DNA from: Chrysophaeum taylorii | Taxonomy: Eukaryota > Sar > Pelagophyceae > Pelagomonadales > Pelagomonadaceae | NCBI GenBank assembly: GCA_029834535.1 | Contig: JAQMWT010000165.1 | Span: 1 to 64,000 of the forward strand | Reading direction: 5' to 3' | DNA: 64,000 nt | In this document: in pieces, positions 1 through 64,000 of the stretch | How the letters are laid out: the number at the start of each line of letters is the position of its first letter | Position numbering within the stretch: the stretch's first letter is position 1 | Translations under genes and position numbers: made by a program | The notes under the pieces: generated by a model | The model's input: only the letters and a program-made list of their open reading frames with translations | Database searches by the model: none | What the model was told of the DNA's origin: nothing

Positions 1-2547
1 AGCTGTGCGGTTGTTTCTGGTGGCTTCTTTTTTATCCAATAAATTCTGAGCTTTCGTCCACCATCCTGCAGGTTCCACGTCGGCTCGTCTTCGTCCACTT
101 GAGAACGCTGCTAATCTTCTTCATAATCTATCCTTTTCTTCCGGCGGCGTATCTGTGTCTCGATCCGTAGTAATCGAAACCGTTTCGGGGGGTCCGCAGG
201 AAAAGATGGCGTCGTCCCCGACGTCAACTCTGTCGTAAATCGTCGTCTGCAATACTCGCGCTGGTCATCGTCTCATCAGTCGAAACGCGCACGAGCTATC
301 ACTGCAGAAATTCATGTCTGGCTCACAGCCAGTTCGGTCGCCAGCGGTCGTCCTCTGGAGGGTCCAAAGATAAGCCGATGGCATCGAGGGCTTCCTCATC
401 AAAAATAAACGGTGGGTCGTCCGGGACGACTCGTCAAATAACGTTAACGGAGACACTGGTTCACAAAGTGTAGCTTCTTCAGCTTCCGAATCTGAATCGC
501 CTTCCCAGTATCGTGGAGCTTCGAGTTCCTCGCTCGAATCTTCGAGCTCATCGCTCGACATCTGCTCATAAATCTGAGCCAAAGACCGACGATTGGTCAG
601 CACGTCGTTGGGTGGCTCGTCCATCGGTGGGCGAGCAAGATCTTCGAAGCGGCCGCGGCAGGGGCGTCGGCTGCGTCGTCGGTGCGGGTGTCCGTGTTCG
701 GTACACCGTCACCTCCTAAATGGTAACTGTTGACCGCAAGGGGTCGTAAATGCGAACGTTGCAGACGACTGTCCCGAGTCTTCCGGTAACGACCATCGTC
801 CGAATCTCGATCGCGAAATCTTCGTCGCCTGCGGCGGCGTGAATGTCGGCTGGAGCTCCTGCTATCTGTCCGTCGGCGCTGGCACGAGCTACTACGGCTC
901 TTGTCGTGGCGTCGGGGGCTCCGGCTATCTCGACGGCCTGTTCGTGTCGAAGACGATCGGCCGCGTCCATCTGTTAAGTGCTGCACGGTACTCATAACCG
1001 TGGTTAGCTGCGTGCTCATATCATTGAGTCTGCTCTGAATATCGTGAGCAGCGCTCGAACCGAAGTGGCATTAGAACTACCGTCGTCACGCGAATGATTA
1101 TCTCTTCCTTTGTCGGCTCTCCCATCGTCCTCGCGAAATGGGCTTTCTGCCGTCTTTAATGTATTGCACATCGCTACATAGTAGTCGTCGGGCCCCGCGG
1201 TTGCAAATGACGCGGTTCCCGTGTTCGTCTTTGTCGTGGGTCGCTAAGAAAAACCCACAGTCCTTGCACGGCCTCTCGAACCACTTTTTTCGGATTCTCT
1301 TCGAGGCGTAAGGCTTCATATTTCGTCGTTTTATCTTTCATTCCCGAGACGAGAGCTCGTCCTCCGCGTCCAGGCGGCGGCTTTCTGCGGCTTCCCGCTC
1401 GAGGGGTTCATCGATTTTCGGCTGTTCTTCCCCGCCATGGCTGTGGCGAAGTCGTTTTCGAGCCGTGTAATCAGCGACAACGTAGACGTAAACGTCTTAT
1501 CGGCAGCGGACAACTCTCTCGGAAAATTTTCAAAATCTTGAGGCAATACTTCTCGTTCAATCGTCGTATCCGTCGTACCACGGAACCGTACTCCTCATCG
1601 TCGATATCCCGACATAAATAGAAAGACGCTGGGTGATCGAGGTCTTTACACAGGTCTTCGTATTGCTTTAAGTGTTCTCGAAAAATCGGTGCGACCGTGT
1701 CGCGCAGGGTCGCGGGAAGCAGATATCGGAATTTCTCCAAGCTGAAATGGTCTTCGGCTAATGTACGCATCACCGCACCCGCATCTAAATCGAACTGGTC
1801 CTGATCGCGTCCATCGAGAACCAGTTTAAAAGTTTCGGTTTTTAATCCAGAGGTTGATCGCCGCTCCTTGTTGCGATCGTGTTTAGCTAGCGCGCTCGCG
1901 AGTCGATCCGTAAAACCCATCAAGAACTCCTGGGTGTCGATCTTCCCGGCGCCGCGCGTCTCCTCCTTTTCTTCTTCATCATCGTCTTCATAGCGCGGCT
2001 TTCTAGCTTTCGCGCGTGATCGTGTAGTCGGCGGCTCTTCCTCAGCTCGGGACTCCGGGCTGCTCGCTCGCCTTGATCGACTCGGCGTACGTAACTCGTC
2101 TCTTTCACGGGTCAACGAGCTTACTTGTTCCTGGAAGGCGTCCGCTCGAGCGTTGGCCCGGCGCAGTTGCTCTTTTAATTCTTCGTTCTCCTTCCGTTGT
2201 AGCCGTTCTTTTCGTTCGTTCTCTTCCCCTATTTGTTTTAAAAGTCGTTCTTGCGCGCGTTCGTTCTCTTCGCGTAATGCCCGCAAGTGAGCCTCGTAGA
2301 ACTCATTCATTTTCGTGGCATCCGGGGGTTCTGCACGCGTTGACGGAGCTGTCGATCGTCCTCCCGCCGGTCTCTCCGTGGGCTTGTCGTAGTTGTAGTT
2401 TAGCTCTTCTTCCTCGTCAACTTCTGTGTCGTGCTCTTCTTCATCGTCATCATTATCATCATCATCATTCCGCTCGTTCGTCTCATCCTGACGGCTTGGC
2501 GGTTCTTCATATCGTAGCTGCTCGACGGCAGCATCATCGTCTTCCAT
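1..2547 (-). mobile_element. gag-like region of an LTR retroelement (fossil), runs off the window edge
   Basis: Minus-strand reading frames between about 2547 and 265 have the look of a retroelement structural region. There is an acidic N-terminal part, a long charged coiled-coil stretch (about 2300-1990), a folded-looking segment (about 1900-1480), a small Cys-rich piece (about 1260-1150) that could be a zinc knuckle, and an Arg/Ser-rich tail (about 1000-600). It lies downstream, on the minus strand, of the LTR-like repeat at 3012-3346, which fits a 5' LTR, leader and gag order. The frames are discontinuous, with several breaks, so the copy is treated as a fossil. The rest of the element would lie left of base 1. 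No reverse transcriptase is visible here, so the superfamily is not assigned. Confidence 0.4.
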
Positions 2548-3011
2548 ATCGGCTCTGGCTCGTTCTAGTCGGCCGAGATCAGAACGGGTCCAAAATGGTT
2601 GAGTCGTCGTCGTTCTCGTGCTCCTTCGGCTCCGGAACTTCTAATCGTCCACGACACGCGTAATATCGTCGTTGCGTGCGTCTTCCACCGACAAATCTAT
2701 CCGTACGGTGGGCGGCAGAACTCGTCTCTGCCCGGCAAACAATGCCTTATCCGTGAGTTGCGATCTCACTCCGCTCGCCTGCGGCAGCGGTACCCGGGTT
2801 GCGCGTCGGTTAGCACCAAATCGCGCGTCGTCACTTCCGACGACAAACGTATCCGGCCGGGGAACTTTCCACGGCAATGGTCCTTCTGGAATTCCTTGTC
2901 GGCGCGCTTGATCAGGGCGCGCACGGCTTGTCCGGACCGTGTAGAGAATGCAAGATGCACTAGTTCGCTGCGACCGATATAGTCGCTCGAATCTCGTATT
3001 CCTCCACCACC

Positions 3012-3346
3012 TGTGGCGTAAGGAGAATTTTGGGGGCTACCTGGCGTGCCTTCGAATCCTGGCTCGCCGATCGCGTCCGTGCCTTTGGAGGGATCACTGG
3101 ACGAGGATGGCCGTTCTCCCGCCACGCGACCACAAACAACTCCTGCGCCTGGTCCTCTCAACTTGAGGATCGGCTGTTGCTTTATGATCAAGGATAATCG
3201 AAATCAGAAATCAGGGTGACACATGTCACGGAAAAGGAAGATGATGTCAGAGAAAACTCTGACATCATCGGAACGGAGTAGGGTGCCCCTGATAAGGGGG
3301 GCCCTAGAAGAGGGGTAAGCCTTAGGAGGCGGGAGTTGCCGCCACA
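3012..3346 (-). repeat. LTR-like repeat A, copy 1
   Basis: A 335 bp unit that begins TGTGGCG and ends CGCCACA, an LTR-style TG...CA pair forming a short terminal inverted repeat. A second copy at 29205-29805 matches along its whole length apart from a nested insertion. It carries an internal hairpin at about 3239-3268 (13 bp arms, 4 nt loop). On the minus strand it sits about 460 bp before the gag-like region, so it is probably a 5' LTR. Confidence 0.6.
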
Positions 3347-4397
3347 TGTGCAATCTTTCAAGGATCTCTCGTGAACGAAACCAAGAAAAAAACTGATTTA
3401 CAGTTGTTTGATTATGTCGGAAATTATACGAGGAAATCTTCAAGCAGTTCCCTAGGAACGACCGATACAATCGAGGTTGGGCAGCGAGGTGTATTTCATA
3501 CGAAACTGCCTAACTCTAGGACGCTGCGTCATCCGTCTGACTCTAGCTTCATTCCGGCGCATTAGATTTGTACGACTCAGTATCCAATAGCACCGAAGAC
3601 AAGAGGCGCTCGGAATCTCCAATCTGAGCCTGGATTCCCTGTGTGGAAGGCCTGTCCATCCTATTCTCTCTACCTTGATGGATGACACTGAACTGGACTA
3701 CGTGTTTACTTTCCTCGCGTCTGCTGTCGCTGGTGCTCATAACACCCAGTAGGCGCCTCCGAATGCTAAAGATGCGAATCCTTTTCTCGCAGTGATCTTC
3801 GCTATTACCGTACTGGTTTTGGCTCGTACGTTAGTAGGCCCCTTCATGGCCCGGGCAAGTCCAAATATGAGCTCGCCTTTTGACCGCCCCGCTCGCTCAA
3901 ATATGAAGTTCCTCGACACAGCACTAAGCATACGGTTCTTAAAGAGCAGTACAAAGAGCTCTCGCGGCGTGCACCTCATAACGCGACTACCACTCATTTA
4001 CAGGATAACGTTGACAAGTTACTGAACACCCTGTTACACTCTGCTGATATCATTTTCACGCGCTCTTCTGACGACAACACTGACGTGCTCCGAGCAACTC
4101 GATTATGCGGATAACATCTCTCAGGGAGTGTTCACACATCTGCTGCGGAAACGACGTTAAACTATGGGACAGACCAATCTCCTGATTCGGCCTCTACCTC
4201 GATGCCCAACGCTACTAGTTCTGATGGAACCTCTACCGCAACTACTACCGTGCCTCTACGTTTTACCGAGGAGGCTATTTATCGCGCAGCTTCCATCCGA
4301 ACAGATGCAGATATTATCCTCGCGTAAGACAACTGCTGCCACGTGTCGTCGTACAAAACGGATTATCTCCACAAACTGCCCACCCCTCAAGTACTAC
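3347..4397. other. no recognisable gene; probable decayed retroelement sequence
   Basis: Only short, overlapping frames on both strands with no recognised motif. A plus-strand stretch around 4140-4330 is Ser/Thr-rich, followed by a short acidic helical segment of the kind seen near gag regions, and it lies upstream of a copia RNase H remnant at 4668-4945. I read it as old element debris. Confidence 0.35.
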
Positions 4398-4667
4398 CTA
4401 ACTAAAACTAACTTCAGAACTCTCCCGTGCATCAGAGCCAGGCTGGACCGACAGGAGCCGGTCCAGAATCACGGGGGTCTGTAGACGAGGGGCGCCGAAA
4501 GGTGAGTCGGCGGAAAGTGATCATCAGGCTTGTCCCCGTGCGACGCGGACAGCGATGTGACTGACAAGCAACTCGTCGATAACGTTCCGTCTGCGTCCCC
4601 CGGCCACATCCCGTCCTATGCTGCGAACGTTCCGGCTGCCAACCGGCCCGCCCGGGAGGCGAACAGG
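4398..4667 (-). mobile_element. SINE-like retroposon, copy S1
   Basis: One of five related copies (others at 5794-6062, 9325-9500, 15755-16063 and 38476-38530). On the minus strand it runs from a GC-rich head (GCCTCCCGGGCGGGCCGG-like) to a conserved end (CTCCCATGCTCGGGAGAGG-like) followed by a TTAG-type simple-repeat tail. Such a tail, and the truncation of other copies away from it, fit a retroposed short element. No tRNA A/B boxes were convincing, so the parent RNA is unknown. It lies inside a copia remnant. Confidence 0.5.
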
Positions 4668-4945
4668 TGCCAACCTACGCCGGGAGGGCGGATGCCCTCG
4701 CTCCTTTCTGATAATGCCGCAGCTGTGCATACATCCAACAACCCTGGTGGCACTTCGCGTAGTAAATCTCTTTCCACGCGTTGTTCGCGAATGTGTCGCC
4801 TTGCAAAAGACCCGAGTCCACCATGTCCCTGGCAAATTAAATGTGGCGGATGGCTTTACCAAACCGCTTGCCAACAACAACAAACTCCAGGCTCTACACG
4901 CAAAAAGAGGACGACATCACACGTTTACTTATTAAAGACTAGATG
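4668..4945 (+). mobile_element. Ty1/copia RNase H C-terminal remnant (fossil)
   Basis: The plus strand encodes the end of a copia RNase H: a D-N-A-A-A-V segment near 4708, an R-S-K segment near 4760, and a V-H-H-V-P-G-K-L-N-V-A-D-G-F-T-K-P-L run at about 4815-4870. The last matches the family's usual 'HV...AD.FTKPL' ending. It is a broken fragment with the SINE-like copy S1 immediately upstream. Nothing else of this copia copy can be placed with confidence. Confidence 0.6.
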
Positions 4946-5159
4946 AAGAACCACCTAAGCGCGCGCTGAAATTCAGGGGACGGGGTGTGTGGGCAACAGG
5001 CGGTTTTTATGTGCGCAAACGACGCGTCTTGGGCCCCTCTACGCGCAGAAGATCCAATTCGACGGCGTGTAAAAGTTTCTAGGTTGCGACTAAAATCGCC
5101 CCGTCCGACGTGTAATTAATTATTGACTTGATTAAGAACTCTGCTTAATCGAGACTTCT

Positions 5160-5763
5160 AGAGACGAGAAGACCATCGAACAGTTGTCCGGGAGGATCCC
5201 ATGCTATCGCCACACTGCCGGCAGCGCCAAAGGCGCTCAAGCCGTTGGCCCAGGACCTGACTGCCGCGAGATTATGAAAGACGCCGGCGGCAAAGGGGCG
5301 ACGCAAAAGCTCGCCGCGCGCAAGCTCGACACCCTCGTCGGCATTATCAAGGCTCACTGCGGCGTCTCCAACGATCCAGACCGTATCGCCCAGCTCGATC
5401 GCGCCGCGAGACTCGCCTCTTCGGTCTCCGAAATCACGCGCGTCAAGAAAAAGGGAGAGAAAGGCGAAAAAGAACGCGCAGCAGGCCAGTCTACTCGACC
5501 TCGCTCCCAAGGCCGTCGCCAAACTCAAGTCCAAGGGCAACGACGTCACAAAGATCACGGTTTTACCGCGAGATCACCTCCATCCTCGGCCGCTACATGG
5601 GGCGTGGCCGAGCTTAAGGGTGTCAGACAAAGCGGCCCACGTCAAGGCCCTGCAGGACGCCATCGAGGCCAAACCTGACGCCCTCAGCGCGGTCCAGTCG
5701 GCCGCCACCGGCATCGGCACGCTCGGCCCGGACGACGACGACGACAAAATAGGCCGATTCTAA
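5160..5763 (+). pseudogene. degenerate member of an unknown two-copy family (ends D-D-D-D-K-I-G-R-F)
   Basis: A plus-strand coding-like stretch with a related copy on the minus strand at 50226-50940. Shared segments include DRIAQLxRAARLASSVSEIT, then L-D-L-A-P-x-A-V-A-x-L-K-S-K-G-N-D-V-T-K-I-T, and a C-terminal acidic run followed by I-G-R-F close to a stop. The helical, Ala/Lys/Glu-rich composition suggests a coiled coil. The conserved stretches fall in different frames, so this copy looks broken. I do not recognise the family. It is followed 30 bp later by SINE copy S2. Confidence 0.45.
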
Positions 5764-5793
5764 TTAATCTAGTCGTGTTCTTATTCTTAATTA

Positions 5794-6062
5794 TTCGCCT
5801 CCCGGGCGGGCCGGTTGGCAGCCGGAACGTTCGCAGTGGGACGGGGTATGGCCGGGGGGCGCAGACGGAAGGTTACCGACGAGTTGGTTGTCAGTCACAT
5901 CGCGGTCTCCTCGTCGCATGGCGACAAGCTTGATGGTCACTCTCCGCCGACCGACCTTTCGGCGCTCCTCGTCTTCAGGCCCGTGATTCCGGACTGGCTC
6001 CTGTCGGTCCGGCCTGGCTCCCATGCTCGGGAGAGGTCTGAAGTTAAGTTAGTTAGTTCTTA
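5794..6062 (+). mobile_element. SINE-like retroposon, copy S2
   Basis: The best-preserved copy of the SINE-like family. The head starts TTCGCCTCCCGGGCGGGCCG and the body ends CCCATGCTCGGGAGAGGTCT, followed by a TTAAGTTAGTTAGTT tail. The same body, inverted, is at 4398-4667. The (TTAG)n end marks the 3' side. Confidence 0.55.
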
Positions 6063-6806
6063 ATCCAGTCTTTACTCTAGTCGCGCGGCTACTTCCGCTG
6101 TCAAGAGCTAAGATAAGCCAATACCTCTGACCCTCGCAGACAGCATCAGGTTTTTTATTCCAACAAGGTCTCCCCGTGAACCAGATCTTTCGTGTCCCAG
6201 TCACCGAATTTCTTACATCTATTACGCATATGGATCTGCGTAATGCTTTAGATTCTAGCTATACTTCCGATTATCCTTTCATATGGAAATCGCTGCCTTC
6301 CTATCTCTGCGCTGTACCATTGTGGCTACGCCTTCTACACCAGCCATTAGAGCTACGGTGTGTTCGCGGGGATCAAAGTCTGACAAAGAAAGAAAACAAT
6401 CTGGTCAACTATTATTGCTCAATCTGCTTCCGCGATGGTGTTCGGAAACATCTAAGTACTGGCAGGAAGAAGATACCTGCAGTGTCGCCAACAGCAGTCA
6501 CGGATCATCTAGCTAACCAAGAGCACATTAGTTATGTACCTCCGTCTACGGTCACTGCCATGTCCTGTCAAAATACGGATCACGCTAAGAACACCGAGTA
6601 ATCGTAAGAGCGGAAAATTATACACCATATCACCCACCGTGCGCACCATGTCCTGCTGATCATCTTCGTGCAACGATCATTCAGACGTACTACGTCACAA
6701 CAGACCTCGAGAAGCTACTAGAGATAGAAAATCTGAATTAGGGTTAGTACCCACTACTATTCTAGGGTTAGTTCACTTAACTTTTCCACCTTTTGATTTA
6801 AGAAAA
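6063..6806. other. no recognisable gene
   Basis: A plus-strand frame at 6176-6601 (141 codons) has no recognised motif and an unremarkable start. A conserved ~34 bp motif (6721-6753, minus) also found at 19975 and 28207 lies near the right end. The rest is uninformative. Confidence 0.3.
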
Positions 6807-7788
6807 ACAAGTGCAGGCCAGTAAGTTCGCCAGTAAGTTCACCTGGTCCCAATCTCTAACCCCAGTAAGTTCACCTGGTCCCAGTAAGTTCACCTAGTCC
6901 CAATCTCTAACCCCAGTAAGTTCGGCGTAAGCCCACTCGTGCTCACATCCACTCACCCCACTCTCCTTCGAGCTCGTCGCTCTCACCTCCGCCAATCTAA
7001 GCTGCTTTGATCCGTACACGCCGCTAGCCTTTGCGTTCACTCTAAAAACCCCAGTAAGTTCACTTGGTCCCAGTAAGTTCACCTGGTCACTAAGTTCACC
7101 TAGTCCCAATCTCAAACCCCAGTAAGTTCACGTGGTCCCAGTAAGTTCAACTACAGTGCGCGTGTAGACGCCGGGAGGGGGCTTATCGGTATTGCGCAGC
7201 ACGTGTGGGGTAGGGTGGAGTCGTCGACTCAGAAGAGGATATCCTCGGGGTTGCCGATCGACAGAGAGCCACGTAGAGCTGGACGTGGCAGAAGACGGGC
7301 TTCGCCAAGAGGACGCCGACCTCGCGGGGCGTCTGGCCCTGGCTCTTGGTGATCGTTTGGCGTCGGCGGGCCTTACGGGATACAGGTTGGAGGAGCCTCG
7401 GTGACAACGACACGATCGATCATGTATCTGGTACCGTTGCAGTGGCCGTGCGACGGGTCGAGGTTGCGAAGACTTTAAGCTCGCGATCAAAGTCAGCATG
7501 CCGTTGGTTGTCAGGGAGTCGAAAACTCGACTGTAAAGAGCGAGGCGTCGGCTTCCGACCCAACCTAGTCTGCCGAAAAGAACTCCGACGCCTCGTCTCC
7601 GGGAAAAAAAGGCCGCGGTCATGCGCGCGTTGTCAGCATCGACAACATCGTTTCGACGGGGCGTGAGAATGGCGCGCTGAAAGAGCCGCCGCGGGTCGTG
7701 GAAATAGTCTGCGAGGTCGCCGTAGACGGCTTCGGAGGATCAATGCCTGGCTCGCGGGCCTACCTGGTCCTTACCCTAGATCGGGGGA
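6807..7788 (-). mobile_element. Helitron helicase C-terminal fragment, copy 1, with a TGGTCCCAGTAAGTTCACC array
   Basis: On the minus strand, about 7345-7230 encodes I-T-K-S-Q-G-Q-T-P-R-E-V-G-V, then P-V-F-C-H and Q-L-Y-V-A-L-C-R. These match the last motifs of PIF1-like helicases of Helitron RepHel proteins ('TINKSQGQTL..VGV', 'PVFSHGQLYVALSR'). Upstream, about 7690-7640 in another frame resembles the 'RAILTP.N..V' segment of the same enzymes. The frame changes several times, so it is a dead fragment. Toward 6807 lies a cluster of repeated GTAAGTTCACCTGGTCCCA-like units. The whole ~0.98 kb block recurs at 32248-33206. Confidence 0.6.
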
Positions 7789-7845
7789 CAAACAAACAAA
7801 CAAACAAACAAACAAACAAACAAACAAACAAACAGACAGACAAAC
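7787..7845. repeat. (CAAA)n microsatellite
   Basis: About a dozen CAAA units followed by a short CAGA stretch, directly at the right edge of the Helitron fragment. Confidence 0.9.
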
Positions 7846-9324
7846 ATCTGTCGATTAGTAGTAAGGAAACGCTGTGTTATTCACACCGGCTGTCCTCGAT
7901 TAGGAGACAGATTCGAGGACAGACTACCACTGTTCTCAAGCTCTGCTGAAGGGTAACACAGTTGTGATTACTGTTCTCTAGCTCCCGACGAAACTTCTTG
8001 AACAGCAACCCGATTTGCCTGCCGATATCATCTTACAATCCCCAACATCGAGTGATTCAAATCAAGCAATCCTAGCACTTAACTTAATCTCTGCCCTCAT
8101 TCGTGACTTCATAAACTATACGCCCTAGTGACGAGCGGTCTCCCTCCATTTATCATCGGCGAAATGAGATCCTCTCAATTTTCTGATCGGGATATTCTTA
8201 AATTGCTGTCCAGCAACTATACGCTGAAATTACGGATGCGACCGAGATAATGTCGTTAAACTATCGGGACCAGTCAACTTAAGACTCATCCGCTCTGGTT
8301 TCCCATCATTCACCCCACGGGCTGAGCGCAGCAACCAACCGTCAAGGTTGATGTTCTCACTCAACGCATCGATGTACTTCAACCGAAAGGCTACTAACTC
8401 TCTAGAAGAGCGGCTCTTCCCTACAACATCCAGCATCCTCCTCCGTAACGCTCTTCTGTGTTTTGCTAGCCCGCCTTTCAGTAGAAGCTCAGTACGCCCT
8501 CGACCGCCAAATACCTGACGCTCATCTCATTCAACTTGGGCAAGCACGATCGATGTGCCGCATTTCGGCACCCTTCTCGCTGCAACCTGATGCTGAACGT
8601 CTGCGCGGGATCCTCGCTTTATTGAAGACCGCTTGAATGAACTACAGCTAATAAGCTCATTCTTCAAGTGTGGGATCGCCATCTAGCCCTGACTGCTCAG
8701 CTATGTACAACTCTCCAGCGTTGGAAAATGACCCTCAAACTGACGGCGACGACGTACAAGCCATCACCGCGTCCCGCGAAACTCGGTTGGACCAGTTCGA
8801 AGCCAAGCCCTCCTCAGCCATTTCTCCGATGTCTACACTTCTACCAAAGTCTTTCCGTTCGGGGGCGCACTCGACGACCTTCCGAGTCCCCTCTTCTCCA
8901 ACTCCCCATTCGAAGCCACACACACACATCACCACCATCCTCCTTCTGCTGCTTTCTCTTGAGCCATCAAGGTCTCGTGATTTTTTTTGGTATCCTTGAT
9001 TTCCCGAGGGGGGGGGGGGGTGCAGAGAAATCTGCAGAATCCAGCACCTGTATGTCCGTCCGTTGAGAGCGCGATCTCTTCCTCACTCTCCTTCTCCCCT
9101 TTTCACCAAATCAATAGTCCTCTGATTTGTGCTCGCGCTCATCATCATGGTCTAGCGCGTCCCGTAGGTACGTAGTCTTGCGCGTTAAACTAGGTGTAGT
9201 TCTGTGTATCGTCTGCTGAGGCTAGGGGAACTATCGCCTGTTCCCTGAACTTTCGCCTGCCAGACTCACGCGGTGCCAGAGGCGGGATGAGACTCTACCG
9301 GTGTAGGTTGGCAGCCTGCGTGTT
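7846..9324. other. no recognisable gene; decayed element-like sequence
   Basis: Short plus-strand frames around 7980-8650 have a helical, Leu-rich character like retroelement gag but frequent stops. Around 8670-9066 a Ser/Pro/Thr-rich frame overlaps a second frame of similar length, a sign of non-coding composition. An 11-12 base G run lies at about 9008. Nothing could be assigned. Confidence 0.3.
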
Positions 9325-9500
9325 TGTTCGCCTCCCGGACGGGGCGGGGGTTATGGGCCGGTTGAAAGAATGCTGGAACGGTCGCGGGACGGGTTTTGGC
9401 TGGGGGGGGGAACGGAATTGTTAACGACGAACACAACGACGAGATGGTTGTTGGCGGTCAAATCGCGGCCTCCGCGTCGCATGGCAAGATGCGTCAAATC
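9325..9500 (+). mobile_element. SINE-like retroposon, copy S3, diverged and incomplete
   Basis: Matches the head half of copy S2 (TTCGCCTCCCGGxCGG..., ...CGACGAGxTGGTTGTxxGxCA, ...TCGCATGGC) with many differences. The 3' half is missing and the sequence runs into an (AGTC)n array. Confidence 0.4.
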
Positions 9501-9518
9501 CTCCCAGACGCCCCTTTT

Positions 9519-9603
9519 CAGTCAGTCAGTCAGTCAGTCAGTCAGTCAGTCAGTCAGTCAGTCAGTCAGTCAGTCAGTCAGTCAGTCAGTCAGTCAGTCA
9601 GTG
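9519..9603. repeat. (AGTC)n microsatellite
   Basis: About twenty perfect AGTC units. The long Val-Ser-Gln-Ser frames across it are simple-repeat artefacts. Confidence 0.95.
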
Positions 9604-9694
9604 CCCCTCGTCTCTCGGCCCCGTGACTCTGATCCCGCGCGCATGCCTTCACAGTGGAGATCGAACACATGGACGCAACAGCAGCCGATAAGAT

Positions 9695-10625
9695 ATAACC
9701 AGGGGAACTTGTCCTTGATGTAGCCGAAGATGCCCAAGCGAAGCGACCACCGCAACCATCGCAATGAATTCCTTGCTGTCGCCCGTGGCCGCGATGAGCT
9801 GGAAGTCTCCCCCGTTTGACGGCGGCGGCGCAGCCCGAACCAAACGATGGTGAAGTACGCCATGAAGCCAACCTTCGCAAAGAAAATGTTCATGACATGG
9901 CGCTTGCGCCGGTCCTTGAAGCCGTCTTCTTCCCGGGGAGTTTGCTCATCTTGGCATCATCGACCTCTCCCGCGTCTCGGCTTGCATTCGCGCCAGGTAT
10001 GCGTGGTGCGCAGCAGCGCGGCAGCCCGTGGCATGTGCACTGCATACGCCGGGTTTAGGGCCTTGAGATAGCTCGACGAAAAGCTCTCGATGACGAAAAA
10101 CGGAACGCGGCTGATAAAGAAGAAGAAGAAGAAGGCGATGAAGAATGTAAAGGGTCGCGATTTGCAGTACCGTTGTGAGACGATGGAACTTCAGATGCTG
10201 GTCAAGGGTTTGTTGGCGCTCGTCGATAGTTTGCTCAGCAGCAGCCGCCGCTTTGGATCTCTGCTCGGCACGAGCAAGATCCTGCTCCGGCTCCGTATAT
10301 GCTGCTGCTTGTTGCGCCGCTGTTCGAACGCAATCAGCCAGTCCTTGGCCGCCTTCGCGAGCACGGACTTGCTGTGTTCAGAGACGCTCCTGCATTTCAG
10401 CAGCACGACTCCGGTAAGCGTTGATCGCCAACGCTGGCGGGAACAATTCCGGTCGGGGCCTCGCTTCGTCTTGACGTTCGGTTTTTTGACCGACAACGTC
10501 GACGGCGTCCTAGTCCGCGCGAAGACTTCGGGGAGACGTCAAGCACGGCCTCCTCATCTCGAAGAAATAACTCCAAGACATTCTGTGATTTCGCTGAATT
10601 GATTTCTCTTTTTTTCACCCCAAGA
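9695..10625 (-). pseudogene. inverted-duplicate gene copy (coiled coil plus membrane segment), broken
   Basis: The minus strand matches the plus strand of 20190-21095 over about 0.9 kb, so the two form a large inverted pair ~10 kb apart. In order the sense strand shows an acidic start (about 10590-10530), an Ala/Lys/Glu/Gln-rich helical stretch typical of a coiled coil (about 10390-10200), hydrophobic frames (about 10150-10090), a conserved V-M-N-I-F-F-A-K-V-G-F-M-A-Y-F-T segment (about 9895-9850) and another hydrophobic stretch (about 9740-9690). Conserved blocks lie in different frames, so the copy is broken unless introns separate them. The family is not recognised. A small membrane protein with a coiled coil is the most that can be said. 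Confidence 0.4.
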
Positions 10626-11194
10626 GTCATCATACTGACCGAACAGGTGGTCGCTCTCGCAATCTTGGAGCGCGCGAGGTGTTGATTGTGAGCAGATCCA
10701 TCCGGTTGCTGGCGAGCGTCGGTTACTTTGGCAACGTACGACCATTTATGCCCACGAACTACAGTCGTCGGCGCATTGTCTGTCGCAACTGCGAGACTGG
10801 TGTATTTCTTTTAATTTCGTCCCAGTCGCGACTCCGAGTTGCTCGAGACGTACGACCACGTTCCGAAGGGGAGTGTCGCCGGAATGCGTCCGGGTTCGAT
10901 CCTTAGAGTGCACTATAAAAAAAGCCGTTCTGCTTTCTGCATCGACATTCATACAAACAAAGGGCTTTCGGAAACTGATGATAGATTGTCTCGAGACCTC
11001 GCATGCGGCGAAAGAAAGAAATACAGACCAAAGAGGCGAGTGTGTCACGCCACTCAGCGCTTCCATGTTGATCATCATTGCACGGGCGATTGTTTCTTTC
11101 CCAGGAAGGTCGTCCCGCAGGCTCTTCTACAGCATCAGAGTTCTCGTTCCGAAGAACGCCGCTGGTCGCGTACGGAAGGGTAGAGGCGCGTAGT
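10626..11194. other. no recognisable gene
   Basis: Overlapping short frames on both strands (for example 10746-11078 minus and 10839-11183 plus) with no motif. Nothing is claimed. Confidence 0.3.
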
Positions 11195-11300
11195 TAAAAA
11201 TCACATCACTGGTAGAGAATGATGGCGGTGGTAGTGCCGATCTTACTGTCTCTAACGACACAAAGAACGGCGGTACGCTGTTCGACACAGTGTCTGGCCA
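11195..11300 (-). repeat. ~100 bp dispersed repeat B, copy 1 (left edge of the 8.6 kb block)
   Basis: Shares AAAAATCAC...CTGGTAGAGAA.GATGGC..TGGTAGTGCC and TCTCTAACGACACAAAGA.CGGC with 19842-19952, and, inverted, with 41217-41334. Direct orientation at both sides of the 11.3-19.84 kb block makes a diverged LTR pair possible. Confidence 0.5.
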
Positions 11301-14300
11301 GAGACAATGAGAAGTTGAGCTGCGAGGAGGCGCGTGCTGAGAAGGGTGCGAAGTGCACGAGAGAGATAGAGTAAAGCGGAATAGAAGGGTAGTGTAAGTG
11401 AGCAAGGAGAAAGAGCGCAAAGTAGAACGTGGAATATAGGTTGAAAGGGGAAACAAAGCGAAAAGGAGAATGCGCTAGAGGGGGAGGCGAATAAGGTGAA
11501 AAAGGAAAAGCATCGATCGGAAAGAAGAAGAGGGAACGTGAAAGAAGATGCTAGGTGGGCTAATGGTGAAATATTGCGAACACAGTACTAGTGATCAGAT
11601 CATCATCTTGTTCAGTGACTGATGAAAGAAGGACGGCAATGACAGCATCATCGTGAAGAGGATGTTATTAGATGCAATGTAAACAGAAGAATGGTGGTGT
11701 GTCTAGAAATAGCGAGTGTACTAGTGTCATCGTTGAATACGAGAGTTGCATGCATTAAGTCGTGGGTGTTCCGTGATATAGGTAGGACGACTGTGCGCGC
11801 GGGTGGATAAATCCGAAGCGGCTGAGGGATCCTCGTAGTAGTAGAACGGGTGGTCTAACTGATAACAATGGCAGGGATTACGCGTCAGGCAGTCGTGAAG
11901 TGTACAGCAGACCGATGATTGATCGAAAGGCGAATAGTGAGAGTGGCCGTAGGGATGATGAGATTCTATTTTGACTAAAGTTGGGCTAGAAAAGGTGTGA
12001 CGATGTGACTGAGCGGCAGCGTTATCCCAAGAAGAGATATGACCATTTAACCAAATCGGCGTCGACACGGTAAGGTAATCGCCGTAATGATAGCGAGTAA
12101 AACGGGGCTGTTCCTGGAAGATGAGAGAACCAGAACTGCCTGTCACATACGTGTCGAAGCTGCCGTCCTGAGTGTAGCGTGGGACAGCTGAAGCTAAAAT
12201 ACGACCGTCTAAAATAGCATGCGAATAATCATCGTGTAACGTTGATATCGGGATAAAGTTGTCTGGGGGAGGCCAATAAAGGAGGAACAAATCGGAAAGT
12301 AAGTTCGTAGCGGTTGAGTATCGTGGGTAGTCCTGGATCTCGACTGTAGACCTGGGATTGTGGTCTGGTGGAGGCACCCATTTGCTATCATCAAAATATG
12401 ATTGGACTGAGACTGAGGTTTGCGGGCGTATCCCATCACGTGCAGGTGGATACAGACGGGTGTCCTGTGCAGAAGAGTCGGTGCCCTGTGCAGAAGAGTC
12501 GGGCAACAGGAGTAAATGCCTGAAGGCGATGGACTGTGCGAAGGCATTTTCCTTGCCTTGGGGGGAGAGCCGACTTCGAAGGTATGGTCGGAGTCGCATC
12601 CTGTGTGTTCGACTGGAGGGTCGTGTTCTATTCGGCAAAGTAGTCCTGAGTCGTGACAATCAACTGATCCAGAATTCATTTCATGTCCGGAGTCGTTTTT
12701 TTCACCAGAATCAAACTTCCCTTGATGTACAAGCGCGAGCGAGCGTGGTGCATCCCTGGTGAATTGTGCAGTGAATGAAAGTTGAGACATTTCGACAGAA
12801 GAGTGGTGTCGATATGCGGGAGTAGTACAGTATACAACGCGGAGGGAGCGAATGTTTCAAGAGAGGATGAATCTGTGGACGGGAGATGTACGAAGAGCGA
12901 ATCTGATGTGAGACAATTGACATAGTGCGAGGACTGTCCGATAAGAGTGAGTCGTGCGAGACTGTGGCTGGCGGCGAGTGTGCGGAAATAAAGGAAGAGA
13001 TAGGCATGGCAATTGACTTCCCTTGATTCGCAACACAACTGGGTGGGGCATGCGGTGTGCGGCAATGACATTCGGTAAAATGCTGAGAGCAGAGCGCGTG
13101 TCCAACCTGTGGAGATTGGGGGTTATCCTCGCGGGTGCTACGGAAAATGTCGACTGGGTGCGAATCGCAGCTGTTGGGCTCAGCTTTCTGCAAGATGGAA
13201 CCTGCAGTGTGAACGGAGAGGAGCGAGCCGGGTGCGTCATAAGAGCATAATATGCCAGTGCAGGCTGAGCTGTGTCCGAAGCAGAATTCTGACAGTAACG
13301 TCGATATATGCGAATCGTGGACAGAATTCGGCGAGGATGTCGCGTGAAGTCGCGCTGTAACCGAACCATAGAGGTGCAGAGCTTCAACGTCAAGCATCGT
13401 GCTGGGAGGGACGTTACAAGAGGCGAGCAAAGCACTATGCGTGCGGCTATCAATTAGTAGCGAGCATATTTTGTGCGGGACTGGCGATCACTGCGACATG
13501 TGACGTTGGCACGACAGAACTTCGTTTGCATGTTGTAGCACACAGGGTGGAACCGAGTGAGCTGAAACTTGAGAGGTGTGACCTATAAGAGACTGACGGA
13601 AGAGCGTGGGAGGCTGAGAATTGCATTGATGACGAAACTTTGTGTCATCACAAATCGTCGGGAATCGCGTTGAAGCGGGGAGAAACGACGAGTGCTCGTC
13701 AGGTCTTGTCACGTGAAGGAGATAAGTAGGAAGAGGGACTTCAGTGCGTGCCTTGAAGTGAGTTCCGATGTAGCTAGAGTACCCATAGATAGCGTGGCTG
13801 ACACGAGTCGTAACGGGTCTTGTCGGCGGCGGAAAAAGAATGCGCCCTCGTAATTTGAACTTGGTGAAATCTTCGAATTGCCGGTGAGGCGGAGAGACCG
13901 TGGTTGCGGAAGGAGCGCAGAACCGGGTGGCGGTCGGAGGGGGCGCGTAAGCGGTGACTGGGAAAGCAGTGTTGTGCTTAACCTGAAACAATAGATGTTC
14001 GGGTATCGTACTGTGCATCAATCGCTCGTGCATCTCAGTTGACCGTGTGAGTACCATGAAGATGGCACAATGTTGGTAGTCTAAACAGAGAGGGGCGCTG
14101 AGCGTGCCGTCGCGAGTGCGCAGGAGCCTGTGCGGTGTCTGGGCTTTAATCGGAATATGACGTATGACGTCATACAAGGCGATGGGAGCTGAATCAGACG
14201 TGATGGGACTGGCTAACAGTGCCGGGAGCAGCATGTCGGGGGTAACGCTCAGAGATGAGGGTGGAACGCAGTCCACGTCGATCTTGGTTGCCGTATATGG

Positions 14301-15754
14301 CGGTACCACGAGCGTAAACATCTGACATGAAGGAAGTGCTTGTGTTCCAAACGAGTAGTCGCATGGGATGGTTGCATCTTGTCTCTGCTGTAGTCAAGAG
14401 CTATGAAGGAAGCCAATGGAGAAACCACAGGCAGATAGGTAGCGTCTGGCGGCCAAGGTTCCTGTGTGATAGGCTGAGTTGGATCCAAAATAGGGTTCAT
14501 GCTCGGGGATGACTCAAGCGTTGCGATGAGTTCGTGCTCGAGATCATAGTCGTCCAGTAGATGACGTGAAGTGGTCGCGAAGGAACGATGCATCGACCTG
14601 GTGTCAGGGAAGACCGAGGTGGTGCAGTGACCTGCCTGGCTGAGGTAGTCGTGCTGGCAGGAGTCCAGCGGGTGCGTATACCTCTGGCGAGTGCTGACAT
14701 TGGCTAGTGCTTGATCAGTAGTCATGCAAGGGGGCGAGATCGTCCGTGCTGGCTCGGATTGCAGCGGCAGTGGCGGGTCAGGTGCCTGGGAGGCTGGAAG
14801 GCGGCCTTTGTCTTCCAGATGCGAAGGGAGCAAGCGAAGCTGTAGCTTCATCTCATCGCGATCAGATAGGCGCAATGAGGTAGTGCGCGTAATCGTGATG
14901 CGCTTACCTGTATCTTCGTGATGTACCTGTGCGTCCTGCGGTGGTGCTTCTGCGAGCGGGACATGTCTGAAGGACTGATCCATCGGATGGGGTGCATCAG
15001 CTATGAATGAGACAGGAGCCAGTAGCATTGCACGGTCGGGTGACAGAACGTGTGCGTGGCCGAGCGATTGAGCGTTGGACCTGGGCATTGTCTGCTTAGT
15101 CTGGAACCGTGCTGTGCAGCTGGTTTGCATTGTCTCGTCTTCTACATCAATGGGCTGACTGGTGCAGCTAGCCGTTGTGGTCTTATCTTTCGTCTTGTTG
15201 TCCAAGAGAGACAGCGAGATAGTAGCCGTTGCTATGTGCGAGACTAGAAGTAGCTGTTGAACAGCTGTGGGAAGCTGAATGCTTACTTGTCTGGAAGTTT
15301 TTGTGGCTTGGGAGTTCCAGAGACATGGTCGAGTAGCGTCAGACGACTTGGCATTGTGGACTGCCATGAAGTGATTCGTAAGTTCAAAGTCGGGCGTCGG
15401 GAAATGCTTCGAAAGACCTGTGAAATCGCCAATTGAAATACGCCCTCGAAAGGCGTGCGCGACTAGGTGTAGGCGCGAGCGGCTTATGTTGGTGATCGGA
15501 AGGTCGTGAGACACGTGGCGGCGCGGAGCGTCGGTGGAAATGACGAGTGTCATGGTGTTAAAGGGGGTGACGCGGAGAGCATCGAGAAGCGGGTCATGCT
15601 CCAAGAGCACAATCGCGTAATGCGAGTGTTCCGAAATTAGTGCCAAAATGGGTGTGGCGCGCGGCTGACCAGTCTGCGAGGTAGTGCAGATGGGTGCGTG
15701 AGCTGAGATCCCAAGGGGGAGAATATCCGGCCTGGAATGCGTGGGGTCCAGAGC

Positions 15755-16063
15755 AAATTAACTAACTAACTTCAGACCTCTCCCGAGCATGGGAGCCAGG
15801 CCGGACTGGCAGGAGCCGGTACGGGATCTCAGAGCGAAATCACGCAGTTGGGGTAGAGACGAGGGGCGAGGAGTGTTGATGGCAGACCGCCACGGCACAC
15901 GGTCTTGTGCGAGGTCGTGCAAAAACGTCGCAGGCCGCGAACGTCTTGGTCCACAAACAATCGACCTGTTCGTCGCGTTCTGCTCAACCGCGCGAACCCC
16001 ATGATTCCCAGCGCGGACTTTTTTTCCGGGTGCTAACCGGCCAGCCCGGGAGGCGAGCAGGCA
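15755..16063 (-). mobile_element. SINE-like retroposon, copy S4, inserted in the purine-rich block
   Basis: Starts with the inverted tail AATTAACTAACTAACTTC and the conserved TCTCCCGAGCATGGGAGCCA end, and finishes with the inverted head GGCCAGCCCGGGAGGCGA. The central part differs from copies S1 and S2, suggesting a second subfamily. It interrupts the block described at 11301-19841 and is therefore younger. Confidence 0.5.
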
Positions 16064-17404
16064 CCGTCTCACTCCGGGACGGCCGGGGCCACCGCAGGGA
16101 GCAAGCGTGTTAGGCGTCCTCCAATGCAACCAGACGGTTAGCAATCACAGGGTTAGGGTGGGTTCCAGTGCGGAAATCGAAAAGGGGGATCGCCGAAGGA
16201 GAGTGCAAGTTCGCTGGGGTCATAGTACGTGAGTGCAGTAGAGCCAAGGGCGATGGAAGGGTCAGTCATGCTGGGTGCATCCTCAATGACGGAGATGCGG
16301 GGACCAGAGCAGCGAGTGCCGTAGTGACCAGGGTTGCCCATAGGCGTATAGTGCATTCTAAGGTGCGGGCATATGACTTGTGTCCTCGAATGAGGAGTGA
16401 CGTGCCGAGCGATAAGACGCTGTTGAGGGAGGCATCGTGCGTGGCGATTGTGCATGTCTTCGGTGGAGCCGGCAGCTGGCATAGAACATTCGTCGTACTT
16501 TCCTGTTATGCGAAAATGCTGACAGAAGCGGTTCAGGTGGAGCGAGTAGTGCGCATGGAGAATGTCTGCTGAGAGCGCAACATCGATTTTCCGGAGGCAG
16601 TGTAGGCGTGTGGCGTTCAGAAGAGAGGTACGCAAGCAGACATAAAGGACCGAAGTGGTCGCAATAGAAGCGTGCACAGTTTGCGGCTGATTGGAGCGTT
16701 CATAGCTCTCGAAATCTGTGTCTGTGACTGCGGCCATGATGGAGGCTTGCCAAAAGCTTGGTCGCGGTGAGATGTAAGGGTCGGCATCCGAAAGGAATGC
16801 GTCCTCTGACTGAGAGTTGAAGAGCCGGTGATCCTGATGCTCGTGCGATAACATCCATCGAATCGTAACATGGTGATCGCAGATGGGTCCACGCAACCTG
16901 ATGAGCAGTGTCGTCCAGTGCATCCGGCCGGGAAGGTGGATGATGGGTGCAGCAGTAAGTGCCTGTGAGCGGCGGTGCGTCCCTGTCTTCGGAGAGAGAA
17001 GGCAGCGAGGTGGAACCAGCTTTGAAGTGATCGGGAGCGGCTGATCGAGAGATATCGAACAAGGCGGGAGTGCCTGGCGAATCTGAGCTGACACCTGCAG
17101 GTGCGGTGAGTTCCTGCGAGTATGGTGACCGTGGGATCATTGACCGCGTGTCTTGTCCTTGTGGATGCGGCATTGCGGGGGCATTGGTGATAGCGCTTGG
17201 ATCAGGTGGCTGATCGGGAATGGTCTTTGAGACTATCTTCGAGATAAGTGAAGTTTGACTTGCTTCTTCGCTGTACGCATCAGACCAGGGGGCGGAATCC
17301 GAGAGGATGTCGTCTGTAGCCCGCAGCTCTGTTGCCTGGGGGATTGAATACGGTGGGCCATGGATCCTTGAGTGTGGTTGCCATAGTCGATGTAGGCATA
17401 CTAC

Positions 17405-17810
17405 TCGGGAACATCTCGAAGTGTCTTGTTCTTTGACTTGTCGACCGTGGGAACGAGGTGGCTTGGCGTTCCGTCGGCAAGGCTGCTTCCTACGCCGTTG
17501 TGCCCGAAGAGAGAAGAAGCCCTTGTGCATGTCTCGGCAGCTTGATGGTGACCGTGACCATCAGGGAGAGAGCTGTTGATCGATAATTCGAAATTTGTCG
17601 ACTCTTGATCTACATTGTTTTGCTTTTTGGTTTCGCTTTGCACGTCGTCGGGGCTGCTGTCCGGGCCGTTGCGCCCAAAGAGAGAGGAAGCCCTTATGCA
17701 TGCCGTGGGTGTTCGTTACCATCGCAGATAGAGCTGTCTGTTGCTGATTCCGACGTTGTCGAATCTTTATCTTGGTAGTCTTGTTTCGTGGTGTGACTTT
17801 GCACGCGGAG
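17405..17810. repeat. partial internal duplication (~150 bp units)
   Basis: Two copies of a segment containing CCGTTGxGCCCxAAGAGAGA and AAGCCCTTxTGCATG, followed by a TTGTCGAxTCTTxATCT-like stretch and a TTTGCACG end, lie about 160 bp apart (near 17495 and 17665). They are diverged. Confidence 0.45.
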
Positions 17811-19841
17811 AACGTCTTCGGTGGTAGGGGTACGGTCGCCGGTGTTGGATGTACGCCCTCGCAACTCGAACGCGGGGATGTGGTGGTATGAACCAGGTGG
17901 CCGAGAAGGCGAGCGGGTGCAAAGGGGTTCAGGGGGTGCCAGAGAGGCGAAGAGTGATTCAGAGGCAGAGGAGGAGGGGATCAGAGATGGCGGGGGGTTG
18001 AGAACAGATAGGCGGAGCGGGCGGTGAACCAGGAGAACCGGGTCAGGGGCATACGCGGAGGTGGTGATGGTACTCGGGTAGAATCGGGAGAGAGGCATCG
18101 GAGGTTCGTTCGGAAGGAGATGAAGGTAGGTGATGAATCGGGAAAGGAGGTGAAAGATGCAATGAAGCATCTTGGGTGGGGTTGGTGGCATCCAAGGAGG
18201 CAAGAATGGTGTGGAGGACGGCGCTGGTTTCGGAGTAACGAGTGCCTTGAGCTGGGTGTCCTTGAGATGGAGTTCAGCGTGGGTGGAGACCAGTTCGTCG
18301 GCTTGGGTGGCGAGCTTGGCGGTGGCGAAGGCTAAGGCAGCGTCGGTTATGGTGAGTTTTGCGGCTGTGGAGGACAAAGCGTCGTCCTTGAGAGTGAGCG
18401 TCGCCTTGGTTGCGGCCAATTCGGCGGTTTGGGAGTGGAGTGCAGCCTGGGTGGTGGCCAACTCGCGTTGGAGCGCAGACGGAGGTGCATTGGAACTTGG
18501 AGAAAGAATGTGGAGTGATGCTTGGGTGGTGACAGGAGAAGGGTCGTAGCCGTGGAGTGCGTAAAATTACGCGGGTGGAGGTGAAAAGCGAGGGGACAGC
18601 GACTTTCGAAAGGTGATGAAGATCGGTGGTCAGGAGGGTCCGATGGTTGGGCGGCAGTAGCTTGAGCCGCGGAAGGAGCTTGGGTAGGAATGGAAGTGTT
18701 GGGGCCGTCGTGGCCGTAGGTGGCATGGTCTTGTGGGTGGAGATGAAAGTCTCGAGGAGAGTGACTAGCGGAAGATGATGGACATCGGAGACAGGAGGGT
18801 CCGACGGTGGGACCGCAGGAGCTTTAGCCGCGGGCTTGGTCAGGGATGGCGGTGCCGGGGCCGTCATGGCCGTAGGTGGCATGATCGTTGGGAAGGGAGT
18901 GTGTGTAGCGGCGAATGGGTTGACGAGGATGTTGGGGGACTTGTATAGATGGTGAAGGGGGAGTCGCCGATAGTGGGGAGTTAGGCACCAGTGAAGGAGG
19001 TGGAGGCTCCGGTGGAGTTGGTGGAGTGAAGGGAGTAATGTAGAGTGGTGGTGGTGGTGGAGTGTTCAACAACATTGCTGGTGCGATATGCGAACAAGGT
19101 GGAGTGTCCTCGTGAATGCGGGGTGTGCCGGATTGTGGAGTAACCTTGGCTATGCCAGGGTCCGGAGGGAAGGCAGTGGGGGCCGAGACTTTGCCGTGGG
19201 GTGTTTGACATCCGGTGGGGTTGACCGCAGAAGGTGGGTGTTGTCCATGTTCGAGAACGAGTTGAACAGCAGGAGGGGGGGTGACCATCGAGATGATCGG
19301 GTCTTGGGTCGCGACTTCGTAATAAGTTTGCTTGAGGGTGGTTTCCGTAAAGGAACAGCTGGTGGGGAAGCCAGTTCAAGTTGCTCGTTCAGAGCTTCGA
19401 TTCTTGCGGCGAGCTTAGCTTGTAAGGCAGCGTTTTTGACTCTGAGATCAGCGTAATCAGCGGCGAATTTAGCGTGTAACGCTTATCGGCGGCGAGCTGA
19501 AAAAAAAAATCAGCTTTGAGCTGTTGCCAGAGAGCTAGTTGTTCTTGGGGTGTAGCGAATTGCGTCGCTAATTCCAGACTCGGGGCTTGCCGTGGGTCGT
19601 GAGTCGCCATCGTTTTGGGGTTGCGTTTTTGCGCTGTTGTTGGTTGCTTTCACACTTTTTTCACACTTTTTCACCAGTAGCAAGCGATTAGACTTGACTA
19701 CGGTCTTAGAATCTTCAGGAACTTCAGGAGATTGCTCTTACCTGGAAATCCTGGGTCTTTGTCCGAGACGTCGATCGAGATCGATGTCTTTCGGAGGGAC
19801 GTTCCTCTCCCAGTACCCGACTGGGCCCATAACCTAGAGAA

Positions 19842-19952
19842 CAGTAAAAATCACTGTGCCCCTGGTAGAGAAGGATGGCATTGGTAGTGCCACCCTAATG
19901 CCCTGTCTCTAACGACACAAAGAGCGGCACGGTGTTCGACACCAGCGATTTT
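19842..19952 (-). repeat. ~100 bp dispersed repeat B, copy 2 (right edge of the 8.6 kb block)
   Basis: Same orientation as the copy at 11195. Its ends are imperfectly inverted (AAAATCACTG at 19847, CAGCGATTTT at 19943), so a small TIR element is an alternative to an LTR. Confidence 0.5.
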
Positions 19953-19974
19953 ATTGGTGATTTGGTGTGAGGGT

Positions 19975-20010
19975 GGGTACTAACCCTAAATCAAATTTTC
20001 TATCTCTAGT
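19975..20010 (+). repeat. conserved 34 bp dispersed motif, copy 2
   Basis: Contains GGTACTAACCCTA followed by TCAAATTTTCTATCTCTA. Near-identical copies are at 28207-28240 (plus) and 6721-6753 (minus). Each lies just outside a mobile-element block. Confidence 0.55.
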
Positions 20011-20146
20011 AATTTCCGTTAAGGTGATTACACCGTTGATTACCACCGGTTATTCCGGTAACTTCCCAGAAAATACCAAAGCCCTCCTGGGACCAAAGCC
20101 GGAACGTGCCCCCGGCGGTTTTCTCAAAGCGCTGAGCGCGCCAGAA

Positions 20147-20191
20147 ATTCAATTCAATTCAATTCGATTCGATTCGATTCGATTCGATTCG
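20147..20191. repeat. (ATTCA)n/(ATTCG)n microsatellite
   Basis: Pentamer array, AATTC-type units changing to GATTC-type units, at the left edge of the inverted duplicate. Confidence 0.85.
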
Positions 20192-21095
20192 GGGTGAAAT
20201 CACAGAATAATAATGTCTTGGAGTTCTTTCTTCGATGAGGAGGAGGAGGAGGAGGCTGTGCTTGACGACGTCCCTGGAGTCTTCACGCGAAATACTACTT
20301 CGCCGTCGAAGTTGTCGGTCAAAAAATCGAACGTCAAAGACGAAACTCGCGCTCGAGGCCATCACGAGAAGTGTGTTCCCACCACCTCTACACAGCGTTG
20401 GTGATCAACCCTTCGACCAAGCTTACGGCTGAAATGCAGGAGCGTCTCTGAACACAGCAAGTCCGTGCTCGCGAAGGCGGCCAAGGACTGGCTGATTGCG
20501 TTCGAAGAGCGGCGCAACAAGGAGCAGCATAGACGGCGCCGGAGCAGGATCTTGCTCGTGCCGAGCAGAGATCCAAAGCGGCGGCTGCTGAGCAAACGAT
20601 CGACGAGAACCAACAGACCCTCGAATATGAAGTTCCATCGTCTCGCCTCGGTACTGCAAATCGCGATCTTCATCGGCGTCTTCTTCTGAATCTGTTCTTC
20701 GTCATTAGAGCACTGAGCTTCTGGTCGAGCTGCCCTAAACCCGGCGTATGCTGTGCGTATGCCACGGGCTGCGACGCGTCTGGAGTGAATGCATGCCGAG
20801 ACGCGGGAGAGGGTCGATGGCAAGATGAGCATGGGAAAGAAGAAGACGGCGATCGTGGACGGCTTCGAGGACCGGCGCGAGCGCCACGTCATGAACATTT
20901 CCTTTGCGAAGGTTGGCTTCGCGGCGTACTTCACCGCCGTTTGGTTCGGGCCGCGTCGCCGTCAAACTGGAGAGACTTCTAGCTCATCGCGATGATGGGC
21001 GACGGCAAGGAATTCATTGCGATGGTGGCCGACCGACAACGCGGGTTCGACTTGGTCGCTTCGGGCCACTTCGGCCACGCAACATAAAGGACGAC
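20192..21095 (+). pseudogene. inverted-duplicate gene copy (coiled coil plus membrane segment), plus-strand member
   Basis: Partner of 9695-10625. It starts with a clean ATG frame at 20213 (63 codons; S-S-F-F then an acidic E run, then K-L-S-V-K-K-S-N-V-K). Next come a charged helical frame at 20465-20689, a hydrophobic stretch near 20660-20690, and at 20880-20960 the conserved V-M-N-I-S-F-A-K-V-G-F-A-A-Y-F-T segment followed by a G-D-G-K-E-F-I-A-M-V stretch near 21000. Blocks fall in different frames. Either short introns lie between them or the copy is dead. Function is unknown. Confidence 0.4.
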
Positions 21096-21928
21096 GCGTG
21101 TTCGATCTCCTCTGTGAGGACATCGCTTAGCTCGCCGAGACGAAGAATATCATAGCGGACTTTGAAATAATAATACATAGTTGTTTTTCTGCAGCCGTTC
21201 TCGTTTCTCAGCAGAAGCAGAATGAGCACCGGCGGGCTGACTCGTCGGCCAGCATGCTTGACATCAAGACGTTGTTTCCGGACGCGCGACTACGCCTACC
21301 TCGTGCTCCTCCTGTCCATCACCCCGAAGAACTGGTCGATCGTGGGCTCGCTCGTTAGCGGCACAACAACAACAACAACAACAACAACACCAAGGCGCGA
21401 CTCGAGACGTTTCGAGGATCATCTCGCCCAGTCGGCTCGAACCAAACGCCGCGGCGACGCTGTCGCCTGCCTCTTCCCCCCCCTCCTCTCTCAAGCGGGC
21501 GAGCTCCACGGTCTAGAAGGTTTCCTCCACCAAAAAGTCCAAGTCCTGCCCGAAGACGACACCGACGAGCTCGACCTAGGGGGAACATTATCCGCGCCAC
21601 CCTTGCTCATCGCCTGTGCCTGAAAGACTACGACTCAATCGGCACTGGGGCGCGTGGTCTTTAAAGGATTGGGAAACTGGTGGAACCCGAGAGAGAAGAC
21701 TAGTCTCCTGCTTCTACGAGATGATGGGGTTCTTTCAATCGTTGGAACAAGAATCACGGCCGTTCAGAGGCGCCTCCTGCAAGCATATGGGCAACAACAC
21801 GCTGTACGTCTTCACCAAAGAGAAGATCTTGCTCGTCGAGAAACCGGTCACACGAAGAAATGTATAGGGTAATTTTCGGAATGAATGAATGAATGACAGA
21901 CACAACGGTCTTCGAGTTGAATTAGGAG
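21096..21928 (+). other. possible degenerate or exonic sequence, not assigned
   Basis: Two plus-strand frames (21222-21623, 133 codons; 21616-21867, 83 codons) overlap by a few bases. The first contains a Thr run from (ACA)n. Parts look protein-like (the end of the second reads as a folded segment), but no family is recognised and no splice pattern is convincing. A (GAAT)n repeat lies at about 21880-21895. Confidence 0.25.
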
Positions 21929-22939
21929 ATGCTTTGGAAGCCCTCGTTTGTCTTCGCCGGGTCGAGAGGGGGTATCATCCTCGCCGCGTCGGTCGACGAC
22001 GAGCTGCCGACGATCGCCGAGGTCGAGGCCGACGCGGAGCTGTATCGGGGACCGGAAGATCTTGATTATGTCCACCCGAACCAGCTGCCGATGGAACATC
22101 CTTGGACTGCGGAAGAATTTTCGAACTTTTACACCGACGGCCGCGCCGCCTGGGAGACACCAACGGACCTCGCGGTTGCCGTTGGGTTTGTCGACGACCG
22201 CCGGAAGCGCGACGCGCTTCACATGGATCATTTGTATTGGGCGCGGAAATCGGAAATTAATGCTACGAAAATTTACGCGTCTTACGTGGTCGACGAAGGC
22301 GCCGTCGTCGCCGCCGTCGGAGAGGACAAATTCGAGCTTCTCGAGGCGGATCCGCTGAAGGATGTTTACGACCGCCGCGAGATTTACCACTGGAAATTGT
22401 CGGGAGATCCGTATCTAGAATACGAGATATCCGAAGTACCTCCGTTCTGTATCTTGAGATTTATAAAAAAGAAATCCCCGAAACATCTCAGCTTTCTTCG
22501 GAAGACGAAGCGCGTCCACAAAGTTGGAACGCTTCGGCGATTGAACGAAACCGAACCCATCGGCGAATTGTTGTTCGCATTTTTTGGATCCAAAAAGGAG
22601 TGTCTGCGGTGGTTAGAATCGGATCCGTCGGAATTCGAGATCGTCTGGTGTTCTCGGTACAGCGACCTCGCGGTCTCGTCGCACCACATCACCCAGCCCT
22701 ACCCCTGGAATCTCCTCGCAGATCCGTTGAAGGCGAGGCTCGTCGAGGACGGTATCCTCGAACTTCCGGAACGACACGTCACGAGGATTGAGTTGGACGA
22801 CACAACAGGCAAATACCGCGCCTACAACATCACAACGAGAGACCCCCGCATCACCTCGAATTACGTCGCACCAACTCCAAAACCCTTCGTCCTCTTCGAC
22901 GACGACGATGATGATCCCTCCCTCTTCATGGAGGAGTAG
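21929..22939 (+). CDS. hypothetical protein, 336 aa, with two possible YCII-like segments
   Basis: A single uninterrupted frame with ordinary mixed composition, an ATG start preceded by AATTAGGAG, and a stop after an acidic tail (a D run, then S-L-F-M-E-E). I do not recognise it firmly. Two internal stretches follow the layout of YCII-related ferredoxin-like domains: about residues 85-150 (…R-R-K-R-D-A-L-H-M-D-H-L-Y…, ending L-L-E-A-D-P-L-K) and about residues 185-250 (…H-L-S-F-L-R-K…G-T-L…G-E-L-L…, ending W-L-E-S-D-P-S). Both end in the family's typical '.L..DP'. If right, it is a tandem YCII-like protein, probably binding or acting on a small molecule. The N-terminus is not a clear signal or transit peptide. 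Real gene likely, function tentative. Confidence 0.65.
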   Translation: MLWKPSFVFAGSRGGIILAASVDDELPTIAEVEADAELYRGPEDLDYVHPNQLPMEHPWTAEEFSNFYTDGRAAWETPTDLAVAVGFVDDRRKRDALHMDHLYWARKSEINATKIYASYVVDEGAVVAAVGEDKFELLEADPLKDVYDRREIYHWKLSGDPYLEYEISEVPPFCILRFIKKKSPKHLSFLRKTKRVHKVGTLRRLNETEPIGELLFAFFGSKKECLRWLESDPSEFEIVWCSRYSDLAVSSHHITQPYPWNLLADPLKARLVEDGILELPERHVTRIELDDTTGKYRAYNITTRDPRITSNYVAPTPKPFVLFDDDDDDPSLFMEE

Positions 22940-23422
22940 AAGGCATTGGACGCGCTGGTGGTAGCACGATCTCTAGAAGAAAGGGACGTGCAGTTCTCGT
23001 GCGATAATCCCGCGGCCCGGCCCTTATTAATGATGGTGCTATTATCGCTCTTTTTCACGCGTTGGTTGAATATAAAATAAAAACGCGCGGTGATGACTCC
23101 TCGTCTTGCCCCCCTCTGCGTTTTGGCAGACTGGTGATAGGGGTGGCAGGCCTCTCCTCTGGTCTCCAGTGCGGGATGAATGACGTCATTCACAGTACCC
23201 CCCCCCCCCCAGGACCTGCTTCTAAATCTAGCAATACATGCCGCGTTTGGCTATAATCGACGCACAATGTTGTTGTAAAATCCCAAATGTAGGTTTCCGG
23301 GACAATCGTTTCGGGTATTGAAGGTCCTAGTCAATTTTTCAAACACGAAACCAGAACCCCCTCCCCACTTTGCCGCCGACCTTTTATTTTTTTTCCATCC
23401 TGAAAAAAACCGGCAGCGCGTG
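22940..23422. other. 3' flank, no gene
   Basis: Contains an AATATAAAATAAAA stretch at 23068 that could serve 3' end formation of the upstream gene, a C run at about 23200-23212 and T runs near 23390. The 5 bp target duplication GCGTG of the next element is at 23418-23422. Confidence 0.4.
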
Positions 23423-26400
23423 TGTGAGGAAGCTATGACACTTACCCCTGCACCACCACGTCCCCATTATAGTTCTCGCATCCCCATTTCAGTTCTCTCG
23501 CATGGTACCAGGTGCTCGTTCACGATCGAGCCCGTGCTTGACTTCGTGGCGACTCCTCCTCGGCTTCAGTTCATTGCTACGTGTTCGGTTCGTTGTCGTC
23601 TATCATGTCCTCGATCGAAATTCAAGCGAGCAAGCTTTCGCGAACACTCGATGCCTTCAGCGGTGAGCGACATTTTTTTTTTTTTCACCCATGGCCACGT
23701 CGTCTCGCGACCATGATCATCTCTACCGGCGATCACATTATCTTGACCAACGATACGTGGACTAGCATCTCAGCATCTCGCTGCTCTGAAGCAGATTTTC
23801 TCAGCATCTCGCTGCTCTGAAGAAGAATTTCGCGTCGTCAAGCAACAACGTTGATATCCATGAAAACCGTGACATGAACTTCACGCGACTTTACAAGCGC
23901 ATTGCCGATGTTGTCTACATGGGCCGTGGGGATCGCGTAGCGAACTTCCTCAACAAGTTCATCATCATCGGAGTATACGAGTTGTTCGGCATTGTACCTA
24001 TCACCGGCGTTCAAGTTGCTCGGCATTGTGCCTGATCCGACGCACCCTCGAGTGTGTCCTCGCATTTGACTACGTGCATCGTGCTTCAAGCCTTACTGGC
24101 TTTGTTTTATCGTCTCGCGTTTCGTACCGACGACTGTGGTTGTACCTTTGAGAAGTTCAACACCAATCAATTTAGATGGCATGCACAACCACTTCCGCCG
24201 CGCTATCCGCCGCGTCGTCAGCCACGACTTCCGACTCTTTCAACTGACCTACCCTAGACGCCCCCCTTTCCAAACAACCTGGCTCTACTCGATTCCGACG
24301 CACTACCCAATGTCCTTTTGGCGGCTGCTGCAAGGATCATCACTTTAAGAGGGACTGCCGCAAGTTTCAAAGTTCCTAGCTATTCCACGACAACGCCCTA
24401 CCCACCATCGCCGTTCTTCTCAACAGCGCAACACACCCAATGACTCCAACAACACCCAACAACACCAACCCACCAACACCAACACCAGTAACACTACCTT
24501 TTCTGCTCCTATGCCTACTCCAACCTTGACTGATTCTAGTTCCACTCCGCCGCTTTTCTTAATACCACCGCCTATTACACATCTTTGCACCTTTCTGCCA
24601 ATCAAGATAATTCCAAGTCAGCGTGTGTACCGCCGATTTTCTGACGCAAGCACATCAACAACCATATCCCACGGAAGCCCCTCGTTTTTGTGAAGGAAAA
24701 GTGTTTTTGTGGAAGCCCCTCGTTTTTGTTTTTAGCTCCCATTGCACAGGCGCCCTTCGTTCTGTATTTTCCGCTATTCGTTGCTCCACCCCTCGTTCTG
24801 TATTTTCACCTCCCTCGTCGTTGCTCCCCTCCTCGTTCTGTATTTCGCCTATTCGTTGCTCCACTCCCCGTTGTGCATTTTCTGCTATTCGTTGATCCAC
24901 TCCCCGTTGTGCATTTTCACCTATTCGTTGATCCACTCCTCGTTGTGCTTATCGGTTCTGGTAAAACCGGCGAATCACGTTCCATCGCGCATTTCACCCG
25001 CCACAACTAAGCTGTGCCTGTCAATTTTTCGCGTGCGCAGCTTTCGTGCTTCCTATGTGGTTGGATCGCTCATCTTCGGGATCCTGGACAGACGCTTCTT
25101 TGCTGTGTGATTTGTGGTTCTCCTTCGCGCACTCTCGCCTTTTCGCCGCTTTCCTGACCTTTAAAATCCGGTTTTGCTATCGACGTGAATTCCGTGCTCA
25201 GCACCCGCGACGCTATCTGCACTGTTCTTACGTGCCACTGCGACGCAATCTGCAACGTTCTTACGTGCCGCAACTGTTTTGCCACTGTCGCCAACTTCTA
25301 CCGCAGTCTATTCGAGTATGACGAGCGAAGCTCGCCGCTTGCTCCTCCAACGTTGGCCCATATGGCAACTTCGTTCTTGCGAATGCGAAAACGGGCCACT
25401 TTCTTATCTGCCACAGCAGGCTGGCATACAGCAGCATTGTCTACCCGTGTTCGTTCCTTACACCGCTGGCGCGTCCGAAGTCTTCCATTTTCGCGTACAG
25501 GACGCGGTCGTGCCCATGGCAACTTGCTCGCGCCACAACAACCAAACACCCAACGTTCGCATCAACCCTGTTTACGCCTGTTTTTGCTTCTGTCGACTCC
25601 GACCATCGTCATAACCTGTTCACCATGCACCATGCAACATATCTGACCAAAGGCACCGTTCTCATCAGCTGACCAAAGGCATTGTTCTCATCAGACGTCT
25701 GGTACACTGCCCTCATATATACCAGCCTGTGTTCCCGCTATCTTTACCCCGCTGCGATCCTCTGTGGCAACAATCGCTTAACGCAAGTCTTCCCAGGCAC
25801 TTTTGTCGCTATTGTTCTTCCGACCTCGATTTTGCTGACAGTTTCGCTTATCAGATTTTCCCTCCAATGTCAACCACCGGAACTTCAACGTCGTTCCGAC
25901 TTTCTCGAATCACGCGCTCTCGTCTACTGTTGCCCGATTGTCACCTGTTCTTCCGCTGTTGCCCCCTTGTCCCCTGTGTTTGATGAGAATGCGCCGGTTT
26001 CACTGGGACTGATCACCCCATCACGTGAACCGACCATTCTACGAGCTCATGAACTCCGACGAACCAAAGAGAGAAAACAACAAAAAGTGCACAACAAAGT
26101 CGAGCCAACCTGAGCCGACAAAACAAAAAGCATGCAAAACAAAGTCCAGCCAAACGGAGCCGACCGCGCAAAGTCGACAAAAAGCGCACATTATTCAGAA
26201 ACAAATGGAGAGCCAACTCAAACCCCCAATACTGGCGTTTTACCACGCACTGTCGATTCTGTGTCATCTTGTCATTCCCTTCGATTCTGTGTCATCTTGT
26301 CCTCCCCTGTACGTCAATTATTCTAGCTTTCGTTTGTTAGTTCATTATGTCTTCCTTCCCCTCTGTCTCGCCCAGCCCATCCAAATCCTGCACGTCGGTT

Positions 26401-28083
26401 ACAAGCCCTTGCCAAAGAATATCATATGTTGTTCGCGTTCCTTCTCCTTTTTCTGGCACCATCTGCCCTTTGAAGTGGGTCCATCGCACAAAGTATGAAT
26501 CTGGCCGCTTCAAATCGCACACTGCTCATCTAGTTGTCCGCGGTTACACCCAGGTTCACGGCATTGCTTACCACGACACGTACCGTCCTGTAGATGTCAT
26601 CTCTGCTTTCATACAAGCCCCTGTCTGGCGTTGCTGTTCACGACTGGGATTTGCAGAAGTTGGATGTAAGCTCCGCTTTTATCCAAGCTCCCATTGACGA
26701 AGACATCTATGTCTGGCCACCCGAAGGTTATGCTCCTCGCCAACCCACCGATGGTTTCAAAATCATTTACACGCACCGTCGCTCTTGGTATGGTTGCAAA
26801 CAAGCTTGTCGTAATTGGTGGCTTTATTTGGCAGGCTTTCTCGTCAATGACTGTGGCTTCGTCCGCGGATCTGGTGGCACTTGCCGTTACAAGCTCGTGC
26901 TTAATTCTACCGTTGTCCTGCGTCTCGTTCTTGTCGTTGATGATCTTCTTGTGGCGCACTCTCGTTCTTGCCTTGGTCATTACCAAGCCTTCTTCCTCCG
27001 TTTCCGAACCTTCACTGATGTCAACGAGCTTGATCTGACCACTTACGTTGGTCTCCGCATTACGCGTGCTCGCGCACAACCAGACTTGACTCCCGCTCCC
27101 AAAGTTCTTCCTCTTTCTGCGGCTGCTTCTCCTGCACCTGACTCCCCTGCTCACGTCTTCATGGCACGCATCCCTTTTCGTCGTATTGTTGGCTGTGTTT
27201 TATTTATCTCCATCATGACTCGCCCTGATATCACTTGGTCCGTCAATCAGTGTGCGCGTTTTTCACACAATCCTGGTAAACCCCACTGGCACGCTTTATC
27301 CCACACTCTGCGTTATCTCAACGGTTCTCAGGCTCTTGCCCTTGTTCTTGGTCGCGATTCTACCCTTCGTCTCTGTGGTTATTCCGACTCCAGCTGGACC
27401 GACGACCCTGATGACCGCCACTCCACTACTGACTTTTGTTTTCTCCTTGCTGGCTCTATGATATCCTACTGCTCACGCTCGCAGTACCTCCTCGCCCGCT
27501 CCTCTTTTGAAGCTCAATTGCTCGCTCTTTACGCCGCTACTGCTGAGCTCTCTTGGCTTCTCAAACTTTTTGATGACTTTGCTCTCCCTCGTCACACGGT
27601 ACCAATGTATGTCGATAACAGAACCACCGTCACCCAAGTCCGTCTCCAATGTCTCTCGCGGCGCACCAGCCATATTGATATTCGTTTTACAGCACCGCCG
27701 AATATCATCGCAACCACATCATTGATCTCCAACACATTCCCCACCTTGACAACCTTAGTAATATCTTCACCCGCAGTACGGAAGCTCCTTCCTTCCTCCG
27801 GCTTCGTGCTCGTTACCTCACCTCGTGACTTCGCCCGATATCTCTTGTCTCTTTCTGCCACAATGCCTCTCCTGACGTCTGCCTTCACGCTTCTCCTCTG
27901 TAAGCGTCTCACTTACCCCTTTTTCCTTCTTCCTTTTCTTTCTTTTCCAGCACCTGTGTGAGAACCTCACTTACCCCTTTTTTCCCTCTCTTTCTTTTCC
28001 AGCACCTGTGTGAGGAAGCTATGACACTTACCCCTGCACCACGTCCCCATTATAGTTCTCACATCCCCATTTCAGTTCTCACA
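23423..28083 (+). mobile_element. Ty1/copia retrotransposon with very short LTRs (fossil)
   Basis: A complete-ended copia element. The 5' LTR is 23423-23502 and the 3' LTR 28009-28083; both start TGTGAGGAAGC and end in CA. The element is bounded by the direct repeat GCGTG (23418-23422 and 28084-28088). Right after the 5' LTR lies TGGTACCAGGTGC, a plausible primer-binding site of the initiator-Met type. A Cys/His zinc-knuckle-like segment is near 24330. The copia reverse transcriptase/RNase H part is in the plus frame 26594-27961 (for example F-I-Q-A-P-I-D-E-D-I-Y-V-W, V-V-D-D-L-L-V, and the D-P-D-D-R-H-S-T-T region). The two LTRs are nearly alike, so insertion is probably fairly recent, yet the coding part is broken in several places. 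A related inverted copy lies at 55160-59947. Confidence 0.8.
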
Positions 28084-28206
28084 GCGTGTGTTTGAATTTG
28101 TAACACAAATTCTTTGGTTGAAAAACTAGCCCTCTCCAAGAGAGGGTGTAAGCTCTGTCTGAAATTAAAAGTGTGCTAAAGTAAGAGAGCTAACCCTAGG
28201 ATAGGG

Positions 28207-28240
28207 GGGTACTAACCCTATATCAAATTTTCTATCTCTA
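28207..28240 (+). repeat. conserved 34 bp dispersed motif, copy 3
   Basis: GGTACTAACCCTA then TCAAATTTTCTATCTCTA, as at 19975-20010. It directly abuts the copia fragment that follows. Confidence 0.55.
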
Positions 28241-29204
28241 CGCCCTGACAGATTGAACTCGGTGAGCGAAATCTGGATCAAACTAAGTAGGAAGTGACTT
28301 TCCATCGACAAGAATGTAGAGAGTGTTCTGGACGGAGTTGTATGGTGGAAGAGTAGCACCAAGAGCAACTTTTTGAGATGGTGGTGAAGAAGATGTAGAG
28401 TGAACACCGTAGGCGTTCTTGACCTTGTGGAATAAATTGCGGGGGAGAAGCTTGGGAAAATGATCGGCAATCTGGTAGTGAGTAGGACACCAGAGGGGAA
28501 GAATGACCGAGTTGGCCTGGTAGTCACGAATGCGAAATTCTCGGAAATTGATATGGCGAGAGGGAGCACGGACTTTAGGGTGATTAGCGACATGTAGTGC
28601 GCTAGCGTTGTCAATAAGCAGGGGAATAGCGTGACCTTGATCGCGCGAAAGCAGATAAGGGTGGGAGGAGAACAGCTGGTGAATCCAGTGACATTCATCG
28701 GCGGCTGCGCTGGCGGCGATAAGTTCAGCTTCCATGGTGCTTTCGGCAGTAAGAGTTCGGCGTTTGCTAGTAGACCAGAATACGAGATCGCCAAATACGA
28801 AAATACATGCACCAGAATGAAATCTTAGGCGAGGATCAGAACGGTCAGCGAAACTGGCAGTAAAACAAGTAATAGGCGAACGAAGATGATGCAGTTCTGG
28901 ATATGTGCCGATCAGATGCTGAATAAAGGGCGTAATGGAGGGACTGTCGGATGAATAGTCGAGAGAATCATTCGGTGTACCCTTCAAATAGCGAAGTAAA
29001 ACATACAAATGTAAAAGATGGGTCTGCTCAGGGTTGTGCATGCCTTTACAGCATTTTTTGCACAGAGTAGTGATGTCGGGGTGACATGTGACAGACAAGT
29101 AAATACTAGTGCCACCGTAATGAGGAAAGTGCTTGCGTAATATTGCAGAGCATTTAGCATGCAGTGGTAAGTCACCTGGGAAACCATCCCGTCTCATCAT
29201 GAAC
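28241..29204 (-). mobile_element. Ty1/copia RNase H fragment of a second family (fossil)
   Basis: The minus frame 29200-28283 (305 codons) begins inside the end of a copia reverse transcriptase domain (H-P-D-I-T-T-L; L-R-Y-L-K-G-T-P) and continues through RNase H (S-F-A-D-R-S-D; T-A-E-S-T-M-E-A-E-L-I-A-A-S; D-N-A-S-A-L-H-V-A-N-H-P; R-H-I-N-F-R-E-F). It differs clearly from the 23423-28083 family. It stops abruptly at the LTR at 29205, so the LTR-bearing element probably inserted into it. Broken, partial copy. Confidence 0.7.
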
Positions 29205-29805
29205 TGTGGCGTTAGGAGAATTTAGGCCTACCTGGCGTGCCTTCGAATCCTGGCTCGCCGCTCGCGTCCGTGCCCTTGATGGAGTCACTGGACGAGGATG
29301 GCCGTTCTCTCGCCACACAACCACAAACAATTTCCGTGCCTGGTCCTCACGACTTGAGGATCGGCTGTTGCTTTATGATTAAGATATTATCGAAATACAG
29401 AAATCAGGGTGACACATGTCACGGAAAAAGAAGATGATGTCATAAAGAAAACTGACATCATCATGACGTAGTAGGGTGCCCCTGATAAGGGGGGGCCTAA
29501 AAGAGGGGTAAGCCTTAGGCAGGGTCGGATAAGAAAGTTCGTACGAGCCGTTAACTATGTTTCAGTTTGTACTAAGACATACTCAACGGATCGCTGAGCT
29601 ATGTTCATTTGTACTCAAGCAGTATGTGCCGCCACGCCGCGAGATCGTCGCGATGGAACTAGTCCCCATAGTGAAGTCGGCATCCTTTCGTCCCCTCACG
29701 CAAAAAAAGGAAAAAGCCCACGCGTTGTAGGACCCGTCGTTGCGGCGCGGGCTAGTCTCGTTTTCTTATCCGACCCTACCTTAGGAGGCGGGAGTTGCCG
29801 CCACA
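29205..29805 (-). repeat. LTR-like repeat A, copy 2, interrupted by a small TIR element
   Basis: Second copy of the repeat at 3012-3346, with the same TGTGGCG...CGCCACA ends. Without the nested 258 bp insertion it is about 343 bp. On the minus strand, a purine stretch (AGGGGAG) precedes it at about 29810-29820, which would suit a 3' LTR. Confidence 0.6.
29520..29778. mobile_element. small non-autonomous TIR DNA element nested in the LTR
   Basis: Terminal inverted repeats of about 16 bp (AGGGTCGGATAAGAAA at 29521 and its reverse complement ending at 29777) are flanked by CCTTAGG direct repeats at 29513-29519 and 29779-29785. The empty site is visible in the other LTR copy as a single CCTTAGG near 3320. 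The CAGGG-type end and 7-8 bp target duplication suggest the hAT group. No coding capacity. Confidence 0.75.
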
Positions 29806-31395
29806 GGACTCCCCTGATAAGAATTCGAGCTGCCCCAGCGAGCTGCTAGCGCGAGGAGCGCGGCTTCGCCTTACGAGCATCTCGTGAACGAATCTTCTGG
29901 TAAACGCGGGTGACGACCGGTTCAGGAACTCGACCACTGCGTAAAGTAAACTCGGGGATCAACACATCAATCTCGTGCGGAGCGAATCCGTGACACAAGG
30001 AGTTGTGTTGGATGAGATTCTGGACTTGTCGGTGAAACTGCGACCTTCAACGTCCTTGAACTCGGGCTTGAGCTTACGGTGCGAAAGGTGAGAGGTCGGC
30101 TTGAAATAAGCTACATCATACTACATCATCGTTCGGACCCAAATCGGAATAGAAATGGAGAGCAACACGATCATTCTGGTAATCGTAAGGCTCGTAAACT
30201 TCGGCAACATAAATCTTCTTGCGCCAATCAGAGCGCTTCTGGTCAGGAATCCGGAAAACAACAAACTTACCGTGCTGATAATCATCACGGAAGGTAGTTT
30301 GATGGAAACAGAGAAAATTTGTGCTCAGCAAGCAATCTATTATATTTTCAGTTTCAAGGTCGAAGGACTGCCGCGAGATCTCTGACCGAGCCGCAGTTCG
30401 TGGTTCGTGGTCGTTGTGAGAAGCAATTTCTCTTTCATCTTCGCGCCCCTCCTCACTAACGCGGACAGCGCTGATTGAGCCCTCGAGCATGGGCTAACCA
30501 ACCGCTTAGCAGTTGACTTTTCAAACCATGACGTCGCCAATGAAGGGCGCAGCACTATAGCTACCCTGTTGAAAGCTCGTGTGGATTTCGAGTTTTAGGA
30601 GAACACTGGGATACAGTGCGAGGCAATCGCGTTGAGGCGGATCCATTTTGATGCCGTGCGCTCAAAATCATCTTGGGTCCGACCATCCCACCGTCGTACC
30701 GTGCTCAACGCACTCAGCCCTCTTATTCGGAAGACGGGCAGGTACGACCCCTTGCCACCAGCCAGGTGGCAGAGAGACGGACCTGAATCGCCATGAGCGC
30801 CAGGAGCTCAGGCGGTGCGAAGCACATCTAAGTGCTCCACAGCCTGGGATAACGCCAGCGACAGTCGATCATCAACGCATGTAGTCGGATGCACAGTCGA
30901 AGCTGTGCCGAACACAGCTTCCGAGCGAGAAGCAAGCGTGACGATCTCGTCAAGATCCCGGACGGGGGGTATGGCGATGACAAGGTCTGACACTGGAGCA
31001 CGGCTACGTGCGACTGCGAGTCTGCGAGGAAAAGAGAGGAAGAGAGTCTGGCAGCACGGGCCCATGGCACCACAGGACAATGGAAGTTTCGCCTTCCTCA
31101 CCTTCGGTGAAACCCGATGTCCTTCATTAACTCCACTCCCACAGAACGTCAATTTAGACCCAGCCTCGTACAGTGTCCGCGGAAGAGAGTAGAGCAGAAC
31201 AGGAAGAAACAAAGGAAGGTAGGAAGGGGAAAAAAAAGGAGCGCGGGGCAGGGCGGTGCAGAGCAGAGACAAGGAGAGATAAAACTCCGCAAAGACGAGA
31301 GGATAGAGGAAGGAGAAGACACAGATTGCAGGGACGGTGGGAAATTCGGAGAGGTGGCGACAGAAATGCTTTCGTGAGCACACACTTTTTGAGTA
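29806..31395 (-). other. probable retroelement 3' region and unassigned sequence
   Basis: A minus frame at 30490-30116 (124 codons) ends in a charged, aromatic segment (K-I-Y-V-A-E-V-Y-E-P-Y-D-Y) reminiscent of small barrel or chromo-like ends of element proteins, and may belong to the element whose LTR lies at 29205-29805. A minus frame around 31110-30808 is also coding-like but unrecognised. 31175-31330 is a purine-rich plus strand that produces artefactual frames. Nothing is assigned firmly. Confidence 0.25.
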
Positions 31396-32037
31396 TCACA
31401 AGAGCTTGAAGATGATGATGGCAACCACGGCAATAAAAAGATAGGGAAAATAAGGGAGGAGTGACTTGATTGTGGGGTTGTCTGATGTGTTGTCGTCGGG
31501 GCGTGGGACAATCTCGTCAGCGTCGTGCTTGCCGGCTTCCAGAAGCTTGGCGCCGGTCTCTCTTAGCGACGTAGGTCCGGCTCGCTTCGACTCGTCATCC
31601 AGGACGATGCCCGTATTGGAGATGTGCTTGTCCATGAAGCGAAACTCCTTGACGCGAGAGCCGACGACTTCTCTAACACAGACCTCGCGCAAGTCGCCAT
31701 CGACGGGAGTGTACACCGCGATGTACGTAGGGTCCCGCCAGCTCACCAGCACATAGCTCCGCTTGTCCCGTTTCACCACGAGTTTGGTGCTTTGGTAGTT
31801 CCCCGTCTTCACAGTGCGCACCCTGATTTTCGCGCCGATTTGTGCCGTCGCCAGGCGAAATCGTGCGCCGAAGTTACCCGCGCGGTTAGCCGTCGTCACT
31901 TTTTCAGTCGCGAACATCGACCGAGCAACGACGAAGAGCACCTCCTCCTCAGACGATGTGTTGCGCAGGACCAGACGCGCATCGCGACCAATCGACCACG
32001 CCAACAAATTTCTCGCAACCTGAGACGACGCGTCCAT
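31396..32037 (-). CDS. hypothetical tail-anchored-type membrane protein, 213 aa
   Basis: One clean minus-strand frame from an ATG at 32037. Residues 1-150 are a mixed, beta-rich soluble region (segments such as R-D-A-R-L-V-L-R-N-T and Y-V-L-V-S-W-R-D-P-T-Y-I-A-V-Y). Residues 150-190 are charged and Pro/Asp-rich. The last ~20 residues (Y-L-F-I-A-V-V-A-I-I-I-F-K-L-L) form a single hydrophobic segment ending at the stop. There is no N-terminal signal. This layout is typical of a C-terminally anchored protein with its main domain in the cytosol. I do not recognise the soluble domain. Two near-identical 27 bp direct repeats lie upstream (32046-32072, 32187-32213). Confidence 0.6.
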   Translation of the reverse strand: MDASSQVARNLLAWSIGRDARLVLRNTSSEEEVLFVVARSMFATEKVTTANRAGNFGARFRLATAQIGAKIRVRTVKTGNYQSTKLVVKRDKRSYVLVSWRDPTYIAVYTPVDGDLREVCVREVVGSRVKEFRFMDKHISNTGIVLDDESKRAGPTSLRETGAKLLEAGKHDADEIVPRPDDNTSDNPTIKSLLPYFPYLFIAVVAIIIFKLL

Positions 32038-32045
32038 GCCAGACT

Positions 32046-32213
32046 ATTCTTGGGAAAGTTCAAGTTGGGATCACTACATATTGGTTGGACTTAATATAAT
32101 CGCAGTGAATCGGGACTCGACGACAAGAACTTTTGACGTCATACTTGAACCCGTTTCTGGACTGGCGGTATATACAATAGGCTCCAATTCTCGGGAAAGT
32201 TCAAGTTGGGATC
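32046..32213. promoter_or_regulatory. 27 bp direct repeats upstream of the tail-anchored gene
   Basis: ATTCTYGGGAAAGTTCAAG followed by TTGGGATC occurs at 32046-32072 and again at 32187-32213, one mismatch apart, 141 bp from start to start. The first copy lies 9 bp upstream of the ATG at 32037. They may be promoter elements or the trace of a local duplication. Confidence 0.35.
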
Positions 32214-32247
32214 CGACAGAGCTTTTAAGTACTGCTACTTAAGCAAG

Positions 32248-33206
32248 AACAAGTGCAGGCCAGTAAGTTCACCTAGTCCCAATCTCTAACCCCAGTAAGT
32301 TCACCTGGTCCCAGTAAGTTTCATATAAGTTCACCTGGTCAGTAAGTTCACCTACCTCACACCAACTCCTTTGAGCTCGTCGCTCTCGCCTCCGCCAATC
32401 TAAGCTGCTTTGATCCGCACGCGCCGCCAACCTTTGAGATTACTCTAAAAACCCTATACTCTAAAAATCCCAGTATGTTCACCTGGTCCCAGTTTCACCT
32501 GGTCACTCAGTTCACCTAGTCCCAATCTCAAACCCCAGTAAGTTCATGTGGTCCCAGTAAGTTCACTTATAGTGCGCGTGTAGACGCCGTGAGGGGGCTT
32601 ATCGGTATTGCGTAGCACGTGTGGGGTAGGGTGGAGTCGTCGACTCAGAAGAGTATATCCTCGGGGTTGCCGATCGACAGAGAGCCACGTAGAGCTGGAC
32701 GTGACAGAAGACGGGCTTGTGGGCAAGAGGATGCGGACCTCGCGGGGCGTCTGGTCCTGGCTCTTGTTGATCGTTTGGCGTAGGCGGGCCTTAAGCGATA
32801 CAGGTTGGAGGAGCCTCGGCGACAACGACACGATCGATCATGTATCTGGTACCGTTGCAGTGGCCGTGCGACGGGTCGAGGTTGCGAAGACTTTAAGCTC
32901 GCGATCAAAGTCAGCATCCCGTTGGTTGTCAGGGAGTTGAAAACTCGACTGTAAAGAGCGAGGCGTCGGCTTCCGACCCAACCTAGTCGGCCGAAAAGAA
33001 CTCCGACGCCTCGTCTCCGGGAAAAAAAGGCCGCGGTCACAGGCGCGTTGTCAGCATCGACAACATCGTTTCGACGGGGCGTGAGAATGGCGCGCTGAAA
33101 GAGCCGCCGCGGGTCGTGGAAATAGTCTGAGAGGTCGCCGTAGACGGCTTGGAGGATCAACGCCTGTCTCGCGGGCCTACCTGATCCTTACCCTAAATCG
33201 GGGGAA
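32248..33206 (-). mobile_element. Helitron helicase C-terminal fragment, copy 2
   Basis: Near-copy of 6807-7788, with the same GTAAGTTCACCTGGTCCCA-like cluster on the low-coordinate side and the same minus-strand helicase remains. The frame at 33160-32645 keeps L-F-Q-R-A-I-L-T-P-R, and the frame at 32831-32544 keeps I-N-K-S-Q-D-Q-T-P-R-E-V. Frames are broken, and the breaks seen are shared or similar, so both copies may descend from one dead copy by segmental duplication. It ends against a LINE-like fragment. Confidence 0.6.
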
Positions 33207-33990
33207 CTACGGCCGGTACCGAGGCAATCTCGCCCGACGTCAAGTCGTCCCAGACATCCTCACCACGCTCGACAACAAGGAGCAACTCTACGACATCAAA
33301 ACCCTCGCTTGGGGTTCGTTGTACACCGCCCACGCCCTCCATCCCTCCCACCCGTCGCCTGTCGATCGGCGCGCAGCGCAAGTCCACTCCGAATACCTCG
33401 CTCACGCCCGCGGCATCGACGCCATCATCCCCCAGCCGGGTACAACACCACCGCCTGGCTTCTTGGGCCCTGTCGAACAGCGGCTACGTAGCTACGGCAC
33501 CGTCGCCGGCCTCGTCTTTGGTGCCTTCGGTGAGGCCAGCGCGGCGTGCCACGCTCTCGCCCAAACATGCGCAGACCGCATCGCTGCGCGAACCTGGGTG
33601 ACAAGCGGCTGCGCCAACTTCACAGAGGCAAAGGCGGCCCAAACTCGCCGCATCTACCGTGAGTGGGGGATCGCCAACGCATTAGGCCGGGCTCGCTGTG
33701 CCCTCACCGCCCTCACCCATGTCGCCGCCTCGGGGAACCCCACCCTGGCCGCCCGATCCCAGCAGGACGTCACCCTTCGTCGCACATACGTTCGGCGGCA
33801 GCATGCGTACGACCTACGGGCGGGGCCCGTCCTCTCTTCGCCTGCCCCACGCCTCGGCGATGACCCCGACTAGGTCCCGCGTACTTATCTCCGCCCGTCA
33901 GGCACATCCCTCATACCCCACAAACCCACCCACATCCTTCATGCTCCCCACACACACCCCCCCTCTTAGCAGTCGACATTTAAAGACACA
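33207..33990 (+). mobile_element. LINE-like 3' end fragment with 3' UTR
   Basis: An open plus frame with no ATG at its left edge reads through to a stop at 33871-33873. It contains D-I-K-T-L-A-W-G-S, V-x-R-R-A-A-x-V-x-x-E-Y-L-A-H-A-R, then G-L-V-F-G-A-F-G-E-A-S with A-C-H-A-L. I recall this pattern from the C-terminal region of algal and dinoflagellate reverse-transcriptase-like ORFs, so a 5'-truncated LINE is the best guess. The 3' UTR (33880-33990; GTCAGGCACATCCCTC...GTCGACATTTAAAGACACAC) recurs as four tandem inverted copies at 62808-63193. Confidence 0.45.
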
Positions 33991-34035
33991 CGTTTCCCAA
34001 TTAATTATTGTGGATTTTAGTCAGGGCGCGACGAG

Positions 34036-38447
<4,412 letters not shown>

Positions 38448-38475
38448 TCCTTGGAACTTCCAAACCCGCGTGACA

Positions 38476-38530
38476 ACTAACTAACTAACTAACTTCGGAC
38501 CTCTCCCGGGCATGGGAGCCAGGCTGGGCC
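38476..38530 (-). mobile_element. SINE-like retroposon, copy S5, truncated
   Basis: Only the tail end is present: (CTAA)4 followed by CTTCGGACCTCTCCCGGGCATGGGAGCCAGGCTGG-type sequence. The 5' part is missing, as expected for incomplete retroposition. Confidence 0.5.
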
Positions 38531-38560
38531 CACAAACTAACCCTAATAGTGGTGTTAAAA

Positions 38561-39576
38561 ATGGTGGTCGAGGGCGAGTCCGAGGTGAGGAGGTTAACAT
38601 GGTCTTTGTTAGGAGTGTCCCAGGCGAGCGCGTGGGTCGCCGCCAAGACAGGCATCGCGCAGCGCGGATCGCTGTTCGAATGGTGGGGTCTCGAGATGAA
38701 TGAATCGGGTGAATCATTTTTTTTTTTCTCTATAGGCTGGGCGACGGCGTCGTGCTGTGCGTCCTCGCGAACAAGCTCAAGGCGAATTCGGTGCCGAAGA
38801 TCAATCGTTCGAAGCTCAAGTTCAACAACATGGAGAACATCTCGGCGTTTCTCCGCGCGTGTCGCTCGCTCGGCGTCCAGGAGCACGCGCTGTTCGAGAC
38901 GATCGACCTCGCGGAGAACAAGGACCTGGCTATTGTTGTTCGGTGTGTTTTGGCGCTCAAGAGAATCACCGGACGGCGCCGCGCGAGCGTTCCAGCCATT
39001 GCGCCGCCGCCAGACACCCCCCTGAAGCAGGAGCTGGACGCGGCGAACGCTCGGGCGGCGAAGCTCGGGCTCGAGCTCGATCGCGCCAAGGCCGAGATCG
39101 AGCGGCTGACGGCGCGCGTGCGGGACCTCGAGTCGTCGTCGTCGTCGTCGAACGGGAAGAGCCCGTCCAAGGTCGAGGATCCCGCCAGAGTTGAGGGTAC
39201 GAAGGGAAGCGGCGGATTCGGACTTTTCGGAAAAAAGAAAGTGGGAAAGTACGACATGGAAGCCGAACGGATGCTGAGCAAGTGGATCACGGCCGCGACG
39301 GGGCTGAAGCAGAAGGGAAATTTCGGGGACTGGTTGCACGACGGCACCGTGCTCCTCGAGCTCGCGAATGCGCTGGAGGACGGCGCCAAGAAAATTAGCA
39401 TAAATCGGTCGTCGATGCCGTTCAAACAGATGGAAAATGTGTCGAATTTCCTCAAGGCCGTGCGCGAAATGGGCGTCGCCGACCACACTCTATTCGAAAC
39501 GGTCGACCTCTACGACCAGAAGGACATGGGGCTCGTGCTCCAGTGCCTCCTTTCCCTCCATAAACTAAAAGCTTAA
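38561..39576 (+). CDS. double calponin-homology (CH) domain protein with a coiled-coil linker, 307 aa
   Basis: Three exons by reading frame: 38561-38584, 38624-38682 and 38736-39576, with introns of 39 and 53 bp (GTGAGG...CCCAG; GTGGGG...CTATAG). The product opens M-V-V-E-G-E-S-E, then a first CH domain (about 9-105; A-S-A-W-V-A-A-K-T-G; L-G-D-G-V-V-L-C-V-L-A-N-K-L; N-M-E-N-I-S-A-F-L-R-A-C). A coiled-coil linker (about 125-165, with a Ser run) and a Gly/Lys-rich segment follow, then a second CH domain (about 200-307; W-L-H-D-G-T-V-L-L-E-L-A-N-A-L; M-E-N-V-S-N-F-L-K-A-V). CH domains of this calponin/transgelin type bind actin or act as signalling adaptors. A cytoskeletal cross-linker or scaffold is likely. 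The first small exon is inferred. If the 39 bp intron is retained the frame stays open, so the N-terminus is less certain. Confidence 0.8.
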
Positions 39577-40406
39577 CAACAATAGCCGAGGAGGGGGTGA
39601 ATGGGCTTGAGGTCGGTGTCGTGCCAGGAGAGCCAGGCGAGGGAGTAGAAGGTGTGGAGGAGGTCGGCGCGGGTATTTGGGTACTTGGCGAATCCATCTC
39701 GACCTCGACACGACAGGACGAAGTCCGTCACTTCGTCGGGATCGACGACGACGGAGCTGGTTTGGAGTATTGCCCCGAGCCAAAACGAGTAACACGAATC
39801 CGGCGGTTTGTTCCTGCGACCCCGTGGCGCCATCCGCGCGCACCAATCGACGGCGCGGGGGTCGTCGTTTCCGTCGAGCAAGTGCAACGCGGCGACGGCG
39901 CAGTACGTAGATCCACCGTGAGACTCACCACCGGGCACGAGGCCAAAGCCGCCATCATAACATCGACACGATTCGATGTATGGTCTCGGGTCCTCGAAAA
40001 ATTCGGCGCCGGTGGTCAGTTTGTGGATAACCGCAGCACAGTACGAAAATCTCACGTCCGACTCGCAATCTTCCGCCGCGGCGAAAGATCCGCCGCGCCG
40101 TTGGAAGCTCCGGATATCAACGGACGGAAGATCGGCGCCCAGGGTCGCGAGGATGGCGAGGGCCGTGTAGGTCATCGCGATATGGGGCGAGCCGTCGGGG
40201 GATCCTTTGAAGCCGTTGGGAGTCCACTGCCTCATAACCCACTCCGCGATGCCGTCGACATCATCGAGCGAGCGGAGCATGTCGAGCCCCACGACGCAGA
40301 AGTACAACGCGGTCATGCGAGACGTATCGAGGGACACGTAATGTCTCGGGAGAAGTTTGAGGTGGAGGCGAAAGTAACGAACTAGTGCATCCTTCGCCGC
40401 CACCAT
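39573..40406 (-). CDS. geranylgeranyltransferase type I beta subunit-like, 277 aa
   Basis: Single minus-strand frame from an ATG at 40406. It resembles the beta subunit of protein geranylgeranyltransferase I, which with an alpha subunit attaches C20 prenyl groups to CaaX proteins in the cytosol. Visible features: N-terminal H-L-K-L-L-P-R-H-Y-V-S-L-D-T-S-R, matching the family's 'LP..Y.S.D..R'; prenyltransferase repeats with G-G-F-G and G-G-S-T-Y-C-A-V-A-A-L; zinc-ligand positions D-S-C-Y-S-F-W (Asp and Cys) and L-L-H-T-F-Y (His); a final G-F-A-K-Y-P repeat. It is shorter than typical beta subunits (about 350-380 aa), with shorter loops, but no core motif is missing. It converges on the CH-domain gene and their stop codons overlap (39573-39576). 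The type I call rests on overall similarity; a farnesyltransferase beta cannot be fully excluded. Confidence 0.8.
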   Translation of the reverse strand: MVAAKDALVRYFRLHLKLLPRHYVSLDTSRMTALYFCVVGLDMLRSLDDVDGIAEWVMRQWTPNGFKGSPDGSPHIAMTYTALAILATLGADLPSVDIRSFQRRGGSFAAAEDCESDVRFSYCAAVIHKLTTGAEFFEDPRPYIESCRCYDGGFGLVPGGESHGGSTYCAVAALHLLDGNDDPRAVDWCARMAPRGRRNKPPDSCYSFWLGAILQTSSVVVDPDEVTDFVLSCRGRDGFAKYPNTRADLLHTFYSLAWLSWHDTDLKPIHPLLGYCC

Positions 40407-42663
40407 ATTTGAAAGGGATGATGAGGGTTAGAGTTAGGCTAGGGAGGTTCGTTGTTTCACGAGCACCTAGCGAACACTGCCGCCCGAGCTCTCGCTCGTC
40501 GGAAGGCGATGTGGGCGTCTTTTCACGAGACCGCCGTCGCCCTTTTGGCTACGGCGACGTCGCCGAGTACTGTGAGGCCTTCGAGATATGGTGGCGCCAT
40601 ACCCAAGTTCCTCGGAGGGTCTGCGAAGCCGTCCCGATCCACGACGGCCGTTAGAGCGCTGCTCTAGTCTCCGACTGGGCGCCTCCAGAGACCACCGAGA
40701 CCATTTTCGACGCGATCCGCGGTTGGAGGCAGGGGCAGTCTACGCGCTGGTGGACCAGACATCGGCCCTCGACCTTCGACCTTCGACTCGGCGGAGAAAA
40801 AAAGCTCGAGGTTAGCAGCAGCAGCAACTTGAAATTGTACAACGCCGCCTTCTTCAACACGAGCGTGTCCTCTCGTGCCAACGAAGAGGAGGACCACATT
40901 TCGTTGCGGGTCGGCAGAACCACAGCCCCCTTGCGCGCGCGGGGAGGCGGCGATGGAGCACCATTGCTGTCGTCGAGAAAGCCCTCTATTCTGAGCGCCG
41001 GATGAACGACGACGCCAAGCGAAAGTCAAACCTGTGGTCGTCGTCGTCGTCGTCGTAACCGAGCATGCTCTCTTAGCTCTCGACGGTCATGACGCGACTC
41101 ACTCGAGGTGGCACTTAACTAGATCCTCCCGACGATGTCGAAGGTCCTGGAGGGTTAAGAAAATATATTCCTTTTAGGGTTAGGAACCCCCCTTCACCTC
41201 ACACACCGACAACCACTAAAATAAATCGCTGTGTCGCACACCACCATTGTGCTGCTGCTGCTCTTTGTGTCGTTAGAGGACAGGACGAAAGGCAGCACAA
41301 CCACTGCCACCATTCTTCTCTACCAGAGGCACATCGAGAAGTACGTCGTCGAAAACGGGCGAAAACTCCGGTTTCAAGGCCAACGGCGAAGTCCTCGCCG
41401 CATGCCTCTGCAGACCAAGACCCACAGCTCGTCGGTCGCCCAGGCGGTGGTGACTCGCAGCTGCCACAACCGTGTTGACCGTCGAAAAGCTACAGCTACC
41501 GACGATATTTGATTGGGTGAGTCATCAGAGGTCGCTCCTGCGGCGACAACTTTGAATGCGCGCGCGGGCCCCGACGTCGTACGAAACTTTTACGCCGCGG
41601 TATGAGCGCGACCCTCGCCTACGTTCGAGATGCGCCGGATTGGCGCCGATCGTAAAGAGCAACCTGAATTAAGAGGGGCCATACATAATACCTCACACCT
41701 CACATATAATCGGCACCATTATACCTCAAACAAAAAGGTGCGGGTTTCTTATCCAAGGTGCGGGTTTCTTATCCTCGGCGTTTGCATTGTAACGAACGAA
41801 CGACGACGAGTATGAACTATCATCGCGTAGTACTATTATCTTTGCTCCTTTTTCGACACGTGATCCAGAGGCGGTAGTGCGCCGCTCCGGCGGCGTGTAC
41901 TGCGTGTACGAACTTCGATAGCACTTTCCATACAATAATTTCCGCCCGCCCGGCCGCCCGCAGGACCCTGATGCCAAATACGTAAGACGCAACCTCCCTC
42001 AGCTCAAAGTAAACCCGTTAGAACCTCCGTGTTCGCAGTTTTGTGCTCTCCACCTTGCTTCTTTCTCCTCCTGTGGTGCCCTCCTCGCACTAGAAAACGA
42101 GCTATTCACACCTTCTTCCGAACAACTCGCCGCCGTCGCACTCCACTTTTAGCATACCAAGCATATCGGTCCGTCGGAGCACGATGGTTTATCGGCTCTG
42201 GATGATCGCGAGCGGAGCCCGGTACAATCAAACAAGCGCGCAGGCCTCATCTGGTGTCGTGGTGCTTGTACGAGACTACACAGTTGGCGGGGGTCGCCCG
42301 GCAACGCGTCGGGTGACGTGGCGATCTTGGAGTTGTGCCCGCTCGAGGAGCGCGCGTTGAGGAGATGCTTGGGGTAAAATCTTGCGTGCGATACAGTGGT
42401 GAAGTCAGCGCGCGTCGTCGGGTGCTAGTAAAGTAGCCAATCTGCACGTTTTTAGAGCAGCAGGTTGGGCGCGCGGAGAAGAAGAAGGGAGCTGTAAGTA
42501 CGTGCCTGCGAGCGGAGGGCCGAGTGTTGTGAAGTCGTCCGAAGAGAGGGCATTACGTTACGTCGCGCGCTCTCGCGACGACTTTTGGACTTCGGGCACG
42601 GTACTTCTAAAACTAAGTGGAACAGGAAAATGACATCGAGGTTGGCCAGTGAAGGAGTGTTGA
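40407..42663. other. intergenic, no recognisable gene
   Basis: Short overlapping frames on both strands around 40450-41030 and 42250-42450 lack motifs. Contents seen: repeat B copy 3 (41217-41334), a (GTC)n run at about 41037-41057, and a 2x20 bp repeat of AAGGTGCGGGTTTCTTATCC near 41737-41775. 42450-42663 is the 3' flank of the large gene. Confidence 0.4.
41217..41334 (+). repeat. ~100 bp dispersed repeat B, copy 3
   Basis: Plus-strand copy of the repeat bounding the 8.6 kb block: AAATCGCTGTGTCG...GCTCTTTGTGTCGTTAGAG...CCACCATTCTTCTCTACCAGAGGCACAT. It stands alone here, so it can move as a unit or be a solo LTR. Confidence 0.5.
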
Positions 42664-45600
42664 CTAGGAAGTTGGCGCGTTCGGTACACTGTAGTGTTCT
42701 TGACGTGTCCGCACATATTCGTAGCTGACGTCGCTCGAGAATGCGAAGATTTTCATTCGGGCATCTCCCGGGTTGGCAATTTGTTTTTTTGCGCTCATGC
42801 ACGCATCTTCCGACAGCATAATCACGTAGCACCCACCTGCCTGGACTGCGATTGATGACGCAGCTCGCGTTCTAGCACCACCGCCAGCACCAGAGTAAAG
42901 ATTGCACCTGAAGTCGTCGTGACGTTTACGGCAATTCCATGGCTGTTACCAACCTCACGAAGCACACAATCTTGAATAATGGACAAGCAAGCAGAGGCGC
43001 AAGCACACACCATGCAAGGACACACACAATAGAATATGTTTCATATGCGCGAACTCTGGCATCGACCCCACGAAAGTACGCGCCGCAGGCCACAAAACCA
43101 GTGGCGCCGTCGATGACGACGGCACCGTCTTGCATGCACAGCGCGTTCGCTGCGCGTTTCGCGTCATCGTTGTCGGAATACTTTTCGATGTGCGGTTTGT
43201 GTGTTTTGCTGAAGTCATAGATGGTCGGAAAAACCCCATACTTCGTGTACGTCTGTGCCCGCGATTGTTCCGCGATTGTTCCTGCACCGCAGTGTCTTGG
43301 CTTTCTGCGAGAAGCTCGCCCGTGTCGCAAACGATGAAAGTAGCGCCATGTGCGGGCTCGCCTTCGCCGACACCATCTGTTGCAACTCGACGAGCGACCT
43401 TTATGGTTGCTTTTATGATTCCTGCCCAGATATCACGACGATTCTCATCAACGCGAAGCTGAGGTGGAATCTCGGCCTGACGCATGAACTCGGACGCTTC
43501 TCGCGTATACTTGATGTCCAGCGACTCATAGTCCTCCCACACAACAGAGCCGCAGCCGTCGGGACCACATTTCAGCAGAATGGCCTGTCCGACCCTGTCG
43601 TTATGAATGTCCGTCATCATCGAACGCAAACCAGAAAAAAATGCTCCAACGAAGCGATCGTCTCGATATTTCTTATCGATGGTTTTGAACGCAGCACCAA
43701 TCTTGCGTGTTTGGAGGAGCTCATCGTTCGTTGGCGTATCTTGAGCGAACTTCATATAGAATCCATAATTGAAAGCCCACACCTGGACGTCGCGTACGTT
43801 GTTACGCCAAGCGATTATCCATCGGTCTTCACACTCTGCAGACTTATCAAAAAGCTGCTCACAGGCATCGTACGATGAACAAGCGTTCAGAATCACACAG
43901 TTTGGCCGAGCTGTGATTTTTCTTAGGGAGCTTGCCCGGACCCCCAATTCTCGGTCGAGAAGTCGACATTCGCAAGTATCGTGCGTGACAATGTGCACAA
44001 CTTCCACAGGGCCTGCTCGCTTCTGTCGTAACCGATCTTCCAACTTGGCTTCAAATTGATGGACATTTTGGCCTACGCAGAGATGTATTGACACAAACGA
44101 AGCACTCTGAACGCCCCGCACGCAGGTGAGTCCCTCGAGGATCCCCTCGCGATCTCTTGTGAAAGAAAATCCTGGAGTTTGTACCAGTGTGAAAAGCGAA
44201 GACTGGCTCGCAATATTCGCGCACCGACCACTTATCGATAGCACGCTGTATTTTGAGCGCGTCATGTCGCTTGATACCGATTTCCGCCAAAAAGGTGCAC
44301 CATTCCTTATCGTCGCAATAACACTGCCGGGACTCCCGCAGATCGTCGATCGAGCGAATGTTGTCTTCGTACAATTTTCCCGCAAACACTGGCGCGCTTT
44401 TCTCGGATATGTCAGCACCATCACAAGATGCTAGCCACGTTATCAATTCTAGTTGCATGATTTCATCTTTCAAGCTTGAAACATCGAGTCTTTCGGAAGA
44501 ACCACGACCATCCCTAACACCCAAATGTTCAGACGGCTTTCGGTCGGCAACATGTCCGCAAAAATGGCACCAGGGCGAGTTTCAACTTTTTTCTTAATCT
44601 TGTACTCAAGATCCCCGGCATAAAACTTGTCGACAACCTCGCGCAGCGCATCAAGGATCATATCGTGAGTTGTACTCACCATATCGTCGTCGAAGACGAC
44701 CTGGATCTCCGTGGTGCTTACCTCAGAGAGCGCGAGCGTCCCATCATCAAAACTGAGATACACTGCCTTTCGAAAGAGCTCATCACAATCTGGCATTTTG
44801 CTGCTGCATTTTGGAACGAGCGACGCGACGAGGCGACTGAAGAGGGCATTTGGAAGATAAGCGAAGTTTATGGCTTCTGCTGTACCCGAATTCTCAGAGA
44901 GTGGCAGCCCGTATTTAAAGATGCTCGGAACAAGGTACTTGCGTTTTTTTGGGGTTATTTCACTACGAGGCGCAGCGCCTCCATGCGACCTCCAGGACCA
45001 TCACCCGCACTTGCGCTGGAGTAATGTTGTCTCCCAGGATGTTGTCGTCGACATGGCATTCGCTGTCAGGCCAAAGATGGTCAAGGAGGCGCTGGTCTAG
45101 AATGCCCTTGCGAGTGAGATCGTACCACAAAACCTCCCCGACGCCAGCGTCGTACGTGTCAGGCCCACCAAGAGACGCCGCCATATCGCGCCTCATTTTG
45201 TGCCACTCGAAGTTGCGAATCACGGCAGTGAACATGTCAATAATCCACTGTGGTTCCAAGATGACAATGTTCTCGGCCAAAGCACCGTGCGTCGAGCCAA
45301 AGTGGGTGATAACACCGAGTTCGTCGAAAAGCTTGAGCATAGCATAGACTTCGTCATTGCCGAGTGGCTCTTGACCCTTCTTAGCGTAGCACTTTCGAAG
45401 AAGGTCGCGAACGGCATTAATTCCAGCGAAGAATAGATCTTCGTCAGCACAGGCCCTCTGGAGCTCGTCGCACGTCTCGAGCCAAATAAGTGGCACGGGC
45501 TCGTGAATATAGCGGTCAGTATCCTGACAGATCGCATCTTCGATCGCTGTTCGAAGCTCTCCAAAAACTGGATTACCACTTTCCATGACTTTGTTGTCGA

Positions 45601-48600
45601 CAGCATAGAACGCGAGGCCTTTCTCACTAGGGCGCACAATCGTGCTATTCAAGCTTGAAATTCCGGCAATGACGCTGTCTACTTCGTGCGAAATTTTTGT
45701 TCGCGCATCGTCGGAGATGGCGTCACAGTGCGTACCAACCAAAAACACTGGTGCGCCGCGTGCGTGAATCGCAATCGAATTGAGCCAAAACGCGAGCTGT
45801 TCGCGCGCAATCTTCCCAACCTCATCATTTGGTGACGACCCGTCGACCCAGTCAACCATGTTAAAGACTGCAAGAAACACACCCTTTCGAGATAGAAACT
45901 TGTTGTGCACGACGTGAAAGGCTTCTTGCCTGAGATAGCAGTGTCATTCATTCATTCATTCATTCATTCATTCATTCGGGGTGAGTCAGACAAGCTTACA
46001 CAATATTGCTAGATGGACGACACAATGGGAAACAATGCTATGTGAGGACACGATAAATTCGCTGGCGCTTACCCGCCGTAATCCCACACGCTAATACGAA
46101 GCTCGCGCTCATTCTTGGACTTGTCCAAAATCTCACTCTCATCATAGCGGTCACCCTTCAACTTAGCAGTCCAAGACCCACGAAATGTGAGACGGGCTGT
46201 GGTTTCTGTGCTTAGTTCTTCTTCTGAACTGCCATCACCGCGGGGCTCAAAGTTTAAAGAGACCACGTCTTCGTCCTTAAGGGAAATCTCTTGTTTCTTG
46301 GTTTCGGTGGACTCTATTTGACTTTCTTGCTTTGTTGTCAGATCACGCCTTTCAGCAACAACCGAGGTTGAGCTCCGCCCTGTGGTCCCTTGAATTTTCA
46401 CGCCCGAGGCTCCCGGAGCTTCATCCGAACTTGGCCGTCCAGCGTGCGAGTCGTAACTCAAGTGGCCCGCGGCAAGAGCCGAAACCCCTTCCGTTCCCAC
46501 CTCACTGAGAGTTCGCCAAACCGTACGTGTTATCGCAACATCACTTTTTTCGATTCCTTGGTCGCGCAGCGCCGAAACATCCGACCTCTCGGCCCCGCGG
46601 GTGCTACGTTCGTGCTCATCGAACTTCTCACCTTTGAGTCGTTTAAATAGGGACGTCTTCCCCACACGCCCCTGTCCAACAACCATAAGGCGTGCGCGCC
46701 GCCACGGCACGCTGGCTCGATCAAGGGCTTGACAAAGAAATTTCCGATGAAACTCGCGTCTTGCCTTTTCGCAGAGCTGATCGAAGTTCTCGCCCGGCTC
46801 CCAGACACGTATCGTCTGGTCAGAGGACGAGCTCACCAACAAAGGCGTGCCACCGCTCATCTTACAAGTCACCAAACCCAAGACTGGAGCATTGTGGGCA
46901 GAAAGTACGCAAAGTAGCAGGGCATCACTAGCAGTCCAAACGCGCACTGTTCCGTCTCCAGAACCGCTTGCCAGCAGCATGAGCCCGTTGCCTGTCGAGA
47001 AAGCAGCTATGCAAAACACGCTGGCCGTATGCCCCTCGAGTTTGTGTATTTGGTGGGGGGCTTTGGTGGGGTTCCAGATACGAACCGTGCTGTCGTCTGA
47101 ACAACTCGCCAGCCGCGGGCCATCACTCGCAACGAATGCCACCACGCTCCACACCTTACCCTCGTGACCCTCGAGCACGCGGATTTGGCGGGCTTCGGTA
47201 GTCGCGTCCCGCACGCGCACAGTCCCGTCGGAGGAGCAACTCGCGAGGCAAATGTTTTCGTCGCTCAACTTCAACGCCACCACACTCAACACCGAACCTT
47301 CTTGGTCCTCGAGTTTGCGGATTTGCTGGCCCGCAACTGGGTCCCACACGTTGATTGTCCCGTCGGAAGAGCAACTCGCAAGGCACGTGGCATCCTTCAT
47401 CTCGAAAGCCGTCACACAGTTCACCTCGTCCTCGTGGCCGTCCAGTATGCGGAGTTGCCGACATTCGACCGGGTCCCACACGTGCACTGTGCAGTCGTTA
47501 GAGCAGCTTGCCAGCAGCAGCCGCGTGCCGTCGCTCGTTTTGAACACCACCACGCCGCGCACCGAACTCTGGTGCCCCTCGAGCTTGAGTATTTCGCGGC
47601 CCACTTTCGGATCCCATACGCGCACCGTTCCGTCAAGAGAGCAGCTCGCGAGCCGTGGCTCGCTTTCGCGCGTCTCAAACCCAGCGACACCACACACACC
47701 CCCGCCGTGGCCCTCGAGCACGCATGTGAGCTTGAAAGGTGGTGTCGCCCGAGCCGTCTGTTCCGCGTCGCGTGCCAATCGCGAAAGGGCCATCATCGTG
47801 GCCCCGTGCCCAGCAGCTTCCAGCGTACGCTGCCAGAGCTCTTCGGCGAGCACGGCGCACCCAAAAACTCGCACGCGGTTTTGCGAGAGGAACAAAGCCT
47901 GGTGCAAAAGTGAAGCCTCCCCCCCTGGAACCTTGGTCGAGTCGACGACGAGGTCGGCCATCTGGCCCGCCTCGACTCGCAACGTCACGAAACGCAGCGA
48001 GCACAACAGCGCCAATGCGACATGTTGGAGTTTCGCCGCGACAAGATGTGTGACAGCCCATCGCAAAGCATAATCAACCGGAGCCAAGAGCTCGTGATCA
48101 TCGTCACCAATACCCGTCAAACTTGCACGAATAACCGCCGCTGCGTGCGCGTCGCTCTCGTTGTTTAGGTTCCTCGGTCCATCGAGTTCACGAACGAGCG
48201 TGGCCAAGCACGCAGCCGCGGCACGGCGGTGAGAAGTCACATAGTCGATGAAGTACGGATCCACGTCACTGCGGTTTTCGAACGGAAACTCACCCATTAA
48301 CCAGCCAGCGAGGGACTCGTTTAAGACGCGGATGCACGCGTCGTTGCGCGCTGGAAAGAGCTGCGACAGCATCCAAACGATGTCCTCGCACCTGGAGACG
48401 CCACTCAAACCCGGGATGTCTTTTATGCGCAGTGGTTCAGAAGCGGCGAGGATGGCTCCGAGGACTTTTCGGCAGTCGATGGAAAACCCACCGGGGAAGA
48501 CGCGAGTGAATTCGGCGAGGTACGTGCCGGCGAGACCATCGGGGATTTCCTCGATATCAGCGTGTGGCTCGTCTTCGAGCCGTTTTCGGAGCCAGTAGAG

Positions 48601-49938
48601 ATACAAGAAGAGACCCTCCGCCTTGGCGGCAGCAGTGGTGATGGTGGCTTCGAGGCGTTCGGGATCGACAACCGGAGCGAGGATAGCTCGGAGAAACCGG
48701 CGGACGTCGACGTCGCATTCCTTGGCGTTCTCCTCGGAGTCAAGGAATTTAGGTCGAAGCGTGGCCAATTTGGTTTGCACGGTGAGCTCTGGCCGAGACG
48801 TGACGAGCACCGCGACCCAGGGCGGGAGCTTGGGGAATTCACGCGCGATGAGATCGAGGAGGTGGTTCTTGGTCGCGTGCTCGGCCTCGTCGAGCGCGTC
48901 AATCACGATGAGCAGGCGACCGCCCGCGGGACGTTCGATGCTGGCGAGCGGCTCGAGGGTCAGGCAGTCGACCAGCTGCACGATATCGTTCAGGTCGCAA
49001 CTTCCGGCCCGGAGCACCTCCTCCACGTTTTTGCGGTACTCTGGAAGCACTTGTGCGATTTGGTACGCGAGCGACTTGATCATGCGGCACGGGTCTCGCT
49101 TGCCGGCATTGTTGTATCGGATCAGGTGCACAGCGATAAGAACGTCTTCTCCAAGCAGCGAATACAGTTGGGCGACGATGGCCGTCTTGCCGAAGCCCGG
49201 TCCGGCGAGCAACACGCAGCATCGAGGGCCGTTGGGGTTTCGAACCCAGGAAATGAGGAAATCGAGAATCCAGTCGCGCGTACCAGGGACGAATTGCTTG
49301 ATGTGCCACTCGAGTTCGCCTTTGAACGAGAGTGGGCGCAGCTGCGACTCGAGCGACGGAGGTTCGTTCTCCTTCACCACTGGGACTCTCTCGGGGTAAT
49401 AGTCGCCTCGGAACACTTCGAAGTGCGCGTCCGGCGGTACCGGGTTCGCGCGCGTGCCGCAGATGTCTTCCGATGCTTTGATAGTGACGCAATTCGCCCT
49501 GACAGCGATCGAGGAGGCCGCTCGGGTGCGCGATCCTGTGCCGTAGGGTGTCATGCTATCGCGGTTCGCAAAACCCCCGCAGCAGACCTGGCCCGATTTT
49601 CCGTCGATGACGATCGCGTTGTGGCAGGCGCAGAGGGTTTGCAACACCCGCTTTTCAACGTCGCTGTTGGTGCAGTTCTGGATGAGAATCCAGCCATCGC
49701 GGCGGTCGAGGTCCTTGGGGAAGAATCCATACTTGGAGTGAACGCTCGACTCGGTTTCGGCAAACGAGAGGTCCGGATCAGGAGCGAGGAGTTCGGTCGA
49801 GTTGCCGACGATGAACAAAAAGCCGTGCGCGGGCTGGTTCTCGCCGAGGCCCTCGGTCGCGATCATGCGCGCGGCATCGAGGGTCGCCGCGACGACCTTG
49901 TGTTCGAGCCTGACACGATATTCTTTGTTATCCTCCAA
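42664..49938 (-). CDS. giant DisA_N-NACHT-WD40-Roc-COR-SAM-CHAT-DisA_N protein (about 2,250 aa, at least 7 exons)
   Basis: Exons by reading frame: 49938-46073, 45929-44990, 44937-44519, 44474-44232, 44155-43288, 43252-43080, 42907-42664; introns of 143, 52, 44, 76, 35 and 172 bp, all GT-AG, keep one frame. Domains: DisA_N-like (about 10-165; G-T-G-S-R-T-R-A-A); NACHT ATPase (P-loop G-P-G-F-G-K-T 246-252, Walker B L-I-V-I-D-A-L-D-E 343-351, T-S-R-P-E 380-384); about seven WD40 repeats (about 738-1045); Roc GTPase (G-Q-G-R-V-G-K-T-S near 1086, W-D-Y-G-G-Q-E near 1286, V-G-T-H-C-D near 1353) with a charged insertion of ~170 residues between the first two motifs; COR (about 1400-1740); SAM-like helices (about 1745-1820); CHAT/caspase-like domain (H-I-V-T-H near 1880, V-I-L-N-A-C near 1910); second DisA_N-like domain (about 2064-2230; D-G-A-V-V-I-D, G-A-R-T-R-A-A). 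Probable cytosolic sensor-switch-protease. Position 49938 is TTG with a stop just upstream in frame, so a 5' exon with the true ATG is probably missing. Domain calls from NACHT to COR are strong; SAM and CHAT are moderate; DisA_N is moderate to good because two copies agree. Confidence 0.85.
43080..43252 (-). other. exon 6 of the giant gene: core of the second DisA_N-like domain
   Basis: Encodes Y-T-K-Y-G-V-F-P through Q-D-G-A-V-V-I-D-G-A-T-G to C-G-A. The 172 bp intron (43079-42908) interrupts between the D-G-A strand and the R-T-R-A-A segment, which resumes in exon 7 as C-N-L-Y-S-G-A-G-G-G-A-R-T-R. The splice phase (2) restores the frame exactly. Confidence 0.7.
45930..46072 (-). other. intron 1 of the giant gene, carrying an (ATGA)n microsatellite
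   Basis: GTAAGC donor and CTATCTCAG acceptor. It splits the Roc G3 motif: exon 1 ends W-D-Y-G-(G) and exon 2 resumes G-Q-E-A-F-H. About nine ATGA units lie near the acceptor (plus-strand 45945-45977). Confidence 0.85.
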
Positions 49939-50225
49939 AAGACGAAGAGGTCCGTTGTACGTCCGTTAGTATGGGTGGGGTTTTTAAATCGCGGCGGCGC
50001 GATGAATTTCGTGCTGCACTGTACGAGACGGGGGATCCGACCGCGCGAAAGAAAGCGAAGATTGCATTTCTCGTAGCGCAACAATCTAAGATTGTTGCGT
50101 ATACACTTCACCGAAAACAACAGGGTCGTCGTCGTCGTCGCGTGCACGAAAGGGCTCGGTGTCCAGAAAGTTCTCAAGATACCGTGATACGCTAGGTTTC
50201 TAAAGTAAATAGAATGAATCTGCAA
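49939..50225 (-). promoter_or_regulatory. 5' flank of the giant gene, possible first exon
   Basis: The exon reading D-N-K-E-Y-R-V-R is preceded by TCTTTTGGAG, a plausible splice acceptor. The only nearby minus-strand ATG followed by a GT donor begins near 50067 (ATGCAATCTTCG...). This is inference; no promoter motif was recognised. Confidence 0.25.
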
Positions 50226-50940
50226 TTAAGAACCAGGCCTAATTAAGAACCGGCCTATTTCCCCGTCGTTATCGTCGTCGGGCTCGGCGTCGGGCCGGAG
50301 CGTGCCGGTGTCGACGAACTGGACCGAGGGCGTCAGGTTCGACCTCGATGACGTCCTGCAGGGCGCGGGCCGCTTTGTCTGCCACCCTCGAGCTCGGCTA
50401 CACGCCCAAGTAGCGGCCGGGGATGGAGGTGATCTCGCGGCAAAACCGTGATCTTTGTGACGTCGTTGCCTTTGGATTTTAGTCTGGCGACCGCCTCGGG
50501 CGCGAGGTCGAGGAGTAGACTGGCTCCTCGCCGAGCTTCATTTTTCGACTTTCTCTCCGTCTGCTCGATGCGCGTGATTTCGGAGACCGAAGAGGCGAGT
50601 CTGGCGGCGCGTTCGAGCTGGGCAATGCGGTCGCCTTGCCGAGGGCGTCGACCTCGCTTCGGCGTCCTTCGCCGCCGACGTTTCTCCTGATCTTGCTGCA
50701 CGTCAGGTCATATCTTCATCTGCACGTCGTCGGTCATCTCGAGGCCGAGGCGCCCGACCGGCTCGAGAATATCTTCGGTGCGGCGGCGGGCGAAGCTGGA
50801 CACGTGCTCGAAGAGCGCGTCTTCCTCGAGAAGACCTTCCGGCTTGATGAGCTGGAAGCGCTCTTGAGACGCGACGTGTGCTCATACATGATTCAAACTT
50901 ATTACGACGTCCACCGTCTGTCCGGTTGGTATGAAACCAA
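50226..50940 (-). pseudogene. second degenerate member of the D-R-I-A-Q-L family
   Basis: Minus-strand partner of 5160-5763. The shared core is D-R-I-A-Q-L-E-R-A-A-R-L-A-S-S-V-S-E-I-T, then L-L-D-L-A-P-E-A-V-A-R-L, and an acidic tail leading to E-I-G-R-F. Here the upstream part is also visible (about 50870-50700): an acidic helical segment with F-A-R-R-R-T-E-D-I-L-E-P-V-G-R-L-G. Frames change between blocks. The function is not recognised. Two (GTC)-type acidic-codon runs account for the tail. It stands between the giant gene and the GH16 gene. Confidence 0.4.
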
Positions 50941-51206
50941 GATCGCCCTGGGCGCTGCGGCCAGTGTGACGGTAGCACGGGGGACCTCGCGGTGATATGG
51001 TCCTCTCGCCTCGCGAGAAGTCAGTCAATTTTTGAGTCTACAATAAAATTCGCGGGGCTGCTTTTCCCCAAGACGCGTCGTTTGCGCACACAAAAAAGAA
51101 AGCACCTCCCTCTGTTGGTCACACCCCCCGTATTTCGTTCCGGCGGCGCGCTTCGGTGGTGTTCTTAATTGTTGCAGATTCATTCTAAACAACAAACGGG
51201 AATACG

Positions 51207-52328
51207 TCAGCACACCACTTGAGAGACGAGGGGCTTGTCTTCGGCGGAAGTGGAGACCGGAGGCGTCGGGATCCGCCGGCCCGAAGAAGAAGAATTGAAA
51301 TGGCGCAGGACGAGAATAAATGTGAAGGAAACGACGGCGGCGAAAATTGCGACGTTAATGAGCGGGGAGGGTAGCCCCCGCGCTGGTTCGTCGTCGTCGT
51401 CGTCGTCGTCCAAGGCCCAAACCCTCACGCTCTTCACCCGCATCGCCGCTCTTCCGTCGTCCCACGACGGGTACCATTCGTCTCTCGCGCGGTAAAAAGA
51501 CGTTTGTGGGAACGGATCGCTCGTTCGCCACGGTTTGTCGGGCGCGTCGGGCCAGTATCCCGTCTCCTGGACCGAGCCCACGGGTCCGAGCGAGGTACCA
51601 CCCACGGCAACGTTCATTATCAAATAAAACGGCTTGTCGAATGGCTGAATATAATCGTCCGAGGTCAAATCGGCGAGATTCGCGCGCAAAATTACGTTCG
51701 ACGTCGAATCTAGATACGTAAAAATTTCGGAAGGGGTCCAGTGGAGCCCAAAGATGTGATAGCCGTTGGTACTAAGTTTTGATGAATTCGTAGTTTTGGC
51801 ATAACCGTTCCGTTCGACGTCGGGACCCCAGTGCAACGTCGAAGAAAAAACGTCGTTTCCGAGGTCCACGCCGTCTACCGTGTAATTGACGTTGCCGCGG
51901 GCTTCCATGACGTCGATCTCGCCGCCGGCGGGCCAAGGTTTTGAGGAATCGACAGGCATCAACCAAAGCGCCGGCCATTCCCATTTTCCCGACGGAATTC
52001 TCGCTTCAAATTCGACGCGACCATACAAAAACGAAAACGTATCTTTCGTCGTCAGCTTGGCAGAAAACACCGGCGGCAAGACGTTGTCTTCGGTTGCCTG
52101 CCGAAATTCACCGAATTCCATCGTGCCGCTCGTCATCTCCGACGCCCATGGTTCGGGGGTCAGAGTCGGCGTGATGACGAGCCCCGACCCATCATCATCG
52201 ATGTACGCGTTTTCGGGCCGGTCCACGTACGCCTGGAACTCGCGGTTCCCGTCGCCGCTCGACGATACCTCGGCCCGCCACACTGCTGCGGAAAGATGAT
52301 CAAAGGTGTCTTCGAATATCAGACGCAT
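51207..52328 (-). CDS. membrane-anchored GH16 beta-glucanase-like protein, 373 aa
   Basis: Minus-strand frame from an ATG at 52328. It is a glycoside hydrolase family 16 (laminarinase-like) jelly-roll domain, about residues 5-310. It opens F-E-D-T-F-D and has F-L-Y-G-R-V-E-F-E-A-R, the catalytic G-G-E-I-D-V-M-E-A-R (nucleophile and acid/base glutamates in the E-I-D-x-x-E pattern), a later H-W-T-P-S-E-I, P-F-Y-L-I-M-N-V-A-V-G-G and a terminal V-R-V-W-A-L. An Asp run follows, then a transmembrane segment (about 325-345, I-N-V-A-I-F-A-A-V-V-S-F-T-F-I-L-V-L) and a short tail. It probably hydrolyses or binds beta-1,3-glucan at the cell surface or in an endomembrane lumen. No signal peptide is seen; CTGGCAG just before the ATG could be a splice acceptor, so a signal-peptide exon may lie upstream. 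Confidence 0.85.
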   Translation of the reverse strand: MRLIFEDTFDHLSAAVWRAEVSSSGDGNREFQAYVDRPENAYIDDDGSGLVITPTLTPEPWASEMTSGTMEFGEFRQATEDNVLPPVFSAKLTTKDTFSFLYGRVEFEARIPSGKWEWPALWLMPVDSSKPWPAGGEIDVMEARGNVNYTVDGVDLGNDVFSSTLHWGPDVERNGYAKTTNSSKLSTNGYHIFGLHWTPSEIFTYLDSTSNVILRANLADLTSDDYIQPFDKPFYLIMNVAVGGTSLGPVGSVQETGYWPDAPDKPWRTSDPFPQTSFYRARDEWYPSWDDGRAAMRVKSVRVWALDDDDDDDEPARGLPSPLINVAIFAAVVSFTFILVLRHFNSSSSGRRIPTPPVSTSAEDKPLVSQVVC

Positions 52329-52399
52329 CGTGGTCTGCCAGCAAACGGATCAAGAACATATCCAGCACATTCGAAGACTTTAACCGTCCGTAAGGCTTT

Positions 52400-55159
52400 T
52401 TTCTCATCTATTAGGGTTTGGGTTTGGGAATACTGCGAATAATGACGTCATCCATCCATCCATCCATCCAGTCGCGTCGGTCGTCTTAGCGCTGCGAGCT
52501 GGGGCCGAGGACCTACCTCGAACTGCCGAGTGTGTGGATTGGTGGTGGTGCTACTCGACTAACTACCAGGCCTTGGACATCGTCGATCGAGGCCTACCCC
52601 AGGAGTTCTTGGCGGTCCGAGTCAAAAAAACGCTCGGTCGATATATCAAGACCTCGATCCGCGACATCATCATCTTTGGCGAGCTCGACACTCAGATCAA
52701 GGATGTCATGCTCCTCGAGACCATCAACGCCTGGACCGAGGGCTGCCCGCACACCTTGGAGAATGGTGAGGCGATACGTGGAAGGACGGCGGCGAGCTGC
52801 TTTTTTTGCAAGGCGAACGAACCAGACGGACGAGCAGCAGCTCGAGTAAGACGGTCTACCCCGGCTCGAAACGTCACGCGAACCGCTGCTGCTGCGAAAG
52901 CCAATTTTTATAGGCGCCAACTACCACGGCAGCATCTTCCCCTCGAGCGAGCGAGCAACATATCGAGCATTTATCTCCGGCGTCGAGGTCGTTTGCTGTA
53001 GGGATGGCGTGCTTGGTGATTTCGATCCGTGCCCCCCGGCGTAGCATCATCCGGGTCGACGAAAACGCCGGTGAAGCTCCGGCGCAAGGATGAGCAGAGC
53101 GATGGAGTGTTGGGCGAGCTCTCGCCCTCACTCTCGCTCTCGCTCTCACGCTCTCGCTCTCGCTCTCGCCCTCACTCTCGCTCTCACTCTCGCTCTCACG
53201 CTCTCGCCCTCACTCTCGCTCTCACTCTCGCTCTCGCTCTCACGCTCTCGCTCTCACTCTCGCCCTCACTCTCACTCTCGCGGCGGCGCTCGAGACTGCT
53301 CGCCGTTCACTTGCAGATTGGACGACCGACGCGAGGGCTCAGCACAAAGCTGGGCTCGACTTGCGCCAAATCGAGGAGGCTCTGGTCAAGTCGGCCCTCG
53401 AGGTCACGCCCGTCTGATCGTCGAATATCAGATCTCCACACCGAATGGGCGCGTGGCATCGCGAAAAATCACGAGCTTTCCTCTCACCTTGCTTGGCTCT
53501 CGTAGATCGAACATGATGTCGGGGTGGATCGAGGGCTACATAAAGAGCTTCGGCCCAAGTTCTAAACTTGGACGACGAACGCAAATATCGGCAAGGCTGG
53601 CAGCATTGGAAGCGTGGCCTTCCTTACCGACACGCTGGAGCTGACTTTTTTGACCTTAAAAATCTGAGAAGCTCCCGTACGAGCCCGAGGTGCCGTCGGA
53701 GCAGCGACGGTGGTTGTCGGAAATTGGTACATCGACCGATCTACGTCGTTCTCTCGAGGCGACCGGCGCGACCTGCAGCTCGGACGCGACAGCAGATGCC
53801 GACGTCCCACAAAAAAAAATTTGATCATCCGCCAACGCGCGGATGTGCTGACGGGTAGTGCGAATAGCTCTACTACTGGAATCGGGGCGATGCAGTCAAC
53901 ACCCTGTTTGGACTTACGGGGAACGTCGTTTTCTTACGACTGGATTTGCATTATGTCTACGAGGAGGATTACGCTGCCGCCGCGAACCTCGCCCTCGAAA
54001 AACGGATCCAAGGCGGCCAACTCCTAGCTTTGTTGTCCTGGACGACGACCTTAAACCTCTCGTCGACGATCCCGAGCGCCCGCGAGCTGAGCCCATATGG
54101 ACGAAGAAGACGACGATTTGCGACGTCCCGACCCAACGGCCCCAATACGAGCTGTGGACGGACTAGCCGAGGTCGCGTCTCGGACTCACCTCCCCAAAGT
54201 CGTCGGCACCCTCCGCCCAGCCTACGCACTGTTGAGGCCGCAACGCGTCGCGTATATCATCATATAATGCCCAGAACGCCGCCTTCTCCGATGCACAATA
54301 AAGGACGGACGATTAGCAGTGCTGAAATTGGAGATATGCAGTCCGGACCGGACCACCGCAGAGTGTCTCCCTTGTGCGTGCGACATTGGAGCCGCTGCTG
54401 CGGCGGCACGGACGCGGTGCGCTGGCTCCTCGAGACAGAGCTGCCGGAGCTCGTAAGGCAGCGTGCCCCACCCAGGAGGCCGGCCGCCCCTGGTCGCGGC
54501 CCTCGCGCGACGACTCGACTCGACTCGACTCGACTCGACTCGTCGTGCGGCTCGTCCTGGCGCTGCCGGAGTCGGCGCGGGACTGGTGGATGCCAGCGCT
54601 GGGCGACGAGCTGCGGCGGCGCCTCGGACAGACAACGAGGCCCCCGTGTTAACGGCCTGGGCGTGCTCTTCCAGCCGGACCAGGCCGACTCACCACACAA
54701 CGTGTTGTTGCGGTCGGCGACCGGATCTCAACCGCACTTCTCTGCTACCTACTTTTGAGTGGCGGCGACCGCCTGAGGCAGCAATTGACTCGGTGCGGTC
54801 ATAATTTGACACCACCAATGTGGCCAGTAAGGGCTAACGTTTCCGGGTCAGCGTAGAAGTGGTGGTGGTCGATGGTGGCTTTCCGGCCTCCGCCACGTAT
54901 TCCGTGCGGCCGAGACGAGCTGGCTCGATGGCGGCCAGCCCGACGTCCCCGCCGATATATCGTTGAGATATACGGCTCGGTTGTTTTATTTTATTTGGGG
55001 GATGTTTTGTTTTATTGGCCTCGGTGTCGGTTACACTCTCCTGACGCTTCACGACACAAGTATCGGCCGAAGACGCTGTCGAGCTGTTGACACGAAACGA
55101 CGCGCATGTTGGAGACCAAGATCCCGGCGTTGTAATCGAATCCGCCCTCTACACCCCAA
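52400..55159 (+). other. decayed, repeat-rich region with coding-like remnants
   Basis: Contains an ATTAGGGTTTGGGTTTGGG stretch (52412, telomere-like but single), a (CATC)n run (52450-52470), a (CTCTCR)n array (53120-53285) and a (GACTC)n run (54508-54542). Plus-strand coding-like segments appear at 52540-52760, 53400-53600, 53930-54260 and 54380-54650 but never continue in one frame and match nothing I recognise firmly. They could be exons of a degraded gene. The Ser/Leu/Arg frames across the CT-rich array are artefacts. Confidence 0.3.
53118..53286. repeat. (CTCTCG/CTCACT)n low-complexity array
   Basis: Irregular alternation of CTCTCG, CTCACT and CTCACG hexamers. Confidence 0.9.
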
Positions 55160-58100
55160 TTCGTGACGAGGTGAGGTAACGAGCACGAAGCCGGAGGAAG
55201 GGAGGAGCTTCCGTACGACGGGTGAAGATATCGCGAAGGTTGTCAAGGCGGGGATTGTGTTGGAGATCAATGATGTGGTTGCGATGATATTCGGCGGTGC
55301 TGTAAAAGCGAATATCAATATGGCGGGTGCGCCGCGTGAGACATTGGAGACGGACTTGGGTGACGGTAGTGCTATTATCGACATACATTGGTACCGTGTG
55401 ACGAGGGAGATCAAAGTCATCAAAAAGTTGGAGAAGCCAAGAGAGCTCAGCAGTAGCGGCGTAAAGAGCGAGCAATTCAGCTTCAAAAGAGGAGCGGGCG
55501 AGGAGGTACTGCGAGCGTGAGCAGTAGGCTATCATAGAGCCAGCAAGGAGAAAACAAAAGCCAGTAGTAGAGTGGCGGTCATCAGGGTCGTCGGCCCAGC
55601 TGGAGTCGGAATAACCACAGAGACGAAGGGTCGAAGCGCGACCAAGAACAAGGGCAAGATCTTGAGTACCATGGAGATAACGGAGGGTATGAGATAAGGC
55701 GCGCCAGTGGGGTTTACCAGGATTGTCAGTAAAAGGCGCACACGGATTGACGGTCCAAGTGATATCAGGGCGAGGCATAACAGGAAGAAACAAGACACGA
55801 CGGAGAATACGACGAAAAGGGATGCGTGCCATGAAGACGTGAGCAGGGGAGCCAGGTGCAGGAGAAGCAGCCGCAGAAAGAGGAAGAACCACTGGGAGCG
55901 GGAGTAAATTCTGGTTTACTGTTGATGAAGCGATGTTCGGTGAGGATTTCACGGATAGCATGGGATTGGTAGATAGCGAGCTTGCGACGTGCGCGAGCAC
56001 GCGTAAGGCGGAGACCAACGGAAGTGGGAAGGCTTTGAAAAACGCAAAAAGGGAAGCTTGGTAATGGCCAATGCAAGAACGGGGGTGCGCCACAAGAAGA
56101 TCATCAACGACGAGAACAAGGCGCTGAACGACAGTAGACTTAAGCATGAGTGTGTAGCTGCAAGTGTCACCAGATCCGCGGACGAAGCCACAGTCATTGA
56201 CGAGAAAGCGTGCAAAATAAAGCCACCAAGAGCGACGGAGCGTGTAAATGATTTTGAAACCATCGGTGGGTTGGCGAGGAGCATAACCTTCGGGTGGCCA
56301 GACATAGATGTCTTCGTCAATGGGAGCTTGGATAAAAGCGGAGTTGACATCCAACTTATGCAAATCCCAGTCATGAACAGCGACAAAGGCTAGAAAGAAA
56401 CGGATCGTGACGATGTTAGCAACCGGCGAGTAGGTGTCATGATAATCAATGCCGTGAACCTGGGTGTAACCGCGGACAACGAGGCGAGCCTTGTACGATT
56501 TGAAGCGGCCAGAGTCATACTTCTTGCGAAGGATCCACTTGAGGGTACAAATGTTGCCAGAAAACGTCGAAGGAAGGCGAACAACATCCCAGCAACCAAG
56601 CTGACCAAGGGAGCGATACTCTTTGGCGATGGCTTGCAACCAGCCAGGACGCTCAGGATTGGTCTGAGCTAAAGCTTCAAGTAAATGGGTGGAAGTAACG
56701 GTAGTTTCGTCAATGTATGAATACTGAGAGGTTTCTTCGGAAGCAGAGTAATAAACATGTGCATGGGGATCAACAAGGGTGTTAGCTAAACAAAGGGGAA
56801 GGAAGACATAATGAACTAACAAACGAAAGCTAACATAAGAGACATACAAAGAGTTACAGGAGGAAACAGAAGCGACAGAGGAAACAGAATCGACATTGTG
56901 ACAGGATGAAACAGAATCGACATTGCGTTGTTGACAAACGCCAGTATGAAAGTTTGTTGGTTGTTGTAATGCGCTTTGGTCGACTTTGCGCGGTCGGCTC
57001 CGTTTGGCTCGACTTTGTTTTGCACTTTCCTCAGGAGGTTTTGGGCTCTTTGGTTTTGTCGGCTCTGGTTTGCTCGACTTTGTTTTGCACTTTCTGTTGT
57101 TTTCTCTCTTTCGCACTTTCTGTTGTTTTCTCTCTTTGGTGCGTCGGAGTTTATGAGCTCGTAGAATGGTCGGTTCACGTGATGGGGTGATCAGTCCCAG
57201 TGAAACCGGCGCATTCTCATCAAACACATGGGGCAAGGGGGCAACAGCGGACAAGGGGGCAACAGCGGAAGAACAGGTGACAATCGGGCAACAGCAAGAA
57301 CAGGTGACAATGGGGCAACAATAGACGAGAGCTTGGAAGCGTGATTCGAGAAAGTCAGAACAACGTTGAAGTTCCTTCGGTGGTTGACATTGCAAAAAAA
57401 AATCGGGTAATTGAAACTGTCAGCAAAATCGAGGTCTGAAGAACAATAGCGACAAGAGTGCCTGGGATGACGTGCGTTAGACGATTGTGGCCACTGAGAA
57501 TCGCAGCGGGGCAAAGATAGCGGAAACACAGGCTGGTATATATGATGGCAGTGTACCAGACGTCTGATGAGAACGGTGCCTTTGGGCAGATAGGGTGCAT
57601 CGTGCATGGTGACCAGGTTATGACGATGGTCGGAGTCGACAGAAGCAAAAACAGGCGTAAACAGGGTTGATGCGAACGTTGGGTGTTTGGTTGTTGTGGC
57701 ACGAGCAAGTTACCATGGGCACGACCGCGTCCTGTACGCGAAAATTGAAGACTTCGGACGCGCCAGCGGTGTAAGGAACGAACACGGGTAGACCAGGCTG
57801 CTGTATGCCAGCCTGCTGGGGCAGATAAGAAAGTGGCCCGTTTTCGCATTCGCAAGAACGAAGTTGCCATATGGGCCAACGTTGGAGGAGCAAGCGGCGA
57901 GCTTGGCTCGTCATGCTCGAATAGACTGCGGTAGAAGTTGGCGACAGTGGCAAAACAGTTGTGGCACGTAAGAACGTTGCAGATAGCGTCGCAGTGGCAC
58001 GTAAGAACATTGCAGATAGCGTCGCGGGTGCTGAGCACGGAATTCACTGCGAGAGCAATAACGGATTTTAAAGGTCAGAAAAACGGCGAAAAGGCGAGAG

Positions 58101-59947
58101 TTTTTGCGCGAAGGAGAACCACAAATCACACAGCAAAGAAGCGTCTGTCCAGGATCCCGAAGATGAGCGATCCAACCACATAGGAAGCACGAAAACTGCG
58201 CACGCAAAAAATTGACAGGCACAGCTTAGTTGTGGCAGGTGAAATGCGCGATGGAACGTGATGCGCTGGTTTTACCAAAACCGACAAGCACAACGAGGAG
58301 TGGATCAACGAATAGGTGAAAATGCAGAACGGGGAGTGGATCAACGAATAGGTGAAAATGCACAACGGGGAGTGGATCAACGAATAGCTGAAAATGCACA
58401 ACGGGGAGTCAGGCAACGACAAGGGGGAAATACAGAACGAGGAGAGGAGCAACGACGAGGTGAAAATACAGAACGAGGAGGGGAGCAACGAATAGCGGAA
58501 AGTACAGAACGGAGGGCGCCTGTGCAATGGGAGCTAAAAACAAAAACGAGGGGCTTCCACAAAAACACTTTTCCTTCACAAAAACGAGGGGCTTCCATGG
58601 GATGGGGTTGTTGATGTGCTTGCGGCAGAAAATCGGCGGTACACACGCTACCTTGGAATTATCTTGATTGGCAGAAAGGTGCAAAGATGATAAGGTAGAG
58701 TATCGGTAGGTGGATGTGAGACGTTGGGTGCGGCCGTTTAAGGCGGTGAAGGGGGTGTAATAGGTGGTGGTATTAAGAAAAGCGGCGGTGTGGAACTAGA
58801 ATCAGTCAAGGTTGGAGTAGGCATAGGAGCAGAAAAGGTAGTGTTGCTGGTGGTTTTGGTGAATTGGTGTTGTAACAGTAGTTGGGTGTTGTTGGGTGTT
58901 GTTGGAGTCATTGGAAGTGTTGCGCTGTTGAGAAGAACGGCGATGGTGGGTAGGGCGTTGTCGTGGAATAGCTAGGAACTTTGAAACGTGCGGCAGTCCC
59001 CCTTAAAGTGATGATCCTTGCAGCAGCCGCCAAAATGACATTGGGTAGTGCGTCGGAATCGAGCAGAGCCAGGTTGTTGGGAAAGGGGAGCGTCTAGGGT
59101 AGGTCAGTTGGAAAAGAGTCGGAAGTCGTGGCTGACGACGCGGCGGATAGCGCGGCGGAAGTGGTTGTGCATGCCATCTAAATTGATTGTTGTTGAACTT
59201 CTCAAGGGTACAAACAACCACAGTCGTCGTCGGTACGAAACGCGAGACGATAAAACAAAGCCAGTAAGGCTTGAAGCACGATGCACGTAGAGTCAAATGC
59301 GAGGACCCACTCGAGGGTATGTCGGATCAGGTACAATGCCGAGCGACTTGTATACTCCGGTGATTGGTACAATGCCGAGCAACTCGTATACTCCGATGAT
59401 GATGAACTTGTTGAGGAAGTTCGCTACGCGATCCCCATGGCCCATGTAGACATCATCGGTAATGCGCTTGTAAAGTCGCGTCAAGTTCATGTCGCGGTTT
59501 TCATGGATATCAACGTTGTTGCTTGACGACGCGAAATTCGCCTTCAGAGCAGCGAGATGCTTCTGCAGAGCAGCGAGATGCTGAGATGCTTGTCCAAGTA
59601 GGATCGTTGGTCGAGATAATGTGATCGCCGGTGGAGATGATCATGTTCTCAGGACGACGTGCCATTGGTGGTGGGAAAAAAAAAAAAAATGTCGCTCACC
59701 GCTGAGGGCATCAAGAAGTTTTGTGCGAAAGCTCGAATTTAATTTCGATCGAGGACATGATAAACGATAACGAACCGAACACGTAGCAATGAACTGAAGC
59801 CGAGGAGGTGTCGCCACGAAGTCAAGCAGAGGCTCAACCGTGGAGAAAGAACACCTGTTGCCATGTGAGAACTGAAATGGGGATGTGAGAACGAACTATA
59901 ATGGGGAAAAAAGGTGGTGCAGGGGTAAGTGTCATAGCTTCCTCCCA
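55160..59947 (-). mobile_element. Ty1/copia retrotransposon, inverted relative of 23423-28083 (fossil, 3' truncated)
   Basis: The 5' LTR is at 59864-59947 (minus strand; begins TGGGAGGAAGCTATGAC, ends CAGTTCTCACA) and closely matches the short LTRs of the left element. The body follows the left element through the same landmarks. The pol part lies in a long minus frame (57395-55149) with copia reverse transcriptase (K-A-R-L-V-V-R-G-Y-T-Q; F-I-Q-A-P-I-D-E-D-I-Y-V-W; V-V-D-D-L-L-V) and RNase H (S-F-E-A-E-L-L-A-L-Y-A-A-T-A-E-L). Similarity ends abruptly near 55160, so the 3' end and 3' LTR are missing. A few breaks are evident; it is a partial copy. Confidence 0.75.
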
Positions 59948-60174
59948 CTATATACGACGTTAAAAAAAAAAAAGAATTGATTTTGTTCCCAAATAAATAC
60001 ATAAATAATTCTTGGAAAAGTGCAATGTATCCGAAAATTTGGAAATGTGAAAAGAATTCGGGGTTGAATACACAATTCTTGGAAAAAAGCGAATCCGTCG
60101 CTCGCTAGGGACCGTTGGGAGGTTTCGCGCTTGTCCCACCTGCTGCTGGGTGCTCGCGAAAAAAAAAGTACAAG
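59948..60174 (+). promoter_or_regulatory. 5' flank of the ammonium transporter
   Basis: Between the copia LTR and the transporter ATG: an A run, two copies of AATTCTTGGAAAA (near 60008 and 60080), and an in-frame but unlikely upstream ATG region. No firm promoter motif. The transporter's promoter therefore abuts a retroelement LTR. Confidence 0.3.
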
Positions 60175-61701
60175 ATGCTCAAGGGGTCGCTGTTGCTGTT
60201 GAGCTTGGCGGCGGTGGTGACGATAGGGAAGGCCGAGGAAGACCTCCAGAGCCAGATTGACGCCCTCGCCGAGCGGCTCGCGTACGTCGAAGACAACAAA
60301 TTGGATGTCGTCGACGCGGATGCGTTTTGGCTGCTTTTCGGGACGTGCCTGGTGTTTTTCATGCAGGCGGGGTTCGCGATGCTCGAGGTCGGGAGCGTGC
60401 AGGTCAAGAACACGAAGAACATCCTGATCAAGAACATCTTCGACGCCACGATTGCGGCGCTGTTCTGGTGGTGGACCGGGTACGCGCTCGCGTTTGGCGC
60501 CGACACTTTCAAGGATACGGGGGGGAACGGTTTGTACGGTGGGTCGGGGTTCTTTTACGAGGGGAAGGGGTCGGGCGACGACGCGTCGCCGCTCGTGAAT
60601 ACGCCCGACGCCAAAACGTACGGCAAAGCGTTCTTCATGTTCCAGTGGGCGTTCGCCGGCGCGGCCGCCACGATCGTCTCCGGAGCGGTTGCCGAACGCG
60701 CCACCTTCACCGCGTACCTCACGTACTCGTGCTGCTTGGTCGGGTACATTTATCCGGCGGTGGTTCATATGGGCTGGTCGGGGGACGGCCGTTTCTCTCC
60801 GTGGCGAGAAAATCGCCTCTTCGGCGGCTGCGGGATGATCGACTTCGCCGGGTCCGGGGTCGTGCACATGACGGGCGGCATCGCGGCGATCGTGTCATGT
60901 TGCTTCGTTGGCCCGCGCCAGGGCCGTTTCGGTCCGAATTCCCGCCACATCGAACAACAATCGGTCATTTTCCAATCTCTGGGAACTCTGATTTTGTGGG
61001 TTGGATGGTACGGGTTTAACGGCGCTTCCACCCTCGCCATCCAGGGCTACGGCGGCGTCGCGTCCCACGTCTTCATGACCACAACAATCTCCGCGGCGAC
61101 GGCGTGTCTGACGACCGTTTTTATCGGATACGGCCTGACGCACGTCATCGATCCCGGCTACGCGAACAACGGCATCCTCGGGGGCCTCGTCGCCATCACC
61201 GCCGGCTGTGCGACCTCTAACAACTGGGGGGCCTTCTTCACGGGCCTCGTCGCCGGCCCCGTCTACGTCGTCGCCTCGATGACCCTCAAAAAGTTGGAAA
61301 TAGACGACGTCGTCGACGCGTTCCCCGTGCACGGCGCGTGCGGTATCTGGGGCGTCCTCGCCGCCGGCCTCTTCGCGTCGGAATTCTATTACGCAAACGC
61401 CTACTATTCGGATCGCAAGGACGACTGCGCCGGCGTGTTTTACGGCGGCGACGGCGGCTCTTTGGGCTCGGCGATTTGCTTCGTGCTCACGAACATCGCC
61501 TGGACGGGCGCGAACATGACCATCCTGATGACCATCCTCTCCAAGACCGTCGGCGTCCGCGTCACCGAGCACGTCGAGACGATCGGAATGGACGACTCCA
61601 AGCACGGCGGTCACGTGGACGTTCCGCTCCCTAAGGGTGCCAAGTTTGAGGACGGCTCCCAGACCACGGTCCCCGACAAGCAGGTCGAGGAGATGGCTTA
61701 A
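60175..61701 (+). CDS. AMT-type ammonium transporter, 508 aa
   Basis: Integral membrane protein of the Amt/Mep/Rh family that imports ammonium, probably at the plasma membrane. The ATG at 60175 gives a short hydrophobic leader (M-L-K-G-S-L-L-L-L-S-L-A-A-V-V) and a helical segment before helix 1; the frame extends 20 codons further up, but those residues are basic and unlike the family. Helix 1 carries F-W-L-L-F-G-T-C-L-V-F-F-M-Q-A-G-F-A-M-L. Also seen are F-Q-W-A-F-A-G-A-A-A-T-I-V-S-G-A, the pore region H-M-G-W-S-G-D-G, D-F-A-G-S-G-V-V-H-M (first pore His), W-V-G-W-Y-G-F-N-G-A-S, and F-P-V-H-G-A-C-G (second pore His). About eleven helices and a cytosolic C-terminal tail are present. Length and all key motifs are normal for AMT1-like eukaryotic transporters. 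No intron. Confidence 0.95.
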   Translation: MLKGSLLLLSLAAVVTIGKAEEDLQSQIDALAERLAYVEDNKLDVVDADAFWLLFGTCLVFFMQAGFAMLEVGSVQVKNTKNILIKNIFDATIAALFWWWTGYALAFGADTFKDTGGNGLYGGSGFFYEGKGSGDDASPLVNTPDAKTYGKAFFMFQWAFAGAAATIVSGAVAERATFTAYLTYSCCLVGYIYPAVVHMGWSGDGRFSPWRENRLFGGCGMIDFAGSGVVHMTGGIAAIVSCCFVGPRQGRFGPNSRHIEQQSVIFQSLGTLILWVGWYGFNGASTLAIQGYGGVASHVFMTTTISAATACLTTVFIGYGLTHVIDPGYANNGILGGLVAITAGCATSNNWGAFFTGLVAGPVYVVASMTLKKLEIDDVVDAFPVHGACGIWGVLAAGLFASEFYYANAYYSDRKDDCAGVFYGGDGGSLGSAICFVLTNIAWTGANMTILMTILSKTVGVRVTEHVETIGMDDSKHGGHVDVPLPKGAKFEDGSQTTVPDKQVEEMA

Positions 61702-62807
61702 GAACAAAAAAAGATCGTTGGTGTACATACATAAACCTCCTCCTCCTTCGGTGTTGTTGGCTTCATCATCATCATCATCGCGCAGGAGGAGCGGAAATCA
61801 ACTCCGCTCAAGTCGTCGTCGTCGTCGTCGTCGTCACGCCATCCTTCCTATATCAACAGGCGGCGACTATTGTTTTCTTCATCGGGTTGGTGAGCCTCCT
61901 CACGCCCCCCTAGGAAGGATGAGAAAACCACCCCTCCCCCCCCACTTCTCTCCTGGATCGAGAGAGAGAGTGTGTGTGTTTCTTTCTTTCTTTCTTTTAA
62001 GACCGCCACTCGTCCTCCCGGTGCGTTTCATGCTTCTAATATGATGATGATTATTTAAAGACAAAAAAAAAAACGGGCCATTGGCAGCAGCAGCCGCTGC
62101 TATCCGCGGAGCCAGAGGCTTAAAAATAAATCCCCGCCGCGTCCAAACGGAGGTCGACCTGACCCTCTTTGACAACAAACCCATGGACAGAGGGCTGCTC
62201 ACTCCTAAGACACGGTAGCATCGACGACGACGACGACAGGTGCTGCTTCGATCGAGACCTGGAGGGGAAAGAAGAAGTGGAGAGCCCAGCGCGATGCGGG
62301 CCCGCAGACGACGTTGTCGACCTCGACAATCTCGACGTTCCGTTCTGAAACCCTACTCGGGTTCCTCTTCTCTCACCACACAAGAGTACTGTGGTTTGGA
62401 GGATCGGCCGTGTCGATAGGAGCACGCACGCGGATAAGCGGGAGCACGTGGCGAAGGAGCTACGCTCGGGCTCGAAGACATCGTCGGCAACAAAACACTT
62501 GTTCGATCAATCAATCAATCCTTTGTCGATGCGAGACAACTAGGTTTTACCGGCGGATTCAAGGCTGAGCTGCCTTGAGAGGCAACTAAGAGAGCAAGCG
62601 ACGATCGTCCCTTCGCCGCTACAAACACGGTTGTTTGTTTGTTTGTTTGCTTGCTTGGGAAAATAAAATCACTGCTCAAAAGCGCCCATCGCTTCGCTTT
62701 TTTTTTGCTACTGAAGTTGTCAATCTTCTCAACGGACCTGCCTCCCAAGTTGCTTTCTCTCCGAACGCCATTGTGCTGAGCGCCCCACCATATCATCATC
62801 ATCGTAG
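61702..62807. other. intergenic, no recognisable gene
   Basis: Holds (ATC)n and (GTC)n runs (61767-61850), a TGTGTGTTTCTTTCTTTC stretch (about 61970), an A run with GCAGCAGCAGC (62065), (AATC)n (62497) and (GTTT)n (62630). Short minus frames (61900-62202, 62120-62425) show no motif. Confidence 0.4.
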
Positions 62808-63193
62808 GTGTTTGTCTTTAAAAAATGTCGACTGCTAAGAGGGGGGTGTGTGTGTGGGGAGCATGAAGGATGTGGGTGGGTTTGTGGGGTAGGAGGGATG
62901 TGCCTGACGGGCGGTGTTTGTCTTTAAAAAATGTCGACTGCTAAGAGGGGGGTGTGTGTGGGGAGCATGAAGGATGTGGGGGGGTAGGAGGGATGTGCCT
63001 GACGGGCGGTGTTTGTCTTTAAAAAATGTCGACTGGTAAGAGGGGGGTGTGTGTGGGGAGCACGAAGGATGTGGGGGGGTAGGAGGGATGTACCTGACGG
63101 GCGGTGTTTGTCTCTAAAAAATGTCGACTGCTAAGAGGGGGGTGTGTGTGGGGAGCATGAAGGATGTGGGGGGGTAGGAGGGATGTACCTGTT
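62808..63193 (-). repeat. four tandem copies of the LINE-like 3' end (~95-106 bp units)
   Basis: Unit starts at 62808, 62914, 63009 and 63104, each GTGTTTGTCTTTAAAAAATG then TCGACTGCTAAGAGGGGGGT and ending ATGTGCCTGACGGGCG. The first unit is ~10 bp longer. It is the reverse complement of the 3' UTR at 33880-33990 of the LINE-like fragment. The array ends 42 bp upstream of the next gene's ATG. Confidence 0.85.
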
Positions 63194-63234
63194 TGAATGA
63201 ACCTAGCAGGGATAGGATTTGGGCGAAAAAAAAA

Positions 63235-64000
63235 ATGGTGGGAGCGGCAGCCATCGTGGCGGCAGCAGCAGTTTTTTCGGCGGCGCGTGGCTGCGAGTTG
63301 GGTATCGCCATCAACAGTGGCGACAAGAATGAGTACATCGAACGCGTCGAGGTCGCCCTCGATACATGGGCCAAAGGATCGGACGTGATCGTATACAGCT
63401 CGGCGCTCGCGACGAGCGTCCGCGGCGTCCGCGTGGAGCCGTGCTGCGGTGGCCAGGACTTGTCCCGCGACATCGCGAGCGCGCAATTGATGAGAGAACA
63501 CACGTGGTCAAAAATGGTTGAGGATTTCCCCGACAAGAGATGGTACGTTAGCACGGAAGACGATACGTGGTGGGACCTCGACGCGCTCTGCGACCTCCTC
63601 GTGGCCATCGAGAAAGAAGCTACGGGACCCATAATCGTTGGTGGCGGCAGACTCTCGCATTTGATCTTTGGTCCCTACATAGTTTTAAACCGAGAGATGT
63701 TAGAGCTCTTCGCGAACCGGTCGTTGCTCGACGAGTGCCGGTCCGAGTTCGAGACTGCTCCGCGCATCGCCGTCAGGACCGTGTATCGCGGCGCGCCCTA
63801 CAACCTCGACCATTTCATATCCTATTGCGCCTTTCATTTTTTTCCTAGACTTACGAACGTGACTCAAAGGGTCCAAAACCCGTTTCCCGTCCAACCCGGG
63901 ACCTCGCCCTATCCCGACGCCAACGTCACCCAGTGGCCAGACTTTATCCACAACGGCAAAGACTGGCATCTCTCCCTCAGAGCACCCGAGTTAACGGCGG
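63235..64000 (+). CDS. Fringe-like glycosyltransferase, N-terminal 255 aa (runs off the window)
   Basis: An open frame from an ATG at 63235 to the window end without a stop. Residues 1-19 (M-V-G-A-A-A-I-V-A-A-A-A-V-F-S-A-A-R-G) form a signal peptide or signal anchor. What follows has the layout of Fringe/core-1 galactosyltransferase (GT31-like) domains: L-G-I-A-I-N-S-G-D-K-N-E-Y-I-E-R with a downstream D-T-W-A-K near residues 21-47, and W-Y-V-S-T-E-D-D-T-W-W-D near 100-112, where E-D-D is the metal and nucleotide-sugar binding DxD-type motif. P-I-I-V-G-G-G-R then G-P-Y-I-V-L-N-R-E-M fits the acceptor-side region. Such enzymes work in the Golgi lumen on glycoproteins. Donor and acceptor cannot be told. 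The start follows a poly-A stretch and lies just beyond a tandem repeat array. Confidence 0.7.
   Translation, partial: MVGAAAIVAAAAVFSAARGCELGIAINSGDKNEYIERVEVALDTWAKGSDVIVYSSALATSVRGVRVEPCCGGQDLSRDIASAQLMREHTWSKMVEDFPDKRWYVSTEDDTWWDLDALCDLLVAIEKEATGPIIVGGGRLSHLIFGPYIVLNREMLELFANRSLLDECRSEFETAPRIAVRTVYRGAPYNLDHFISYCAFHFFPRLTNVTQRVQNPFPVQPGTSPYPDANVTQWPDFIHNGKDWHLSLRAPELTA

Follow-up and report, generated by a model that had tools for sequence, protein, structure and literature searches.

Organization of the locus

The locus lies on the minus strand of a 64,000-nucleotide stretch of the genome of the marine alga Chrysophaeum taylorii (hereafter the window). An open frame of 1,298 aa holds, in order, a domain with the predicted fold of diadenylate cyclases (DAC), a NACHT ATPase, a WD40 propeller and the first part of a Roc GTPase; simple letter shuffling of this stretch, repeated 200 times, gave frames of at most 288 aa. 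The features of this half are:

46072–49965, minus: open frame of 1,298 aa without a stop, carrying the DAC-like, NACHT, WD40 and Roc part 1 segments
49350–49914, minus: N-terminal DAC/DisA_N-like domain (AF2 model, Foldseek and VIA-align matches to DisA/CdaA, motif tally)
48793–49284, minus: NPHP3_N/NACHT P-loop ATPase domain (Pfam matches)
46795–47721, minus: WD40 propeller of 7 repeats (Pfam WD40, 1.7e-52, 7 stretches; repeat positions)
46073–46701, minus: Roc GTPase part 1, with P-loop, ending at WDYGG (tblastn with a C324 paralog, E 8e-38)

No upstream in-frame start Met belongs to this frame in the window, although each of the six comparators, chosen from 12 other fuller copies, has one. 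The deposited gene set is described as built with RNA-seq evidence, and its annotated contigs as a long-read set (PMC10366177); that paper gives SRR22085760 for Illumina reads and SRR22085759 for RNA-seq. Its model for the locus is only 944 aa long; it splices out of the open WD40 frame and terminates soon after, still inside the WD40 region, which looks like a prediction artefact.

Both the ATPase and the propeller are confirmed by Pfam, with NPHP3_N at E 7.6e-24, 7.5e-23 and 2.7e-22 in separate scans (85 bits in the last) and NACHT at E 4.8e-9, each over cut-off. A NACHT-type P-loop ATPase with C-terminal superstructure repeats (WD40) is a feature of NLR-like STAND proteins, and the likeness to oligomerizing danger sensors drawn in the original prediction would, by analogy, fit this arrangement. 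The N-terminal NLR slot is filled here by a folded DAC-like domain, where paralogs place MLKL_N-like or PNP_UDP domains.

That this domain is DisA_N-like had been a guess made without a profile match, for which structure prediction was proposed as a check. The resulting AF2 model (pLDDT 77, pTM 0.78) takes the DAC fold, matching the diadenylate cyclases DisA and CdaA in both Foldseek and VIA-align searches; none of the 282 Foldseek matches reaches E 0.001 (best 1.4e-3, TM about 0.4). A profile search of solved structures returned diadenylate cyclases as six of its seven matches. The window domain has no Pfam DAC (PF02457) match at E up to 10 and no direct DAC label from Pfam, NCBIfam or PADLOC, with only a weak DacZ match (E 0.024); paralog C418 exceeds the PF02457 cut-off (31 bits versus 27), and the guess is upheld.

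A Roc-COR, CHAT-like and second DAC-like half

Beyond an intron in Roc, the sequence continues through the rest of Roc and COR; a middle region, a CHAT-like stretch and a further DAC-like domain follow, with several changes of frame:

45930–46072, minus: Roc intron, GTAAGC...CTCAG, holding a TGAA repeat (position common to both C324 paralogs)
44987–45929, minus: Roc part 2 and COR-A in a single frame (C324 paralog, 59% identity, E 6e-115)
44941–44986, minus: frame change 1, shorter than the paralogs' matching stretch (comparison with C324 paralog)
44614–44940, minus: COR-B part (C324 paralog, 38% identity)
44552–44613, minus: frame change 2, with no intron room relative to the paralogs (comparison with C324 paralog)
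44189–44551, minus: middle region, formerly called SAM-like (C324 paralog, 33% identity)
44152–44188, minus: frame change 3 (comparison with C324 paralog)
43531–44151, minus: CHAT-like region with candidate His (VVHIVTHD) and Cys (NCVILNACSS) (C324 paralog, 33% identity; alignment A3)
43267–43470, minus: second DAC-like domain, first piece, sharing its frame with the CHAT-like part (match to the N-terminal copy)
43261–43282, minus: 11-bp tandem duplication at the fourth frame change, in the second DAC-like domain (sequence)
43073–43264, minus: second DAC-like domain, middle piece, carrying a DGA motif (E 2.6e-4)
42908–43025, minus: GT-AG gap, possible intron, GTGTGT...TTCAG (sequence)
42667–42907, minus: second DAC-like domain, last piece, carrying an RTR motif and running to the stop (motif tally)

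The Roc-COR call probably holds, by way of the C324 paralogs. Roc is absent among the Pfam matches listed for the window (25 of 44 rows), and part 1 was called via the paralog; Roc in the paralogs scores 35.8 and 30.6 bits against a cut-off of 27. COR-A and COR-B in the window fall under their Pfam cut-offs (26.4 bits versus 35.3, and 13.9 versus 27). The profile searches suggested in the original prediction place NACHT and WD40 over cut-off and both COR parts under it; the Pfam matches listed contain neither SAM in the middle region nor CHAT in the CHAT-like region.

A His and a Cys act as a dyad in CHAT, and both candidate columns are invariant in the three aligned sequences. The region carries no direct CHAT label and the window parts no defence label from Pfam, NCBIfam or PADLOC; its structure model (pLDDT 42) is too poor for structure searching, and comparison with solved structures returned no match. 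Alignment by hhalign to four CHAT members of the same genome gave E 0.015 with a probability of only 3%, and to C25 alone E 0.49 with 0.1%; CHAT-like is a designation by motifs. The second DAC-like domain matches the N-terminal copy at 42% identity over 43267–43425 (E 4.5e-7). Of the domain order first proposed, DAC, NACHT, WD40 and a second DAC-like domain stand, as Roc-COR probably does; SAM finds no profile support and CHAT keeps its motifs.

An expanded family with exchangeable N-terminal modules

The DAC-like family is expanded in C. taylorii and under purifying selection, with its domains fused to NACHT, WD40, LRR, ANK or kinase; C396, C418 and C454 are intact paralogs, as are C28 and C359. 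Among paralogs the DAC-like domain trades its slot with PNP and MLKL_N-like modules. PNP in C324 lies just under the Pfam cut-off in a protein scan (E 1.7e-5 and 1.5e-4), and one of its two copies exceeds that threshold when the genome is scanned (28.5 bits); searched against solved structures, the PNP profile gave no PNP match and only a weak ABC-transporter one. MLKL_N scores for C44 (22.6 bits), for the 1,529-aa frame of C359 (24.4–25.7) and for C324 (22.0–24.6) all fall short of the 27-bit cut-off.

A protein search with the window region returned seven matches (six from Chrysophaeum, one from MMETSP), profile A1 found two among the 7,997 best candidates scored, and one further protein match came from EukProt. 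No DAC-like relatives were confirmed in a prokaryote genome collection or in viral contigs, in scans using 1, 1 and 6 exact patterns that distant relatives would escape. A Pfam DAC match in C301 (1.8e-37) was rejected as an algal gene, as it adjoins a frame that we take to be folP-like, on a contig of bacterial look. Among the best matches in the open-licence literature, a scope that leaves out the main DAC-architecture review, we found no prior description of the family.

Frame breaks and competing readings of the locus

Between 44987 and 43531 both C324 paralogs stay in one frame (ORFs of 1,277 and 1,236 aa), whereas the window shifts frame three times. At these switches it has 46, 62 and 37 nt against 41, 30 and 16 residues in the first C324 paralog, leaving no space for introns. 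The fourth change falls on the 11-bp duplication, and none of the four is needed by the paralogs or by the first DAC copy. The original prediction had six introns and a single open product of 2,251 codons; with four frame changes the locus gives no such product. The Roc intron, shared by both C324 paralogs, is retained and the gap at 43025–42908 may be an intron, but four of the six are better read as indels, so in its present state the gene probably does not encode a single functional chain. No stop occurs in the 753 codons of the four matched C-terminal segments; this would be surprising in an old pseudogene and is compatible with indels introduced during assembly.

On balance we favour the view that the window gene belongs to a module-shuffling NLR-like (STAND) family with a DAC-derived N-terminal module, and that it was once a single gene whose second half has been broken by indels. 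Such a copy would have arisen by fusion of a DAC-NACHT-WD40 receptor to a Roc-COR-CHAT-like-DAC cassette, and with the second half broken, at most the first half would still be likely to make protein.

A less likely possibility divides the locus into two present-day units: a working DAC-NACHT-WD40(-Roc part) gene, ending at about 46.07 kb or inside the WD40 region, and a dead Roc-COR-CHAT-DAC remnant. It would account for a deposited model that stops within WD40, for the position of every frame change downstream of Roc part 1 and for a first-half dN/dS of 0.34–0.42 in window pairs; it sits poorly with the artefactual look of that model's end and with the missing start Met.

We think it rather unlikely that the gene is intact, encoding one DAC-NACHT-WD40-Roc-COR-CHAT-DAC protein with two introns, and that its breaks are long-read assembly errors. 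The C-terminal pieces are free of stops and show silent change far in excess of replacement change, homopolymers lie near two of the frame changes and the annotated contigs are long-read. However, frames of 1,394, 1,396, 1,414, 1,529 and 3,406 aa run unbroken elsewhere in the assembly, so indel errors seem rare. Nor is the 11-bp duplication a homopolymer error (the C275 copy has a stretch of matching length), and the start Met is absent as well.

The DAC fold is that of the bacterial and archaeal c-di-AMP synthases, and a further proposal, compatible with decay of the window copy, is that the DAC-like domain actively synthesizes cyclic dinucleotides once NACHT oligomerization turns it on. The fold itself, retention of both DGA and RHR in C418 and the slot exchange with PNP, another nucleotide-acting module, speak for it. 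Yet C418 is the only one of 18 DAC-like domains with both motifs complete, one or both being altered in the remaining 17 (C396 has DGA with RTK, C454 has DNA with RTR), and we regard the proposal as doubtful. With HNA in place of DGA and RTR in place of RHR, the window N-terminal copy is rejected as an orthodox c-di-AMP synthase. The nucleotide-messenger module of the original prediction lacks the canonical catalytic residues; because these residues are mostly lost, we think that most copies bind nucleotide or perform altered chemistry rather than synthesize c-di-AMP.

That the gene works as first predicted, with six GT-AG introns and a product of 2,251 codons, is very improbable: GT and AG dinucleotides can join frames and the Roc intron is real, but three of the supposed introns fall at paralog coding sequence where the window has no spare length, and a fourth on the tandem duplication.

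A proposed DAC-derived module in the NLR output slot

The output module ahead of the NACHT or NB-ARC engine is a common basis for classifying NLR-type immune receptors, and DAC enzymes require two facing subunits. In the favoured reading, that of a decayed STAND family member, the DAC-derived domain would occupy the N-terminal signalling or effector slot. By analogy to NLRs, the WD40 propeller of intact members would recognize a ligand and the NACHT ATPase would swap nucleotide and oligomerize, packing the DAC-like domains together into what may be a nucleotide-dependent signalling module. A candidate signalling or recognition system can be upheld for the family in this sense, not for the window copy.

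A DAC-fold module in this slot would constitute a new output class, and would bring the fold into eukaryotic receptors, in a family that is expanded and evolving under purifying selection; intact paralogs and existing RNA-seq make it possible to test directly whether eukaryotes themselves ever produce or perceive DAC-type nucleotides. More speculatively, and with low expectation, pelagophytes may use NLR-type receptors in which NACHT oligomerization packs the DAC-derived output domains face to face and so triggers a nucleotide signal (perhaps a cyclic dinucleotide, perhaps a novel compound) driving self/non-self recognition or cell death. If true, the algae would have a eukaryotic immune messenger pathway founded on the DAC fold, a counterpart of cGAS-STING and TIR signalling in which PNP and MLKL-type modules serve as interchangeable substitutes for the DAC-derived one.

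The algal domains resemble DisA, CdaA, CdaM and DacZ (PF02457) in predicted fold and in a strand-DGA-strand plus GxRxxAA pattern; those enzymes are bacterial or archaeal, whereas these are eukaryotic, fused and mostly altered in motif. Many Roco proteins carry a kinase after Roc-COR; the algal proteins share the Roc P-loop and, at COR scores under the Pfam cut-offs, a probable COR-A/COR-B order, but in them CHAT-like parts come next, together with PNP-like or DAC-like ones.

NTP-dependent conflict systems of multicellular bacteria likewise combine STAND ATPases, caspase-like peptidases and PNPase, RelA or GGDEF nucleotide-signalling modules, and their inactive cyclase versions have been suggested to bind nucleotide or to be dominant negatives (PMC7159879); they are bacterial and multi-gene, and DisA, DAC and diadenylate are absent as whole words from the main text of that paper. 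The bacterial defence candidate DS-2, an apparent CBASS with a DAC, also puts this enzyme within a proposed immune system (phospholipase, cGAS-like enzyme and diadenylate cyclase), but as three separate genes, with no NACHT-WD40 fusion described in the passages considered (PMC13092281). Close in plan are the fungal NLR-like proteins (PMC4986451), grouped by N-terminal output module. The main text of that paper gives no DAC domain among 12 N-terminal classes and no DisA, where the algal proteins have a DAC-like one; it describes a NACHT core, WD40, ANK or TPR repeats, and effectors (including PNP_UDP, HeLo and RelA_SpoT) swapped on similar NODs, an arrangement that the PNP-NACHT-WD40 order of C28 resembles.

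Domain layout of the window gene

The window covers C165:1-64000 in an assembly of 697 contigs and 70.8 Mb, with the gene on its minus strand. A single open frame runs from 49965 to 46072 without a stop (1,298 aa; 200 simple letter shuffles of that stretch yielded frames of at most 288 aa). Its N-terminal domain has no Pfam match; it is followed by Pfam matches to NPHP3_N (7.6e-24) and NACHT (4.8e-9), seven WD40 stretches and, at the end of the frame, the initial half of a Roc GTPase, for which a paralog on contig C324 gives an E value of 8e-38. An intron, whose position is common to both C324 paralogs, then divides the Roc domain:

45930-46072, minus strand: Roc intron, 143 nt, canonical ends, splitting Roc at WDYGG

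Downstream lie, in order, Roc part 2, COR (whose scores fall under the Pfam cut-offs), a middle region, a CHAT-like region and a second domain resembling diadenylate cyclases (DAC-like). The original prediction had the domain order right, and its DisA_N guess was also correct; its SAM-like label finds no Pfam support in the gene. The CHAT identity is tentative, drawing on His and Cys columns conserved across three sequences and on an hhalign match of borderline quality (E 0.015 at probability 3%; E 0.49 for a single member alone).

The Roc intron contains a TGAA tandem repeat, as does the copy on contig C275. Elsewhere in the window are two RVT_2 reverse transcriptase frames belonging to copia-type elements (26594-27958, plus strand; 55152-57419, minus strand).

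A probable fused gene, decayed in its second half

The window order is that of a former single gene, because Roc continues the WD40 frame, the Roc intron is conserved in the C324 paralogs, COR, middle and CHAT-like regions share one frame in both of these paralogs (unbroken, in frames of 1,277 and 1,236 aa), and the CHAT-like and second DAC-like domains share a window frame at 42955-44430. The six-intron structure proposed for it does not hold. Three frame switches in the window (44987-44941, 44613-44552 and 44188-44152) are absent from the C324 paralogs; they span 46, 62 and 37 nt, against 41, 30 and 16 residues in the first paralog, and being shorter leave no room for an intron. The fourth, inside the second DAC-like domain, falls on an 11-bp tandem duplication (43282-43261). 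We judge this lesion to be inherited and not a sequencing fault, because C275 carries a stretch of matching length there (counted by eye in a gappy alignment; C275 matches the window at 74–87% identity over four stretches, interrupted by very many gaps). Long unbroken frames elsewhere in the assembly (1,394 to 3,406 aa) also speak against frequent indel errors.

The window frame lacks a start Met, which is present in all six comparators, drawn from the 12 other fuller copies. Counting against decay are the homopolymers near two of the frame switches and the absence of stop codons from the 753 codons of four aligned C-terminal pieces. The deposited 944-aa model begins at an inner Met and exits the open frame within WD40, and so speaks neither for a long gene nor for a cleanly delimited short one. 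The reading we favour for the window copy is a receptor gene formed by fusion, whose second half has decayed.

A second Roc-COR-CHAT-DAC copy, at C275:29284-31979, is strikingly indel-rich, with 264 gap columns in 1,709 against the window.

The DAC-like family

The genome holds 21 matches to the DAC-like domain, fragments and the window's own copies included. On C309 (612866-621500 and beyond) it lies in a 3,406-aa open frame, followed by an unknown region, an MLKL_N-like domain (23.8 bits in one scan; 29.5, over the cut-off, in another), ankyrin, protein kinase, TPR and NACHT below cut-off, and ankyrin. Among protein-search matches, the MMETSP transcript ORF P0007, which is complete, repeats the window's order of DAC-like, NPHP3_N and WD40, the EukProt protein P0010 carries a tandem DAC-like pair, and P0003 combines the domain with Pfam accessions listed for LRR families. 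With few patterns used, no relatives were found in a prokaryote genome collection or viral contigs; nor did we find an earlier description in open-licence literature, a scope that excludes the main DAC review. The family is a novel variation on NLR-like proteins. Values of dN/dS (0.26–0.42 for eight DAC-like pairs; 0.38–0.51 for three NACHT pairs) show that the DAC-like domain has been under purifying selection.

The catalytic motifs are mostly altered. We tallied 18 domains: 13 from this genome, the window's split second domain and four in P0007, P0009 and P0010 (RSA, the motif in the second P0010 domain, was read by eye; P0008 repeats the C418 protein and was omitted). DGA is complete in six of the 18, its initial D in 15; the first R of RHR is retained in all, a letter that the tally pattern itself requires, yet its column is also invariant in both alignments. 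With HNA for DGA and RTR for RHR, the window's N-terminal copy is unlikely to perform canonical c-di-AMP synthesis. RHR is complete once, in C418:55028-55930 (P0008), a 301-aa frame with DAC as its sole Pfam match and, uniquely among those tallied, both motifs complete; this protein is the strongest candidate for an active enzyme.

Exchange of terminal domains

The comparison covers the NACHT-WD40 frames named below; three more NPHP3_N matches lie on C569, C161 and C391. The NACHT-WD40 core follows a DAC-like domain in the window and in frames on C454 (two), C396 and C599 (the last with one frame change), and accompanies an MLKL_N-like domain on C359 and C44 (22.6–25.7 bits, cut-off 27); in another C359 NACHT frame, which is broken further on, MLKL_N scores 31.8 bits. 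One 1,855-aa open frame (C28:6997-10842) has PNP_UDP_1 (35.9 bits, over cut-off), NACHT and WD40 in order, like some fungal NLRs. At the end of the Roc-COR-CHAT-like cassette, both C324 paralogs have a PNP-like domain, where the window and C275 have a DAC-like one. DAC-like and PNP domains therefore swap at both ends.

This exchange parallels fungal NLRs, for which PMC4986451 documents swapped N-termini on similar NODs and N-terminal effector classes including PNP_UDP, HeLo and RelA_SpoT; for bacterial conflict systems, PMC7159879 suggests that inactive cyclase domains are nucleotide binders or dominant negatives. Together with the slot exchange, these precedents lead us to infer, by analogy, that in the mechanism of the receptor family the DAC-like domain would be an output module, for which nucleotide binding or altered chemistry is likelier than c-di-AMP synthesis.

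Other contigs

C25 and C521 have identical CHAT and MLKL_N matches at near-equal coordinates with equal scores, and are probably two haplotypes of one region. A folP-cdaA-like gene pair of bacterial type at C301:23500-23850 probably marks C301 as a bacterial contaminant within the algal assembly.
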